A stretch of DNA of 64,000 bases from Desulfolutivibrio sulfodismutans DSM 3696 (GTDB lineage Bacteria > Desulfobacterota > Desulfovibrionia > Desulfovibrionales > Desulfovibrionaceae). A model generated the notes under the pieces. The model made no database searches. It saw nothing but the letters and a program-made list of their open reading frames with translations, and was not told the DNA's origin. The position numbers and the translations under genes were made by a program. The stretch spans positions 1,467,501-1,531,500 of the forward strand of contig NZ_CP045504.1 in the NCBI RefSeq assembly GCF_013376455.1, written 5' to 3'. Position 1 is the first letter of the stretch. Each line of letters starts with the position of its first letter. Of the stretch, positions 1-64,000 are shown in pieces.

Positions 1-385
1 CATTGAGGGTGAAAATGCCATGGCGCACAAGCTGCCGGGCCTGATTGCGGGAGTTGGCGAAGCCCATGCGGTAGATGACATTGTCCATGCGCCGTTCAAG
101 AAAAATGAGCAGATTGTCGCCGGTGACGCCCTTTTTCAAGTCCGCGCGCTGAAAATACGCCCGGAACTGCTCTTCAAGAATGCCATACATGCGGCGGACT
201 TTTTGCTTCTCGCGAAGCTGCACCGCGTAGTCGCTCATTTTCTTACGAATACGGCCATGCTGTCCGGGGGCATAAGGACGACGCTCATAGGCGCACTTGT
301 CGGTGAAGCACCGGTCGCCTTTCAGAAAAAGCTTGGCGCCCTCACGACGGCACAGGCGGCATTTCGCTCCAGTATAACGTGCCAA
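1..385 (-). CDS. rpsD: 30S ribosomal protein S4, 3' end missing
   Basis: S4 is a primary 16S rRNA binder that starts 30S assembly and, in other bacteria, represses its own operon. The first 128 residues are visible; the rest lies beyond the left edge. The N-terminus reads [15 protein letters not shown] and carries four cysteines (C9, C12, C26, C31), the zinc-binding form of S4. The start is a TTG at 383-385, chosen because a perfect GGAGGT lies 5 nt upstream. It is separated from rpsK by 113 nt, the widest gap in the ribosomal block, which holds two hairpins. Confidence 0.95.
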
Positions 386-417
386 GGGTTACCTCCTGAT
401 AAGTACCTGCGGGTCCC

Positions 418-457
418 GTCCCGGCTCGGGGACGTGTCGCGGCCGCCTGTGGCGGCC
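418..457 (-). promoter_or_regulatory. Two hairpins in the rpsK-rpsD gap
   Basis: Two inverted repeats lie upstream of rpsD: a 7-bp stem with a 3-nt loop (441-447 with 451-457) and a 5-bp stem with a 6-nt loop (418-422 with 429-433). Neither is followed by a T-run on the minus strand, so they do not look like terminators. A leader structure affecting rpsD translation is possible, since S4 autoregulates in other bacteria. That role is inference. Confidence 0.35.
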
Positions 458-498
458 GTCATGGGACCGTGGAATGGTTTTCGCGCGAAACGTCGACC

Positions 499-885
499 CT
501 AGACCCTGCGCCGTTTGGGAGGACGGCAGCCATTGTGCGGGATGGGGGTGATGTCACGAATGAAGCTGACCTTGAACCCGGCGTTGTTGATGGCCCGCAT
601 GGCGGCCTCGCGTCCGGACCCGGGCCCCTTGACCAGGATGCCCACGGTGCGCATGCCGTGTTCCTGAGCCTTGCGGGCCGCATTCTCAGCGGCGATCTGG
701 GCCGCGAAAGGGGTGGACTTGCGCGATCCCTTGAAGCCCGCATTTCCCGAGGTGGCCCAACTGACCACATTCCCCCGCGGATCCGTGAAGGTAATGATGG
801 TGTTGTTGAAGGTCGCCTGGATATGGGCAACCCCGGAGGGGATGTTCTTTTTTTCTTTCTTGCCTACGCGGCGAGGTTTAGCCAT
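499..885 (-). CDS. rpsK: 30S ribosomal protein S11
   Basis: S11 sits on the 30S platform and helps form the mRNA exit channel. The protein has 128 residues, the normal family length. The C-terminus [17 protein letters not shown] is diagnostic and contains the Asn-Gly pair that becomes isoaspartate in E. coli S11. An upstream in-frame start would add 11 residues, but the ATG at 885 was chosen because GGAG lies 8 nt before it and [10 protein letters not shown] matches the family N-terminus. It follows rpsM in the alpha part of the block. Confidence 0.97.
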
Positions 886-956
886 TTCGCTTGCTCCAAG
901 GGAAGTTTGGCGCCGCATCCGGAGTTCCCGGACATCTGGTCACCTGGATTTTACGA

Positions 957-1328
957 TTACTTCTTCTTCTTGCTCATGACCGAGCGGCGCGGTCCCTTGC
1001 GGGTGCGAGAATTGGTGTGGGTCCGCTGGCCACGCACGGGCAACCCGCGACGATGGCGCAACCCGCGATAGCATCCGATGTCCATGAGCCGCTTGATGTT
1101 GGCGGTCACGTCACGGCGCAGGTCACCCTCAACCTTGACATTCTGCTCGATTTCCTTGCGGATGTTGTTGGTTTCCTCGGCGCTCAGATCGTCGCTGGAC
1201 TTGGTCCAGTCAACGCCCGTGGCGTCGAGAATGCGCAGGGCCGTGGCCCGGCCGATGCCAAAAATATAGGTCAGCGCGATATCCATCCGCTTGCTTCTCG
1301 GAAGATCAACTCCAGCGATTCTGGCCAC
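957..1328 (-). CDS. rpsM: 30S ribosomal protein S13
   Basis: S13 is in the 30S head and touches the P-site tRNA and the 50S subunit (bridges B1a/b). The 123-residue product begins [20 protein letters not shown] and has the IFGIGRATA turn of the helix-two-turn-helix rRNA-binding fold. The C-terminus is a basic tail ending MSKKKK, as expected for the part that reaches the P site. It lies between rpmJ and rpsK, the usual alpha-operon order. Confidence 0.97.
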
Positions 1329-1339
1329 GATAGTCCCCC

Positions 1340-1453
1340 TTATCCCTGGCGCTGTTTGTGCCGGGGATTCACGCAGATCACCCGTAACACGCCGTGACGC
1401 TTAATGATTTTACAATGTGCGCACAGTTTCTTGATTGACGGCTTGACTTTCAT
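1340..1453 (-). CDS. rpmJ: 50S ribosomal protein L36, zinc-binding form
   Basis: This 37-residue gene reads [20 protein letters not shown] at its N-terminus and ends NPRHKQRQG. The zinc ligands of the C+ form are all present: C11, C14, C27 and H32. L36 is a late-assembling protein at the base of the 50S L7/L12 stalk. It sits between map and rpsM. The usual infA is not found in the 44-nt gap between map and rpmJ. Confidence 0.96.
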
Positions 1454-1497
1454 CCTGGCTGCTCCGTAGTCCGTCCGGGTATGCCCCCGGCCGGGAA

Positions 1498-2265
1498 TTA
1501 GTCCCGAACGCTCAATATCACGGGACCGTTTTTGGTGACGGCCACCGTGTGTTCAAAATGGGCCGCGAGACTGCGATCTTTGGTCACGGCGGTCCATTTG
1601 TCCGACAAGACTTCCACTTCCGGCTTGCCCGCTGTCACCATGGGCTCAATGGCCAACACCATGCCGGGCTGCAAGGAAACCCGATTGGCCCCTGCCGGGG
1701 CGAAGTTGGGCACCTCCGGCTTCTCGTGAAGCTGCTTGCCGATGCCATGCCCAACAAAACGACGTACCACGGAGAAGCCCCGACCTTCAACATATTTCTG
1801 CACTGCCCGCGAAATGTCGTACAGGTCGTTGCCAGCCACGGCCTGATCGATACCGACAAAAAGGGAGTCGCGCGTCACGGACAAAAGATCCTCTGCCCGC
1901 GCGTCAATCTTCCCGACGGGGACGGTCAAGGCCGAATCGCCGTAAAACCCTTTATGCACCACTCCCATATCGAAGCTGACCACATCCCCTTCCGCAAGCA
2001 CTCGCTGGGAGGGAAACCCGTGAACAACTTCCTCATTGACCGAGCAGCACAACGCATAAGGAAAACCGAGATAGCCTTTGAAGGCTGGCTTCACCTTGTA
2101 GGCGTCGCACAACGACAGTGCGAGTTCCTCGAAATCCAGGGTCCGCATCCCCGGAGCCACATGGATGCGCAACTCTTCCAGGATGGACGCCACGATCCGT
2201 CCGGCCTCACGCAGCAGTCCGATCTCGTTTTCGTTCTTCAGATAAATGCCGCGAAACTTCTTCAA
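1498..2265 (-). CDS. map: Methionine aminopeptidase type I
   Basis: This enzyme removes the initiator methionine from new proteins when the second residue is small. It has 255 residues. The two-metal site ligands are visible in [16 protein letters not shown] (two Asp), [18 protein letters not shown] (His), the Glu of IEPM and a C-terminal Glu in HFEHTVAVT. The start ATG overlaps the secY stop by 4 nt (ATGA), so the two genes are translationally coupled. The placement secY-map-rpmJ is common, though adk, which often lies between secY and map, is absent here. Confidence 0.96.
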
Positions 2266-3581
2266 AACGAATGCCTTCCCTTGATTCTCCCCTTGGACAT
2301 AAGCCCTTCATACTGGCGGGAGATAAGGTACGACTCAATCTGCCCCATGAAATCCATGGCCACGCCAACGACGATCAGAAGCGAGGTGCCACCGAAATAA
2401 AACGGGACGTTGAAGTGTTGAATGAGCATCATGGGCAAAACGCACACGGCCGAAATGTAGATGGCCCCCCACAAGGTGATGCGCGTCAACACCCGGTCAA
2501 TATGCTCCTTGGTCTTCACCCCGGGGCGGATGCCGGGAATGAAACCACCCTGCTTGCGCAGATTTTCCGCAATGTCCTTGGGATCAAAAATGATCGCCGT
2601 ATAAAAGTAGCAGAAAAACACGATCATGCTTACGAACAGCACATTATAGACAATGTTTTGCGGACTGAAATAGTGCGCGATATCGCTTAACCATGCAACC
2701 TGCGAGAAATTCGCGATGGTGGCCGGGAAAAGCAGGATCGACGAGGCGAAGATCGGGGGTATGACCCCGGCGGTGTTGATGCGCAGCGGCAGATGCGTGG
2801 TTTGCCCGCCGTACATCTTTCGTCCCACCATACGCTTGGCGTACTGAATGGGGATGCGCCGCTGCCCGCGCTCGACGAAAATGATCACCCCCAGCACCGC
2901 CACCATGACCGCCACCAGGAGCAACAGGACGAACAGGCTCAATTCGCCAGCCCCGAGCAACTGGAAGGTATTGATGGTGGCCCGGGGAAATCCGGCCACG
3001 ATACCCGCGAAAATGATGAGCGAAATGCCGTTGCCGATCCCCTTGCCGGTGATCTGCTCGCCAAGCCACATGAGAAAGACCGTGCCCGTGCACAGGGTGG
3101 TCATGGTCATGAGCTTGAATCCCCAACCGGGAACGAGCACCACCGGCGCCCCCGTGGGGCTGGCCATGCTCTCAAGGCCCACGGCGATCCCGAACCCCTG
3201 CACCACGGCAATGAGCACTGTGCCATACCGTGTATACTGGGTCATTTTCTTCTTCCCGGCCGCGCCGTCTTCCTTCTGCATGCGGGCCAGTTCGGGACTG
3301 ACCACGGTCAACAGCTGGATGATGATGGAGGCCGAGATGTAGGGCATGATCCCCAGGGAGAAGATGGACACATTGCCGAGCGCGCCGCCCGAAAACATGT
3401 CAAAAAGCCCGAACAGGGTATTTTTGGCGCTCTCGAAAAAATCGGCCAACGCGGCGGCGTCCACGCCCGGAACGGGCACATGCACGCCTATGCGATACAC
3501 GGCCAAAAGGAGAAAGGTCCACAGGAGCTTGTTTTTCAGCTCCGGAAGCTTCGCCAGATTCTCTACGCCAGTAAGGGCCAC
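2262..3581 (-). CDS. secY: Preprotein translocase subunit SecY
   Basis: SecY is the channel of the SecYEG translocon in the inner membrane. The 439-residue product has ten hydrophobic segments. It has a plug-type region after TM1 and the conserved cytosolic loop RGQRRIPIQYAKRMVGRKMY, which contacts the ribosome and SecA. Translation starts at a GTG with AAGGTGG 7 nt upstream. It follows rplO after 14 nt and overlaps map, giving ribosomal and secretion genes one transcript. Confidence 0.97.
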   Translation of the reverse strand: MALTGVENLAKLPELKNKLLWTFLLLAVYRIGVHVPVPGVDAAALADFFESAKNTLFGLFDMFSGGALGNVSIFSLGIMPYISASIIIQLLTVVSPELARMQKEDGAAGKKKMTQYTRYGTVLIAVVQGFGIAVGLESMASPTGAPVVLVPGWGFKLMTMTTLCTGTVFLMWLGEQITGKGIGNGISLIIFAGIVAGFPRATINTFQLLGAGELSLFVLLLLVAVMVAVLGVIIFVERGQRRIPIQYAKRMVGRKMYGGQTTHLPLRINTAGVIPPIFASSILLFPATIANFSQVAWLSDIAHYFSPQNIVYNVLFVSMIVFFCYFYTAIIFDPKDIAENLRKQGGFIPGIRPGVKTKEHIDRVLTRITLWGAIYISAVCVLPMMLIQHFNVPFYFGGTSLLIVVGVAMDFMGQIESYLISRQYEGLMSKGRIKGRHSF

Positions 3582-3595
3582 GTATTTTCCACCTT

Positions 3596-4069
3596 CTAGG
3601 ACGAGACGGGTTCCGAAGCGTCCTTCGCTTCAAGGATGACGGCCTTGCCGCCGGCGGAGACGATCTTTTCCGCCGCTTTGGCGCTGAACCGGTGCGCCTC
3701 GACGGTGACCGCAGCACCCTCGCCACGGCTCAAGATCTTGACCGGGACGTTTTTGGAGCACAGCCCGCTGGCGTAAATGTCATCCAGGGTGATTTCCGTC
3801 TTTCCGGCAAACGTGGCGAACAACCGATCCAGATTGATCGGCGCATACGTCACCCGGAAATCGAAATTCTTGAAACCGCGCTTGGGCAACCGACGGGCCA
3901 AGGGCATCTGTCCACCCTCAAACCAGGCAGGCGTGCCGCCGCCGGCGCGGGCGTTTTGCCCCTTGTTGCCCTTGCCGGCCGTACAACCCTGGCCGGTGCC
4001 GCGGCCACGGCCCAGACGCTTACGGCTTTTGCGTTCCTCAGGGAACGGATACAATTCATGTAATTTCAT
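3596..4069 (-). CDS. rplO: 50S ribosomal protein L15
   Basis: L15 is a late 50S assembly protein with an extended N-terminal arm that threads into 23S rRNA. The 157-residue product shows that arm as a glycine- and basic-rich stretch (RLGRGRGTGQGCTAGKGNKG), followed by a globular domain ending in the VILEAKDASE region. The start overlaps the rpmD stop by 4 nt (ATGA), implying translational coupling with rpmD, and secY follows 14 nt downstream. Confidence 0.96.
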   Translation of the reverse strand: MKLHELYPFPEERKSRKRLGRGRGTGQGCTAGKGNKGQNARAGGGTPAWFEGGQMPLARRLPKRGFKNFDFRVTYAPINLDRLFATFAGKTEITLDDIYASGLCSKNVPVKILSRGEGAAVTVEAHRFSAKAAEKIVSAGGKAVILEAKDASEPVSS

Positions 4070-4248
4070 GACTCGCTCACCTCAACCAGGTGCTCGACCT
4101 TGGCGATCATGCCCAAAACGGTTTCGTTTTTGTCAAACGTCCGTTCCTGGCGGATTTTCGTAAGTCCCAGGGCGCTTAATGTTCCCCGTTGTTTCGGAGG
4201 ACGCCCATAGGCGCTTTTGACCAGCTTGATTGTAATTTTGCCCGGCAT
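4066..4248 (-). CDS. rpmD: 50S ribosomal protein L30
   Basis: L30 is a small 50S protein with a ferredoxin-like fold. The 60-residue product starts MPGKITIKLVKSAYGRPPKQ and has the family LGLTKIRQ segment. It starts 2 nt after the rpsE stop and overlaps rplO by 4 nt. L30 is missing from some bacteria, so its presence here in the standard spc order is worth recording. Confidence 0.95.
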   Translation of the reverse strand: MPGKITIKLVKSAYGRPPKQRGTLSALGLTKIRQERTFDKNETVLGMIAKVEHLVEVSES

Positions 4249-4250
4249 GG

Positions 4251-4742
4251 CTATTTCCTCGGGGTGTGCAGCGTTTTGCCGCGCAGATCGCTCACGAAAT
4301 CTGCGCTGCGCAGCGAGGCCAAACCGGCGATGGTGGCCCGAAGCACGTTGTGGGGGTTGTTGGTGCCGATGGCCTTGGTCAGGATGTCGTGGACGCCCAC
4401 GGCCTCCATGACGGCCCGCACCGGACCTCCGGCGATGATGCCGGTTCCCTTGGAGGCGGGTTTGAGCACCACCCGTCCAGCGCCGTAACGGCCCAAAATC
4501 TCATAAGGCAACGTACCCTCAAGAAGAGGCACCTTGATCATGGACTTTTTGGCCTGGTCGGAAGCCTTGCGGATGGCCTCGGGGACTTCGTTGGCCTTGC
4601 CCAGGCCGTAGCCCACGGAACCATTGCCGTCGCCCACCACGACCAGGGCGCTGAAGCTGAACCGACGGCCGCCCTTGACGACCTTGGCCACGCGGTTCAA
4701 ATACACGATCTTTTCAATCTGATTGAGTTCCGACTGGTCCAT
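4251..4742 (-). CDS. rpsE: 30S ribosomal protein S5
   Basis: S5 is needed for translational accuracy and mRNA unwinding at the 30S entry site. The 163-residue product has the N-terminal S5 dsRNA-binding domain, with [20 protein letters not shown], followed by the C-terminal domain with [16 protein letters not shown]. It follows rplR after 20 nt and precedes rpmD after 2 nt. Confidence 0.97.
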
Positions 4743-4762
4743 GTTCTTGGATCCTTGCGCGC

Positions 4763-5122
4763 TTAAAATTTCAGTCCGCCTTCGCGGGCGCCGTCTGCCA
4801 GGGCCTTGATACGGCCATGATACAGGTAGCCGTTGCGGTCAAACACCACCGCTTCAATGCCGCGTTCCTTGGCCCTCTGCGCCACCTCGCGCCCAACGCG
4901 CGTCGCGGACGCCTTGTCAAGCTTGAGCGCCTCGCCATCCTTGCACAGGGCCAGGGTGGAGGCGCTGGCCAGCGTCTGCCCGGCGATATCGTCCACAACC
5001 TGGGCATAGATATGCCGGTTGGAGCGATAGACCACGAGCCTGGGACGCTCGGGAACGCCGGAAATCTTTTTGCGGATGCGCACCGTGCGGCGCTTGCGTG
5101 CTTGTTCCTTGGTGAGTTTCAT
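4763..5122 (-). CDS. rplR: 50S ribosomal protein L18
   Basis: L18 binds 5S rRNA and carries it into the 50S central protuberance together with L5. The 119-residue product has the basic N-terminal arm ([18 protein letters not shown]) and the family core [20 protein letters not shown]. The C-terminus [11 protein letters not shown] is typical. It lies 8 nt downstream of rplF. Confidence 0.97.
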
Positions 5123-5130
5123 ATGCGACC

Positions 5131-5670
5131 CTATTTCTTGCCGCCGGATTTGCCGGCCTTGCGACGAATCGTCTCGGTTTCGTACTTGATGCCCTTGCCC
5201 TTGAAGGGTTCAGGCGGACGCACGCGACGGATGCGGGCCGCAGTTTCGCCCACAAGCTGCTTGTCGATCCCGGCCAGGGTCAGCTTGTTGCCTTCCACCT
5301 TGGCCTCGATCCCCTGGGGCAGCTTGAACTCCACCTGGTGGGAAAAGCCGACACTGAGCGAAACCGTGCCGCCCTGCGTCGAAACCTTGTACCCGACACC
5401 AATGACCTCAAGGGTCTTGGAGAATCCCTTGCTCACGCCTTCCACCAGATTGGCCAGAAGGGTGCGGCGCAGGCCGTGCTGGGCACGGGCCACCCGGGTG
5501 TCATCCAAACGATTGACGGACACCGTGCTCCCCGCAATGGCATAGGCCACCTTGGGATGCGTGGGCGTGCTGAGCTCGCCCTTGGGCCCTTTGACCGTCA
5601 CCGCTCCTTCCTCGACAGCGACGCTGACGCCGCTGGGGAGGATGATTTCCTTTTTTCCTATCCTGGACAT
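5131..5670 (-). CDS. rplF: 50S ribosomal protein L6
   Basis: L6 sits near the 50S factor-binding site and arose by internal duplication of an RNA-binding fold. The 179-residue product starts [15 protein letters not shown]. The C-terminal signature [18 protein letters not shown] is diagnostic. The gene lies between rpsH (27 nt upstream) and rplR (8 nt downstream), which is the normal spc order. Confidence 0.97.
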
Positions 5671-5697
5671 GGTAAGCTCCTCACGCGCCTTTACCGG

Positions 5698-6081
5698 CTA
5701 CCAGATCTCGCAGAGCAGTTCACCGCCCACGCGCTGTTCGCGGGCGGATGCGGCAGCCAGAACACCCCGGGATGTGGACAGAATGCTGATGCCCAATCCG
5801 TTTTGGACGTCTGGAATACCTTCAGCCCCCACATAGACCCTGCGGCCCGGCTTGCTGATCTTTTTCAAGCCCGCAATGGTGGGCTTGCCGCTGGAATATT
5901 TCAGGGTGATGTTCAAATTGAGGCCTTCCACGGCATAGTCAGCGATGTAGCCTTCGTCCTTGAGGATGGTGGCGATGGACGCCTTCATCTTCGAGGCGGG
6001 CATGATCACGGCCGCGTGGAGTGCCTGATGGGCATTGCGAATACGCGCGAGCATGTCGGCGATGGGGTCGACAACGGACAT
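5698..6081 (-). CDS. rpsH: 30S ribosomal protein S8
   Basis: S8 binds the 16S central domain early and, in E. coli, represses the spc operon. The product has 127 residues and starts [20 protein letters not shown]. In-frame codons continue 45 residues upstream into rpsN, but the ATG at 6081 matches the family N-terminus. The C-terminal motif [20 protein letters not shown] is diagnostic. rpsN ends 17 nt upstream. Confidence 0.96.
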
Positions 6082-6098
6082 TTCCCTTTCTCCTTCGC

Positions 6099-6284
6099 TT
6101 ACCAGCTCGATTTCCGCACGCCGGGAAGTTCGCCAGCCAGCGACATGTTTCTGAAACAAATACGGCACACGCCGAACCTGCGTAAATACGCCCTGGACCG
6201 GCCGCATATGGGGCAACGGTTGTATGCCCTTGCAGAAAATTTCGGCTTGCGGCGGGCTTTGACCATGAGTGCTGTACGAGCCAA
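6099..6284 (-). CDS. rpsN: 30S ribosomal protein S14 type Z (zinc-binding)
   Basis: This is the short 61-residue zinc form of S14. It has two CxxC pairs, C24/C27 and C40/C43, in the contexts [17 protein letters not shown] and [10 protein letters not shown]. It helps assemble the 30S head. Together with S4 and L36 it shows that this cluster uses zinc-dependent versions. It lies between rplE and rpsH. Confidence 0.96.
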
Positions 6285-6295
6285 GACCGATCTCC

Positions 6296-6835
6296 TTATT
6301 TTTTGAACGGCATGCCGAGCAGGTCCAGAAGAACCTTGCCTTCCTTGTCGGAACGAGCGCTGGTGACGATGGTCACGTTCATGCCCTTGACACGCTCGAC
6401 CCTGTCCACGTTGATCTCCGGGAAAATGGTGTGTTCCCGGATGCCCAGCGTGAAGTTGCCCCTGCCGTCAAACCCCCTGTCGGGAATGCCCCGAAAATCG
6501 CGCACTCGCGGCAGGGCATAGTTGATCAGCTTGTCCAGGAAGTCCCACATGCGCTCATGGCGAAGCGTGACCCGGCATCCCACGGGGAGGCCCTCGCGCA
6601 GCTTGAACGCCGCGATGGACTTCCGGGCCCGGGTGATCACCGCTTTCTGGCCGGCTATGGAGGTCAACTCCACAACGGCTTCCTCGATGAGCTTGTTATT
6701 CTGGCTGGCCTCGCCCAGGCCAATGTTGAGCGAGACAGCCCGAAGCTTCGGAATCTGCATGGACGAGGTGTACCCGAACTCTTTTTTGAGGGCGGGGGCC
6801 ACCTTTTCGGTATACATGTTTTCCAGGCGGGTCAT
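6296..6835 (-). CDS. rplE: 50S ribosomal protein L5
   Basis: L5 binds 5S rRNA and forms part of the central protuberance, contacting S13 across the subunit interface. The 179-residue product begins [20 protein letters not shown]. It has the conserved blocks [18 protein letters not shown] and GREGLPVGC-type turn, and ends with the family GMPFKK tail. It lies 4 nt after rplX and 11 nt before rpsN. Confidence 0.97.
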
Positions 6836-6839
6836 AATC

Positions 6840-7169
6840 TTATCCCTTATCGATGTCCTGGTTGCATTTCTTGCAGAACCGGACCTTTTTACCGTCTTCC
6901 GTGACCTTGTACCCCACCCGCGTCGGCTTGGCGCACGAGTCGCACAACAGAGCCACGTTGGAAATATGCAGGGACGATTCCTTCTCCACGATGCCGCCGG
7001 GGGTTTTGGCGTACGGATTGGCTTTGGTGTGGCGCTTGACCATATTCACCTTTTCCACCAGGATCCGATCTTTTTTCGGGTAAAGCTTGAGCACCCGGCC
7101 CACTTTGCCCTTGTCCTTGCCCGCAGTGACAATGACCTTGTCGTTTTTGCGAATCTTGTAGATTTTCAT
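6840..7169 (-). CDS. rplX: 50S ribosomal protein L24
   Basis: L24 is one of two initiators of 50S assembly and lies by the exit-tunnel mouth. The 109-residue product has an N-terminal KOW motif ([20 protein letters not shown]). The C-terminal part has four cysteines in two CxxC pairs (LCDSCAKPT and FCKKCNQD), which could bind zinc. It follows rplN after 27 nt. Confidence 0.96.
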
Positions 7170-7196
7170 GGCGTCCTCAATGCTGCGGCAGCGTCT

Positions 7197-7565
7197 CTAC
7201 AGAACCTCAGGGGCCAGAGAGACGATTTTCATGAAGTTTTTCTGCCGCAGTTCCCTGGCCACCGGTCCGAAAATGCGGGTGCCCACGGGCTCAAGCTGGC
7301 TGTTCAACAGCACGGCGGAATTGTTGTCGAATTTGATGTAGGAACCGTCGGGACGACCGATTTCCTTTGTGGTGCGCACCACAACGGCCTTCATCACCGC
7401 GCCCTTTTTCACCTTGGAATGAGGCATGGCCTCCTTGACGGAAACCACGATGATGTCCCCCACGCCCGCGTACCTGCGACGGCTGCCGCCCAGAACCTTG
7501 ATGCAACTGACCTTCTTGGCTCCGGAGTTGTCCGCCACGTCGAGTTTGCTTTCCACCTGGATCAT
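7197..7565 (-). CDS. rplN: 50S ribosomal protein L14
   Basis: L14 lies at the subunit interface (bridges B5 and B8) and is the docking site for the silencing factor RsfS. The 122-residue product begins [20 protein letters not shown], the family signature, and ends [12 protein letters not shown]. Its length is exactly typical. It follows rpsQ after 9 nt. Confidence 0.98.
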
Positions 7566-7574
7566 CGTATCACC

Positions 7575-7838
7575 CTAAACCGCTTTTTCCATGATTTGGA
7601 CCAGATGCCAGCGCTTGCGCCTGGACAAGGGTCGATGCTCGATGATCCGCACCGTGTCCCCCATGCCGCATTCGTTGGCCGGATCGTGGGCCATGAACTT
7701 TTTGTGACGGCGGATGAACTTCTTGTACAGCGGGTGCTGGATCAGGGTCTCGACCCGGACCACGATGGTCTTGTCATTTTTGCTCGAAACCACGACGCCG
7801 GTCAGGACGCGGCGATTGCTCTTGTTCTCTTCAGTCAT
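7575..7838 (-). CDS. rpsQ: 30S ribosomal protein S17
   Basis: S17 is a small OB-fold protein that binds the 5' domain of 16S rRNA early in assembly. The 87-residue product has the family core LTGVVVSSKNDKTIVVRVE and the C-terminal block GDTVRIIEHRPLSRRKRWHL. The order rpmC-rpsQ-rplN is standard, with 13 nt and 9 nt spacers. Confidence 0.97.
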   Translation of the reverse strand: MTEENKSNRRVLTGVVVSSKNDKTIVVRVETLIQHPLYKKFIRRHKKFMAHDPANECGMGDTVRIIEHRPLSRRKRWHLVQIMEKAV

Positions 7839-7851
7839 GTCAAGGCTCCGC

Positions 7852-8049
7852 TTAAGCGCCGGGCGCGGATTTCTCGCGCAGCACGGTCAATATCCGGGCG
7901 ATGTTTTTTTTGACGTCCCCAAGCTTGTGCGTCTTTTCCAGCTGCGCCGTGGCGTGCTGGAAACGCAGCTTGAAGAGTTCCTCGCGACTTTCGCCCAAAA
8001 GGTCATGCAGGCTCTTGACCTCTTTTTCGCGCAATTCGGCGACCTTCAT
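7852..8049 (-). CDS. rpmC: 50S ribosomal protein L29
   Basis: L29 lies at the polypeptide exit and forms part of the binding site for trigger factor and SRP with L23. The 65-residue product is a two-helix hairpin starting [20 protein letters not shown], with the family motif [20 protein letters not shown]. It starts 2 nt after the rplP stop, so coupling is likely. Confidence 0.97.
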
Positions 8050-8051
8050 GG

Positions 8052-8465
8052 CTACGCCACCTCCTTGACCACAATCTTGGTCTTGATGGGCAGCTTATGC
8101 ATGGCCCTGGTCAGCGCAATCTTGGCCACTTCCATGTCCACGCCCTTGATCTCGTAGAGCACCCGGCCAGGCTTTACAGCCGCATACCAGCCCACAGGCG
8201 CGCCCTTTCCCTTGCCCTGGCGGACTTCAGCGGGCTTTTCGGTAATGGGGTGATCCGGAAAGATCCGAATCCAGACCTTTCCACCCCGTTTGATGTGGCG
8301 CATGATGGCCACACGGGCGGCCTCGATCTGCTGGCTGGTCAGCTTGCCGTGCTCCATGGCCTTGATGCCCACCTCGCCGAAGGCCACACTGGCCCCGCGG
8401 GTGGCCGGGCCGCGCAACCGGCCCTTCTGCATCTTGCGGAATTTTGTTTTATTGGGAGCCAACAT
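8052..8465 (-). CDS. rplP: 50S ribosomal protein L16
   Basis: L16 helps shape the A site and peptidyl transferase region and is a late assembly protein. The 137-residue product starts [20 protein letters not shown]. It has the signature [19 protein letters not shown] and the loop [20 protein letters not shown]. Its start overlaps the last base of rpsC by 1 nt (TAATG type), which couples the two genes. Confidence 0.98.
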
Positions 8466-9106
8466 TACGCTTCAACCTCTCTGTCGAGTATCTCGCCCTT
8501 AAAGATCCAGACCTTGACCCCGATGACCCCGTAGGTCGTCTTGGCCGTGGCCAAACCGTAGTCGATGTCGGCGCGAAGGGTCTGCAAGGGCACGCGGCCG
8601 TCGCGGTACCATTCAGCGCGGGCGATTTCAGCCCCGGCCAAGCGGCCGGCGCAGGCCACCTTGATGCCCTCCGCCCCGAACTTGCGCGACAGGCCCACCG
8701 TGCGCTTCATGGCCCGGCGGAAAGCCACCCGGCGTTCCAGTTGCAAAGCGATGTTCTCGGCCACCAACTGGGCGTCGATCTCAGGCCGACGAATCTCGTT
8801 GACCTCGACGGTGAACTCGCGACCAAACCGCTGCTTCAGGTCGGCACGAACCTTCTCGATCTCCGTCCCTTTGCGGCCGATGACGATGCCCGGACGCGCG
8901 GTGTGGATGATCAAGCGAATCTTTCCCCCGGCGCGCTCGATCTCGATCTTGGAGATTCCCGCGTGGTACAGGGTCTTCTTCACGAACTTGCGAATCTTGC
9001 TGTCCTCAAAGACAAAGGCGGGGTAATCTTTCTTAGAGAACCACCGGGATATCCAGGTTTTGTTGTACCCCAGTCTGAATCCGTACGGATGAACTTTCTG
9101 GCCCAT
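8465..9106 (-). CDS. rpsC: 30S ribosomal protein S3
   Basis: S3 sits at the mRNA entry site and, with S4 and S5, provides helicase activity. The 213-residue product starts [20 protein letters not shown]. The KH domain with [19 protein letters not shown]-like sequence is visible as [20 protein letters not shown]. The C-terminal domain has [15 protein letters not shown]. It follows rplV after 9 nt. Confidence 0.97.
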
Positions 9107-9115
9107 GTCAAGCTC

Positions 9116-9448
9116 CTAGCTTTCCGCGACAACCACGGTGATGTGGCTGGTGCGTTTCACGATCCGGTTGGCCCTGCCCATGGAACGAGTCAGAAGGCGC
9201 TTCCAGGACGGTCCCGGATTGATGATCACCTGCTTGACCGTGAGGGTGTCGATATCCACGCCGGAAATCTGTTCGGCATTGGCCACGGCGGAGTGCAGCA
9301 CTTTGCCGATAAGCTGCGCGGCCTTTTTGGGCGTGAACTTGAGTATGTTCATCGCCTCCTCGACGGGGCGGCCCTTGATGTTGTCGGCCACCAACCGCGC
9401 CTTCTGAGGCGAGACGCGGATATATCTGGCTATGGCTTTGGCTTCCAT
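9116..9448 (-). CDS. rplV: 50S ribosomal protein L22
   Basis: L22 lines the nascent-peptide tunnel, where its loop forms a constriction together with L4. The 110-residue product begins MEAKAIARYIRVSPQKARLV. An earlier in-frame ATG would add 8 residues; the ATG at 9448 was chosen for its AGGA 7 nt upstream and its match to the family. The C-terminus NRIVKRTSHITVVVAES is typical. Confidence 0.96.
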   Translation of the reverse strand: MEAKAIARYIRVSPQKARLVADNIKGRPVEEAMNILKFTPKKAAQLIGKVLHSAVANAEQISGVDIDTLTVKQVIINPGPSWKRLLTRSMGRANRIVKRTSHITVVVAES

Positions 9449-9490
9449 CTTTTTATCCTGGTGCGAGGTCAAAGGTCGCGGGAGCGCCCG

Positions 9491-9772
9491 TTACTTCTTG
9501 GCCTTGGTTTTTTTGTCCGCGGCGTGCCCGTGGAACGTGCGCGTGGGTGAAAACTCGCCAAGCTTATGTCCGACCATGTTCTCAGACACGAACACCGGGA
9601 TGAATTTCTTCCCATTGTGTACGGCAAAGGTCATGCCGACCATCTCGGGCAGTATGGTGGAGCGACGGGACCAGGTCTTGATGACCCGGCGGTCCTTGCT
9701 TTCGTTGGCGATCTGGACCTTGCGCTGCAGGTGGTCGTCCACGAAGGGACCTTTTTTCAGGGAACGAGGCAT
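9491..9772 (-). CDS. rpsS: 30S ribosomal protein S19
   Basis: S19 is in the 30S head, near S13, and contacts the A-site finger of the 50S. The 93-residue product has the signature [20 protein letters not shown] and the block [20 protein letters not shown]. The C-terminus ends [10 protein letters not shown]. It lies between rplB (11 nt) and rplV (42 nt). Confidence 0.98.
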
Positions 9773-9783
9773 ATCCTATTCTC

Positions 9784-10614
9784 CTACTTTTCGCCGCGCC
9801 GCTTCACGATCAGCTTGGAAGAGGGCTTTTTGACGTTGCGGGTCTTGTAGCCCTTGGTGGGCTTACCCCACGGGGTCACCGGATGACGGCCGCCGGAGCT
9901 TTTGCCTTCACCGCCGCCCAGAGGATGGTCGACCGGGTTCATGGCCACGCCGCGCACCTTGGGCCGACGGTTGAGCCAGCGATTGCGGCCGGCCTTGCCG
10001 ATGGAAATGTTCTCGTGCATGACGTTGCCAACCTGCCCCACCGTAGCGATGCAGGAGGACAAGACGTTTCTGACCTCGCCCGAGGGCAGCCGCACCAGGG
10101 CGTACTTGCCTTCCTTGGCCACAAGCTGGGCGTAGGTGCCGGCCGCGCGGCACATCTGTCCGCCCCGTCCAGGGTTGAGCTCGATGTTGTGAAGGAGCGT
10201 GCCCACGGGAATGCGCTTGAGCGGCAGGGCGTTTCCGGGTTTGATGTCCGCCGTTTCGCCGGCGGCCAGGGTGTCGCCCACGGAGATGCCAACCGGCGCC
10301 AGGATGTACCGCTTTTCGCCGTCGGCATAGTGCAACAGGGCGATGCGGGCGCTGCGGTTGGGATCATATTCAATGGAGAAGACCTTGGCCGGTATCCCCC
10401 ACTTGTCGCGCTTGAAATCGATGATGCGGTACAGGCGCTTGTTTCCGCCACCCCGACGGCGCGAGGTGATCCGTCCGTAGGAGTTGCGCCCGGACTTGCG
10501 CGGCAGCCCTTCGGTGAGGGACTTTTCCGGGGTGGACCGGGTAACTTCCTCAAAGGTGGACACCGTCTGGAAACGACGTCCGGCGGAAGTGGGTTTCAGC
10601 TTACGGATGGACAT
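9784..10614 (-). CDS. rplB: 50S ribosomal protein L2
   Basis: L2 is needed for subunit joining and peptidyl transferase activity. The 276-residue product begins [19 protein letters not shown]. It has the OB-fold and SH3-like domains and the C-terminal signature [20 protein letters not shown], which includes the conserved histidine near the peptidyl transferase centre. It starts 2 nt after the rplW stop, so translation is probably coupled. Confidence 0.98.
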
Positions 10615-10616
10615 GT

Positions 10617-10904
10617 CTAGACCCCTTCAAAAAACTCAATTTTATCGCCAGCGGCCAGGGTCACGTAGGCCTTCTTCATGCCCGGCACCCGACGCAGAAC
10701 CCGGCCGAAGCGACGCTTGCGAGGTTTTCGCACCGTCACGCTCACGGAATCCACCTTGACGGAAAAGGCGGCTTCAACGGCCTTTTTGATCTCGATCTTG
10801 TTCGCCCCGGGCGCAACCTGGAAAACCACCTGGTTGGCCGCTTCCTTGACGAAGGTGGCCTTTTCCGAAACCAGCGGCCGAAGCAGTATGCTAGCGTAAT
10901 CCAT
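10617..10904 (-). CDS. rplW: 50S ribosomal protein L23
   Basis: L23 is the main docking site for trigger factor and SRP at the tunnel exit. The 95-residue product begins [20 protein letters not shown]. It has the extended basic loop ([20 protein letters not shown]) that reaches towards the tunnel. The start lies 14 nt inside the end of rplD, the largest overlap in the ribosomal block. Confidence 0.97.
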
Positions 10905-11523
10905 GGCGAAGCCTCTCCTGTACGCGAAGCGCGGCGTCCGTGGCCATCACCACCTGCTCATGCAGGAGCACGTCATAGACATTGAGCATGTCGTGCCGGA
11001 TGACTTTGATGCCGGGCAAATTCCTCGCTGAAAGCTCAAGCTTGTTATCAGACTCCGGCAGGACTATCAATGCTTTTTTCAGTCCGAGATCACCGGCCAC
11101 CTTGGCCATGAGCTTGGTCTTGGCCTCGGCCAGGTCGAACTTGTCAATCAGCATCAGGCTCGACTCGCCCACTTTGGCCGACAGGGCCATCTTGAGCGCC
11201 AGTTGGCGCACCTTGCGGTTGACCTTGAACTCATAATCCCGCGGACGCGGACCATGGATGACCGCCCCACCCCGCCACAAGGGGGAACGGCTGCTCCCCG
11301 CCCGGGCCTTGCCGGTGCCCTTTTGCCGCCAGGGCTTGTGCCCGCCGCCGGAGACTTCGCTCCTGGTCTTGGTGCTGTGCGTACCGGCCCGTTTGGCGGC
11401 CAGTTGGGCGCGCACCACAAGATGCAGCACCTCGGGACGCACGGTCACCTCGAACACCTCGGGGGAAAGCTCGAGCTCTCCGACTTCCCGCTTGGTCTGA
11501 TCAAATATCTTTACGTTGGCCAT
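10891..11523 (-). CDS. rplD: 50S ribosomal protein L4
   Basis: L4 lines the peptide tunnel opposite L22 and, in E. coli, represses the S10 operon. The 210-residue product begins MANVKIFDQTKREVGELELS. An upstream GTG would add three residues; the ATG at 11523 has AAGGG about 8 nt upstream and is preferred. The tunnel loop is visible as RSEVSGGGHKPWRQKGTGKA. No S10-type leader is expected because the gene is deep inside a larger transcript. Confidence 0.97.
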   Translation of the reverse strand: MANVKIFDQTKREVGELELSPEVFEVTVRPEVLHLVVRAQLAAKRAGTHSTKTRSEVSGGGHKPWRQKGTGKARAGSSRSPLWRGGAVIHGPRPRDYEFKVNRKVRQLALKMALSAKVGESSLMLIDKFDLAEAKTKLMAKVAGDLGLKKALIVLPESDNKLELSARNLPGIKVIRHDMLNVYDVLLHEQVVMATDAALRVQERLRHGLR

Positions 11524-11534
11524 TTCAATCACCC

Positions 11535-12167
11535 TTAGCCCTGCTTGCGAACCATGACCACGGCGTTTCTGGGACCCGGAATCTGGCCCTTGACCAGGAG
11601 GAGATTGTCCTCCGGCCGCACGTCCACGATCTCAAGACCAATGCAGGTCACGGTCTTGGCGCCCATGTGGCCGGCCATCTTCTTGCCTTTCATGACCTTG
11701 CCGGGCTCGGTGTTGTTACCGATGGAACCGCCGGAACGATGGGCTTTCTCCGTTCCGTGAGTGGCTTTTAGGCCTCTGAAGTTCCAGCGTTTCATGACGC
11801 CCTGAAAACCCTTGCCGATGGATGTGCCGGTGACCTTGACCTTTTCCCCGGGTGCGAAAATGGAGACGGTCAGATCCATACCCAGTTCGAAACCGCCGGC
11901 GCCGTCGAAACGAAGCTCACGAAGGACGCGGTATTCGCCACGGCCGGCCTTGGCCAAATGCCCGCGCATGGGCTTGGTGGCCTTGCGCTCCGGGATCTGG
12001 TCAAAGGCGATCTGAACGGCTTCATAGCCGTCGTTGGCCGGGGTCTTGATCTGCGTGACCGGACATGGTCCGGCCTGGATCACCGTCACCGGGACAATCG
12101 TGCCGTCGTCGGCGAAAATCCGGGTCATCCCCAGTTTCCGGCCCAAAATTCCTAACGTGCCTGCCAT
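11535..12167 (-). CDS. rplC: 50S ribosomal protein L3
   Basis: L3 is an assembly initiator whose long loop reaches the peptidyl transferase centre. The 210-residue product begins [20 protein letters not shown]. The reading frame is open 52 codons further upstream into rpsJ, but that part is not L3-like. The central loop has the family signature [20 protein letters not shown]. It follows rpsJ after 13 nt. Confidence 0.97.
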
Positions 12168-12180
12168 GATGTCCCTCGTC

Positions 12181-12489
12181 CTAGAGCTTGATTTCCACGT
12201 CGACACCAGCCGGGAGGCTGAGTTTGCCCAGCGCATCCACGGTCTGCTGCGTGGGTTCCATGATGTCCAAAAGACGTTTGTGCACCCGCATCTCGAACTG
12301 CTCCCGGGACTTTTTGTCCACATGCACGGAACGGTTGACCGTGTACTTGTGGATGTCCGTGGGCAGCGGAATGGGCCCAGCCACGCCCGCGCCGGTGTTG
12401 CGCGCCGTATCCACGATCTCGGAGACGGCCTTGTCCAGAATGCGGTAGTCGTATGCTTTCAGTTTGATGCGGATGCGATCGCTATTCAT
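12181..12489 (-). CDS. rpsJ: 30S ribosomal protein S10
   Basis: S10 is in the 30S head and also serves as NusE in transcription antitermination. The 102-residue product begins [20 protein letters not shown]. Of two nearby ATG codons, the one at 12489 was chosen because AAGGA is suitably spaced from it and too close to the other. The loop [20 protein letters not shown] is the family signature. It follows tuf after 13 nt, which fuses the str and S10 operons. Confidence 0.97.
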
Positions 12490-12502
12490 GGCAACCATTT
12501 CC

Positions 12503-13696
12503 TTACTCCACGATTTCCGAGACGACGCCCGCGCCAACGGTCCGGCCGCCTTCGCGAATGGCGAAGCGCAGGCCCGTTTCCATGGCGATGGGGGCGATCA
12601 TTTCAACATTGAACGTGGCGTTGTCGCCGGGCATGACCATTTCAACGCCCTCGTTCAGGGTCACCACGCCGGTGATGTCCGTGGTCCGGAAGTAGAACTG
12701 CGGACGATATCCGGTGAAAAACGGGGTGTGGCGGCCGCCCTCTTCCTTGGTCAGGATGTACACCTCGGCCTTGAACTTCCGGTGCGGGGTGATCGAACCC
12801 GGCTTGGCCAACACCTGGCCGCGCTCCACATCGTCGCGCTTGACGCCGCGAAGCAGCACGCCCACGTTGTCGCCGGCCATGCCCTTGTCCAGAATCTTGC
12901 GGAACATTTCCACGCCCGTGCAGGTGGTCTTGACCGTGGTCTTGATGCCCACGATCTCCACTTCCTCGCCAACCGTCACGGTGCCGCGCTCCACACGTCC
13001 GGTGACCACGGTGCCCCGGCCAGAGATGGAGAACACGTCTTCAATGGGCATCAGGAACGGCTTCTCGATGTCGCGCTTGGGCTCGGGAATAAACGCGTCG
13101 CAGGCATCGAGCAGCTCAAAGATCGGGGCCGCATCGGGGCTCTTGATGTCGTCCGCCTCCAGGGCCTTGAGCGCGCTGCCCTTGATGACCGGGACGTCGT
13201 CGCCGGGGAAGCCGTACTTGGTCAGAAGCTCACGCACTTCAAGCTCCACCAGCTCCAAAAGCTCCGGGTCGTCCACCAGGTCGACCTTGTTCATGAACAC
13301 CACCAACTGGGGCACGCCCACCTGACGGGCCAAAAGGATGTGCTCCCGGGTCTGGGGCATGGGACCGTCGGTGGCCGCCACCACCAGGATACCGCCGTCC
13401 ATCTGGGCGGCGCCGGTGATCATGTTCTTGATGTAGTCGGCGTGGCCCGGGCAGTCCACATGGGCGTAGTGGCGCTTGTCGGTCTGATATTCCACATGGG
13501 CCGTGGCGATGGTGATGCCGCGTTCCTTCTCCTCCGGGGCCTTGTCGATCTGGTCGAAGGGAATGTATTCGCCAAAACCCTTCATGCTGGCCAGCCGGGT
13601 GATGGCTGCGGTCAGCGTGGTCTTGCCGTGGTCGATGTGGCCGATGGTGCCGATGTTGACATGCGGCTTGTTGCGTTCGAATTTCGCCTTGCCCAT
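12503..13696 (-). CDS. tuf: Elongation factor Tu
   Basis: EF-Tu is the GTPase that brings aminoacyl-tRNA to the ribosome. The 397-residue product has G1 [10 protein letters not shown]3 DCPGHADY and G4 NKVDLVDD. It also has the effector-loop region [15 protein letters not shown] and the C-terminal signature [17 protein letters not shown]. It lies 54 nt downstream of fusA. Only one tuf copy is in this window. Confidence 0.98.
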
Positions 13697-13750
13697 GGTT
13701 TCCCCCTGCGCTTTTTTAGTCGTGTGGTCGGTTGTCTCGCCTAGGGCGTC

Positions 13751-15823
<2,073 letters not shown>

Positions 15824-15834
15824 AAAAATCTCCG

Positions 15835-16305
15835 CTACCAGCGGTAATGGGCGAAGGCCTTGTTGGCCTCGGCCATACGGTGAGTGTCTTCGCGCTTCTT
15901 CACCGCCCCGCCGCGATTGTTATAGGCATCCAGGAGTTCCCCGGACAGTTTATCGGCCATGCCTTTCTCGCCGCGCGAGCGGGCATAATTGATGACCCAC
16001 CGGATGGCCAGGGTGACCTGACGCTCGGGGCGAACCTCCATGGGAACCTGGTAGGTCGCGCCGCCAACCCGGCGGGGCTTGACTTCCATGTGCGGACGGA
16101 CGTTGCCCAGGGCCTTTTCAAAGGCCTTCAAGGGGTCTTCGCCGGCCTTTTCAGCCAGGACGTCGACGGCCCGGTAGAAAAGTCCTTCGGCAACGCTTTT
16201 CTCGCCGTCGTGCATCAAACGATTGATGAACTTCGTGATCAGCTGGCTGCCGTATTTGGGATCGGGCAGCACGGATCTCTTGGGGACGGGGCCTTTACGA
16301 GGCAT
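15835..16305 (-). CDS. rpsG: 30S ribosomal protein S7
   Basis: S7 initiates assembly of the 30S head and contacts the E-site tRNA; in E. coli it represses the str operon. The 156-residue product begins [20 protein letters not shown]. It has the family block [20 protein letters not shown] and the C-terminus [13 protein letters not shown]. It lies 41 nt downstream of rpsL. Confidence 0.98.
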
Positions 16306-16346
16306 ACGCCATCACTCCTTGTCCTATCGGTCTTCTTTGGGCCGTT

Positions 16347-16718
16347 CTATTTGGGGCGCTTGGCGCCGTACTTGGAGCGACTCTGACGACGGTCGCCGAC
16401 ACCGGCCGTATCCAGGGTGCCGCGGATGATGTGGTAGCGCACGCCAGGAATATCCTTGACACGGCCGCCCCGGATCATGACCACGGAGTGCTCCTGAAGA
16501 TTATGGCCCTCGCCGGGGATGTACGAGGTGACCTCGATACCGTTGGTGAGCCGGACGCGGGCCACTTTGCGCAAGGCCGAGTTGGGCTTCTTGGGTGTGG
16601 TGGTGTACACGCGGGTGCACACCCCCCGACGCTGGGGGCACGCCTGCAGGGCCGGGGTTTTCCGGCGCTTGGCGACCTGGGCGCGCTCCTTGCGGATGAG
16701 CTGGTTGATCGTGGGCAT
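16347..16718 (-). CDS. rpsL: 30S ribosomal protein S12
   Basis: S12 sits in the decoding centre and controls accuracy. The 123-residue product begins [20 protein letters not shown]. Both classic streptomycin positions are wild type (K43 in TTPKKPNS and K88 in GRVKDIPG), which predicts a drug-sensitive ribosome. D89 is the residue that RimO methylthiolates in other bacteria. The ATG at 16718 is preferred over an earlier in-frame start because GGAGAAGG precedes it. This is the first gene of the block. Confidence 0.98.
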
Positions 16719-16754
16719 AACCTTCTCCGTAACTTTTAATGACAAAGACGGAGG

Positions 16755-16783
16755 CATCTAGATGATTCCTGAGCCTCTGTCAA
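16755..16783 (-). promoter_or_regulatory. Sigma70-type promoter for the ribosomal block
   Basis: On the minus strand a perfect -35 TTGACA (16778-16783) is followed after exactly 17 bp by TAGATG (16755-16760) as a weak -10. It lies about 40 nt upstream of the rpsL start, and the rest of the 196-nt gap to 16979 has no other clear signal. This is the only good promoter seen for the block. Confidence 0.65.
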
Positions 16784-16979
16784 GCCCCTCCCGGGAATGG
16801 GGGGAAAAATCCGCACCGGGCCGGAAAATATAAGCGAGGCAGGCATGAAAGGGAAGGGATCAGGCGGGCATTTTTCGCTCTTTCTTTTCAGCATGCCTCG
16901 CCTGGGACGGGAACACTTCCCGAACACATCCTATTCATTGGATATTGTCCGGAGGCATGGATGTGAAAAAAATGACGCT

Positions 16980-17654
16980 TCAACGCAAAAAGGCCTGCCC
17001 AACGACCCCGTTGATGCGGTTTCCGGATCGCGTCCGCGACTGAACCTGGCGCAGCCGGGTGCGGCAAAACCCTGCTTCGCACATGATTTCTTCAATTTCT
17101 TCAATGGTATAGTGGTGGGCGGTATACAGGTAACGCTCCCCGTCCATGACCCGGAAGGTCCCCCACTCCCCGGTCTCCCCAAGACCGCGCTCATATCGTT
17201 CCCGGTACAAGGGAATCTCGGGGGTCAGAAGAAAATCCGAAATTGTCAGCCCGAAGCGAAGCACCCGGGCCGCCTCGGCCAGAACCCTGCGCCGCACGGC
17301 CGACGTCTCCAACGTGGTCAACACCGCGTGCAGAATCCCGTAGTCGAAGCTCTTGTCTGCAAAGGGCAAGCGGGACAGATCCCCGCGCACAAAGGCCGTC
17401 TGCGGCAGGCCCCTCCCCTGCCCGGCCGCAAGGCTCGCCGGATTGACGTCCACACCGGCCCACAACGGCCCGGAAACCCTCCCTCCGACCCCTGGCCCGC
17501 ATTCCGCCCTTTCGGCCATCCCGGCCAGGGTACGGCCGTCTCCGCACCCCATATCCAGGAGGGAAACGCCCGGCCCGATCAATGCGGCAAAGGCCGGGTC
17601 TACGTCCAGGGTGGACGGAACCCGGCCTGCGGTCTTCCAATAGGAGTCTGTCAT
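16980..17654 (-). CDS. Class I SAM-dependent methyltransferase
   Basis: This 224-residue cytosolic protein has the SAM-binding motif I at about 32-42 (LLDMGCGDGRTL). An acidic motif II (GVDVNPASL) and the DLSRLPFADKSFDYG segment typical of methyltransferase domain 11 follow. The substrate cannot be told from sequence. It starts 7 nt after the stop of the small HMA-domain protein gene, so the two are probably co-transcribed and may share a metal-related role, which is inference. It ends 197 nt before the rpsL promoter. Confidence 0.85.
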   Translation of the reverse strand: MTDSYWKTAGRVPSTLDVDPAFAALIGPGVSLLDMGCGDGRTLAGMAERAECGPGVGGRVSGPLWAGVDVNPASLAAGQGRGLPQTAFVRGDLSRLPFADKSFDYGILHAVLTTLETSAVRRRVLAEAARVLRFGLTISDFLLTPEIPLYRERYERGLGETGEWGTFRVMDGERYLYTAHHYTIEEIEEIMCEAGFCRTRLRQVQSRTRSGNRINGVVGQAFLR

Positions 17655-17661
17655 GGCCCGG

Positions 17662-17865
17662 CTATTTCACCTCGCCCGGCTCGAAACCGATCTTGGCGAT
17701 GGCCTCGCGCACGGCCTTGGGGTCGAGCGCGGCGGCGTCGAAGGTGGCCAGCCCCGTGGCCAGATCCACAGCCACATTTGTGATCCCCGGCAAGGCCGCC
17801 AGGGTCTTGGTCACGTTCATCACGCAGTGGTTGCAGGACATTCCCTTGACTTCGATGCTGGGCAT
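17662..17865 (-). CDS. Small HMA-domain metallochaperone (CopZ-like)
   Basis: This 67-residue protein is a single heavy-metal-associated domain with the metal site GMSCNHC (C11, C14) followed by VMNVTKTLAALPG. Such proteins bind Cu(I) or other soft metals and pass them to P-type ATPases. No ATPase gene is nearby. The start ATG has AAGGAG 7 nt upstream. A Fur-like palindrome lies about 77 nt upstream, and a methyltransferase gene follows 7 nt downstream. Confidence 0.85.
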   Translation of the reverse strand: MPSIEVKGMSCNHCVMNVTKTLAALPGITNVAVDLATGLATFDAAALDPKAVREAIAKIGFEPGEVK

Positions 17866-17941
17866 GGGCGTGCTCCTTGCGAATCGGGCGGCCGACGGCC
17901 GCCCGGTTGTCCTCCCCCCGGGATGGCCGGGAACGGGAAGG

Positions 17942-17956
17942 TGATTCTCATTTTCA
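17942..17956 (-). promoter_or_regulatory. Possible Fur box
   Basis: The minus strand reads TGAAAATGAGAATCA, a 7-1-7 arrangement that matches the Fur consensus (TGATAATnATTATCA) at 6 of 7 positions on the left and 5 of 7 on the right. It stands in a GC-rich intergenic region upstream of the HMA-domain gene. The match was judged by eye, so chance cannot be excluded. Confidence 0.3.
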
Positions 17957-17969
17957 AACTGGCCTCGCA

Positions 17970-17989
17970 GGCCGACGTTCGCGTCGGCC
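17970..17989 (-). terminator. Hairpin 3' of hisA
   Basis: A perfect 8-bp stem (GGCCGACG with CGTCGGCC) with a 4-nt loop lies 13 nt beyond the hisA stop. No T-run follows, so it may be a weak terminator or an mRNA-end stabiliser. Confidence 0.35.
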
Positions 17990-18002
17990 GACGGGCTCAG
18001 GC

Positions 18003-18731
18003 CTAAAGTTTTTCCGCAAAGGCGACGGCGGCCTTGAAATCCAGCGTTCCGGCGTAGATGGCCCGGCCGCTGATGACCCCGTCGAGGCCCTTGGCGGCCA
18101 GGGGGGCCAAGGCCGTAACGTCGTCCATAGTGGCCACCCCGCCTGCGGCGATGACCGGAAGCCTCGTCAGGGACAACAGGCGCTCCATAGCCGGGATGTT
18201 CACCCCGGTCTGCATGCCGTCGCGGCTGATGTCGGTATAGACCAAAAAGGCCACGCCCTGGTCTTCCAGGCGCGGCAGCACGTCTTCCACGGTCAGGCCC
18301 GTGTCGTCCACCCATCCCCGGATCTTGAGGCGGCCGTCATCGGCGTCGAGCGACACCCCCACCTGGCCGGGCAGGGCCCCCACGATCTCGCCGAAGCCGT
18401 CCGGGTCGGTGATGGCCATGGTGCCGATGAGGATGCGTTTCACCCCGGCGTCCAGGTAGGCCTCGGCCACCGAAAGATCGCGGATGCCGCCCCCGAGCTG
18501 GACCGGGATGTCCAGGCTTTGGCAGATGCGCCCGATAAGCGGCGCGTTTTTGGGGATGCCGGAGAAGGCCCCGTCCAGATCCACCACATGCAGCCACCTG
18601 GCCCCGAGTTCCGCCCAATGGTGGGCCATGGCCTCGGGGTCTTCGGAAAACACGGTCACCTCGTCTTCGCGGCCCTGGCGCAGGCGCACGCAACGGCCGT
18701 CTTTGAGGTCGATGGCCGGATAGACGATCAC
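18003..18731 (-). CDS. hisA: Phosphoribosylformimino-AICAR-P isomerase
   Basis: HisA is the TIM-barrel isomerase that converts ProFAR to PRFAR in histidine synthesis. The 242-residue product begins (M)[16 protein letters not shown] with the catalytic Asp of PAIDLKDG. The second catalytic region, [12 protein letters not shown], and the phosphate loop near [11 protein letters not shown] follow. The start is a GTG at 18731 that overlaps the upstream lipoprotein stop by 4 nt (GTGA). The frame is open further upstream, but that part is not HisA-like. Confidence 0.96.
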
Positions 18732-19381
18732 AACCCGAACTCCGCCACGGCGGCCCGCATCCCCTCGGCGGCCAATTCGTAGGCCGTCAGCCACCGCCCT
18801 TTGCGATCAAAAAACTTCCCGGCCTCAAGCAGGTTGTCGGCCAGGGATATCTGTTCCTCGTCGAAATGGAAGAACTTGACCACCCCGCCGGTTTTGACGT
18901 CGAGCAGGTAGAAATTGATGACCACGGCGGCGGAGACGGTGGTGCCCATGGCCGATCCTTCGCGCTCACGCCAGGCCAGAACCTGGGGCACGACCACAAA
19001 GTCCGCTCCGGCGCAGCGGCCAATGTTCTGCCAATAGCGCAGGGTGCCGAGACGGCCGCCCTCGCCCTCCCGGGGTTCGGTCTTCAGGCAACCGGCCACA
19101 GTGGAAGGTCCGGCGACCCGGGCCTTGCTCCCCGAGGCCAGCACCCCGGTGAACACCTCGTCGAGTTTGCCGGGAACCCCCTCGCTCACCGCCGGGGCGT
19201 CCTCGGGCAAAAACCCGGCCAAAAGCTCGAAGTCGGCCCGGGGGTTGGCGAACGGAGCCACGGCGATCTTGGCCTCCGTGGGGGCCGCGCTTTGCGGGGT
19301 CTTGCGTTTGCACCCCAGGGAAAATACCAGAAGCGCCACGGCGGCGACCACAAGCAGGCGTTTGAGCAGCATGGTGTTCAT
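18728..19381 (-). CDS. Predicted lipoprotein of unknown function
   Basis: This 217-residue protein has an N-terminal signal with a basic start, a hydrophobic stretch and a lipobox-like SLGC ending at C24, so a lipid anchor is likely. The rest is a mixed alpha/beta domain with the segments [16 protein letters not shown] and [17 protein letters not shown] do not recognise the family with confidence. Its start overlaps the hisB stop by 4 nt and its stop overlaps the hisA start by 4 nt, so it is translated with two histidine genes although it looks like an envelope protein. Confidence 0.8.
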
Positions 19382-19968
19382 CGGTCAAGGCTCCCTTTGG
19401 TGCTGGGCACGCCGGTTCTCCCGGCGGCCAAGGCCCGGCGCAGGGACAGTCCCAACGCCTTGAAAGCGGCTTCGAGTTGGTGATGGCCGTTTTGGCCGTA
19501 CACGAAGCACACGTGAAGGTTCATTTTGGCGCAGACGGCCAGGGACTTGAAAAATTCCCGCCACACGTCTTTTTCCTCGCCAGCCACCACGGCGGGCAGG
19601 GTGTTTTCAAGATAGACCAAATACGGACGGCCCGAAAGGTCAACGGTGACCTCGGCCAGGGCCTCGTCCATGGGCACCCGGGCGTATCCCACCCGCGTAA
19701 TACCCGTCCGGTCCCCGGCGGCCGCAAGCAGGGCCTGCCCCAGGGCCAGCCCGACGTCCTCCAGACTGTGGTGGGCGTCGACCTCATGGTCGCCACGGCA
19801 GGTCACCTCCAGGTCGAATCCGGCCCAGAAGCCCAGAAGCGTCAGCATGTGATCGGCAAAGGCGAACCCCGTCTCGCACCGGGTCCGGCCCTGGCCGTCC
19901 AGGCACAACGAGACGGCCACCTCGGTCTCGGCGGTCTTTCGCTCAATGCGGGCCGTGCGCTCGGTCAT
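19378..19968 (-). CDS. hisB: Imidazoleglycerol-phosphate dehydratase
   Basis: This is the monofunctional IGP dehydratase of histidine synthesis, 196 residues. The metal-ligand motifs are present: [27 protein letters not shown] and the C-terminal [14 protein letters not shown]. There is no HisB-N phosphatase domain, unlike the E. coli bifunctional protein. It lies 26 nt downstream of the tatB-like gene and is coupled by a 4-nt overlap to the lipoprotein gene. Confidence 0.96.
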
Positions 19969-19994
19969 GTCCCTGGCTCCCTGGCGGCGGCCGA

Positions 19995-20327
19995 TCAGGC
20001 CGTCTGCTTGCCCGCAGCGCCAGATGCGGCGGGTGTTTCGGCGGGCGTTTCGGCGGGCGTGTCCACTTTGGCCGCCTGTGCGGCCGCCTCGGGCACTGCC
20101 GCCTCTTTTTCCGGAAAAAGTTCCTTTTTGGCCTCTTCCTTGCGCTTGGTGTCCTCGGCCCGCTGCACCTCGGCCTCCAGCGTGCTCTTCACATCGGTGC
20201 TCACCCGGCGAAATTCCGCCAGGCCCTTGCCGATGGTGCGCATCACGTCAGGCAGCTTGCTTGGGCCGATGACGATAAGCGCCACCACCAATATGACCAG
20301 AAGTTCCGTCGTGCCGATGCCAAACAT
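19995..20327 (-). CDS. tatB: Sec-independent translocase protein, TatB-like
   Basis: The 110-residue product has the TatA/B pattern: a short N-terminal membrane helix ([20 protein letters not shown]), the PSKLPD hinge, an amphipathic helix with [13 protein letters not shown], and a charged tail. The tail has an imperfect PAET-type repeat near the end. The ATG at 20327 was chosen over one 16 codons upstream because it gives the canonical MFGIG start. TatB versus TatA cannot be settled by eye, and no tatC is in the window. Confidence 0.85.
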
Positions 20328-20361
20328 ATGTTTTCCCGTTTTGGGCGCTCCCGCGTCCGGT

Positions 20362-21912
<1,551 letters not shown>

Positions 21913-21969
21913 GGCGTGTCTGGCGCTTTGCGTGGTGCGGTTTTCGGTTCCGGCCGGGCCGGTTCCGGG

Positions 21970-24173
<2,204 letters not shown>

Positions 24174-24181
<8 letters not shown>

Positions 24182-24959
24182 GGGCGGCGCCCTTTCCGAG
24201 ATAGGCCTCGATGACCTCGGGGTTCTCCCGGATGGCGGCGGGCGTCCCCTCGGCGATCTTGACCCCGTGGTCCAGGACCACCAGATGTTCGCAGATGCGC
24301 ATGACCAGCTTCATGTCGTGCTCGATCAGGACCACGGTCACGTCCTTTTCCAGAATGGCGTAAATGAGGTCCACCAGGGATTCGGTTTCCTTGGGGTTCA
24401 TGCCCGCGGCCGGTTCGTCGAGCAAAAGGAGCTTGGGGTCCGTGGCCAGGGCCCGGGCGATCTCCAGGCGGCGCTGGTCGCCGTAGGACAGGCTTGCGGC
24501 GGGTTGCAGGGCGAACGCCCCAAGCCCCACAAAGTCGAGCCAGCCCATGGCGTCGTCGATGATCCGCTTCTCCTCGGCGCGCTGGGCCCGGGTGCGCAGG
24601 ACCGCGCCGAAAAAATTGGAGGAGGTGCGGCAGTGGCGGCCGATGCGCACGTTGTCCAGAACCGTCAGCGACAAAAAAAGCCGGATGTTCTGGAAGGTGC
24701 GGGCCACGCCCAGGGCGGTCATCTTTTCAGGCTTGAGCCCCTGCACGGGATTATCTTTGCCGTCGGGCCGAAACACGATGGCCCCTTCCGTGGGTTTGTA
24801 CAGCCCGGCCACGCAATTGAACATGGTGGTCTTTCCGGCCCCGTTTGGGCCGATAAGCCCCAGGATCCGGCCCCGGGCCACGTCGAAACTGACGTCGCTT
24901 AGGGCCATGAGCCCCCCGAACTTCTTGCTGACGCCGTCCACCCGCAAAATCGCTTCCAT
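24174..24959 (-). CDS. livG: Branched-chain amino acid ABC transporter ATPase
   Basis: This is the second ATPase of the LIV importer, 261 residues. It has Walker A GPNGAGKTTMFN, signature LSYGDQRRLEIARAL and Walker B KLLLLDEPAAGMNP, with the extra C-terminal part typical of LivG. It lies 6 nt downstream of livM and overlaps livF. Confidence 0.95.
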
Positions 24960-24965
24960 AATGCG

Positions 24966-26021
24966 TTATCCGGTCTTGCGCGCCGCAAGCTTGCGGCGCA
25001 GGTCAATGATTAGCGGGCTGGCCAGGGTGCTTTCGGCCACGGCGGTGAAAAAGCCTCCCGGCCGGAAACGCATGATAAGGACCATGATCAGCCCGTACAC
25101 CAGAAAACGGGTCTCGGCCGGGAGGCCGAATTTGGGCAGGGCCACCCGCAGCACCTCGCCCAGGGAGATGAGCACCACCGCGCCGATGAGCGCCCCGCGT
25201 ATGTTGCCAAGCCCCCCCAGGACCACCATGCACAGGACCAGGAAGGATTCCCAGAACTTGAACATGTCCGGGGACAAAAACATGGCCCAGCGGGCGTAAA
25301 AGCATCCGGCCAGGGCGCCGATGCCCGTGGACACGGCAAAGGCGATGACCTTGTAGGCGAAGAGATTCACGCCGGTGGAGGCGGCGGCCATGGGGTCTTC
25401 GCGGATGGCCAGCCAGGCCCGGCCCAGGCGCGAATCCTCCACCCGGCGAAGGACCACATAGACCATGAACACCATGGCCATGCCCAGGTAATAATACGGC
25501 TCCTCGCCGGAGAAAACATACCGCCAGTCCCACTCGGGATTGAGGAGCCTCGAGAGCCAGGACAGGTCGAGCGACACCGGGGCGATGCCCGGCAGCCCCA
25601 GGGGGCCGCGCGTGAGCCAGATCTCGTTGGTCAGGAAAAGGACCACCAACTCCGAGAAGCCAAACGTCACGATGGCGAAATAGTCCCCCACCAGCCGCAG
25701 GGTGGGCGCGCCCAAAACAATGCCCCACAGTGCGCCGTTGAGCACCGCCAGGGGCACGATGATCCAGAAGGACAGATCGTAGTTGAGGGTCAAAAGCCCG
25801 GCGGTGTAGGCCCCGATGCCGTAAAAGCCCACGTACCCCAGGTCCAAAAGCCCGCAGAAGCCGGGCAGAATATTGAGGCCCATGGCCAGGACCATGTAGA
25901 CCATGACCAGGACCACGACGTGCAGCACGTAGACGTCGCTGACCGGGGTCAGGGGATAGGCCAGGGCCGCCGCCAGAAGCAGATATTTCAATGGTCCAAG
26001 GAGTGCCGTGACGCCGCGCAT
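24966..26021 (-). CDS. livM: Branched-chain amino acid ABC transporter permease LivM
   Basis: LivM is an inner-membrane permease, 351 residues with about nine to ten hydrophobic segments. The family segment GYVGFYGIGAYTAGLL is present, as is the ATPase-contacting region near RLGRAWLAIREDPMAAASTG. It pairs with LivH. The gap to livH is 49 nt, and livG follows 6 nt after its stop. Confidence 0.94.
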   Translation of the reverse strand: MRGVTALLGPLKYLLLAAALAYPLTPVSDVYVLHVVVLVMVYMVLAMGLNILPGFCGLLDLGYVGFYGIGAYTAGLLTLNYDLSFWIIVPLAVLNGALWGIVLGAPTLRLVGDYFAIVTFGFSELVVLFLTNEIWLTRGPLGLPGIAPVSLDLSWLSRLLNPEWDWRYVFSGEEPYYYLGMAMVFMVYVVLRRVEDSRLGRAWLAIREDPMAAASTGVNLFAYKVIAFAVSTGIGALAGCFYARWAMFLSPDMFKFWESFLVLCMVVLGGLGNIRGALIGAVVLISLGEVLRVALPKFGLPAETRFLVYGLIMVLIMRFRPGGFFTAVAESTLASPLIIDLRRKLAARKTG

Positions 26022-26070
26022 AGGTAGAAACCGGGGTGAAAGGGTGTCGAGATGGTCCGGCCGGGCCGGA

Positions 26071-26958
26071 TCAGGCCTTTTCCGTGACGGCCCGGCCCAA
26101 AAGGCCGGAGGGCCGCAAAATGATGACCAGGATCATGATGGCGTAGGCCACGCCGTCGCGATAGGGGGAGGACACGTATCCAGCCCCCAGCGTCTCGGCG
26201 ATGCCCAAAACCACCCCGCCGAACATGGCCCCGGGCACGGAGCCGATGCCGCCCAGAACCGCTGCGGCGAAGGCCTTGACCCCGGCGTTGTAGCCCATGG
26301 TGGGGTACATGGTGTTGTAGAACATGGAGACCATGATGCCGGCCATGGCCCCCAGCCCCGAGCCCAGGGCGAAGGTGAAGGCGATGACCCGGTTGACGTT
26401 TATGCCCATGAGCGAAGCGCACACCCGGTTCTGGGCCAGGGCCCGCATGGCCGTGCCGGTCCTGGTCTTGGTGATGATCACATTGAGAAGGATCATGAGC
26501 GAAATGGCCACGATATAAATGGTCATCTGCATCCAGGAGATGTTCACGTCGCCAAACGACAGGGCCGTCACCTTGAAAAAGGCGGGCAGGGCCTCTTTGA
26601 CGAAGGGCAGCGGGCGGCTGCCCCAGATGATCATGGCCAGATTCTGAAGAAAGATGGACATGCCGATGGCGGTGATCAGGGCCGCCAGCCGGGGGGCGTT
26701 GCGCAAGGGGCGGTAGGCCACCACATCCAGGAGCACGCCCATGAGCGCGCAGCAGGCCATGGACAAAAGAACGGCCACGATCAGCGGCGCACCGAACACG
26801 GTGAGAAAGGTCATGCACAAAAACGCGCCGAACATGTACACCTCGCCATGGGCGAAGTTGATGAGTTCGATGACGCCGTAGACCATGGTGTAGCCCACGG
26901 CGATCAGCGCGTAGATGAGCCCCAGGGTGAGTCCGTTGACCAGTTGTTGTTCGAGCAA
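26071..26958 (-). CDS. livH: Branched-chain amino acid ABC transporter permease LivH
   Basis: This 295-residue permease begins MLEQQLVNGLTLGLIYALIA. It has the family segment INFAHGEVYMFGAF and about eight hydrophobic segments. It forms the channel with LivM. It is separated from livK by 153 nt that hold a 15-bp hairpin, so it is probably made at a lower level than the binding protein. Confidence 0.95.
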   Translation of the reverse strand: MLEQQLVNGLTLGLIYALIAVGYTMVYGVIELINFAHGEVYMFGAFLCMTFLTVFGAPLIVAVLLSMACCALMGVLLDVVAYRPLRNAPRLAALITAIGMSIFLQNLAMIIWGSRPLPFVKEALPAFFKVTALSFGDVNISWMQMTIYIVAISLMILLNVIITKTRTGTAMRALAQNRVCASLMGINVNRVIAFTFALGSGLGAMAGIMVSMFYNTMYPTMGYNAGVKAFAAAVLGGIGSVPGAMFGGVVLGIAETLGAGYVSSPYRDGVAYAIMILVIILRPSGLLGRAVTEKA

Positions 26959-27054
26959 GGCCGACTCCCGCCGCGTTCGCCGCCCCTGTCGAGGCGGCCA
27001 TTGTGAATGGTGTTCCCAGCCGGTGTCCGGGACCGCGTATGGGCCCGGCTTGTA

Positions 27055-27089
27055 ACGAAACAGGCTGGAGGGTGTCCAGCCTGTTTCGT
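27055..27089 (-). terminator. Strong hairpin between livK and livH
   Basis: A perfect 15-bp inverted repeat with a 5-nt loop (arms 27055-27069 and 27075-27089) lies 22 nt beyond the livK stop. There is no clean T-run after it. In ABC operons such elements partly terminate or protect the binding-protein mRNA, giving more binding protein than permease. That role is inferred here. Confidence 0.6.
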
Positions 27090-27111
27090 GTTCGAATGCG
27101 TGTTCGCCGCC

Positions 27112-28272
27112 CTAGTCCATCTGCTTGGGGGCCGGGACGAAGGCGTTGCCCTTGACCGTCTTGACATAGGCGGGCTTTAAGCAGTCGCCGTTTTGGTCGA
27201 AGTAGTTGACGCCGGTGATGCCCTTGTAGCCCTTGTCGGCGGTGTTGATTCCGGCCAGATAGTCGCGGATCTTGGCCCGGTCGGCGCCGACCTTGGCGAT
27301 GGCGTCGGCCAGCATCCCGGTGGCGTCGTAGGCGTTGGCGCTCATCCAGTCCACGTCGCGGCCGAAACGGGCCTTGAAGGTCTCGATGAACTTTTTGGCG
27401 TCGGGACCGGCGGTCTCGGCCAGAAAGGGGGCGGTCAGGTACAGGCCGTCGGCGGCGTCGCCGGCCAGTTTGATGTAGTCGGCGTTGTCGAAGCCGTCCG
27501 CGCCGAACTTGGGCACGTCCAGGCCGATCTTTTTGGCCTGGTCCACGATGAGCGCGCCCTCGGGATAGTACCCGGCGATGAAAAGGGCCTCGGGGGCGCC
27601 GCCCTTCATCTTGGTCAGCTGCGGGTTGAAGTCCTGGGCGCCCTTCATGTAGGCCTCTTCGCCCACGATGGTCAGGCCGAGGGTCTTGGCCTCTTTCACG
27701 AAGGCGTCCTTGAGGCCGATGCCGTAGTCGTTGTTCTCATAGAACACGGCGATCTTTTTCAGGCCCATGACCTTGTCCACATACTGGGCCAGAAACTTGC
27801 CCTGGAAATCGTCGCGGTAGACGTTGCGGAAGGACCAGACATTGCCCTTGGCGTCTTTGTTCTTGTCGGTGATGGTCACGCTGGTGGCCGTGGGGGAGAT
27901 GGCGGCGATGCCCTCGCGCACGTAGGTGGGCAGGGCGGCCAGATGGGCCGAGGAGCACAGATGGCCGACGATGCCCACGATGGCCTTGTCGTTGGCGATC
28001 TTGGTGGACACGGTGGCCGCCTCGCGCGGTTCGCACTGCTCGTCCAGGTACACGGCCTCGACCTTTTTGCCGCCGATGCCGCCTGCGGCGTTGATCTCTT
28101 CCACCTTGAGCGTCACGCCGGCCTTGACGTTCTCGCCGAATCCGGCGGCGCTGCCGGTGTAGGGAGAGGGCACGGCGATCTTGATCACGTCGTCGGCCAG
28201 GGCCGGGACGGCGGCCAGGAGAAGCCCCATCAGGCAGGCGGTTCCAAAAAATTTCAGACCTTTGCCGAGCAT
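27112..28272 (-). CDS. livK: Branched-chain amino acid ABC transporter binding protein
   Basis: This 386-residue periplasmic protein has a signal peptide (MLGKGLKFFGTACLMGLLLA) with likely cleavage after PALA. The mature part begins DDVIKIAVPSPYTGSAAGFG, the start of the LivJ/LivK two-lobe fold. The substrate is probably a branched-chain amino acid, although amides and related molecules are also carried by this family. The ATG at 28272 has AAGGAGG 5 nt upstream. Confidence 0.94.
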   Translation of the reverse strand: MLGKGLKFFGTACLMGLLLAAVPALADDVIKIAVPSPYTGSAAGFGENVKAGVTLKVEEINAAGGIGGKKVEAVYLDEQCEPREAATVSTKIANDKAIVGIVGHLCSSAHLAALPTYVREGIAAISPTATSVTITDKNKDAKGNVWSFRNVYRDDFQGKFLAQYVDKVMGLKKIAVFYENNDYGIGLKDAFVKEAKTLGLTIVGEEAYMKGAQDFNPQLTKMKGGAPEALFIAGYYPEGALIVDQAKKIGLDVPKFGADGFDNADYIKLAGDAADGLYLTAPFLAETAGPDAKKFIETFKARFGRDVDWMSANAYDATGMLADAIAKVGADRAKIRDYLAGINTADKGYKGITGVNYFDQNGDCLKPAYVKTVKGNAFVPAPKQMD

Positions 28273-28414
28273 GTCTTCCTCCTTACGAAAATGGGTTTGG
28301 CGTCGTTCGCCCCAAGGGGACGGGAACAGGCATTTTCCCGGGGAACCGGGTCCATCCGGGCTTGCTCCCCGTGCCGCCATGCATTCACCAAAACGTCACA
28401 AAAAGCAATGCCAA

Positions 28415-28435
28415 AGCGCCCGGCGACCGGCCGCT
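28415..28435 (-). terminator. Candidate terminator after the TPR gene
   Basis: An inverted repeat of 9-bp arms with one mismatch and a 3-nt loop lies 5 nt beyond the stop of the TPR gene. It is followed on the minus strand by a broken T-rich stretch. It may separate the ccm locus from livK. Confidence 0.35.
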
Positions 28436-28440
28436 CCGCG

Positions 28441-29085
28441 CTACTTGGCCGGTTTGTCCCCGGCCTCGGGCGGATTCTCCAACTCGCTTTTGGCCTGGCT
28501 CCTGGTCCGCTCGTCGACCGCCGGGGAATCCATGACCGCCCGCAACTGCTCGGCGGCCTTGTCCATGTCCCCCAGGGCATACTTGTACAAGAGCCCCAGA
28601 TTGAACCGGGCCCGGAAGTCCGCTGCGTTTTTGGCCAGGATGGCCTCGAAGGCGGCTTTGGCCTCTTCGGCCTTGCCGGTGTTGTACAGGGCGATGCCCT
28701 TGTCGTTTAAAATCTGCGGATTGTCCGGGTCGAGGCCTGCGGCCTTTTCCAGAAAGATCAGGGCCCGGTCGTAGGCCCCCATCATCATGAACCGCTCGGC
28801 CAGCTCCAGTTGCACGGCCGGGTTGTCCGGCTCGTCTTTCTGGCGCTGCATGAGCTCCATGATTTCCTTCATGGGACCGCTGTCGGCCATGCCGCCCATG
28901 CCGCCCATGCCCTGGGGCATGGCGGGCGTGTCGGTGCGCACCACCCGGGAGGGATTCTCGGCCCGGTACAGAAACGAGGACACAAACATGGCCACCAGGG
29001 CCAACCCCATGAGCGCGGCCACGCTGCGGCCGATCAGGGCGTTTTTGCCGTCGTCCTGGGCAGTCGTGTTACGGATTGTCGTCAC
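28441..29085 (-). CDS. TPR membrane protein at the end of the ccm operon (CcmI-like)
   Basis: This 214-residue protein has one membrane helix at about 19-40, then a short Met-rich stretch (MPQGMGGMGGMADSGPM, near 55-72), then three or so TPR repeats from about 85 and a charged tail. The GTG start at 29085 overlaps the ccmD end and has GGAG 7 nt upstream. The arrangement resembles the TPR part of CcmI, the chaperone for apocytochrome c, but similarity is structural rather than sequence-based. The role is inferred from its place next to ccmD. Confidence 0.8.
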   Translation of the reverse strand: MTTIRNTTAQDDGKNALIGRSVAALMGLALVAMFVSSFLYRAENPSRVVRTDTPAMPQGMGGMGGMADSGPMKEIMELMQRQKDEPDNPAVQLELAERFMMMGAYDRALIFLEKAAGLDPDNPQILNDKGIALYNTGKAEEAKAAFEAILAKNAADFRARFNLGLLYKYALGDMDKAAEQLRAVMDSPAVDERTRSQAKSELENPPEAGDKPAK

Positions 29086-29212
29086 GCATGATCTCCAGAC
29101 GTTTGAGGCGTTTTTGCAGCCGGGCCTGGACCCGGGACAGAAAGAGCAGGTAGCCGCCGACCCCGATCCACACCAGGGCGTTGGCCACAAACAGATAGGT
29201 TTCTTTTTCCAT
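29069..29212 (-). CDS. ccmD: Heme exporter protein CcmD-like
   Basis: A 47-residue protein with one membrane helix (YLFVANALVWIGVGGYLLFL) and a positively charged tail containing RLQKRLKRLE. CcmD is a small membrane protein that releases heme-loaded CcmE from CcmABC. Size, topology and its position just after ccmC support the call; the sequence itself is too short to prove it. It lies 11 nt after ccmC and overlaps the TPR gene. Confidence 0.85.
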   Translation of the reverse strand: MEKETYLFVANALVWIGVGGYLLFLSRVQARLQKRLKRLEIMRDDNP

Positions 29213-29223
29213 GACGCGATCCC

Positions 29224-29898
29224 TTATCCGATGCGGTCCAGGGTTATGGCGGCCATTTCGGCCTCGGCGGCCGAGAGGGACAGACGCAGGCGCACCAGGG
29301 TCACGGACAACAGCCCGAAGGCCACGACCCCGGCCACAAGGGTCGCCAGCATCTCGGGTTCCAGGCCGCCGCCCTGGGCCCCCAGCACCGCCGGGTGGAT
29401 GCTGCGCCAATACCGGGCGGACACGAACACCAGGGGCACGTCCAGAAAGGCCGCCACCCCGAGCACGGCGCACACCAGCCGCCTGCGCTGGGGGCCCATG
29501 TCCGAGGCCCGCAGGACCAGATAGGCGGCGTAGACGAACCACATGACAAGCGTGGTGGTGAGCCGGGGATCCCAGGTCCACCAGACGTTCCAGATGGGCC
29601 GGGCCCACATCATGCCGGTGACCAGGGCCAGGCCGCTGAAGAGCACGCCCAGTTCGGCGCAGGCCCCGGCCAGACGGTCCCATTTGGGATCGCGGCGCAA
29701 AAGGTAGAGGACCGAGGCCACGAACACCACGGCGAAGGCGACCATGGACCACCCGGCCATGGGCATGTGCATGTAGAAAATTTTTTGGACCACGCCCATG
29801 CTGGCCTCCACCGGGGCGTAGAACCAGATGAGGTACTGGGCGGCCGCAAAGGCCAGGACGGTGGCGAGGCTTAAGATGGTCATGCGTCTCCAAACCAT
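29224..29898 (-). CDS. ccmC: Heme exporter protein CcmC
   Basis: CcmC loads heme onto CcmE in the inner membrane. The 224-residue product has six predicted membrane helices and the tryptophan-rich heme-handling motif IWNVWWTWDPRLTT. Conserved histidines flank it, in FYMHMPMAGWS and RSIHPAVLG. It starts 30 nt after the stop of the VapC-like toxin, which separates it from ccmB. Confidence 0.96.
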   Translation of the reverse strand: MVWRRMTILSLATVLAFAAAQYLIWFYAPVEASMGVVQKIFYMHMPMAGWSMVAFAVVFVASVLYLLRRDPKWDRLAGACAELGVLFSGLALVTGMMWARPIWNVWWTWDPRLTTTLVMWFVYAAYLVLRASDMGPQRRRLVCAVLGVAAFLDVPLVFVSARYWRSIHPAVLGAQGGGLEPEMLATLVAGVVAFGLLSVTLVRLRLSLSAAEAEMAAITLDRIG

Positions 29899-29928
29899 GC
29901 GGGTCCGGAATGCGACCCACAGGGACGG

Positions 29929-30336
29929 CTAACCCGCGAAAGGATTGATAATGCGCAGTCGGTCTTCAAACAGCCGACCGTTCTGAAAATCTTCCGTCAA
30001 CAGTTCGCCGCATCCGGCCAACAGCGCCGAGGCGGCGACAACCCCGTCCCAATAGGGCAACCCGTGATCGGAGCACAACCGAAGGGCCTTGCGCACAGCC
30101 GCAGTCCCGACCTCGACGATTTCGAACACCTCGCCCATGCCGACGACGATATCGGAAAGGACATCATTGGGAACGCCGAATTTTCGGTGCATCACCCAGA
30201 CGAATTCCCCGAGCACCTGGCTGCTGGTCACGACCTCCTGCCCGAGAAGGGCGACCGCCACATCGCGCTTGTCCGGCTCCGTGGACGAATAGGCGTACAC
30301 GAGGACGTTGGTGTCGAGAAACCGCCTACCGGCCAC
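29929..30336 (-). CDS. vapC: PIN-domain toxin, VapC family
   Basis: VapC toxins are Mg-dependent RNases that usually cut tRNA or rRNA. The 135-residue product keeps the four acidic catalytic residues: D8 in RFLDTNVLVYAY, E44 in QVLGEFVWV, D97 in YWDGVVAAS and D116 in TEDFQNG. A GTG start at 30336 gives an 11-nt overlap with the antitoxin gene, the usual TA arrangement. It lies inside the ccm locus, between ccmB and ccmC, on the same strand. Confidence 0.9.
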   Translation of the reverse strand: MAGRRFLDTNVLVYAYSSTEPDKRDVAVALLGQEVVTSSQVLGEFVWVMHRKFGVPNDVLSDIVVGMGEVFEIVEVGTAAVRKALRLCSDHGLPYWDGVVAASALLAGCGELLTEDFQNGRLFEDRLRIINPFAG

Positions 30337-30523
30337 CGTGAATCTCGTCGCGGTCGAAAACGTATCCCCTGGTATCGACCCGCACTGTATCCAGCAACAA
30401 ATCCCGGGCAATGTCCTGTTCGGTCTTGATCGTCACCACTAACGTCTTACCCTGATAGATTTCGGGCAGATCCATGTGCAACACGCCCTCTCCGGCCTTC
30501 GTCTTCTTGCGTACAACGAGCAT
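30326..30523 (-). CDS. vapB: Antitoxin paired with the PIN toxin
   Basis: A 65-residue protein beginning MLVVRKKTKAGEGVLHMDLP, with GGAGG a few nt upstream of the start. It has a short beta-rich N-terminal part and a C-terminal part rich in charged residues (DRDEIHGGR). I do not see a clear ribbon-helix-helix or AbrB fold. The antitoxin call rests on its size, its place just before the toxin and the 11-nt overlap. It would neutralise the toxin and probably repress the pair. Confidence 0.75.
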   Translation of the reverse strand: MLVVRKKTKAGEGVLHMDLPEIYQGKTLVVTIKTEQDIARDLLLDTVRVDTRGYVFDRDEIHGGR

Positions 30524-30564
30524 GCTCACCTCCCGCCTGTCTCCGGCCGGGAATCCGGTCCATA

Positions 30565-30583
30565 TCCCTGCAAAACGCAGGGA
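30565..30583 (-). promoter_or_regulatory. Possible vapBC operator
   Basis: A perfect 7-bp inverted repeat (TCCCTGC with GCAGGGA) with a 5-nt spacer lies about 42 nt upstream of the antitoxin start in the ccmB-vapB gap. Its place fits an autoregulatory operator. No sharp promoter was identified beside it. Confidence 0.3.
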
Positions 30584-30666
30584 GGCCGCGACGCCTGCCC
30601 AAGAGCCCTGCGCCATCAATCTTCCGGTTTGCTACCTGGAAACAGGCGGAAAAACAATCGCCGCCC

Positions 30667-31338
30667 CTAGTCCTCGCCGCTGTAAAGCGATGGAAAAAGG
30701 GCCAGGGCCGCCGCCGTGAACACCGCGTCGAAGGCCAGGGCCATGCCCAGCCACAGCCCCGTGTCGGCAGGCTCGCCCGAGAGCACCCCCTCGGTCAGCC
30801 GGATGGCGGCCAGAAGAAGCGGCGTGAGCAGCGGGAAAAGCACCACGGTCAAAAGCGATTCCCGGGCCCCGCGACCGGCGGAGATGGCCCCCAGAAGCGA
30901 CCCCAGGGCGACGATCCCCCAGTCGGCGGCCAGGATGAACACAAGCCCGGACACAAGCGATCCGGCCGGACGCTGCCCCAAAAAGGCCACCACGGCCGGG
31001 GCGAATACCGCCTGGCAGGCCAATAAAAGCGCCATCCCGGCCGCCGCCTTGCCCAGCCACACGGCCTGAACCGGCGCGGGCGACAGCAAGAGTCCGTCCC
31101 GGCAGCCCCCTTCCTCCAGGGAATACAGGGTGTTGAAGACCAACACCTGCCCGAAGGCCGTGGCCAGCCAGAACACGGCCGCCGCCGAAAGCGGCGGGAA
31201 AAGCTCCCCGGGATCGCGCGACAGGCTGAAAATAAAGATCAGGATGAGCCCCAAAAGCACGGTCTGGGCCGGTCCCTGGGCCCCGGCCAGCGACAGGCGC
31301 AGATCCTTGGCGGCCACGGCCGCCGCCCGGCTCAGCAT
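30667..31338 (-). CDS. ccmB: Heme exporter ABC permease CcmB
   Basis: CcmB is the membrane subunit of the CcmAB ATPase that releases holo-CcmE. The 223-residue product has about six hydrophobic segments and the family segment FNTLYSLEEGGCRDGLLLSP. The ATG at 31338 overlaps ccmA by 7 nt and was preferred over a start 17 codons upstream. It is followed by the vapBC pair rather than ccmC. Confidence 0.95.
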   Translation of the reverse strand: MLSRAAAVAAKDLRLSLAGAQGPAQTVLLGLILIFIFSLSRDPGELFPPLSAAAVFWLATAFGQVLVFNTLYSLEEGGCRDGLLLSPAPVQAVWLGKAAAGMALLLACQAVFAPAVVAFLGQRPAGSLVSGLVFILAADWGIVALGSLLGAISAGRGARESLLTVVLFPLLTPLLLAAIRLTEGVLSGEPADTGLWLGMALAFDAVFTAAALALFPSLYSGED

Positions 31339-32027
31339 GCCCCCGCCGCGCCGAACGCCCCGGCGTCGAACTCCCGGGCAGGACCGCAAAAAACCGCCCT
31401 CGTGCCGGCCAGATGCAGCACCCGGTCGGCCAGGGGAAGATCCCCGGCCACGTCGTGGCTGACCATGACCACCCCGGCCCCGGCCGAGCGCAAGGCCGCG
31501 ATCTCCCGGCGCAGAAGCGCCGCCGAGGCCATGTCCAGGCCCGAGGCCGGTTCGTCCAGAAAGAGAAGACCGGGGGCCTGGGCGAACACCCTGGCCAGAT
31601 CCAGCCGCTGGGTCATGCCCCGGGAGAACACCCCGGCCGGTTCGTCGGCGAAATCCGCCAGCCCCACCCTCTCCAGAAGGGCCATACGCGCCTGCCGGTC
31701 CAGGTTTCGGCCATGCATCCGGGACCAGAAGGCCAGGTTGGCGTCAGCCGTGAGCCTGGGATAGACAAAGGGGCGATGCCCCAGAAAGGCCGCCTGCCCC
31801 GGCTCGGCAAAGTGCTCCACCTGCCCCGGTTCGGGCCGGGCCAGCCCGGCCATGATGCGCAGCAGCGTGGACTTTCCCGCGCCGTTTTTCCCCACCACCA
31901 GCATCACCTCGGCGGCCCGGACCTCGGCCTCGATGCCGCGCAGGACCGGACGCTCCCCGTAAAACTTGCCCACCTTGCCAAGCCGCACAAGCACCCTCGG
32001 CCCGGGTATGGACGCAGGCATGGCCAT
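31332..32027 (-). CDS. ccmA: Heme exporter ATPase CcmA
   Basis: CcmA is the ATPase of the CcmAB complex in cytochrome c maturation. The 231-residue product has Walker A VGKNGAGKSTLLR, a GMTQRLDLARVF signature in place of the usual LSGGQ, and Walker B LLFLDEPASGLD. The altered signature is common in CcmA-type ATPases. It lies 7 nt downstream of ccmF and overlaps ccmB. Confidence 0.95.
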   Translation of the reverse strand: MAMPASIPGPRVLVRLGKVGKFYGERPVLRGIEAEVRAAEVMLVVGKNGAGKSTLLRIMAGLARPEPGQVEHFAEPGQAAFLGHRPFVYPRLTADANLAFWSRMHGRNLDRQARMALLERVGLADFADEPAGVFSRGMTQRLDLARVFAQAPGLLFLDEPASGLDMASAALLRREIAALRSAGAGVVMVSHDVAGDLPLADRVLHLAGTRAVFCGPAREFDAGAFGAAGAC

Positions 32028-32034
32028 GGACCGC

Positions 32035-33942
32035 CTAGGCCTCCCCGTCCCCGCCGCCCGGGCGGGTCCGGAAGCGCGTAAGCCCCACGAATCCGGCCAG
32101 ACACATGATGGTTCCGCCGATCCATATCCAGTTGACCAGGGGATTGACGCTGATTTTGACGCTGATGGACTTCTGCTCGGTGAAGCTCAAGAGCACGGCG
32201 TAGAGCTCGTCGCCCAGGGAAAAGACCGTGGACACCTCGGCAAAGGGCTGCTCGAAGCCGCGATAGATGCGCCGTTCCGGGGTCAGCTCGGACACCTTCC
32301 GGCCGTCCTTCTCCACGGCGATCACGGCCTGGGCCACGCTTAGGGCCTCGCCCTCGGTGATGGCCAAGTCCTGGTAGACCAGGCGGTAGCCGCCCACCTT
32401 CATGTCCGCCCCCGGGGCCAGGATGGCCTCCTTGGCGCTCTGGTAGGGCCCCGACACGGCCACCCCCAGAAACAGAAGCGCCGTCCCGGCATGGACCAGA
32501 TAGCCGCACAGCCCGCCCTTGGCGCTGCGCGCGGCCCGGTCGCGCACAAAAAGAAGCGCGATCCCGGCCAGGGCCCCGATGGCCCCCACGGCCGCGGCCA
32601 GGGCCACGGGATGGGTCATGCCCGAAACGTACAGGGCCACGCCTACGGCCAGGGAAAACACCCCCAGGGCCACGGCCGCTTTGCGGTCGCGCACCCCGTC
32701 CTTCCAGGACAGCCAGGGACAGACGATCAATAAAAGGGCCACCACCGCGAACAGGGGGTTGCAGGCCCGGTTGTAGAAACCGGCGTCCAGGCCCACGGCC
32801 TTGGCGCTCCACAGGGTGCTGATGACCGGCCACATGGTGCCCAGGATGACCACCAGAGACAGGGCCGTAAAAAGCCAGGCCAGGACCACCAGCGCCCCGG
32901 GCAGGCTCACCAGGCCCGGCAGGGGCCGGGCTTCGCGCTCCGGGTCGCCGCCCAGGCGCAAGGCGGCCACGGTCAGGGCCAGGCCGAAGAGAATAAACAC
33001 CAGGAGCGGCCGCGACACGCCGCCTTCGCCAAAGGCGTGCAGGGACTCCACCACCCCGCTGCGCACCAGATAGGTGGCGAAGATGCTGGAGAGAAAGGTC
33101 AGGCTGACGAGCAGGACATTGGTTTTGAGAAGCGCGCCCCGGCGGCGCTCCACCACGGCGGTGTGGATGAAGGCCGTGCCCATGAGCCAGGGGATGAGCG
33201 AGGCGTTTTCCACCGGATCCCAGGCCCAGTAACCGCCCCAGCCCAGCTCCATGTACGACCACCAGCCGCCCAGGACGATGCCCGCGGTCAGAAAGATCCA
33301 GGCCAGAAGGATGTAGTTGCGCCCGGCCCGTATCCAGGAAATCCTCTCGCCGGACAGCCATGCGGCCAGGGCCAGGCAGCAGGGTACGGTGAATCCGGCA
33401 TAGCCCAGAAACAGAAGCGGCGGATGAAAGATCATGCCCGGGTTGCGCAGGAGGGGATTTAAGCCCCGGCCCTCATGGGGCGGCGGGACAAGCTCCATGA
33501 AGGGGGTGCTGGGGCCGGTCAGCAGCAACAGGAAAAAGGCCTCCACGCCCAGGTAAAAGAGCCAGAACAGCCGTTTGGTCTGCGGTGCAAGGGCCCGGTA
33601 TGCCGCCGTGTTGGCGAAAAGCGACCCGAAAAGGCCCAGAGTGAGCATCCAAAACAGAAGCGACCCGGCCTGCCCGGCCCAGAAGGCGGTGACCGTGTAA
33701 AAAAGCGGCAAAAACGAGTCCGTGTATTCGGCCACATACTGGAAGGAAAAGTCCCTTTCCCACAGGGCGACGACCAACACGGCCGAGGCCACGGTGGTCA
33801 AAACGAAAACCCCCGACTGGGCGCGTTCGTACCACAGCAGGCCGTCGTTTTCGCCGCGCCAGGTCTTCATGGCGGCCACGACCGCCGCAAAAAGGGATAC
33901 CAGAAGGGACGCCATAAGGGCCCAATAGGCCACGAAATGCAT
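32035..33942 (-). CDS. ccmF: Heme lyase / cytochrome c maturation protein CcmF
   Basis: CcmF takes heme from holo-CcmE and attaches it to apocytochrome c. The 635-residue inner-membrane product has many hydrophobic segments and the tryptophan-rich motif GWGGYWAWDPVENASLIPWL, with conserved histidines in TAFIHTAVVE and GMIFHPPLL. It is the first gene after a 396-nt gap that follows ccmE. CcmH, its usual partner, is not encoded here. Confidence 0.96.
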   Translation of the reverse strand: MHFVAYWALMASLLVSLFAAVVAAMKTWRGENDGLLWYERAQSGVFVLTTVASAVLVVALWERDFSFQYVAEYTDSFLPLFYTVTAFWAGQAGSLLFWMLTLGLFGSLFANTAAYRALAPQTKRLFWLFYLGVEAFFLLLLTGPSTPFMELVPPPHEGRGLNPLLRNPGMIFHPPLLFLGYAGFTVPCCLALAAWLSGERISWIRAGRNYILLAWIFLTAGIVLGGWWSYMELGWGGYWAWDPVENASLIPWLMGTAFIHTAVVERRRGALLKTNVLLVSLTFLSSIFATYLVRSGVVESLHAFGEGGVSRPLLVFILFGLALTVAALRLGGDPEREARPLPGLVSLPGALVVLAWLFTALSLVVILGTMWPVISTLWSAKAVGLDAGFYNRACNPLFAVVALLLIVCPWLSWKDGVRDRKAAVALGVFSLAVGVALYVSGMTHPVALAAAVGAIGALAGIALLFVRDRAARSAKGGLCGYLVHAGTALLFLGVAVSGPYQSAKEAILAPGADMKVGGYRLVYQDLAITEGEALSVAQAVIAVEKDGRKVSELTPERRIYRGFEQPFAEVSTVFSLGDELYAVLLSFTEQKSISVKISVNPLVNWIWIGGTIMCLAGFVGLTRFRTRPGGGDGEA

Positions 33943-34338
33943 GGAAACTCCTTTGTCTGAAGCCGATAGTCCCGGTCGTTCGGAAGAACGCCTCTTTTCC
34001 CGACCCCGGCCCGGGCAGGCCCGGACAGGCCCGGACGCGACTGGCGGGAAAACGCCGGTCCCGGGGGGATCGTCCGCCCCGCGCGCCGCAGGGGCCTTGG
34101 CCGGACGGCCCGGCGGCCGGTTTTCCGGACAGGCGTCGCGCAGCGGTTATAAAAACGGGGCGTGTGGCCCGATGCCGCACACGCCCCCGTCCCTCACGTC
34201 GAAACCCCTGTCGCGTCCTCGAACCTGGCGTACTGATTGATAAAAACAACTCTTTGAAAAATTCTTTTTTTCTTAAAAAATACCGGCGTATTTTTTACGC
34301 AACGCAACACCCCTCGCCGTTTATCCGGAAACGAACCG
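33943..34338 (-). other. 396-nt gap between ccmE and ccmF
   Basis: No gene was found here. In the direction of transcription the gap first has an AT-rich stretch (about 34235-34310) with a perfect 9-bp repeat, AAAAAATAC with GTATTTTTT (34275-34296). A strong terminator follows, then about 200 nt of GC-rich sequence with a direct repeat of GGCCCGGAC before ccmF. The AT-rich part stands out from its surroundings and could hold a promoter. A short RNA ending at the terminator is possible but unproven. Confidence 0.5.
34150..34187 (-). terminator. Rho-independent terminator after ccmE
   Basis: On the minus strand a perfect 10-bp stem, GGGGCGTGTG with CACACGCCCC (34157-34166 and 34178-34187), is followed by GTTTTTAT. 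It should stop most transcripts coming from ccmE before they reach ccmF. Confidence 0.85.
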
Positions 34339-34773
34339 TCACCCGGTCTTTTCCCGGTTCTGCTTCTCGTACTTGGACGGACACTTGGTCATCAGCGAAT
34401 TGGCCCCGAAGACGCCCGAGCCGGAATCGAAACCGCCCTCCACGATGACCTCGGCCCCGGGCTTGAAGGTGTCGGGCACCGCGCCCTTGTAGTCCACCCA
34501 CAGGGTTTTGGCGGTGTTGTCCTTATCCTCAAGCTTGAATTTGACCCCCAGGCCGCCCTGCGGGGAGGTGAGGCCTTCGGCGGCCACGGTGCCGAACAGG
34601 CGCACCTTGTGGAGCTTGCCCGGCTCCATGGCCATGGCCTCGGAGACGTTCAGGAAATAGGAGCTGTTCTCGCCCAGCCCGGAGACGACAAGATAGCCCA
34701 GCCCCCCCAGAAAGAGGACCAGGGCCGCTGCATAGATGCCTTTGGAGCCGTTTTTTTTCATGGTCGCGCTCAT
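34339..34773 (-). CDS. ccmE: Heme chaperone CcmE, CxxxY type
   Basis: CcmE carries heme covalently in the periplasm. The 144-residue product has an N-terminal membrane anchor (about 13-33) and the OB-fold domain (e.g. KVRLFGTVAAEGL, GAEVIVEGGF). The usual His-x-x-x-Tyr is replaced by CPSKY (C131, Y135), so heme would attach to a cysteine. This CxxxY form is known from Desulfovibrio Ccm systems that lack CcmG and CcmH. Its start overlaps the stop of the CNNM gene by 4 nt. Confidence 0.95.
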   Translation of the reverse strand: MSATMKKNGSKGIYAAALVLFLGGLGYLVVSGLGENSSYFLNVSEAMAMEPGKLHKVRLFGTVAAEGLTSPQGGLGVKFKLEDKDNTAKTLWVDYKGAVPDTFKPGAEVIVEGGFDSGSGVFGANSLMTKCPSKYEKQNREKTG

Positions 34774-35837
34774 CCGTCGCGTGGAGGTTCGTCGGAATCG
34801 CCCGGCACGGTCATCTTCGTGAGCAACTGGCTGCGCCGCGTCCGGGCTAATTCCCTCATATCAGCCACCTGGTCGGTCTCGTCAACGATTTCCTTGCCCA
34901 ATATCTCTTCCAGCACGTCTTCCAGGCTGACCACGCCGCTGACGCCGCCGTATTCGTCGAGCACCACGAAAAGATGGGTGCGCGACTCCAGAAACTTCAC
35001 CAACAGCCGGTCCAGGGTCATGGACTCGAGCACGAACCGCACCGGCTTCATGAGCTGGGCCATGGTCAGGTTGTCCTGGTCGTTGGCCAGGGCCTCCAAC
35101 ACCTGTCTGCGGTAGACGATGCCCACCATGTCTTCCGGGTCGTCCGCATCGTGGACCGGGATGCGGCTGTGGGGCCAGAACGTCCCCTTGGCCATGCCCG
35201 TGGTCATGGTCGCGGCCAGGGAGAAGACCACGGTGCGCGGGGTCATGATGTCGCTGACGGTCTTGTCGTCCAGCGACAGGATGTTTTTGATGGACAATTC
35301 TTCATAAGGCTTAATCACGCCTTCCTTGCGGGTCAAGCTGACCACGGCCCGCAGATCCTCCTCGGTGGACACCGGGCCCTTGCGCTTGGGGCGCACCATG
35401 CGGGCCATGAGCCCGCCCACCCAGATCAGCGGCGTCAGGGCCACGATCATGACCTGGATGGGCACGGCCAGATAGGGGGCCAGCCTGCGGTTGTAAGCCA
35501 CACCCACGGTTTTCGGCAAAATCTCGCCCAAGGCCAGGATCAACAGGGTGAACCCGGCGGTGAATATCCACACCTGTTCCGGCTCGAACACGGCGGCGGC
35601 GGCGGCCCCGGCCACGGCGGCCCCGGCCGTGTTGGCCACGGTATTGAGGGTCAGGATGGCGGTGATGGGCTTTTCCACGTTTTGGCGCAGGTAGTACAGG
35701 TGCTCCCCGGCCTTTTTCCCGTCCTTGCGCAGCTTCTCGATGAAGCTCCAGGGAACGGAATAGAGCATGGCCTCGCTCATGGAGCAAAAGGCGGACACGA
35801 GCACGGCGATGGCTACGGAGAGGATAAGGGTCAGCAT
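34770..35837 (-). CDS. CNNM/CBS-domain membrane protein
   Basis: This 355-residue inner-membrane protein has a DUF21/CNNM transmembrane domain (about 1-150), with the conserved GEILPKTVGVAYNRRLAPYL region, and then a CBS pair (about 195-320) with VVLDEYGGVSGVVSLEDVLE. The C-terminal CorC/HlyC domain is absent. Members move or sense Mg2+ or related ions. The ATG at 35837 starts right at the first helix. It overlaps ccmE, so the two are co-translated for unknown reasons. Confidence 0.9.
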   Translation of the reverse strand: MLTLILSVAIAVLVSAFCSMSEAMLYSVPWSFIEKLRKDGKKAGEHLYYLRQNVEKPITAILTLNTVANTAGAAVAGAAAAAVFEPEQVWIFTAGFTLLILALGEILPKTVGVAYNRRLAPYLAVPIQVMIVALTPLIWVGGLMARMVRPKRKGPVSTEEDLRAVVSLTRKEGVIKPYEELSIKNILSLDDKTVSDIMTPRTVVFSLAATMTTGMAKGTFWPHSRIPVHDADDPEDMVGIVYRRQVLEALANDQDNLTMAQLMKPVRFVLESMTLDRLLVKFLESRTHLFVVLDEYGGVSGVVSLEDVLEEILGKEIVDETDQVADMRELARTRRSQLLTKMTVPGDSDEPPRDG

Positions 35838-36030
35838 GGGCAATGGGCCGCGACGGCGCAACAGCGCGTCCGGACACCGGGCGTTTGGAGAAACCTGGGG
35901 CGCACAGGGAAGGTTGCGAACTGGCGAAACGGATCGTGTTCCATTAGGGTAATGCGCTCCGGGCGGTTGCCGCCCCAAAAACGCATTTGTCCTTCTTATG
36001 TATTTTTCATCCGCCTGTAAAGGAGCCTTC

Positions 36031-37161
36031 ATGCCACCCCTGTATTTTGATCACAACGCCACCACCCCCGTGGCCTCCCGGGTTGTTGCGACCATGCGGC
36101 CCGTGTTCGAGAGCCATTTCGGCAACCCCGGCAGCGCCCATATCTGGGGGCTTCAGGCCAAAAAGACCCTGGATGCGGCCCGCTTCCGCGTCGCGGCCCT
36201 GATCGGCGCGACGCCTGGGGAAATCGTCTTCACCGGCTGCGCCACGGAGAGCAACAACACCGTGGTCTTCGGCCATTTCCCGGATCGATCCGGACACCTG
36301 GCGGTCTCGGCCGTTGAGCACCCCTCGGTCCTGGCCCCGGCGATGGCCCTTTCGGCCGCAGGCGTGGAGGTCAGCGTCATCCCGGCTGGCCCGGACGGCG
36401 TGGTCTCCCCGTCCCAGGCCGCCGCCCGCATCCTGCCCCAGACGCGGCTCGTCAGCGTCATGCTGGCCAACAACGAGACCGGGGTCATCCAGCCCGTGGC
36501 CGACATCGCGGCCCTGGCCCATGCCGCAGGCGCGGCCATGCATGTGGACGCCTCCCAGGCCGTGGGCAAGATTGACGTGAACGTGGACGCACTTGGCGCG
36601 GACTTTCTGACCATCGCCGGACACAAGCTCTACGCCCCGAAAGGGGTGGGCGCGCTCTACGTGCGAAAGGGCATGGAGCTGCCACCGCTTCTTCTGGGCG
36701 GCGGCCAGGAGGGGGGCCTGCGTTCGGGCACGGAAAACGTGGCCTTGATCGCGGGCCTGGGCGAGGCCTGCGCCATGGCCGCCGAAGACGTGGCCCGGGA
36801 GGCGGCCCGGCAGGTGCAGATTCGCGACGCCGTGGAGGCCGGGCTTTTGGGGCTCGGATACGAGGCCATGATCCACGGCCGGGGCGCGCCGAGGCTGCCC
36901 AACACCACGTTCATCGGCTTTGCGGGATTTCGGGCCGTGGACATCCTGTCGGAGTGCGTGACCGAGGACATCGGCTGCGGGGCCGGGGCGGCCTGCCACG
37001 GCGCGGACACCGCGATCTCCCCGGTGCTTGCGGCCATGGGCGTCGCCCGGGACTTTGCCGAGGGAACCATCCGGCTGTCGCTTGGGCGGTCCACCACCAT
37101 GGAAGACGGCATGGAGCTTGTGGAGCGGCTGGGGAGGATACTTCGCCGCCTGTCCCGGTAA
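36031..37161 (+). CDS. Cysteine desulfurase, NifS/IscS family
   Basis: A PLP enzyme that takes sulfur from cysteine to a protein persulfide for Fe-S, tRNA or cofactor synthesis. The 376-residue product has YFDHNATTP, TGCATESNN, the PLP lysine K199 in GHKLYAPKGVG, and the active-site Cys C322 in CGAGAACHGA. AAGGAG lies 7 nt before the ATG at 36031. No iscU, iscR or nifU is nearby, so the acceptor is unknown. Selenocysteine lyase activity cannot be excluded. Confidence 0.92.
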   Translation: MPPLYFDHNATTPVASRVVATMRPVFESHFGNPGSAHIWGLQAKKTLDAARFRVAALIGATPGEIVFTGCATESNNTVVFGHFPDRSGHLAVSAVEHPSVLAPAMALSAAGVEVSVIPAGPDGVVSPSQAAARILPQTRLVSVMLANNETGVIQPVADIAALAHAAGAAMHVDASQAVGKIDVNVDALGADFLTIAGHKLYAPKGVGALYVRKGMELPPLLLGGGQEGGLRSGTENVALIAGLGEACAMAAEDVAREAARQVQIRDAVEAGLLGLGYEAMIHGRGAPRLPNTTFIGFAGFRAVDILSECVTEDIGCGAGAACHGADTAISPVLAAMGVARDFAEGTIRLSLGRSTTMEDGMELVERLGRILRRLSR

Positions 37162-37188
37162 CTCCGTCACGGGTATTCTATGGGGCAT

Positions 37189-37262
37189 TCTGCGGGACGA
37201 TCTGCGGGGCATTTTCTGCGGGACGGTCTGCGGGATGGTCTGCGGGACAGTCGGCGGGGCGG
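37189..37262. repeat. Degenerate 12-bp tandem repeat
   Basis: Six copies of a 12-bp unit close to TCTGCGGGACGG lie between two converging genes: 37189-37200, 37201-37212, 37215-37226, 37227-37238, 37239-37250 and 37251-37262. Copies differ at 1-4 positions. It does not form an obvious terminator. Confidence 0.8.
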
Positions 37263-37281
37263 CCTTACCCGTCCGCCTCCC

Positions 37282-38016
37282 CTACTGCGCCTCCTCGTCC
37301 CACCGGGCGTAGGGCGGCCGCACGCCGTAGGGCCGCAGCCCGGGCAGGACCGTTTCCGGCGCGCCCTGGCAGGCGATGACGCCCTCGTGCAACACCAGGA
37401 CATGGTCGGCCAGATCGGCCAGGGGATCGAGTTCGTGGGCGGCGGCGATCTGCGTCAGCCCGGCGGCGGCGTTTTGGCGCAGGATGCGGCGCATTTCCAG
37501 AACGCCCGGATAGTCGAGGTTGCTTAAGGGCTCGTCGAGCAAAAGCGCCTGCGGCGGCCCTTCGTCCGGCGCGTGGACCAGGGCGGCGGCCAGGCACAGC
37601 TTGCGGCGCTGGCCAAAGGACAGGGTATGCACCGGGGCCTCCCACAAGGCCAAAAGCCCCATGCGCCGGGCGGCGTTCCGGGCCACGTCCAGGAACCGGG
37701 GGTCGCGGGGGTCGCCGGAAAGCGTCAGGTCTTCGCCCACGGTCGCGCCGAGGATCTGCATGTCCGGGTCTTGCAGCACGAGGCGCACGGCGCGCCGGAT
37801 GCCGTCCTCGTCCCCGGGGGAGACGCGCTCCCCCACGCGCACGGTCCCGGCGTCCGGGGTGAGGATGCCCGCCACAAGGGCCAAAAGCGTGGACTTGCCC
37901 GCCCCGTTTCGCCCGGCCAGGATGGTCAGCGCCTTGTCGGGCGTGCCCCCGGTGGCCCCGCACAGGACCGGGCGGCCCTTTTCGTGGGCGAAGGACAGGT
38001 CCGTGAAGGCGATCAC
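37282..38016 (-). CDS. bioM: ECF transporter ATPase, probably for biotin
   Basis: This 244-residue ABC ATPase has Walker A AGRNGAGKSTLLAL, signature LSFGQRRKLCLAAAL and Walker B LLLDEPLSNLD. It is of the CbiO/EcfA type. A GTG start at 38016 overlaps the bioY stop by 4 nt (GTGA), so it is paired with BioY. The upstream in-frame sequence is not ATPase-like. No T-component gene (bioN) follows, only a repeat. Confidence 0.88.
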   Translation of the reverse strand: MIAFTDLSFAHEKGRPVLCGATGGTPDKALTILAGRNGAGKSTLLALVAGILTPDAGTVRVGERVSPGDEDGIRRAVRLVLQDPDMQILGATVGEDLTLSGDPRDPRFLDVARNAARRMGLLALWEAPVHTLSFGQRRKLCLAAALVHAPDEGPPQALLLDEPLSNLDYPGVLEMRRILRQNAAAGLTQIAAAHELDPLADLADHVLVLHEGVIACQGAPETVLPGLRPYGVRPPYARWDEEAQ

Positions 38017-38573
38017 GCCGGAAGCAGCCTTTTGGCGCGCAGGTGCCGGTAGCAGGCGATGGCCAGGGCCATCTTCACGAGATCGGACGGAATAAACGGC
38101 ACAAGGCCCACGGCGGCGGCTTTGGCCAGGTCGGTGTTCATGACTGCGGCCAGACGCACGACGCCCGGGGTGAAAAGGACCACCGAGCCCACAAGCCCGA
38201 AGGCGATGCCGCGCAGCCAGGGCAGCTCCCCGGGTTGGCCGTCCGCCGCCCGGCGCGGAGCCAGGCCGTAGACGGCGGCCTGGAAGACAAATCCCAGAAG
38301 AAAACCGCCGGTGGGGCCCAGCAGATGGGCGAAACCCGAGGAGCCCTTGGAGAAGACCGGCAGCCCCAAAACCCCGGCGGCGATGTACAGCAGGACCGCT
38401 ACGGGGCCGCGTACGGGCCCCAGGATCAGGCCGCAGAGCATGATGAAAAAGGTCTGGAGGGAAAAGGGCACCGGGCCGATGGGAAACTGGATGTGCGCGC
38501 CCACGGCCGTAAGCGCCGCCAGGACGGCGGTCCACACCAGACGGTTGACGGAGGCGACGGAGGCGCTTGGCAT
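38013..38573 (-). CDS. bioY: Biotin ECF transporter S-component
   Basis: BioY is the biotin-binding membrane component. The 186-residue product has about six hydrophobic segments and the family core GLPVFSKGSSGFAHLLGPTG. The ATG at 38573 was preferred over an in-frame start 43 codons upstream. It is coupled to the ATPase gene. A 171-nt gap before it holds GC-rich hairpins, but no BirA-type operator was seen. Confidence 0.93.
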   Translation of the reverse strand: MPSASVASVNRLVWTAVLAALTAVGAHIQFPIGPVPFSLQTFFIMLCGLILGPVRGPVAVLLYIAAGVLGLPVFSKGSSGFAHLLGPTGGFLLGFVFQAAVYGLAPRRAADGQPGELPWLRGIAFGLVGSVVLFTPGVVRLAAVMNTDLAKAAAVGLVPFIPSDLVKMALAIACYRHLRAKRLLPA

Positions 38574-38674
38574 AGGTGAAGTCCTTGGCGGCGGATTGGC
38601 GTGGACGATACGGCCACGGCGTCCCTGGAGAAACCCAGGGGATGGTCCGGGCCGCCCCGGGGCGGGGCGCGGCA

Positions 38675-38712
38675 GCGGCCTCAGGCCGCCCTGCCCCGGC
38701 AAAGCTTTGCCG
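38675..38712. repeat. GC-rich palindromes between yhhQ and bioY
   Basis: Two palindromes lie here: GCGGCC-TCA-GGCCGC (38675-38689) and CGGCAAAGCTTTGCCG (38697-38712). A third hairpin (CCCTGG with CCAGGG) is near 38622-38640. They lie in the 171-nt gap after the yhhQ-like gene. None has a clear T-run, so a weak terminator or mRNA-end role is only possible. Confidence 0.4.
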
Positions 38713-38744
38713 CGCCGCCGGGGCGAAGCGGCGGAAAGGTCGGC

Positions 38745-39416
38745 CTAGGCCCCCACGCGGAAGGGATTGAAGTCCGTGTGGCGGTCGTAGTAGTCTTCGT
38801 TCTCGGAACGCTTGAGGAAGCCCACGATGGCGTAGGTGGCCGGGGTGAAGGCGATCTCCACCAGGGTCTTGAACACGAAGTTGGAGAAGATGAGCGTGCC
38901 CACGAGTTCCAGCGGCAACACGCCCGTGAAGGCCACGGCCACGAAGACCACCGTATCCACCACCTGGCCGAAAAGCGTGGAGCCGATGGTGCGCATCCAC
39001 AGGAAGCGGCCCTCGGTTTTGACCTTGAGTTTGGCCAGGACGTAGGAATTGACGAATTCGCCGCAAAAATAGGCGGCCAGGCTGGCCAGGACGATACGCG
39101 GGGTGAGCCCCAAAATGGCGTCGTAGGCCTCCTGGTGGGGCCAGTCCGCAGCCGGGGGCAGCGCGCCCACGAACATGAACACGGCGGCCATGACCAGCGT
39201 GGCCATAAAGCCCATCCAGATCACCCGGCGGGAGCGGGAATAGCCGTAGACCTCGGTGAGGATGTCGCCGAAGATGTAGCTTAAAGGGAAAAGGATGGTG
39301 CCGCCGTCGAAGGTGAAGGGCCCCAGGTCCAGGATCTTGGAGGAGGCCACGTTGGAGATGAGAAGGACGCTGACGAAAAGGGCGGTGATGGCGTCCAGGT
39401 GCTTGTAGTGTCGCAT
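38745..39416 (-). CDS. yhhQ: Queuosine precursor transporter, YhhQ family
   Basis: This 223-residue membrane protein has about six helices and the vitamin-uptake-like family motifs GGTILFPLSYIFGDILTEVYG and FVNSYVLAKLKVKTEGRFLW-type region. E. coli YhhQ takes up preQ0/preQ1 for queuosine. The ATG at 39416 begins MRHYKHLDAITALFVS. It is divergent from the TetR gene. No preQ1 riboswitch could be recognised upstream. Confidence 0.88.
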   Translation of the reverse strand: MRHYKHLDAITALFVSVLLISNVASSKILDLGPFTFDGGTILFPLSYIFGDILTEVYGYSRSRRVIWMGFMATLVMAAVFMFVGALPPAADWPHQEAYDAILGLTPRIVLASLAAYFCGEFVNSYVLAKLKVKTEGRFLWMRTIGSTLFGQVVDTVVFVAVAFTGVLPLELVGTLIFSNFVFKTLVEIAFTPATYAIVGFLKRSENEDYYDRHTDFNPFRVGA

Positions 39417-39547
39417 GAAATCCTCGTAACGTCGTAATGGTGAAACAGGGGTAGCTACAAGATTCGGACGGGGATGACAAGCCGGTCGGAAAAGCGCCTC
39501 CCGGCCCCTCTCCGGCCGCTGGGAAGGCAATGGTTTCAGGAGGTTGC

Positions 39548-40174
39548 GTGGCGGGAAAAAAGGTGATTCCCATCGGCCGGACCATGACCACCCGGCAGCG
39601 GCTGGTTGCGTCCGTGGGCCGGGTGCTGGCCCGGGAGGGCTTCAAGGGATTCGGACTGGGCAAGGTGGCCCTGGAGGCCGGGGTGGACAGGCGGGTGATC
39701 TCCCGGCATTTTGGGGGACTGGCGGAACTGGTGGACGAGTTCGCCCGGTCGCCGGAGTTCTGGCCGACCACGGCGGAGATCCGGGCGGGCATGGAGGCCG
39801 CCGGGCCCGGGGACGGCCCCGAGGGGCAGCTCGCCGCCTTTCACAAGGGTTTTTTGCGGGCGCTTCTCAACCGCCCCCAGACGTTGGACATCCTGGCCTG
39901 GGAGTTGATGGAGCGCACCAGCGTCTCCCGGATGCTGGAGCAGGCCCGGGTGCGGGTGGCCCTGGAATGCTTCGAAGGCCTGACCGGCGAGACGCCCGAC
40001 GCCCCGGGGCTGACCGGGATCGTGGCGGTCATGGGCGCAGCCGTGCTCTTTTTCGCCGTCCGGGCCCGCCTGGGCGGCCATTTCGGGGGACTCGACCCCA
40101 ACGACCCGGCCGATCTGGCCCGCATCGATACGGCCGTGGACGCCCTGGTCTGCGGCGTTTTTTCCAGACTGTAA
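39548..40174 (+). CDS. TetR-family transcriptional regulator
   Basis: This 208-residue protein has an N-terminal TetR-type helix-turn-helix (LGKVALEAGVDRRVISRHFG, at about 31-50) and a ligand domain I cannot assign. A GTG at 39548 was chosen because AGGAGG lies 4 nt upstream; an ATG at 39584 is an alternative. It lies 28 nt before fabI in the same direction and divergent from yhhQ, so it may control fabI, yhhQ or both. Confidence 0.85.
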   Translation: MAGKKVIPIGRTMTTRQRLVASVGRVLAREGFKGFGLGKVALEAGVDRRVISRHFGGLAELVDEFARSPEFWPTTAEIRAGMEAAGPGDGPEGQLAAFHKGFLRALLNRPQTLDILAWELMERTSVSRMLEQARVRVALECFEGLTGETPDAPGLTGIVAVMGAAVLFFAVRARLGGHFGGLDPNDPADLARIDTAVDALVCGVFSRL

Positions 40175-40202
40175 ACCGGCCGCAGACGCGGCGGGAGGCG
40201 CC

Positions 40203-40970
40203 ATGAAACTTTTGGAAGGGAAAAAGGCCCTAGTCTTCGGCGTGGTCAACGAACGCAGCATCGCCTACGGCATCGCCAAGTGCTTTGTGGAGCACGGGGC
40301 CAGCCTGGGCTTAAGCTACGCGGCCGAGCCGATTTTAAAGCGCATCACGCCCATCGCCCAGGAGCTTGAGGCGGATTTCGTTTTGCCCTGCAATGTCTCG
40401 AGCGACGAGGAAATCGCCCGGGCGGCCGCCTTCGTCAAAGACAAGTGGGACCATGTGGACATCCTGGTGCATTCCATCGCCTTTGCCCGGCGCGAGGATC
40501 TGGCCGGACGGTTCATCGACACCAGCCGGGAGGGGTTCTCCATCGCGCTCGACGTCTCGGCCTATTCCCTGGTGGCGCTTTGCCGGGCCTTCGAGACCCA
40601 GTTCTCGGACGCCGCCTCGGTCATCACCCTAAGCTATTACGGCGCGGGCAAGGTGGTGGCCAACTACAACGCCATGGGCGTGGCCAAGTCGGCCCTGGAG
40701 GCCAGCGTACGCTATCTGGCCGTGGATCTGGGGGCGCGCGGGGTGCGGGTCAACGCCATCTCCGCCGGGCCGGTCAAGACCATGGCCGCCTCGGCCATCA
40801 GCGGATTCAAGACCATCCTGGAGCGCATCGAGGAGAAATCGCCCATGCGGCGCAACATCACCATTGAGGACGTGGGCAAGTCCGCCCTGTACCTGGCGTC
40901 CGATCTTTCGTCGGGCACCACCGGGGACGTGGTGTTTGTGGATTCGGGCTACAACATCATGGGGGTGTAG
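40203..40970 (+). CDS. fabI: Enoyl-ACP reductase FabI
   Basis: FabI reduces enoyl-ACP in the last step of each fatty-acid elongation round. The 255-residue short-chain reductase has the N-terminal nucleotide region FGVVNERSIAYGIAK and the FabI-type active site Y145-(X)9-Y155-(X)6-K162 in TLSYYGAGKVVANYNAMGVAK-like sequence. It is the usual triclosan-target class. It follows a TetR gene, with the cysteine-rich protein gene next. Confidence 0.95.
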   Translation: MKLLEGKKALVFGVVNERSIAYGIAKCFVEHGASLGLSYAAEPILKRITPIAQELEADFVLPCNVSSDEEIARAAAFVKDKWDHVDILVHSIAFARREDLAGRFIDTSREGFSIALDVSAYSLVALCRAFETQFSDAASVITLSYYGAGKVVANYNAMGVAKSALEASVRYLAVDLGARGVRVNAISAGPVKTMAASAISGFKTILERIEEKSPMRRNITIEDVGKSALYLASDLSSGTTGDVVFVDSGYNIMGV

Positions 40971-40971
40971 C

Positions 40972-41529
40972 GTGGCTGGCGACGCGGGGACGCGCCGCGC
41001 CCCGCCTGGGGCTGCCCAGCAGGACGCGCCGGGCATGTCCGCCGCACCCGAAAGGCCAGAGGCGCCGGACGCGTCAGGCCTCCCCAGGGATCGGGCCGGG
41101 ATTGCGGCCCGTATTGCGGCCTGCGGGCTGGATTGCGGCCGCTGCCTGAGCCATCCGCAAAGCCCCATCAGCAGACATGCCCGGGGGCTTCTGGCTGAAC
41201 TGGGGAATTTCGCGGCCCGGGCGGCGTTTTTCGCGCGCCTGGACCCGGTTTTTGAGCACTATGCGGCGTTTGAGGCGGTGGCGAAACGGTTCGCCGCCGC
41301 CGACTGCGCCGGATGCCGTTCGGGAAAGTGTCTTTTGGGGCGCTGTACCGTGCAGACCTGCGTGAAAGAGCACGGCGTGGATTTTTGCTGCGAGTGCGCG
41401 GAGTTTCCCTGCGACCACACTGGGTTTTCCGATATGCTGCACGCGAGGTGGCTGGCCAACAACGAAAAGATGCGGGAGCTGGGACTGGCCGGGTATATGG
41501 AGTGGGTGGCCGGGCAGGCGAGGTACTAG
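40972..41529 (+). CDS. Cysteine-rich protein, DUF3795-like
   Basis: A 185-residue protein with ten cysteines in its middle and end, including ACGLDCGRC, CAGCRSGKCLLGRC, TCVKEHGVDFCCECAEFPC. The spacing fits DUF3795-type proteins, whose role is unknown. A GTG start at 40972, 1 nt after the fabI stop, is preferred; an ATG at 41035 is possible and would remove a Pro/Ala-rich N-terminus. It may bind zinc or an iron-sulfur cluster. Confidence 0.75.
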   Translation: MAGDAGTRRAPPGAAQQDAPGMSAAPERPEAPDASGLPRDRAGIAARIAACGLDCGRCLSHPQSPISRHARGLLAELGNFAARAAFFARLDPVFEHYAAFEAVAKRFAAADCAGCRSGKCLLGRCTVQTCVKEHGVDFCCECAEFPCDHTGFSDMLHARWLANNEKMRELGLAGYMEWVAGQARY

Positions 41530-41550
41530 GGTCCGTCGACGGTCGGACGG

Positions 41551-41892
41551 CTACAGAAACACCCGGTAATCCACGCGAAACACCTCGGCCAGGCGCTTGG
41601 CCGTCTCCTTGCCGATGGGACGACGACCGTTCTCCATGTCCGAGACGTGGCGGCGCGGGATGTCCGCCCGTTCGGCCAGGGTCGTCTGGGTCAGGCCATC
41701 GCGGTGACGGAATCCCTGAAGCACCCGCCCCGGGGCATGCTCGGGAAAAACCCGCTCCCAGCCTATCGGATCATCCTCATTTTCAAAGCCGAACTCGCGC
41801 AGGGCGGCCACGGCTTTCTCACGCAGGGAAGCCGGACCACTGAAGCGCAGCACCACAGTTTCAGTAGGGGGCGTCTTCGTGCGTTCCAACAT
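41551..41892 (-). CDS. HTH antitoxin of a toxin-first TA pair
   Basis: A 113-residue protein with an Xre-type helix-turn-helix at about 58-112 (LTQTTLAERADIPRRHVSDM). An N-terminal region of about 50 residues (ETVVLRFSGPASLREKAV) is not typical of HigA. It overlaps the toxin gene by 32 nt, which suggests coupled translation. It should neutralise the toxin and repress the shared promoter. Confidence 0.82.
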   Translation of the reverse strand: MLERTKTPPTETVVLRFSGPASLREKAVAALREFGFENEDDPIGWERVFPEHAPGRVLQGFRHRDGLTQTTLAERADIPRRHVSDMENGRRPIGKETAKRLAEVFRVDYRVFL

Positions 41893-42139
41893 AAACAATC
41901 TCCACAAGCTTGATGTGACCGGACACTTCCTCCCAAACGGCGACGTATGTCGGGCGGCCTTTCTTGATGTGGCAGTGGTGACGATTTTTCCCAAGCTTGG
42001 AATAGTTTGGCCAATCGCCGCGAACGGGCCCCTCGAAACGAAGCTGCATCACCAACGCCTCAAGAGACAACACAACTTTTTGCGGGAGATCAGGCTTCTG
42101 TTTGGCCGCCCGCCGCGAAAATACCACGCGCCACGTCAT
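41861..42139 (-). CDS. RelE/HigB-type toxin
   Basis: A 92-residue basic protein beginning MTWRVVFSRRAAKQKPDLPQ, with the conserved C-terminal IKLVEIVYVGTHEDAPY segment and the KLGKNRHHCHIKKGRPTYVA region typical of RelE/HigB-like ribosome-dependent or free RNases. The gene comes before the antitoxin, as in higBA. No Shine-Dalgarno sequence is visible before the ATG, so translation may be weak. Confidence 0.82.
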   Translation of the reverse strand: MTWRVVFSRRAAKQKPDLPQKVVLSLEALVMQLRFEGPVRGDWPNYSKLGKNRHHCHIKKGRPTYVAVWEEVSGHIKLVEIVYVGTHEDAPY

Positions 42140-42149
42140 GGGGAAATCA

Positions 42150-42175
42150 ATGCATCAAAAAATGGTGCATGTCAA
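42150..42175 (-). promoter_or_regulatory. TA promoter with overlapping operator
   Basis: An imperfect palindrome, ATGCATCA-AAAAA-TGGTGCAT (42150-42170, 7 of 8 bases pair), lies 11 nt upstream of the toxin start. A perfect -35 TTGACA on the minus strand (42170-42175) touches its right arm, and the -10 would fall inside it. That is the expected layout for autorepression by an HTH antitoxin. Confidence 0.5.
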
Positions 42176-42197
42176 GGCAACAATCCCGAAAAAAGCC

Positions 42198-42425
42198 TCA
42201 CCCTCCCCCCACGGCGGGGAAAATCCCCACCCGGCAGCCGTCGCGAAGGGCCGCGTCCAGGGCCGCCGCCACCCCGTCCACAAAGACGATCTTCACCTCG
42301 GCGGGCGCGACGCCAAGCGCGGCCACCACATCCGCCACCGTGGCCCCGTCCGCGACCTCATAGCGATCCGCCCCGGCCGGGGTATGTTTCGCCAGCGTTG
42401 CGAAGCATTTGACTGAGATATGCAT
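42198..42425 (-). CDS. MoaD/ThiS-family sulfur carrier
   Basis: A 75-residue beta-grasp protein with the YEVADGATVADVVAALGV region, the VFVDGVAA block and a C-terminal GGG, so the tail can be adenylated and thiocarboxylated. The ATG at 42425 has GGAGG upstream. It lies downstream of the tungsten-type oxidoreductase gene, as MoaD-like genes often do, which suggests a role in tungstopterin or molybdopterin synthesis. A terminator separates the two. Confidence 0.85.
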   Translation of the reverse strand: MHISVKCFATLAKHTPAGADRYEVADGATVADVVAALGVAPAEVKIVFVDGVAAALDAALRDGCRVGIFPAVGGG

Positions 42426-42456
42426 GCCTCCCCTCCTATCCAAAGCGCGGATACAT

Positions 42457-42498
42457 GAAAAGCGGCCGGGAATCTCCCTGCGAGAGTTTCCCGGCCGC
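42457..42498 (-). terminator. Rho-independent terminator after the AOR gene
   Basis: Arms GCGGCCGGGAA with TTCCCGGCCGC, extended by TCTC with GAGA (42462-42498), are followed on the minus strand by CTTTTCATGT. It ends the oxidoreductase transcript. Confidence 0.88.
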
Positions 42499-42500
42499 CG

Positions 42501-42593
42501 TCATACCGTCATCAGGGGCGCGGCGTGCGGAAACATCCTGTCAGCCGCCCGCCTCCCGGCAGGGGCAGCCCAGCCGGGCCTGCCCGCTGTCAT
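42501..42593 (-). CDS. Candidate 30-residue small ORF
   Basis: A short ORF starts with ATG at 42593, 8 nt after a perfect AGGAGG, and stops 3 nt before the terminator hairpin. It begins MTAGRPGWAAPAGRRAAD and is rich in Ala, Arg and Pro, with no obvious domain. The spacing to the ribosome-binding site is ideal. It may be real or a lucky Shine-Dalgarno match, and without comparison no function is given. Confidence 0.4.
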   Translation of the reverse strand: MTAGRPGWAAPAGRRAADRMFPHAAPLMTV

Positions 42594-42678
42594 GCAGCCG
42601 TCCTCCTGCCGCGTTCCCATGTCCTATTCTCGAAAACGGGCATCGCGGTCGGCAAAGCCGTTTCCTGGCAGCGCGACC

Positions 42679-44409
42679 CTAGGACACCTTCGCGCCCTGC
42701 AACTCCTCCGGGGTGAAGTCCCAGGTGGTGTTGTGCGGGGCCAGGGGCTCGGCGAAAAACTCCGGCAACTGGTCGTGCTCCTTGGTGAACCCGGCCTTGG
42801 TGTTGAAGGCGATCTCGTCTTTCAGGGTGTTCACGCCCAGGGCCAGGAAATCCCCGGGGGCGAACGCCTTCCCGGTCACGGCCGCGATCTGGTCGCACAT
42901 GACCTGCACTGCGTCGGCCGTGTCCAGCACCGCAAAGGCCACGAACAGGCAGAACCCCACAGCGTCGATGGCGGCCGTGGCGATCTGGAGGTTTTTGGAC
43001 AACTCCACCTGGCCGACTTTGGTCATGGGGTTCACGTCGCCGCCGCATTTCAGGATGTTCTGGCACACGGCGTATCCGGCCGTGTGGTCCGCGCCCATGG
43101 GGGTGGTGGCGTAGGTCACGCCCACGCCCTTGACCGAACGCGGGTCGTAGGCCGGCAGGGCCTGGCCCTTGACCTCGGCCACCCGGGACACCCCGAAGGC
43201 CTGCCCGGCGAACTTGGCCCCGTTGCCCATGATCCGGCCAAGCGAATCGGACGGGTCGCCCACCCGGCGCAACAGCGTAAGCGCCGCCTTGCTGTCGCCC
43301 CAGGGGATGATCCCGCCGTCCATGGCCACGGCCACGGCGTTGCCCATGTCGATGGTGTCCAGGCCCAGGTCGTCGCAGGCGTGGTCCATGCGGGCGATGT
43401 CGTCGATGTCGTTTATCAGGCAGTTGGCCCCAAACGCCCACACGGTCTCATATTCCAGGCCCGAGGACAGGTAACCGCCCTTGTCGTCCACAAAGGTCTG
43501 GGAGCACTGGATGACGCAGCCGGGATGACAGCCTTCCTTGGGTTTGCCGCCCCGGGCCTGCATGAGCTCCACCATCTTCTCGCCGCTGATGTCGGCGGCC
43601 TGGTCGAAGCGGCCGAAGCGGAAGTTCTTGGTGGGCAGGGCCCCGGCCTCGTTGATGATGTTGACCAGGATCGAGGTGCCGAATCCCGGCAGGCCCTGGC
43701 TGGTCACCGGGTGCGACCCCAGGATCTCCACCCAGCGCTTGTTGGCGGCCTTGAAGGCCTCCTTGTCGGCCACGGGCACGCCCGTTGCGCCGGTGTCGTC
43801 CACCACCACGGCCTTGATCTTTTTCGATCCCATGACCGCGCCCAGGCCCCCGCGACCGGCCGCCCGGGCCGGACGGCCCTTGGGGTCGGTGAACTGCACG
43901 GACGCCGCCAGACGGCAGGTTTCCCCGGCCGGGCCGATGAGCATGACCGCCGCCCGGGAACCATATTTGGCCAGGAGTATTTCGGAGGCCGCATAGGTGC
44001 CGAGCCCGGCAAGCTCCGGGGCCTCCACGATGCTCACGCCGTCGGCCTTGACCACGACCACCACGGGCGCGGCGGAGTCCTCGGGCTTGTCCTCGAAGAC
44101 CATGGCCTGGATGCCGAGCTTGGCCATCTTCTGGGAGAACAGGCCGCCGGAGTTGCTTTCCTTGATGCCGCCGGTCAGCGGCGACTTGGCCCCCAGCGAG
44201 ATGCGACCCGAGTTGGCGGCGGCCGTACCGGTCAGGATTCCGGCGGCGGCCACCAGCTTGTTGGACGCGCCCAGCGGATGGCTCAGGGCGGGAACCTCGT
44301 CGAGGATCAGGCGCGAGGTGAGCGCCCGGCCGCCCATCCCGGCGTATGCGCCCATGTCGCTGAAGGCGAAGGTCCGTTTGTTGGTGTCGATGCGAAGCAG
44401 TCTGCTCAT
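42679..44409 (-). CDS. aor: Tungsten-type aldehyde:ferredoxin oxidoreductase
   Basis: This cytosolic enzyme oxidises aldehydes to acids with ferredoxin and carries a tungsten bis-pterin and a [4Fe-4S] cluster. The 576-residue product has the AOR N-terminus LLRIDTNKRTFAF and the cluster ligands C294, C298 and C302 in GCHPGCVIQC, with the distal Cys in DAVGFCLF. The pterin-binding residues were not placed precisely. AAGGAGG lies before the ATG at 44409. It stands beside the MoaD-like carrier gene. Confidence 0.95.
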   Translation of the reverse strand: MSRLLRIDTNKRTFAFSDMGAYAGMGGRALTSRLILDEVPALSHPLGASNKLVAAAGILTGTAAANSGRISLGAKSPLTGGIKESNSGGLFSQKMAKLGIQAMVFEDKPEDSAAPVVVVVKADGVSIVEAPELAGLGTYAASEILLAKYGSRAAVMLIGPAGETCRLAASVQFTDPKGRPARAAGRGGLGAVMGSKKIKAVVVDDTGATGVPVADKEAFKAANKRWVEILGSHPVTSQGLPGFGTSILVNIINEAGALPTKNFRFGRFDQAADISGEKMVELMQARGGKPKEGCHPGCVIQCSQTFVDDKGGYLSSGLEYETVWAFGANCLINDIDDIARMDHACDDLGLDTIDMGNAVAVAMDGGIIPWGDSKAALTLLRRVGDPSDSLGRIMGNGAKFAGQAFGVSRVAEVKGQALPAYDPRSVKGVGVTYATTPMGADHTAGYAVCQNILKCGGDVNPMTKVGQVELSKNLQIATAAIDAVGFCLFVAFAVLDTADAVQVMCDQIAAVTGKAFAPGDFLALGVNTLKDEIAFNTKAGFTKEHDQLPEFFAEPLAPHNTTWDFTPEELQGAKVS

Positions 44410-44464
44410 GTGTGTTCCTCCTTGAACCAGGCGCTGAGGATGCGGCCTGATCGTCATTCTGTTA

Positions 44465-44561
44465 TGCAATGTCACTCTCAACACTATTTATGCCAAACAA
44501 GACATAAGCCAACATTGACACATTGCAATATTGACATAAATAGCGCGATATGCATTGCATA
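44465..44561. promoter_or_regulatory. AT-rich divergent promoter region with palindromes
   Basis: This part of the 214-nt gap between the oxidoreductase and the 202-residue gene is AT-rich. It has CTATTTATG (44484) facing CATAAATAG (44535), TGCAATGTCA (44465) facing TGACACATTGCA (44516) with a 2-nt insertion, and the palindrome TATGCA-T-TGCATA (44549-44561). Two TTGACA boxes (44515, 44531) occur 16 bp apart, and TAAATA at 44537 could be a -10 for the first. Confidence 0.55.
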
Positions 44562-44623
44562 TAGCATGGCGTTCTGAGAAACAAAAGGGGTATTACAGGA
44601 ACCTGACAAACGGGGATGGAAAT

Positions 44624-45232
44624 ATGCACAATGAAATAAGAGAAGCCACCGTCGAACTTACCCTCGATGAGCGCGCCATGGACCGGTTTGCGGGCCTGTT
44701 CGCCTCTGGCGTGGGGGTGGAAATGCCCGGGCCGTGCGGCCTGGACGTGTTTTTAGGGGAGAACCTCGGCCTCGACCCGGCCTATGTCCGGGAGCGGCTG
44801 CGCACGATCTTCGTCAACGGCCAGCCCGTGGACGACATCGCCAAGACCAAGCTCGCCCCCGGGGACGAACTGGCCCTGTCCGTGGCCATGCCCGGATTGG
44901 TGGGCATCTGCATGCGCCTGGACAGCCCGTTGAAATCCTTTCGGGGCGACATCACCCACGGCCGGGCGGCCTCCCGCAGCCATTTAGGTGACCTGGCCGG
45001 GACGGTGACCGTAAAACTGTTCAACTTCATCGCCCGGGAGATCGGGCCCGGACTCCTGGCCCGGGGCGTCACCATCGTTGGAGGGAAACTGGCCCGGGCC
45101 GTTGCCGACGGGAAAGGCATCGTGGCCGTGCGGTTCGGCGACGCGGACTGCGGCGTGTCCGAGCTTGCCGCACAATTTCAGACCATGCCGGATGCGGCGT
45201 ATTTCGTGCGCGCGGCGCAAAACACCCCGTAA
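44624..45232 (+). CDS. Unrecognised 202-residue protein
   Basis: I do not recognise the family. It has no signal peptide or membrane helix. Residues 62-94 (IFVNGQPVDD through LAPGDELALSVAMPG) resemble the VNG...DGDELAL pattern of MoaD/ThiS beta-grasp proteins, but there is no C-terminal GG. The rest has one further region (GVTIVGGKLARAVADGKG). It is divergent from the oxidoreductase across the palindromic region and may share its control. The ATG at 44624 has a GGATGG-type site. Confidence 0.7.
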   Translation: MHNEIREATVELTLDERAMDRFAGLFASGVGVEMPGPCGLDVFLGENLGLDPAYVRERLRTIFVNGQPVDDIAKTKLAPGDELALSVAMPGLVGICMRLDSPLKSFRGDITHGRAASRSHLGDLAGTVTVKLFNFIAREIGPGLLARGVTIVGGKLARAVADGKGIVAVRFGDADCGVSELAAQFQTMPDAAYFVRAAQNTP

Positions 45233-45310
45233 TATTGAAAAAGAACAGGGAGGAGCTCTTGCCGGGGCCTTCGGTTTGGGCCATAATTGTGGTCAGGAGG
45301 GAGAAGGCAC

Positions 45311-46054
45311 ATGCCCGAATATCCCATCATCCTCGGCGTCTATTCCCTGGCCATGCAAACCGACCTGGGCGTCGGCGACACAGCCGGAAAACATCAATCC
45401 CTGACCTACTGGTACGCCCGGCAACTCGACGCCGAACGCTTCGAGGTGCAACCCCTCAATGTGCACCATGTGCCGTCCGGGGTGAAAAAGGAGCTGCCCG
45501 TCAAGGACTTCCTGACCCAGTACGTGCCGGAACCGCGATACTACAAGCTGCACACGGTTCCGGCCCTGGAGACGCTGGCCAAAAAGCTCGAGCAGGGTGA
45601 ACAGGCCTTTTCCCTGGGGAATCTGGACGAGGCCGAGCGGCAGTTCGTCAAGGCGCTGATGATCGACGATCTCAATGTCTCGGCGACCTATGGCGTGGGC
45701 AAGGTGGCTTCGGAAAAAAAGGATTACGTGAAGCTCAAAAAGGTGCTGGGGACGCTTTTGCACCTGGACGAGGCCTTCTCCCGGGAATACCGGGAGCAGT
45801 TCAACAGCTTCGGCATCACCCTGCGCAAAAACAAGAACTACGACGAGGCCCTGGCCTTCTATGGCCGCGCCCTGGAACTCAACGCCAACGACGACCATGT
45901 GCATTTCAACATGGCCCGGGCCCACTACGAGAAAAACACCGTGGACGCCTGCATCAAGCACCTCAATCTGGCCCTGTCCATCCGGCCCGATTTCGTCGAG
46001 GCCCGCAAATTTCTGGATTACGTCATGAAGCGCATGGGGAACGCCACGGCGTAA
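45311..46054 (+). CDS. TPR-repeat protein
   Basis: A 247-residue protein with an unassigned N-terminal part (about 1-90, MPEYPIILGVYSLAMQTDLG) and TPR repeats from about 95 to the end, for example NYDEALAFYGRALELNANDD. No signal peptide or membrane helix is seen, so it is probably cytosolic and mediates protein contacts. The partner is unknown. GGAGGGAGAAGG lies before the ATG. It converges with the AlgX-like gene. Confidence 0.85.
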   Translation: MPEYPIILGVYSLAMQTDLGVGDTAGKHQSLTYWYARQLDAERFEVQPLNVHHVPSGVKKELPVKDFLTQYVPEPRYYKLHTVPALETLAKKLEQGEQAFSLGNLDEAERQFVKALMIDDLNVSATYGVGKVASEKKDYVKLKKVLGTLLHLDEAFSREYREQFNSFGITLRKNKNYDEALAFYGRALELNANDDHVHFNMARAHYEKNTVDACIKHLNLALSIRPDFVEARKFLDYVMKRMGNATA

Positions 46055-46093
46055 TGCCGCCGGGCCGCACGCACAGCCGGTGCGCCCACAGGC

Positions 46094-47305
46094 CTACGGC
46101 GACCCCGACGGCCCTTTGCTCTGAAGCGGCCGGGCCGAAGGCACGAAGTAGCGTTCCGTGAACTCCTCCACTACAATGTCCGCCTGCTCCCGCTCAATGA
46201 GCTCCGTGTCGAAATAGCGCGGCTCCATCTCCGTCTGGGGATTCATCCAGGCATAGACCGCAAAGCGGAAATGCTCGGCCAGAAAGGGCATGAGCTCCCA
46301 GAAAAAGGAATCGTGGAAAAAGACCGCCCGGGGCAGCCCCTCCCCCGCAGGCCCTGCTATCTCCGAGGCCACCAGGGGTTGGAAGTAGCCTGGGTTGGTC
46401 GAGGCCGGATAGTTCGTTCCCCGGGCCTTGGCCCCGCCTGCGGCGTTGACGTACAGCACGCGCGGCTCGGGGAGATAGTCCTGAAGTCCCAGCAAAAAGG
46501 CTAGATCGCCGGGGAGCCCGGCATATTCCACCGGCGTGTAATCCCCGGGGCCAAAAGGCCGGATGTTCGGGAAAAGCGGCGTCACATGGCGCATGATCTC
46601 CCGGTAGGCGGCAAACGCGCCATGGGCGTTCCAGTGGCTGTCCATGGCGTAGAAGACCTGATGTTCCTTTTTTGCGGCGGCAAGGGCCGGGCGCAGATCC
46701 ACCACGTCCAGGGCGGCGTGGTCCGCCAGATAGCGCAACAACTGGTCCAGGTGCGAGTCCTCCACCGGGCGGGTGAAGGCCTCGGGGAGCTTTTCGGGAT
46801 AGACCGTGTTTTTGTTGGGGGCCACCACCACCAGATAGGCGATGCCCCGGGACGCGCACCAGTCCCGGCGGGCGGTGAGCACCTCCAGCACCCGGCGCAT
46901 CTTGGCCTCGGGCAGGGGCCGCGTGGTCCGGAAATCCTCAAGGATGTTGCGGTCGGGTCCGTCCTGGGACAAAAACAGCCACTTGTCCCGGCCCATGACC
47001 ACGGGGTTGTTGTCCTGGGAGGACTTGAGCAGGAAGGCGTTGACGTAGTTGTACCAGGTGATGAGCCGACCGCGCAGGCCGAAATGTTTTTCCAGATAGC
47101 CGCCGCGCAGGGCGTTGAACACCCGCACCCAGGTTTCGGGAGCGGCGTCCAGGGGAGGCAGGCCCTCCATCCCCGATTCGGCCACGGCCGTGACTCGTCC
47201 CCGGCGCAACAGCTCGCTGGTCCCCGGGGCCAGAATCAAGGCCGAAAAAATCACAATGGACAAAACCATGGTCGCGAGCCGAGCCCGCGAGGGAAAGCTT
47301 GGCAC
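46094..47305 (-). CDS. AlgX/AlgJ-like SGNH protein
   Basis: A 403-residue protein with one N-terminal membrane helix (MVLSIVIFSALILAPG) and an SGNH-hydrolase-like domain. The catalytic DxHxN motif is DSHWNAHG, and a HDSFFWELMPFLAEHF block may carry the serine. Relatives acetylate alginate or cellulose and are paired with an MBOAT acyltransferase, none of which is seen here. The start is uncertain: GTG at 47305 is preferred, but GTG at 47317 or 47314 is possible. nadD ends 22 nt upstream. Confidence 0.82.
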   Translation of the reverse strand: MPSFPSRARLATMVLSIVIFSALILAPGTSELLRRGRVTAVAESGMEGLPPLDAAPETWVRVFNALRGGYLEKHFGLRGRLITWYNYVNAFLLKSSQDNNPVVMGRDKWLFLSQDGPDRNILEDFRTTRPLPEAKMRRVLEVLTARRDWCASRGIAYLVVVAPNKNTVYPEKLPEAFTRPVEDSHLDQLLRYLADHAALDVVDLRPALAAAKKEHQVFYAMDSHWNAHGAFAAYREIMRHVTPLFPNIRPFGPGDYTPVEYAGLPGDLAFLLGLQDYLPEPRVLYVNAAGGAKARGTNYPASTNPGYFQPLVASEIAGPAGEGLPRAVFFHDSFFWELMPFLAEHFRFAVYAWMNPQTEMEPRYFDTELIEREQADIVVEEFTERYFVPSARPLQSKGPSGSP

Positions 47306-47327
47306 GAAAATCACCACATCCTGTTGT

Positions 47328-48059
47328 TCAGCCTGCGGGCGGCCCCGCCGCAGCCGGGGGACGCCCCCAGGCCAGGTCCGCCTTGTCACGCATGGACGCA
47401 AGCTCCTGCAAAACCGCGTCCGGCGCCAGAAAGCGCAACGTCCGTCCGCAAAGCCAGCGCTCCCGCACCAGGGAGGCGCTGATGTCCAGACGGGGTATCT
47501 CCAGACATAAAAGCATGTGCCCGCCAGGCGTGGCCCACGCCGCTCCGGCCGTCACGCCGGGAGGCAGAGACCGGGCCGTGGCCCCAAGCCCGGCGCCCTC
47601 CCCGGCCAGATACGCGGCGATTTCATCGCCCCCCAGGCCCTCCCGGCCCAGCACCGCCAGATGGGCCAGGCGCGTCAGTTCGAACCCCCGCCTCCAGGTG
47701 GCCAGGTTGAGCAGATCGCCCGTTCCCATGATGAAAAAAAGCTCCGCCCCCGGGTGGTCCTCCCGGTACCGGACCAGGGTGTCGTACGTATAGGAGGGAC
47801 CGGGCCGCCGGGACTCCAGGTCGTTGACCGCAAGGCCCGGCATGTCGGCCACGGCGGCCTGCAAAAGGCGCAGCCTGGCGGCGAAGCCGAGCATGGGCGC
47901 ATCGGGCTTGTGGGGCGGTCGGGCCGACGGCACAAAATCCACCCGGTCCAGGCCAAGGCCCTCGGCGGCCTCCAGCGCCGCCCGCAGGTGGGCGCAATGC
48001 ACCGGATTGAAGCAGCCCCCAAAGATGCCGATGCGCAGCGGCGGTCGCATTCCCTCCAC
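47328..48059 (-). CDS. nadD: Nicotinate-nucleotide adenylyltransferase
   Basis: NadD makes NaAD from NaMN and ATP in NAD synthesis. The 243-residue product has the N-terminal nucleotidyltransferase motif GIFGGCFNPVHCAHL and the second motif ISASLVRER, corresponding to ISSTxIR. A GTG at 48059 or an ATG at 48050 can serve as start, with GGAGGG better placed for neither. It is the next gene after proA, with a 15-nt gap, so NAD and proline genes are probably co-transcribed. Confidence 0.93.
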   Translation of the reverse strand: MEGMRPPLRIGIFGGCFNPVHCAHLRAALEAAEGLGLDRVDFVPSARPPHKPDAPMLGFAARLRLLQAAVADMPGLAVNDLESRRPGPSYTYDTLVRYREDHPGAELFFIMGTGDLLNLATWRRGFELTRLAHLAVLGREGLGGDEIAAYLAGEGAGLGATARSLPPGVTAGAAWATPGGHMLLCLEIPRLDISASLVRERWLCGRTLRFLAPDAVLQELASMRDKADLAWGRPPAAAGPPAG

Positions 48060-48074
48060 GGTGAACGCCGCCCC

Positions 48075-49334
48075 CTATCCCCGCACCTGTCCCTGTCCCA
48101 GAACCACGAATTTGGCCCCGGTCAGTTCCGTGACCCCCATGGGGCCGTAGGCGTGCAGCTTGGAGGTGCTGATGCCGATTTCGGCCCCAAGGCCCAATTC
48201 CCCGCCGTCATTGAAGCGCGTGGAGCAGTTGACCCCGACCATGGAGGCGTCGGCCAGCCGCAGAAAGGCCATGGCCCGGTCATGGTTGGTGGTCAGGATG
48301 ACCTCGGTGTGGTTCGAGCCGAACGCCGCGATGTGGTCCAGGGCCTCGTCCATGGAATCCACCACCTTCACGGCCAGGATCAGGTCGTGAAATTCGTGCC
48401 CGAAGTCCCCGGGAGCGGCGGCCACGGCCCCCTCCCCCAGAAGCGGCAGGCTGCGCGGACAGGCCCGGAAGCCGACCCCGGCCCGGGCCAGGGCCTCGGC
48501 CGCCCGGGGCAGGAAGGAGGCCGCCCGGTCGGCATGCACCAGAAGGCATTCCAGGGCGTTGCACACCCCGGGCCGCTGAGCCTTGGCGTTGACGACCACG
48601 GCCAGGGCCTGGTCTTCGTCCGCCTCGGCGTCCAGATAGGCGTGGCAGACGCCCTTGTAATGCTTGAGCACGGGCATGGTGGCCTGTTCGCTGACGGCCC
48701 GGATGAGCCCCTCGCCGCCCCGGGGGATCATGACGTCGATATATACGTCAAGCTTGCACAGGGCGGCCACGGCGGCCCGGTCGGAGGTCTCCACCAGACA
48801 GGCGGCGTCCCCGGGCAGCCCGGCCTGGGCCAGGGCCTTCTGCATGAGCCCGGCCAGGGCCATGTTGGAGGCCAGGGCCTCGGAACCGCCCTTTAAGATC
48901 ACGGCGTTTCCGGCCTTCAGGCACAAGATGGCGGCGTCGATGGTCACATTGGGACGCGATTCGTAGATCATGCACACCACGCCCAGAGGAATCCGCATGC
49001 GGCCGACCAGCAGGCCGTTTTCACGCTTTTTCAGGGCGTCGATCCCGCCCACGGGATCGGGCATGTCCGCCACCTCGCGGCAGGCCTTGGCCATGGCGGC
49101 CATGATCGCCGGAGTCAGGCGCAGCCGGTCCAGGCGCGGGGCGTCGAGTCCGGCGGCGGCGGCCTTTTCCAGATCCAAGGCGTTGGCCTCGTACACCCCG
49201 GCGGGCTCGGCGGCCAAAAGATCGGCCAACAGGTGCAAGGCCCGGGCCTTGACAGCCGGGTCGGCTCCGGCCATGAGCCGGGAGGCGCGTTTGGCGCGTT
49301 TGGCCAGGTCAAGCATGGCGGCGGCGGCGTCCAT
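48075..49334 (-). CDS. proA: Gamma-glutamyl phosphate reductase
   Basis: ProA reduces gamma-glutamyl phosphate to the semialdehyde in proline synthesis. The 419-residue product begins MDAAAAMLDLAKRAKRASRL. The catalytic Cys lies in AQRPGVCNALECLLVHAD, and the substrate loop VGVNCSTRFNDGGELGLGAE is typical. The upstream in-frame extension is not family-like. proB is not in the window. It is divergent from the YfgM-like gene across 204 nt. Confidence 0.95.
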   Translation of the reverse strand: MDAAAAMLDLAKRAKRASRLMAGADPAVKARALHLLADLLAAEPAGVYEANALDLEKAAAAGLDAPRLDRLRLTPAIMAAMAKACREVADMPDPVGGIDALKKRENGLLVGRMRIPLGVVCMIYESRPNVTIDAAILCLKAGNAVILKGGSEALASNMALAGLMQKALAQAGLPGDAACLVETSDRAAVAALCKLDVYIDVMIPRGGEGLIRAVSEQATMPVLKHYKGVCHAYLDAEADEDQALAVVVNAKAQRPGVCNALECLLVHADRAASFLPRAAEALARAGVGFRACPRSLPLLGEGAVAAAPGDFGHEFHDLILAVKVVDSMDEALDHIAAFGSNHTEVILTTNHDRAMAFLRLADASMVGVNCSTRFNDGGELGLGAEIGISTSKLHAYGPMGVTELTGAKFVVLGQGQVRG

Positions 49335-49538
49335 GGAGTGTGTCCTCGCTTTTATACATGGTCGAAAACATCCCGTGGCTTGGCAACAACCGGGAAAAAA
49401 GTCAACGGGCGGCCAGGGCCCGGGCCCCGGAGAAGGACGCGCCGCGTTTCCCCGGACTTTTGACAGCCCGCCCGGTTTCTGCTTAAACGTCTTGTTCTTT
49501 TGCATTTCGCACCACATCCCCATTTTGGAGGAATACCC

Positions 49539-50228
49539 ATGGCCGATCAGACGAAAAAACCCGCCGCGCCGCACGCCGAGGACAAGGCCGCCCACGCGGC
49601 TGAAGACCACGGTCTTCTGGCCCGGATTGTCCTCGCCTACTGGAAGCCCGCCGCCATCGCCGCCATCGTGGCCCTGGCAGGGTCCGGAGGCATGGCCCTG
49701 TATGAAAAATACCAGGCCTCGCGCATCGCCGAGGTCACCGAAAAGATCGGAAAGATCGCGGCTGAAAAAACAGGCCCGGATCGCCTGGCCGACCTCAAGG
49801 CCCTGCTGGCCGAGGCCCCCTCGGGCGCCAGGGAAGGCGTGCTTCTGGAGATGGCCAAGGCCGCCCAGGACGCAGGCGACCTGCCCGCTGCGGCCCTGGC
49901 CTGGGAGGATCTGTCCAAATCCTCCGACGGCGCGGTGCGCTCCCTGGCGGAACTGGGACAGGCGGCTATCCTGACCAAGGCCGGGGACACGGCCAAGGCC
50001 TTGCAGATTCTGGAAAAAGCCCGGGGCACGGCCTCAAAGCCGTTTCTTTTGGCCATTGACCGCCAGATGGCGGTGACCGCCGAGGCCGCAGGCAACCTCA
50101 AGGCGGCGCTGACGGGATATGAGCGCATGAAGTCGGAAAGCTCCATGCAGAACATGTCGTATATCGATTCCAAGATCGAGGCCCTGAAGGCCAAGATTGA
50201 GGCGGGCGGACAAAAAAGCAACGGTTAG
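49539..50228 (+). CDS. YfgM-like membrane TPR protein
   Basis: A 229-residue protein with an acidic, Ala-rich N-terminus, one membrane helix at about 36-55 (PAAIAAIVALAGSGGMALYE) and a TPR-like periplasmic part. The topology matches YfgM, a SecYEG accessory factor, though sequence evidence is weak. TTGGAGGAA precedes the ATG at 49539. It lies 39 nt upstream of iorA and could be co-transcribed with it. Confidence 0.8.
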   Translation: MADQTKKPAAPHAEDKAAHAAEDHGLLARIVLAYWKPAAIAAIVALAGSGGMALYEKYQASRIAEVTEKIGKIAAEKTGPDRLADLKALLAEAPSGAREGVLLEMAKAAQDAGDLPAAALAWEDLSKSSDGAVRSLAELGQAAILTKAGDTAKALQILEKARGTASKPFLLAIDRQMAVTAEAAGNLKAALTGYERMKSESSMQNMSYIDSKIEALKAKIEAGGQKSNG

Positions 50229-50267
50229 GCCACCGGGTTTTCCGGAACCCGACGGGAGTTTGCATTT

Positions 50268-52106
50268 ATGGGCAAGGAGCTTTTGGACCGGGAAGGCGGG
50301 GCGAGGCATTTTCTGCTCGGCAACGAGGCCATCGTCCGGGGGGCGCTTGAGGCAGGGGTGGACATGGTGACCTGTTATCCGGGCACCCCCTCCTCGGAGG
50401 TTCCGGACACCTTTTTCCGGCTCTCGCCGCAGGGACCGTATCGTTTCGAATATTCCGTCAACGAGAAGGTGGCCCTGGAGGTCGGGGCCGGAGCCAGCCT
50501 GGCCGGGGCCAGGACGCTTGTGACCATGAAGCACGTAGGCGTCAACGTGGCCGCCGATCCCCTGCTGACCCTGGCCTACGTGGGGTCGCCCGGGGGATTC
50601 GTGCTGCTTTCGGCCGACGATCCGGGCTGCCATTCCTCGCAAAACGAGCAGGACAACCGCTGGTACGCCCGGCTGGCCGGGCTGCCCTGCATCGAGCCAT
50701 GTACGGCCCAGGAATGCAAGGACTTCACCCGGGCGGCCATGGAGTTGTCGCGACAGTTCGGCCATCCGGTCCTTGTGCGCACCACCACGCGGGTCAACCA
50801 CGTCCGCGGCCCGGTGACCTTTGCGGCCCTGCCCGAAAAGGCCCCGTCCGCGCCCTTCGTAAAAAATCCCTTCCGCTACGTGCCGCTTCCGGCCTCGGCC
50901 CGGGTTATGCGCCTGGCGCTCCTGGACAAGCTCAAGGCCATGGCCGCAGCCGCCGACGCCTCGCCCCTAAACGTCGTCTCCGGGCAGGGCCGCGTGGGAT
51001 TCGTGGCCTCGGGCATCTGCCGGGCCTACCTGCATGACGCGCTGTTCGAGACCGGGCTTTCCGGCCAGGTCAAGGTTTTAGACCTGGGCTTTTCCTCACC
51101 CCTGCCGGCCAACCTCATCGCCGATTTCGCCGCCGGACTGGACACCGTGGTGGTCCTGGAAGAGGTGGACCCCATTGTGGAAAACGAGATCCGGGCTCTG
51201 TTCCAACGCCGGGGCCTAACGGCTGCGGTCGTGGGCAAGGGGGAACACCTGCCGCGCTTCGGCGAATATTCCCCGGAGATCGTGGAGGCGGCGGTGCGCG
51301 CCGTATGCGGCCTGCCCGCGCGGGAAAAATCCCTGTACGCCGTACCGGCCGAACTGCCCAAACGCCCGCCAAACATGTGCGCCGGATGTCCGCATCGGGC
51401 CTCGTACCACGCCGTGCGCAAGGTCTTTGGGGACGAACCGGTCTATTCCTCGGACATCGGCTGCTACACCTTGGGCATCCAGCCGCCCCTGTCGGCCGCC
51501 GACTTCCTTTTCTGCATGGGCTCCTCGGTCAGCGCCGGAAGCGGCTTCGCCGCCGCCTCGGGACGCCCGGTGGTGGCCTTTATCGGCGACTCCACCTTTT
51601 TCCATTCCGGAATCACCGGGCTCATCAACGCCGTGGCCAATGGCCACGAGCTTTTGCTGGTGATCCTGGACAACCGCACCACGGGCATGACCGGGCACCA
51701 GCCGCATCCGGGCGTGGACCACACCATCTTCGGGGAATTCTCCTCCAAGGTGGACCTGGCCGGACTGGTGGCGGCCTGCGGCGTGACGCCCGTGCGGGTC
51801 AATCCCTTCAACCACAAAGCCACACTGGCGGCGCTGGCGGAACTCAAGGGACAGTCCGGGGTCCGGGTGCTCATCGCCGAGGCCCCCTGCCCCATCCACG
51901 CCCGCAAGGTCAAGATCGCGCGCAAGACCCCGCCCGCCCAGGTGGCTGGCGATCCCGGCAAGTGTCTGGCCTGCCGGGACGAACTGGCCTGTCCGGCCTT
52001 CTCCATGGTGGAGGGGGTCTTCGCCATCAATGCCGAGGCCTGTTCGGGCTGCATGTACTGCGTGCAGCTTTCCCCGGAAATCAAAGCCCGCAAGAAGGAC
52101 GGATAA
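50268..52106 (+). CDS. iorA: Indolepyruvate:ferredoxin oxidoreductase, alpha subunit
   Basis: IorA oxidises aryl pyruvates to aryl-acetyl-CoA with ferredoxin. The 612-residue product has the pyrimidine-binding domain (GVDMVTCYPGTPSSEVPD), the TPP motif FIGDSTFFHSGITGLINAV-type with ...NGHELLLVILDNRTTGMTG, and a C-terminal iron-sulfur part. That part has six cysteines (CLACRDELACP and CSGCMYCVQLSP); the usual final Cys-Pro is Ser-Pro. It ends directly before iorB. Confidence 0.93.
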   Translation: MGKELLDREGGARHFLLGNEAIVRGALEAGVDMVTCYPGTPSSEVPDTFFRLSPQGPYRFEYSVNEKVALEVGAGASLAGARTLVTMKHVGVNVAADPLLTLAYVGSPGGFVLLSADDPGCHSSQNEQDNRWYARLAGLPCIEPCTAQECKDFTRAAMELSRQFGHPVLVRTTTRVNHVRGPVTFAALPEKAPSAPFVKNPFRYVPLPASARVMRLALLDKLKAMAAAADASPLNVVSGQGRVGFVASGICRAYLHDALFETGLSGQVKVLDLGFSSPLPANLIADFAAGLDTVVVLEEVDPIVENEIRALFQRRGLTAAVVGKGEHLPRFGEYSPEIVEAAVRAVCGLPAREKSLYAVPAELPKRPPNMCAGCPHRASYHAVRKVFGDEPVYSSDIGCYTLGIQPPLSAADFLFCMGSSVSAGSGFAAASGRPVVAFIGDSTFFHSGITGLINAVANGHELLLVILDNRTTGMTGHQPHPGVDHTIFGEFSSKVDLAGLVAACGVTPVRVNPFNHKATLAALAELKGQSGVRVLIAEAPCPIHARKVKIARKTPPAQVAGDPGKCLACRDELACPAFSMVEGVFAINAEACSGCMYCVQLSPEIKARKKDG

Positions 52107-52697
52107 ATGCAGCGCCATCGCATTTTTCTCACCGGCGTCGGCGGCCAGGGAACCCTCACCTCCACCCGCCTTCTGGCCCTGGCGGCCATGGACGCGGGGC
52201 TTGACGTGGTCTCGGGCGAGATCCACGGCATGGCCCAGCGCGGCGGCGTGGTGGAGTCCACGGTGCTTCTGGGCGGTTTCACAAGCCCCAAGATCAGCCC
52301 GGGGGAGGCCGACATCCTGCTCGGCTTCGAGCCCCTGGAGGCCCAGCGGGCCTTGTCCATGCTGCTCCAGGGCGGATTTGCGGCCGTCAGCACCGACCCC
52401 ATCCCCCCCTTGAGCTCGGCCCTGGAGCGGGAGCCCTATCCGTCCCTGGAGGCCATCTGCGCGCCCATCCGGGAGTGGGCCGGGAAGGCGGTCTTCGTCC
52501 CCTGCCACGCCCTGGGGGTCAAGGCGGGCAACCCGCAAAGCGCCAACACCGCGCTTTTGGGCGCGGCCTGCGCCGCCGGGGCCTTTCCCTTCGGCATGGA
52601 GGCCATGGAAGCGGCCATCAAAAAGCATCTGCCGCCCAAGATCGTGGACGTCAACCTTGTCGCCTTGCGGCTGGGGGCGGACGCCCTCGGCGGTTGA
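52107..52697 (+). CDS. iorB: Indolepyruvate:ferredoxin oxidoreductase, beta subunit
   Basis: The 196-residue gamma-type subunit begins MQRHRIFLTGVGGQGTLTST, with the GVGGQG motif of the CoA-side domain of 2-oxoacid oxidoreductases, and has IHGMAQRGGVVESTVLLG. The ATG follows the iorA stop codon with no gap, so translation is coupled. A regulator gene follows 18 nt later. Confidence 0.94.
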   Translation: MQRHRIFLTGVGGQGTLTSTRLLALAAMDAGLDVVSGEIHGMAQRGGVVESTVLLGGFTSPKISPGEADILLGFEPLEAQRALSMLLQGGFAAVSTDPIPPLSSALEREPYPSLEAICAPIREWAGKAVFVPCHALGVKAGNPQSANTALLGAACAAGAFPFGMEAMEAAIKKHLPPKIVDVNLVALRLGADALGG

Positions 52698-52715
52698 GCG
52701 GAATCCGGGCGGGAC

Positions 52716-54389
52716 ATGAACGGACTCTCATCCTTTGAAAGCGGCTGGCCCATCTTCCTGACCACGCTCACACGCATCATTCAGGAAACAGGCCCCAACA
52801 TCCCCGTGCGCCAGGGGTTGGAAAACACCCTGGACATCCTGGTGGGCAACCTGGGATACCGCCGGGTGCATATCGAACTGTTCGACCTGCCCCGAAAAAA
52901 CACCAAAATCAGCCTGGACCGGGGCCGCGACCCGGGGATTTCCCACCTCTTCGGCCCCGGCCCCCTGGCCACGGGCCAGGTCATGGCCACCCGGCGCACC
53001 CTGGTCATCGGTGACGTCAAGGACCACCCCGACTTCATCGGACGCCCCCCCGAGGAACTGGAAACCCTGTCGTTTTTGTGCGTTCCCATTCATGCCCCCA
53101 AACCCGTCCCCGCCAATCACCAAGGCCCGGCGGCGTCCTCCGAGTCCCTGCCCCCTTCCGGCCCGGACACCCCCCCGGGACCGCCCGCGCCGACCGACGC
53201 GTCCGGCCAGGACGACGCCTTCGGGCAGGACCAGGGCTCCGTGCTCGGCACGCTCAGCGTGGACATCCCCAAGGCTCCGCCGGTTTTTCTGGAGGCCCAC
53301 TGCGACTTTTTAAGCGTGGTGGCGACGCTGGTGGGCAGCCTGTCCATCCGGCTGCGCGACGAGCTCACCCGCCCCCGCCGCCGCCTGCCCCAGCCCCAGC
53401 CCGACACCACCCCCCTGCCGCCCCAGGGCGTCCAGCCCCCCGTGGCCGTGTCCAAGAGCATGCGCCTGGTGCTCAGGCAGGTGGCCCAGGCCGCCTCGTC
53501 CTCCACCCCGGTCCTGTTCCGGGGCGAAGAGGGCACGGGCAAGGAATTTCTGGCCGAATTGCTGCACGCCCAAAGCCCCCGCCGCCTGCGGCCGATTCTC
53601 AGGCTGTCCTGCGGCACGGACCCCGAGGAAGTGGTGGAGGAGACCCTGTTCGGGGTGCAAAAGGGCGAGGTCTCCGAGTCCACCCGCTCCAAACGCGGCA
53701 TTTTCGAACTGGCCCAGGGCGGCACGGTCTTTTTGGACGACATCGAGGAGTTGTCGCCGGTGGCCCAGAAGGCGGTGCTCCGGGTCATCCACGAGGGCAC
53801 GGTGCAGCGCAAGGGCGGGGTCGAGCCGGTGCAGGTGGACGTGCGCATCGTGGCCGCCACCAGCGCCTCCCTGGGCGAGCGCATGGCCAAGGGCGAATTT
53901 CTGGAAGACCTGTATTACGGCTTAAGCGTCCTGCCCATCTACGTCCCGGCCCTGCGCGACCGGGCCGGGGACATCCTGCCCCTGGCCGAACACTTCCTGG
54001 GCGAATATTCCAAAAAGCTCGGCAAACCCCTGCGCCGCATCTCCACCCCGGCTATCGACCTCTTAAACCAGTACCACTGGCCGGGTAACGCCCGGGAGTT
54101 GGCCAGCTGCATGGAGCGCGCGGCCATGCTGTGCGACGAGGGCGTGGTGCGCACCTACCACCTTCCCCCCACCCTGCAGACCGCCGAAAGCTCCAACACC
54201 GGCCCCAGCCTGTCCTTTGGCGAGGCCGTGGCCAAGTTCGAGCAGGAACTTTTAATCGAGGCCCTCAAAAAGGCCCGGGGCAACATGTTCCAGGCGGCCC
54301 GCGACCTGCGCGAAAGCTACCGGGTGGTCAACTACAAGGTCAAAAAATACGGCATAGACCCCAAGCGATTCACCATGGGCCGCCGGTGA
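52716..54389 (+). CDS. GAF-AAA+-Fis regulator with degenerate sigma54 activator motifs
   Basis: A 557-residue NtrC/NifA-type protein: a GAF-like domain (about 15-215) split by a Pro/Ser-rich insertion (about 126-172), an AAA+ domain (about 243-470) and a Fis-type HTH (about 515-545, GNMFQAARDLRESYRVVNYK). Walker A is G270EEGTGKE. The GAFTGA loop is GEVSES (317-322), Walker B ends DD (341-342) not DE, and the two PspF-type arginines are L396 and G402. It lies 18 nt after iorB, so it may regulate iorAB, probably without sigma54. Confidence 0.9.
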   Translation: MNGLSSFESGWPIFLTTLTRIIQETGPNIPVRQGLENTLDILVGNLGYRRVHIELFDLPRKNTKISLDRGRDPGISHLFGPGPLATGQVMATRRTLVIGDVKDHPDFIGRPPEELETLSFLCVPIHAPKPVPANHQGPAASSESLPPSGPDTPPGPPAPTDASGQDDAFGQDQGSVLGTLSVDIPKAPPVFLEAHCDFLSVVATLVGSLSIRLRDELTRPRRRLPQPQPDTTPLPPQGVQPPVAVSKSMRLVLRQVAQAASSSTPVLFRGEEGTGKEFLAELLHAQSPRRLRPILRLSCGTDPEEVVEETLFGVQKGEVSESTRSKRGIFELAQGGTVFLDDIEELSPVAQKAVLRVIHEGTVQRKGGVEPVQVDVRIVAATSASLGERMAKGEFLEDLYYGLSVLPIYVPALRDRAGDILPLAEHFLGEYSKKLGKPLRRISTPAIDLLNQYHWPGNARELASCMERAAMLCDEGVVRTYHLPPTLQTAESSNTGPSLSFGEAVAKFEQELLIEALKKARGNMFQAARDLRESYRVVNYKVKKYGIDPKRFTMGRR

Positions 54390-54397
54390 TACGGCCC

Positions 54398-54436
54398 AAA
54401 GGCCCCGGGAGCTTCGCCTGCCCGGGGCCTTTTCGT
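54398..54436 (+). terminator. Rho-independent terminator after the regulator
   Basis: A perfect 12-bp stem (AAAGGCCCCGGG, 54398-54409, with CCCGGGGCCTTT, 54421-54432) with an 11-nt loop is followed by TCGTTT. It ends the iorAB-regulator unit. Confidence 0.9.
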
Positions 54437-54527
54437 TTGCCGTCGCGCGGACGCCGGGGGCAAAGGCATTTACCTTTGGCCCCGCCCCCTGATACACTTG
54501 CCGCAACATCCCGCAAGGAGCCGACGC

Positions 54528-56261
54528 ATGGCCAGCCAGTCCAGCTACGATTATTATAAAGACGACATCACCCGCATGCCCGCCCCGCGCTCCATCGCCC
54601 AGACCCTGCTTCTGGACAAGCGGGTGCGCCGGGTCACGGCGGCCGAGGCCTACGCGTTGGCCAAGGCCCAGCACGACGTGATGGAGACGGATCTGCCCAT
54701 CTATCCCCCGGCGGCCAAACGCCTGGGGCTTCCCGACGGGGCCACGGTCTTGAACAACTGCCACGGCAAGATCGTGGGCCGCACGGCCAAGGCCCGGCGC
54801 TTCTACACCCGCATGAGCGCCTCGGAACGGCGCAAGGTGGAGGCCGATCTGCGCGAGGCCGTCTTCGAGATGCAAAAACATCCCCTCATCAAGGCCAACG
54901 CCATCCTCGGCCTGGATGCGGATCTCATGATCAAGGCCACCATGGTGGCCACCGAGGACGACGCCATCAACGTCTTCAACTGGCTGGCCAACTTCACCCC
55001 CTTCGAGGAGCTGGCCGAACAGTATGCCCAAAGCCCGACCCTGCCCATCCAGGACATCCTCATCGTGGGCTTCAACCACTGGTGCACCACGGACCCCTAT
55101 TATCACAACGAAGGCGGCGCCCAACTGGCCCTGGTGGACGAAGACGCCAACGTGGTCGTGAACCTGGGCATGCGCTATTTCGGGGAACGCAAGAAAGGCA
55201 CCCTGACCCTGGCCTGGACATCCGGCATGCGCCTGGGCATGGCCGCCTGCCACGGCGGCATCAAGGAACTCGACTTCTCCACGACCACGGAGAAAAAATT
55301 CCACGTCCTCGGCAAGCGGTCCATCGCCTTTTTCGGGCTGTCCGGCACGGGCAAGTCGTCCCACACCAACTCCCACGACAACGGCGGCACCCTGCCCGAG
55401 GGCTTCAGCAAGGTGGTGCTGCACGACGACGCCTTCCAGATCGACTGCGACCAGAAGGTCTGCCGGGTCTGGGAGCCCACGCTGTTTGACAAGACCGATT
55501 CCAGGCCCCTGTCGCATCCGGACTGGAAATACATGATCTCCGTACAGAACATGGGGCTCACCCGCCTCCACGGCAAGGTGCTGCCCCTTGGCCAGGATGT
55601 ACGCAACCCCAACGGCCGGGCGCTCATCGACCGCGACCTGCTCGGGGTCTACGTCAACCGCTGCGCCTTCCCGGACATCATGGTCTGGCTCATGAAGGAC
55701 ACCTGCCTGCCGCCCGTGGTCCGGTTCATCGACAACAGCCTGGCCGTGGCCATGGGCGCGTCGCTTATGACCCGGCGCAACCTGGCCGAGAACGTCTCCG
55801 AGGAGGAGCTGAAAAAACTGGTCTTCGAGCCCTTCGCCAATCCCTTCCGGGTGTATGAGTTGTGGAAGGACGTGGAGGCGTTTTTAAAGGTCTTCGAGAA
55901 CGGGGCCACGGGGTTCTGCTTCAATTCCGTGGGGTTTTGGCGCACCTCGGACCGGGATCTGCGCAAGATCCCCTTGCAGACCTCGCTTGACCTGCAAACC
56001 GCCCTTTTGACCGACCGCCTGACCTGGACCGACTGGGACGTGCTGCCCGGGGCCCAGATCCCGGACAAAAAAAGCGTGGAGAAGATCCTGCCGGGCTACG
56101 GCGACCGCTACGACCCGGCCAAGGTGGAAAATCCCGAGGACTACGCGGCCACGGTGCGCGACCGGTTCATGCAGCGCCGCAACTTTCTGCAAAATTCCGA
56201 CCTGCACCACAAGCCGGAACTTTTGCTCAAACTGGTCAATTCCCTTATGGTGAAGTGCTGA
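54528..56261 (+). CDS. pckA: Phosphoenolpyruvate carboxykinase (ATP)
   Basis: This enzyme interconverts oxaloacetate and PEP using ATP, for gluconeogenesis or, in anaerobes, CO2 fixation. The 577-residue product has the kinase-type P-loop FFGLSGTGKSSHTN (270-281) and the HDDAFQIDCD metal segment. It also has the FNHWCTTDPYYHNEGG block, and it ends LLKLVNSLMVKC. AAGGAG lies 8 nt before the ATG at 54528. It is longer than the E. coli enzyme. It follows a terminator, so it is probably its own unit. Confidence 0.92.
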   Translation: MASQSSYDYYKDDITRMPAPRSIAQTLLLDKRVRRVTAAEAYALAKAQHDVMETDLPIYPPAAKRLGLPDGATVLNNCHGKIVGRTAKARRFYTRMSASERRKVEADLREAVFEMQKHPLIKANAILGLDADLMIKATMVATEDDAINVFNWLANFTPFEELAEQYAQSPTLPIQDILIVGFNHWCTTDPYYHNEGGAQLALVDEDANVVVNLGMRYFGERKKGTLTLAWTSGMRLGMAACHGGIKELDFSTTTEKKFHVLGKRSIAFFGLSGTGKSSHTNSHDNGGTLPEGFSKVVLHDDAFQIDCDQKVCRVWEPTLFDKTDSRPLSHPDWKYMISVQNMGLTRLHGKVLPLGQDVRNPNGRALIDRDLLGVYVNRCAFPDIMVWLMKDTCLPPVVRFIDNSLAVAMGASLMTRRNLAENVSEEELKKLVFEPFANPFRVYELWKDVEAFLKVFENGATGFCFNSVGFWRTSDRDLRKIPLQTSLDLQTALLTDRLTWTDWDVLPGAQIPDKKSVEKILPGYGDRYDPAKVENPEDYAATVRDRFMQRRNFLQNSDLHHKPELLLKLVNSLMVKC

Positions 56262-56340
56262 TCGCGGCGCGGTCTGCGCCCGCAACGGCCGGGGGATGGG
56301 GCGCTCCCCGGCCGGGAACCCGTCCAACCACCGAGCGGCC

Positions 56341-56823
56341 ATGAACTTTCGCCATATCGTCTTTGTCGCCGCCTTTTTCGTGGCCCTGCCCTTTTTGGCC
56401 TATCTGCTGTATTTAAGCCACAGCCAGAGCGTGGACCCCACCCAGATCATTTTCCTGGCCTTTGCCTTCTCGGTGACCTTCCCCACCCTGATCCTGTTGT
56501 CCCTGCTGCTCTTCCGCAGCCTGCTGGTGCTGGTTCTGGCCCTTCCGGCCTATATCGCCCTGATCATCGCCGGGTACACCCGGACCTACATGGCCTTCGG
56601 CATTTCGTGCTCAGGCCAGGCGACCCAGACCCTGCGCGACTGCCTGTATTACAGCGTGGCCACCTTCACCAACACCGGCTGCCCGGACTGCGCCCCCACC
56701 CCTGATCTCCGCATCCTGGCCGCCTCCGAGTCCTTTTTCGGCTACTTGGCCTTGGGCGTGTTCTGCTCCTGCCTGATCGTCATTTTGGTGCGGCTCATCG
56801 CCTCGGACAAGCTGCGCCACTAG
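56341..56823 (+). CDS. Small membrane protein with a pore-loop-like segment
   Basis: A 160-residue inner-membrane protein with about four hydrophobic segments (5-25, 36-58, 60-80, 131-152). Residues 103-140 resemble the pore helix, filter and last helix of a two-helix potassium channel: YYSVATFTNTGCPDCAPT then ESFFGYLALGVF. The filter TVGYGD is replaced by N111-T-G-C-P-D. The call is by pattern only. It follows pckA after 79 nt. Confidence 0.7.
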   Translation: MNFRHIVFVAAFFVALPFLAYLLYLSHSQSVDPTQIIFLAFAFSVTFPTLILLSLLLFRSLLVLVLALPAYIALIIAGYTRTYMAFGISCSGQATQTLRDCLYYSVATFTNTGCPDCAPTPDLRILAASESFFGYLALGVFCSCLIVILVRLIASDKLRH

Positions 56824-57206
56824 TCCCCCTTCCGCCACGCACCGCCCGGTTTTTCTTCGACCGCAGTGCCTCTTTTTCCGAAGTGCGGGACATCGCGCAC
56901 TGTCGCCCAAGGACTCCGGAAAACAGGCCCCACCCCACTTTTTTCAGCCCGCGCGCATGCAAACGCCAGGGCGGCGCATTCCCACGACGGCCCCGGCCTC
57001 ATTTGACAATTCCGTCTCCCTCTCCCGCACTTCAGGCGCGTTCTGAAAAGAACATGCATTTTTTCTTTCGCATTCTGCAAATGACTTTCTTTCTTGCAAA
57101 AAATCACAAGCCATGATTATACTTTGCGTGAATAGAATTTTCCGCCGTGCCCTGGCGCAGCAGAGAATTCCCCATACCCATCGTCCTCTCAACCTCGGAG
57201 GCTTCC
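56824..57206 (+). other. 383-nt gap before the chemoreceptor gene
   Basis: No gene was found. The left half is GC-rich with a weak GCAGTGC/GCACTGT inverted pair near 56863 and 56912. The right half is AT-rich and has a palindrome, GTTCT-GAAA-AGAAC (57040-57053), and the promoter candidate at 57094-57123. Confidence 0.5.
57094..57123 (+). promoter_or_regulatory. Candidate promoter for the chemoreceptor cluster
   Basis: A -35-like TTGCAA (57094-57099, 4 of 6) is followed after 18 bp by TATACT (57118-57123, 5 of 6 to TATAAT). It lies in an AT-rich stretch 84 nt before the start. No sigma28 consensus was seen. Confidence 0.45.
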
Positions 57207-59300
57207 ATGTTCGCCAATCTTCGAATCGCGGTCAAACTGGGCATCGGCTTTGGGCTTTTGCTGCTCTTCACCGCCGTCGTAGCCTTCGTAGGCTGGCTCA
57301 GCCTCGGCGCCATCGCCGACCGGGCCGACAAGACGGAAGGGGTAAACACCATCGTGGCCGAAACCCTTCAGGCCCGCATGGACGTCCTCTATTTCATGGA
57401 CGCCAAAGACGCCTCAAGGGTGGAGCAGTTCAAGAAGCGGGTGGAGGCCGTCCTCACCCAGGCGGCCACCCTCAAGGCCAGCTTTAAAAATATCGCCAAT
57501 CGGGAAAAGATGGACGCCATCACCGCAGCCATCAAAAATTACGACGAAGGGTTCATGAAATACATCGAGGCCGAGCGCTCGCGCGACGCCACGATCAAGG
57601 AGATGGTGGCCGCGGCGGCAGGCCTGCAACAGACGGCCGAGACCCTGACCAAACGCGCCAGCGCCGACGCGTCCCAGGGGGCAGGCGGCGTTGGATCGTC
57701 CGGGCTCAGGATCGCCGACATCACCCGGAACTTCCTGCTCTCGCGCATCGAGGTGCTCTACTACCTGTGGCGGGGGGACAAGGCCCGCGCGGAGAACGCC
57801 AAGGCCAGCCTGGACGCGGTTGTCGCAGCAGGCAAGGAACTGGCCGCCCAAAGCGCCCAGGCCGACGAAAAGGCCCTCCTGGCGGACATCGGGGTCAAGG
57901 CCGAGGCCTACAAGAGCCGCATCGACGACGTGGTCAAGGCCGGGGACACCCAGGCCGCCCTGGTCAAGGACATGGCGGTCATGGCCGGAAACGTGAGCAA
58001 TCAGGCTGAAGGGGCCCTTGCCGCACAGAAGGAGAGCATGGCCGCCGACTCCCGCCAGGCCACCATCACCAGCCTGACCGTGTCCGCCGTGGCCGTGCTG
58101 GTGGGCATCCTTTTCGCCTTTTTCATCACCCGGGCCATCCGAAACGGCGTGAACCGGGCCTACCGCGTGGCCGAGGCCGTGGCCGCCGGCAACACCGAAG
58201 AGGACGTCGTGGCCGCAAGCACCGACGAGATCGGCCAACTCCTCGGGGCCATGGGGCGCATGATCGAGGCCGAACGCACGGCGTCGCGAATCGCCTCCAA
58301 CCTGGCCGACGGGGATCTGACCGTGGAGGTCGTGCCGCGCTCGGACAAGGACGAGATGTTCCGGTCCTTCCGGGAAATGGTGGAGAAGCTGCGCGAGGTG
58401 GTTTCCGAGGTCCAGGCCGGGGCCGAAAACGTGGCCTCGGGCAGCGAACAGATGAGCGCCTCCTCGGAATCCCTGTCTCAGGGCTCCACAGAACAGGCGG
58501 CGGCCGTGGAGGAATCCTCGGCGGCCATGGAAGAGATGGCCTCCAGCATCAGCCAGAATGCGGACAACGCCAAGCAGACCGAGGCCATTGCGGTCAAGGC
58601 CGCGCACGACGCCGAGGAATCCGGATTGGCCGTGAACCAGGCCGTGGCGGCCATGAAGGTGATCGCGGGAAAAATCTCCATCATTGAGGAAATCGCCCGC
58701 CAGACGGATCTTCTGGCCTTAAACGCCGCTGTGGAGGCGGCCCGGGCCGGGGAGCACGGCAAGGGCTTCGCCGTGGTGGCCTCGGAGGTGCGCAAGCTGG
58801 CCGAGCGCAGCCAGGGAGCGGCCTCGGAGATCACGGAACTGTCGCGGTCAAGCACCGACATCGCGGCCCGGGCCGGGGATCTCTTGAGCAAACTCGTGCC
58901 GGACATTCAAAAGACCGCCGACCTGATCCAGGAAATCAACGCCGCCAGCCAGGAGCAAAGCTCCGGGGCCGGACAGGTCAACAAGGCCCTGCAACAGCTC
59001 GACCAGGTCATCCAGCAAAACGCGGCGGCCTCCGAGGAACTGGCCTCCACGGCGGAGGAATTGTCGGCCCAGGCCGAGCAGCTCCAGGCCACCATCGCCT
59101 TTTTCGACATCGGCCAGCGAGAGACCAGGCGTCCCGCCGCCCTGCCCCAGTCTCAGACCCGGACGCCCATGCGCCGTCCGGCCAAGGCGGCCCCAGCCGC
59201 CAGACCCGCCCAGGCCGCCAAGCCCGGCGGCCTCAAGCTGCGCATGTCCGAGGGACCGTCGGCCAAGGGCGGCGATGACGATGATTTCGAAAGTTTTTAA
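57207..59300 (+). CDS. Methyl-accepting chemotaxis protein
   Basis: A 697-residue inner-membrane receptor: TM1 (about 10-32), a long helical periplasmic sensor domain (about 38-285), TM2 (about 290-312), a HAMP region, then the signalling hairpin with the tip [20 protein letters not shown]. The end is a Pro/Ala/Arg linker of about 50 residues and a tail DDDDFESF. The last five residues fit the aromatic-x-x-aromatic pattern of CheR-tether pentapeptides. CGGAGG precedes the ATG at 57207. Confidence 0.95.
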
Positions 59301-59333
59301 TGTCCGGATCGCCACGTCGCGCGGAGAAAGGCC

Positions 59334-59849
59334 ATGATGCAGGAAGAAGGAGCCGGATACCGTTTTCTGACATTCACCCTGGGCGAGGTGTTTTTCGCCC
59401 TGGACATCTCTTCGGTTCGCGAGATCCTTGATCTCCAGGACATCACCCGCATCCCCGGCGCGCCGGACTATATGCGCGGGGTGGTCAACGTGCGGGGAAC
59501 CGCCGTGCCGGTCATGGATCTGCGCATGAAATTCGGGCTGGGGCGGGTGGAAAAGACCCTCAACACCCGCGTGGTCATTGTGGAACTCATAAAAAACGAA
59601 GCCACTTCGGTGGTGGGGGCCATGGCCGACTCGGTCAAGGAAGTTCTGGAGCTCGAGCCCGAGGCCATTGATCCGCCTCCGGCCATGGGGGCCACCGTGC
59701 GCACGGATTTCATCCGGGGCATCGGCAAGCACGGCGGCCGGTTCATCCTGATCCTGGACGTGGGCAAGGTCTTCACCAGCGAGGAAATCCTGGATGTGGC
59801 CCGGGTCGTCGAGGATGCCGCCAGGGATGCCGGGACCGCAACGGCCTGA
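59334..59849 (+). CDS. cheW: Chemotaxis adaptor CheW
   Basis: CheW links receptors to CheA. The 171-residue product has the CheW beta-barrel pattern FTLGEVFFALDISSVREIL, then VVNVRGTAVPVMDLRMKFGL and KHGGRFILILDVGKVFTSEE. A short acidic C-terminal extension is unusual but not informative. It lies 33 nt after the receptor gene and 40 nt before cheA. Confidence 0.95.
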   Translation: MMQEEGAGYRFLTFTLGEVFFALDISSVREILDLQDITRIPGAPDYMRGVVNVRGTAVPVMDLRMKFGLGRVEKTLNTRVVIVELIKNEATSVVGAMADSVKEVLELEPEAIDPPPAMGATVRTDFIRGIGKHGGRFILILDVGKVFTSEEILDVARVVEDAARDAGTATA

Positions 59850-59889
59850 CGCCGTTTTGTCGGCGGTATTCGCTACAAAGGAAAACGCC

Positions 59890-62052
59890 ATGACCATGGA
59901 TCAGGCCGTATCGACCTACCGCGACGAGGCCCTGGAGCTTCTGGCCGAACTCGAGCGGGCGATTCTCGACCTTGAAGCCAATCCCTTGGACAAGGAGAGG
60001 ATGGCGGCCTGCTTCCGGGCCATGCACACCATCAAGGGCGGCGGGGCCATGTTCGGCTTCGAGGAAATCTCGCGATTCACCCACGAGATCGAAACCACCT
60101 TCGACATGGTGCGCAACGGCAAACTGGCGGTCACCCCCAAGCTTCTTAACGCCACCCTCGCGGCCGGGGACCACATCAAGGCCCTGCTGTTCGTTGCCGA
60201 GGGACCGCCCCCGGACGATCTTCTGGCCCGTTCGGAGGAGCTTTTGACCGTCTACCGCCAGATGTTGGCGGAAATCGGCCTGGCCACGTCCGAAGGGCCA
60301 CAGGCGGCGGCGAAGACGGCGAAGGCGACGGACCCGACGAACGCGCCGCTTCCAACTGTGCCGGACGGAACGGACGCCTGCGACCTGCCCGACGCCGGGC
60401 CTCCGGTGATGTATTGGATCCATTTTGCGCCCGCTACGGATCTCTTGGCCAACGGCACCGAACCTCTGGGGCTCTTCGAGGAACTGGCAGCCCTGGGACC
60501 GTACCGGGCCCAGGCCCATGGTGAAGACATCCCGGCCCTGGACGACCCAGGATACGATCCCGAGGGACTCCACGCCGCCTACGACATCCTGCTCATGACC
60601 TGCCGGGGCGAAAACGCCATCCGCGACGTGTTCCTCTTCGTGGAAGACTCCTGCCGACTGGCCGTGATCCCCCTGGTTCCCGGCAGGCTCCGGGGGGCGG
60701 ACTTTGAAGAATTCCTCCCCTTTTTCGCGCAGATGGCCCCGGGCGAGGACCAAAACGTGGCCGCCTCGCGGCTGCGAACCCTGGTGGAGGGCAAGCTGCG
60801 CCAGGTGGAGGCCATCCGGACCAAGGGGCAGCCCAAGGAGCAGACCCCGAAACAAAAGCAGGACACGGCCCCGGCCAGCGCCTCCCTGCGCGTGGACTCG
60901 GCCAAGCTCGACGCCCTGGTGAACATGGTCGGGGAACTGGTCATTCTCCAATCCCGCCTGCGCCAGGCGGTCAAGGGCGAAAACATGGCCGCCGCCTCCG
61001 ATGTGGACGAGGATTTGGAGCGGCTTACCGACGCCATGCGCGACAGCGCCCTGGAACTGCGCATGCTGCCCATCGGCACGGTCTTTTCCGTCTTTTTACG
61101 GCTGGTTCGCGACCTGTCCGCCTCCCTGGGGAAGGAAGCCGGCTTTGTGGCCGAGGGGGCGGAAACGGAACTCGACAAGACGGTCATCGACCGCCTCAAG
61201 GATCCCCTCATCCACATCATCCGCAACAGCATGGACCACGGCATCGAACCCCCCGACGAACGCACCCGGGCCGGAAAGCCTCCGGCCGGGCGCATCGTCC
61301 TGTCCGCCGGCCATTCCGGCGGCAACGTGGTCATCCGCATCCATGACGATGGCCGGGGCGTCGATCCGGCCCGCATCCGCAAAAAGGCCGTGGAACGGGG
61401 CCTGCTGTCTCCGGACGCCGACGTGTCCGAAAAAGAGCTCCTGGCCCTTTTGTTTGAGCCGGGGTTCTCCACGGCCGACAAGGTCTCCGACGTCTCGGGC
61501 CGGGGCGTGGGCATGGACGTGGTGAAAAAGAACATCGAGGCCATGCGCGGCACGGTGGACATGGAAAACACCCCCGGCCAGGGCACGACCACGGTCATCA
61601 CCCTGCCCCTGACCCTGGCCATCATCGACGGCTTCAACGTGCGGGTGGGAGAAGAATCCTACATCGTTCCCCTGACCAATCTGCGCGGTTTCCAGGAACG
61701 CTTCCTCACCGGCCAGCCCCGCCAGGTGGAGTCCATCGAGCGCATGGGGCATCTCATCCCCCTGGTCAGCCTGCGGCGGCTGTTCGCCGTGCCCGGCAGG
61801 CAGCCGGACTATGAGCGGGTGGTGATCGTGGAGGCCGACGGGGAGATGACCGGCATCGCCGTGGATGTGGTCGTGGGACGCCAGCAGGCGGTGATCAAGA
61901 GCCTGGACGAATCCTACCGCTATCTCAAGTGGATCGCCGGAACCACCATCAACGGCGACGGGAGCATTTCGCTTATCCTGGATGTGCCGCGACTGTTGCG
62001 CATGGCCAGGGAGCAGTACGAACGCACGGAAGAGCGGGAGGCGCTCACCTGA
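59890..62052 (+). CDS. cheA: Chemotaxis histidine kinase CheA
   Basis: A 720-residue kinase. The HPt domain has the phosphorylated H46 in CFRAMHTIKGGGAMFGF. A second domain (about 170-300, with YDILLMTCRGENAIRDVFLF) follows and is found in other CheA proteins of this group. Then come dimerisation, the ATPase with HIIRNSMDHGIEPP and SGRGVGMDVVKKNIE, and a CheW-like C-terminus (VGEESYIVPLTNLRGF). No response regulator gene follows. Confidence 0.95.
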   Translation: MTMDQAVSTYRDEALELLAELERAILDLEANPLDKERMAACFRAMHTIKGGGAMFGFEEISRFTHEIETTFDMVRNGKLAVTPKLLNATLAAGDHIKALLFVAEGPPPDDLLARSEELLTVYRQMLAEIGLATSEGPQAAAKTAKATDPTNAPLPTVPDGTDACDLPDAGPPVMYWIHFAPATDLLANGTEPLGLFEELAALGPYRAQAHGEDIPALDDPGYDPEGLHAAYDILLMTCRGENAIRDVFLFVEDSCRLAVIPLVPGRLRGADFEEFLPFFAQMAPGEDQNVAASRLRTLVEGKLRQVEAIRTKGQPKEQTPKQKQDTAPASASLRVDSAKLDALVNMVGELVILQSRLRQAVKGENMAAASDVDEDLERLTDAMRDSALELRMLPIGTVFSVFLRLVRDLSASLGKEAGFVAEGAETELDKTVIDRLKDPLIHIIRNSMDHGIEPPDERTRAGKPPAGRIVLSAGHSGGNVVIRIHDDGRGVDPARIRKKAVERGLLSPDADVSEKELLALLFEPGFSTADKVSDVSGRGVGMDVVKKNIEAMRGTVDMENTPGQGTTTVITLPLTLAIIDGFNVRVGEESYIVPLTNLRGFQERFLTGQPRQVESIERMGHLIPLVSLRRLFAVPGRQPDYERVVIVEADGEMTGIAVDVVVGRQQAVIKSLDESYRYLKWIAGTTINGDGSISLILDVPRLLRMAREQYERTEEREALT

Positions 62053-62089
62053 CGCCCCCGCCTCCCGGACGGATGACGAGGCAAACGCC

Positions 62090-62494
62090 ATGGACGCCCA
62101 ATCGACGGTAAACGCTGCGGAAAAGACAGCCACCCTGCGCCTTTCCGGCCCCTGCGGCACGGAGCACGCCGCCGCCCTGGCGGCGGCCTGGGGTGCGTTT
62201 TTGAAGCAGGTGGACGAGGCCCTGGACCAGGAAAAACCGGAAACCGCTCCACCATCCCAGGGCTTTGCCGCGAGCCTGGATCTTTCCGGGGCGACCGGCG
62301 TGGGACTGGCCTTTTTCGAGGTCATGACCGCGGCTGCCAAGGCCCTGTCCCGGCGCGGCATCGCCGTATCGCGCCAGGGTGAGCTTCCGGAACCCCTGCG
62401 CCAGGCCGCGAAACTTGCGGGCTTCGCCACCGTGCCCGGCATTGGCCCCCTTTTCGCCCCACCGGACGGCCACACGGCCCAGGCGCGTCCCTGA
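62090..62494 (+). CDS. STAS-domain-like protein
   Basis: A 134-residue protein with a beta-strand start (TATLRLSGPCGTEHAAALAA) and the SLDLSGATGVGLAFFEVM segment, which fits the STAS strand-helix that carries the serine in anti-anti-sigma factors. Here it has DLSGAT, with no clear phosphorylatable serine in the usual loop. It lies 37 nt after cheA in the same direction, so it is likely part of the chemosensory unit, perhaps as a partner of CheA. Confidence 0.75.
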   Translation: MDAQSTVNAAEKTATLRLSGPCGTEHAAALAAAWGAFLKQVDEALDQEKPETAPPSQGFAASLDLSGATGVGLAFFEVMTAAAKALSRRGIAVSRQGELPEPLRQAAKLAGFATVPGIGPLFAPPDGHTAQARP

Positions 62495-62700
62495 CACGGC
62501 AGGAGCACCCATCTCCCAGGTCTCTCCGCCGCGCCGTAAACCTTCTGCGGCGTTACCGGTTGGCGCCGGAAAAGCGCCCCCTCTCGGCCCGCCCAGGTCT
62601 TATCGCAACGGCCACGGCCGGGACAGCCTCCCCGGATCGTGTCCTTGAACCTCGCGAATCCAACGTTCAAGAACAACGACTGAAGAGAACATTCATTTCT

Positions 62701-62724
62701 TAAAAAACGGATCTCCCAAGGGAC
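62701..62724 (-). terminator. Weak candidate terminator after the autotransporter
   Basis: On the minus strand a short stem (TCCC with GGGA) is followed by TTTTTT about 24 nt after the autotransporter stop. The stem is short, so confidence is low. The rest of the 236-nt convergent gap has only a 7-bp inverted pair (CTTGAAC, 62644; GTTCAAG, 62665). Confidence 0.3.
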
Positions 62725-62730
62725 GCAGCC

Positions 62731-64000
62731 TTAAAACTCGTACCGAATCCCCACGGCCCCGGCCTGGGTCTGGGCGCCCTGCCCCAGGAACTGGCCGGAA
62801 TAGCGGGCGTACAGCGAGGTCGCGGCCGTCACGCCCACGCTCACTCCGGCGTCGAGCAACATGACGTCCCGGGCCGGATCGCCGGTTTTCGAGGAGAATC
62901 CCGAGGTCGGCGAACCGTTGAACCGGGCCGAAATGGTCTGGCTGTCGTTTAAAAATTCGTGGCCCCAGCGCAGCGACACGTCCGGGGTGATGGTGGTCGT
63001 CTCCCCCAGGGCGAAGGTTCCCGTGACCTTGGCCCCCAGGCCGCTTTTCAGGCTGTTCCCTGAAAATCCGCTCACCGTGAGCCCCAGATCGGGGTCGGAT
63101 TCCGCAAATCCCGGGGTATTCACGTAGCCGTAGTCCAGGGTGCCCACGGGACCGGCCTTCCAGGCCCCGAAGGTCCATTCATAGCCCGTGGCCAGCGACC
63201 CCCCGAACAGAAACGAGGTATAGGCCCCCGAGGGTTCCCGCGACACGCCCCCGAAGGCAATCCTGCGATCCAGATGGTTCACCGCCGCCCCGGCCTGGAC
63301 CAGCCCATCGAAATAGAACCCGCCGGACGCGACCGAGGCGTAGAGGCCGCCCAGGAAGGCGTCGGAGAAGCCCGACGAGTCGGCCGCATCCTTGAAGCGC
63401 AGGTCGGAATGCACATAGCCCACCTGGAATCCGGCCAGGAAGGCGTCCGTCAGTTGCGCGTCGCCGCCCGCCATCACCCCGTACTGCCAGGACTGGAACC
63501 CCGTGCGGTTATGCCCGTTGTCAAAGGTCTGGTACTGGCCCACGGGCTTGACGAAAAGCCCGAATCCGTCGCCTGCCCCAGCCTGCCCCGCTCCCGTCCC
63601 GCCGATGTCGCGCAGGCCCCCGGAAGAGGCCAGTTGCGGCAGGCGGCTGATGTCCCCGCCGGGAAAGGCCGCAAGCAGCGTCTCCCCACCCCGGCGCTTG
63701 GCGTAGGCCCGGTCGCGGATGGTGTCCGAAAAAAGCCGCATGGCCGAAAACGACGTCTCCACCAGGGCGCTGTAGGGCTCGGGCGACAGTTGCGCCAGCC
63801 CCTCGGAAACCTGGGCTGTGGACATGAAGTCCACGCTGCCCAGAATCTGCTGCAAGGCCGGGGTGGCGGCAAGCGTGGCCCCGGTCAGGCCCAGCCCGGC
63901 GGCCGCGGCGTTTCCGCTGGCGGCGGCGATGGTGTAGGGCAGACGGTTCACCGTGGCCGTGACGTCGGTGGCGGTGGTGCTCAGGGAAAAAACAAGGAAC
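62731..64000 (-). CDS. Autotransporter beta-barrel domain protein, N-terminus missing
   Basis: The gene runs off the right edge, so only about 423 C-terminal residues are visible. The last 280 or so alternate polar and hydrophobic residues and end in GIRYEF, the terminal aromatic pattern of outer-membrane barrels. The segment before it (VNRLPYTIAAASGNAAAAG) is typical of autotransporter linkers. The passenger domain and signal lie outside, so its function is unknown. Confidence 0.88.
   Translation of the reverse strand, partial: FLVFSLSTTATDVTATVNRLPYTIAAASGNAAAAGLGLTGATLAATPALQQILGSVDFMSTAQVSEGLAQLSPEPYSALVETSFSAMRLFSDTIRDRAYAKRRGGETLLAAFPGGDISRLPQLASSGGLRDIGGTGAGQAGAGDGFGLFVKPVGQYQTFDNGHNRTGFQSWQYGVMAGGDAQLTDAFLAGFQVGYVHSDLRFKDAADSSGFSDAFLGGLYASVASGGFYFDGLVQAGAAVNHLDRRIAFGGVSREPSGAYTSFLFGGSLATGYEWTFGAWKAGPVGTLDYGYVNTPGFAESDPDLGLTVSGFSGNSLKSGLGAKVTGTFALGETTTITPDVSLRWGHEFLNDSQTISARFNGSPTSGFSSKTGDPARDVMLLDAGVSVGVTAATSLYARYSGQFLGQGAQTQAGAVGIRYEF

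Follow-up and report, generated by a model that had tools for sequence, protein, structure and literature searches.

The closest described relative of the regulator studied here is DVU1949 of D. vulgaris, a one-component enhancer-binding protein (EBP) that has a GAFTGA motif and is encoded in an operon with DVU1952, joined by iorAB in four genomes (PMC4641369). Table 1 of that study lists nine operons for DVU1949 under nitrogen metabolism and transport, and its text reports that Kazakov et al. found no conserved sigma54 promoter near the DVU1949 gene.

EBPs that lack GAFTGA and act with sigma70 are already known from the text of earlier work. TyrR, DhaR and HupR are given as sigma70-dependent, a small deletion in the L1 loop is described for TyrR, DhaR and VpsR, and some 110 homologues are counted whose GAFTGA deviates in minor ways, frequently by a Thr to Pro change (PMC3162934). 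NtrC of R. capsulatus is said to need ATP binding and not hydrolysis, growth of Caulobacter on ammonium to depend on the Walker A and B residues of its NtrC, and VpsR (which appears as VspR in print) to have no ATP requirement (PMC10274813). Here we describe a DVU1949-type protein in which the sigma54-remodelling site has been dismantled, and compare it with these systems.

Results

The iorAB operon and its regulator gene

The window, a stretch of 64,000 nucleotides from Desulfolutivibrio sulfodismutans DSM 3696, encodes a GAF-AAA+-Fis protein, P0001, downstream of iorAB (Table 1). The 18-nt distance to iorAB noted in the original prediction is borne out, with iorB ending at 52697 and the ORF starting at 52716, and a terminator-like hairpin 3´ of the gene suggests that it is the last of the operon. 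The order nadD/proA, TPR-type gene, iorA, iorB, EBP gene is widespread among homologue loci; 46 of the 61 loci, with the window counted among the 61, yielded both iorA and iorB. Conserved operon order and tree position place P0001 in the DVU1949 orthologue group, a link drawn through the gene order in the text of PMC4641369 and not through DVU1949's own sequence.

P0001 matches the PF00158 AAA+ profile over residues 245-408 at 162.5 bits (cut-off 20.2) and the Fis helix-turn-helix (HTH) profile at 29.5 bits (cut-off 22). The best NCBIfam match is NifA (TIGR01817), and NifA identity was rejected because 300.2 bits fall below the cut-off of 528.85. In the AlphaFold model (pLDDT 77.8, pTM 0.46) the AAA+ fold is retained, with NtrC1, NtrX and ZraR as top Foldseek matches. 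A Pro/Ser-rich insertion in the GAF domain, as originally noticed, is present; it is modelled at low confidence and varies in length within the genus, being long in two of three genomes and 24-26 residues shorter in the third.

Table 1. Features of the operon and of P0001 (positions in the window)
Feature	Position	Strand	Basis or remark
Sigma70-like operon promoter TTGACA, 17 nt, TTAAAC (TG one base before)	49460..49488	+	TTTTGACA kept 14/14
TPR-type gene, operon's first gene	49539..50228	+	DVU1952 counterpart by position
iorA	50268..52106	+	TIGR03336 677.6 bits, above its 650.9 cut-off
iorB	52107..52697	+	TIGR03334 163.1 bits, below its 205.8 cut-off
P0001, GAF-AAA+-Fis regulator with dismantled sigma54-remodelling site	52716..54389	+	557 aa; DVU1949 orthologue
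GAF domain, residues 35-207	52818..53336	+	PF01590
Pro/Ser/Ala-rich insertion in GAF, about residues 129-173	53100..53234	+	length variable, low model confidence
P-loop GEEGTGKE, residues 270-277	53523..53546	+	Lys276 14/14, S272E 14/14
Switch-asparagine position, Ser298	53607..53609	+	N in 42/42 intact; role from text of PMC4132715
L1 loop GEVSES (317-322) where GAFTGA expected	53664..53681	+	alignment
Walker B DD (341-342), catalytic Glu substituted	53736..53741	+	alignment
L396, PspF R162 position	53901..53903	+	alignment
G402, PspF R168 / NtrC1 R299 position	53919..53921	+	alignment
AAA+ lid, residues 414-494	53955..54197	+	PF25601
Fis-type HTH, residues 505-545, strongly conserved	54228..54350	+	PF02954; E533 14/14
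Terminator-like hairpin and T-rich tail 3´ of P0001 gene	54398..54432	+	core listed 54411-54428, wider span read from sequence

Changes in the AAA+ domain

Alignment upheld the changes first read from the sequence. GEVSES occupies the exact L1 place of GAFTGA with no indel (KGEVSES against KGAFTGA in the NifA, ZraR and NtrC1 alignment). In Walker B, D341 is the normal Asp and the change is E342D (FLDD against FLDE). L396 and G402 fall at the positions of PspF R162 and R168, six residues apart as in FREDLYYR (FLEDLYYGL in P0001, FREDLYYRL otherwise). Two further changes were found: serine at the switch-Asn position, and glutamate (Glu272) in place of the P-loop Ser.

When P0001 was aligned with EBPs from 30 fetched loci of its own genome, a set that leaves aside six lower-scoring PF00158 matches, it was the only one of the 31 without the Walker B Glu and the only one with neither R-finger arginine. 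All 30 others keep DE and the second R-finger Arg, while their first R-finger position is Arg in 28, His in one and Lys in one. The uniqueness of P0001 in its combined loss of Walker B and R fingers argues that the set of changes did not arise by chance. The switch position is looser, with Asp instead of Asn in 8 of the 30, so that Asn is not universal there. In one of these EBPs (L023) GAFTGA is strongly altered, to GVATGV, with DE and the R fingers kept; D. vulgaris DVUA0100, for which GVATGV is reported as well, was judged active (text of PMC4641369).

Distribution in lineage 1 and among intact homologues

A homologue search over 150 genomes of the order led to 60 fetched loci from 59 genomes. 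Degenerate proteins like P0001 are encoded at 14 loci in four genera, here called lineage 1: three in the window's genus g1 (the window included), seven in g6, three in g19 and one in g17. Genus g6 is Solidesulfovibrio by its named records (S. magneticus, S. alcoholivorans, S. aerotolerans), which are in the same degenerate state. These 14 were compared with 42 intact homologues, a comparison that sets apart five of the 61 rows (L109-L113; three second-set and two distant intact ones).

The contrast is complete at each motif. GAFTGA, its Phe, the Walker B Glu, the switch Asn, and the arginines at the R162 and at the R168 positions are each present in 0/14 lineage-1 proteins and 42/42 intact ones. 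The L1 loop of lineage 1 reads GEVSES, GEASES, GERSKA, GEQSKA, GEASKS, GEAAGS or GKAPGA, with Ser at the GAFTGA Thr position in 12 of 14, and the switch position is S, G, A or V. The Walker A Lys (K276) is retained in all 14, as is an open frame across the four genera. Derived residues are common to the lineage: S272E in every member, and A318E, E342D and R396L in 13 of 14 each. The loss of sigma54 contact proposed at the outset is supported; it is multi-site and clade-wide, and takes in the machinery that couples ATP to L1.

Lineage 1 is recovered as a single clade by the EBP tree (100/98; changed columns left in) and by an independent IorA+IorB tree (98/96), and the six carriers with proA group less firmly in a ProA tree (93/89). 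Erosion of the ATPase site is continuing within the lineage, as in L064 (G101), whose Walker B reads LDAIEAL and which has Ser in the first R-finger position. In the turn before the recognition helix, residue 533 (window 54312-54314) is Glu in all 14 and mostly V, A or I in intact homologues, which may reflect a shift of DNA specificity.

Constraint by domain

Since dS was saturated in several intact pairs, rates were compared as domain dN over iorA dN, given as medians for groups chosen by the analyst; the pairs, 19 from 11 of the 14 degenerate and 14 from 16 of the 42 intact sequences, are not independent of one another. For the AAA+ core the ratio is 1.70 (0.97-2.3) in degenerate pairs versus 0.35 (0.07-1.12) in intact ones, so that relative to IorA the core evolves about five times faster, with overlapping ranges. 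The GAF domain has the same rate in both (1.26 and 1.21), the lid gives 0.76 versus 0.46, and the HTH, at 0.40 versus 0.18, is still slow. Across the 19 within-genus lineage-1 pairs, HTH dN/dS is 0 to 0.13.

Sites at least 95% conserved in the intact rows tell the same story: 23 are lost and 37 kept in AAA+, against 6 lost and 56 kept elsewhere (Fisher p 0.0002), and in the HTH none is lost; the count omits intermediate sites, and Fisher tests here and below treat related genomes as separate. The DNA-binding domain of P0001 is under strong constraint. A relaxed motor joined to a constrained DNA-binding end is the pattern that would be expected of a plain transcription factor. Loss of sigma54 as the cause was rejected, as rpoN was found in 15 of 15 genomes checked.

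The operon promoter and the ancestral-type operator

The conserved promoter of the operon sits upstream of the TPR-type gene (Table 1) and not near 50230, where binding had been anticipated; it is absent from the list of a generic promoter scan. The -35 and spacer of the operon promoter are covered in most intact relatives by a palindrome close to TTGACA-N4-TGTCAA. Scored with a hand-built matrix of 18 sites read in intact operons, 24 of the 27 operons of intact type reach at least 13, a partly circular figure given those 18 sites; among intact operons outside the matrix 4/7 pass, versus 0/14 in lineage 1 (best score 3.3). Unsupervised palindrome EM yielded only GC-rich background. With the intact-type operator missing upstream of their own operon, autoregulation is unsupported for lineage-1 proteins. 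Five Solidesulfovibrio loci (L063-L067) share a conserved stretch, near GAAACTCGTACGCGC, upstream of the TPR-type gene, placed after the -10 and before the ribosome-binding site.

Candidate targets

The operator motif is enriched genome-wide in six lineage-1 genomes, with 8-16 sites versus 1-3 in a reversed control. Its assignment to P0001 rests on co-occurrence and on a motif that Kazakov et al. assign before the same operon (text of PMC4641369), matched here by its place and not by its logo. The window's genome has 15 sites versus 3 in the reversed control, several of them inside ORFs; by visual inspection of unannotated ORFs, only the glnA site clearly precedes a nitrogen gene. The motif upstream of glnA scores 17.1 (L168), 12.2 (L170) and 20.0 (L167) in the three genomes of the window's genus and is missing (scores at most 5.9) at four Solidesulfovibrio and two g19 loci; these counts exclude L152, L155, L160, L163 and L171, whose upstream regions end at an internal ATG.

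One type of amtB (start MNAADT or similar) has a strong sigma54 site in 0 of 10 lineage-1 genomes versus 6 of 8 intact ones (Fisher p 0.0015), at a threshold of 0.90 set after the scores had been seen and with 8 of 10 intact genomes compared, since among the amtB loci covered (at most 30) none of this type came from G116 or G121. The same amtB type carries TTGCAAAA(A/G)TGTNAA overlapping a -35-like hexamer in 9/10 lineage-1 genomes, and a variant of it in 1/8 intact ones. The 15-mer TTGCAAAAATGTCAA from this amtB, sought with at most one mismatch in seven genomes, occurs once in four (the window's included), twice in two and in one not at all. At the other amtB of the window's genome, a sigma54-like site scoring 0.82 is found at -124 and recurs in the two remaining genomes of the genus; ACAAAAATGTA-like repeats lie upstream of it. 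We regard the amtB and glnA sites as candidate targets, leads rather than proof of P0001 binding.

A second set of degenerate homologues

Seventeen named records (12 Mailhella, HAN036, UBA8003, a Bilophila and two others) make up a second set, which resembles P0001 in family, in keeping the HTH (NYKVKKY in 17/17) and in lacking, in all 17, both the Walker B Glu and the Arg of the first R-finger (R162) position. It differs from P0001 in that L1 is GAFLGA-, GAFPGA-, GAFAGA- or GAFHGA-like and not wholly replaced, although the GAFTGA Thr is gone in every record, and in that the second R-finger Arg is retained in 16/17. An upstream palindrome sets the two apart as well: in 11 of 16 loci (L267 excluded because its upstream sequence is too short) a TTGACA-N4-TGTCAA-like palindrome covers a -35-like TTGACA some 900 nt upstream of the EBP gene, 0/30 shuffles reach its score, and those inspected have TTGACA followed by TAGCGT or TAGCCT at 17 nt.

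A more divergent, additional degenerate case, in genome G141, has a palindrome before the operon that scores 18.5. DNA binding appears to have outlived sigma54 function in the second set and G141, to judge from these palindromes. In the IorA+IorB tree G141 stands beside the Nitratidesulfovibrio-like intact G121 and G082, and a single origin with lineage 1, examined for G141 only, was rejected when that grouping was enforced (AU test, p-AU 0.00012). The sigma54 machinery has hence been lost at least twice, with independence shown for one member, G141. The EBP tree unites G104, G119 and G141 where long branches meet, and the ProA tree joins G104 and G141 (99/97) and puts G119, on a long branch, beside the intact G130 (91/97); by this separation the second set may contain more than one loss. 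These trees take in neither the Bilophila nor the SUG1291 records.

In G104 the proA-linked place holds a degenerate protein (L109, contig C5; GAFPGA, Walker B DA), and a homologue with GAFTGA is encoded elsewhere (L096, contig C45); the pair could represent a division of labour.

Discussion

Our preferred reading, which we consider fairly probable as a whole, is that P0001 is a sigma54-independent and probably catalytically inactive descendant of a DVU1949-type EBP that acts at sigma70 promoters. Its parts differ in firmness. That the protein is inactive with sigma54 is, on the evidence of the motifs, close to certain, and it is very likely a functional DNA-binding regulator rather than a gene in decay. 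Action at sigma70 promoters is likely, and nitrogen genes are slightly favoured over aryl metabolism as the targets; for occlusion as the main mode of action we see even chances.

On this reading P0001 would no longer remodel sigma54 polymerase, with contact loop, catalytic Glu, switch Asn and both trans arginines gone across the sampled clade. A GAF-controlled dimer would bind operators where nitrogen-assimilation genes have sigma70 promoters, repressing the housekeeping polymerase or, less likely, helping it. Once sigma54 was no longer a client the entire ATP-to-L1 relay would be dispensable, which would explain why its parts were lost together. In PspF, E108, N64 and R162' of the next subunit are in direct contact and the switch is tied to the L1 loop (text of PMC4132715), so that these residues may be seen as one linked unit lost together; the counterpart of PspF R168 in NtrC1 is R299, a residue in contact with the gamma-phosphate (text of PMC7175178). 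Single changes weigh less. PspF E108D still engages polymerase with ATP and has partial function (PMC4132715), so that DD alone would not inactivate and the argument rests on the whole set. By analogy, two things would count against sigma54 inactivity: the Thr to Ser change of 12/14 proteins is of a type tolerated as GAFSGA (text of PMC4641369), and DVUA0100, with its GVATGV, was judged active.

A faster AAA+ core than in intact homologues and the loss of several motifs could also point to a functionless pseudogene under erosion, an account we find very improbable given frames that are open in all 14 orthologues over four genera, the low HTH dN/dS of the 19 pairs, the invariant P-loop Lys and the new residues that the lineage shares. 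The original prediction had drawn on TyrR, and an aryl-metabolite sensor of that kind controlling iorAB, with which the gene forms a conserved operon, has little in its favour. P0001 scores 219.6 bits against a TyrR family cut-off of 576, no ACT domain is among its Pfam matches and its L1 is substituted at full length; intact orthologues are equally linked to iorAB, the regulon predicted for the D. vulgaris member is one of nitrogen (text of PMC4641369), and the operator that most intact relatives have at the operon is missing in 14/14 of the lineage.

Two further accounts keep a working regulator. By analogy with R. capsulatus NtrC, which needs ATP binding without hydrolysis (text of PMC10274813), P0001 could be an ATP-binding activator of sigma70 polymerase; GEEGTGKE is retained throughout lineage 1, and the P-loop may still hold nucleotide. 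That binding is putative, drawn from the motif, while the operator-like palindromes of relatives overlap the -35 instead of sitting upstream and the R fingers are lost, one of which contacts the gamma-phosphate in NtrC1 (text of PMC7175178); we consider this account rather unlikely. Also unlikely, in our estimate, is an anti-activator that occupies upstream activating sites common with an intact NtrC-type EBP and so damps sigma54 activation. Such a role would suit the operon DVU1231-DVU1233, listed under both DVU1949 and DVU3220 (Table 1 of PMC4641369), the sigma54-like site and upstream repeats at the other amtB, and a cell that has sigma54 and 30 other aligned EBPs with DE; binding of P0001 to these sites is putative, and E533 in its HTH suggests that specificity may have shifted.

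Beyond the sigma70-acting descendant that we prefer, we tentatively suggest a history that we hold to be possible, and less than probable. The ancestral nitrogen EBP could have been bifunctional, an ATP-driven sigma54 activator and, at its own sigma70 promoter, a simple binder of an operator covering the -35. With this preadaptation, two or more lineages could have shed the sigma54 machinery and kept sigma54 itself, one retaining the operator and that of the window rewiring its targets (for example amtB, from a sigma54 to a sigma70 promoter). If true, an AAA+ motor would have been turned into a plain transcription factor repeatedly, and in a way that can be traced.

The finding bears on annotation. 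PF00158 is named for sigma54, and such domain sets are read as sigma54-dependent activators; predicted sigma54 regulons of Solidesulfovibrio and its relatives may include targets that cannot be activated via sigma54. The family also offers a natural series of intact, partly and fully dismantled proteins, mostly in one gene neighbourhood and with sigma54 present, from which the order of loss of glutamate switch, R fingers and L1 can be worked out and the fate of target promoters followed.

Comparison with known systems

We found no earlier report of this loss in open full texts, supplements aside; the list of defective GAFTGA motifs in PMC3162934 could include a member. PMC4641369 was the only open-text match for DVU1949, or for magneticus with GAFTGA, and both of its main-text mentions of D. 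magneticus are without the loss.

P0001 shares with DVU1949, as described in the text of that study, its place and an operon with a DVU1952-type gene (and iorAB in some genomes), and intact Nitratidesulfovibrio orthologues have most of its recognition region; DVU1949 keeps GAFTGA, whereas P0001 is without GAFTGA, catalytic Glu, switch Asn, R fingers and the upstream operon operator. The NtrC proteins of R. capsulatus and Caulobacter are likewise GAFTGA-less nitrogen regulators of EBP type, reported at sigma70 promoters in the text of PMC10274813, but they are response regulators with L1 deleted, while P0001 has a one-component GAF architecture, an L1 that is substituted but of full length, and a catalytic site that has been dismantled. 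TyrR, DhaR, HupR and VpsR resemble it as EBP descendants shown or inferred to be sigma54-independent (text of PMC3162934); TyrR, DhaR and VpsR differ by their small L1 deletion, and P0001 lies far below the TyrR family score. P0001 is set apart from these proteins by its GAF one-component architecture and an L1 substituted over its full length, by the dismantling of both switch and R fingers, and by the parallel case that its own family provides.
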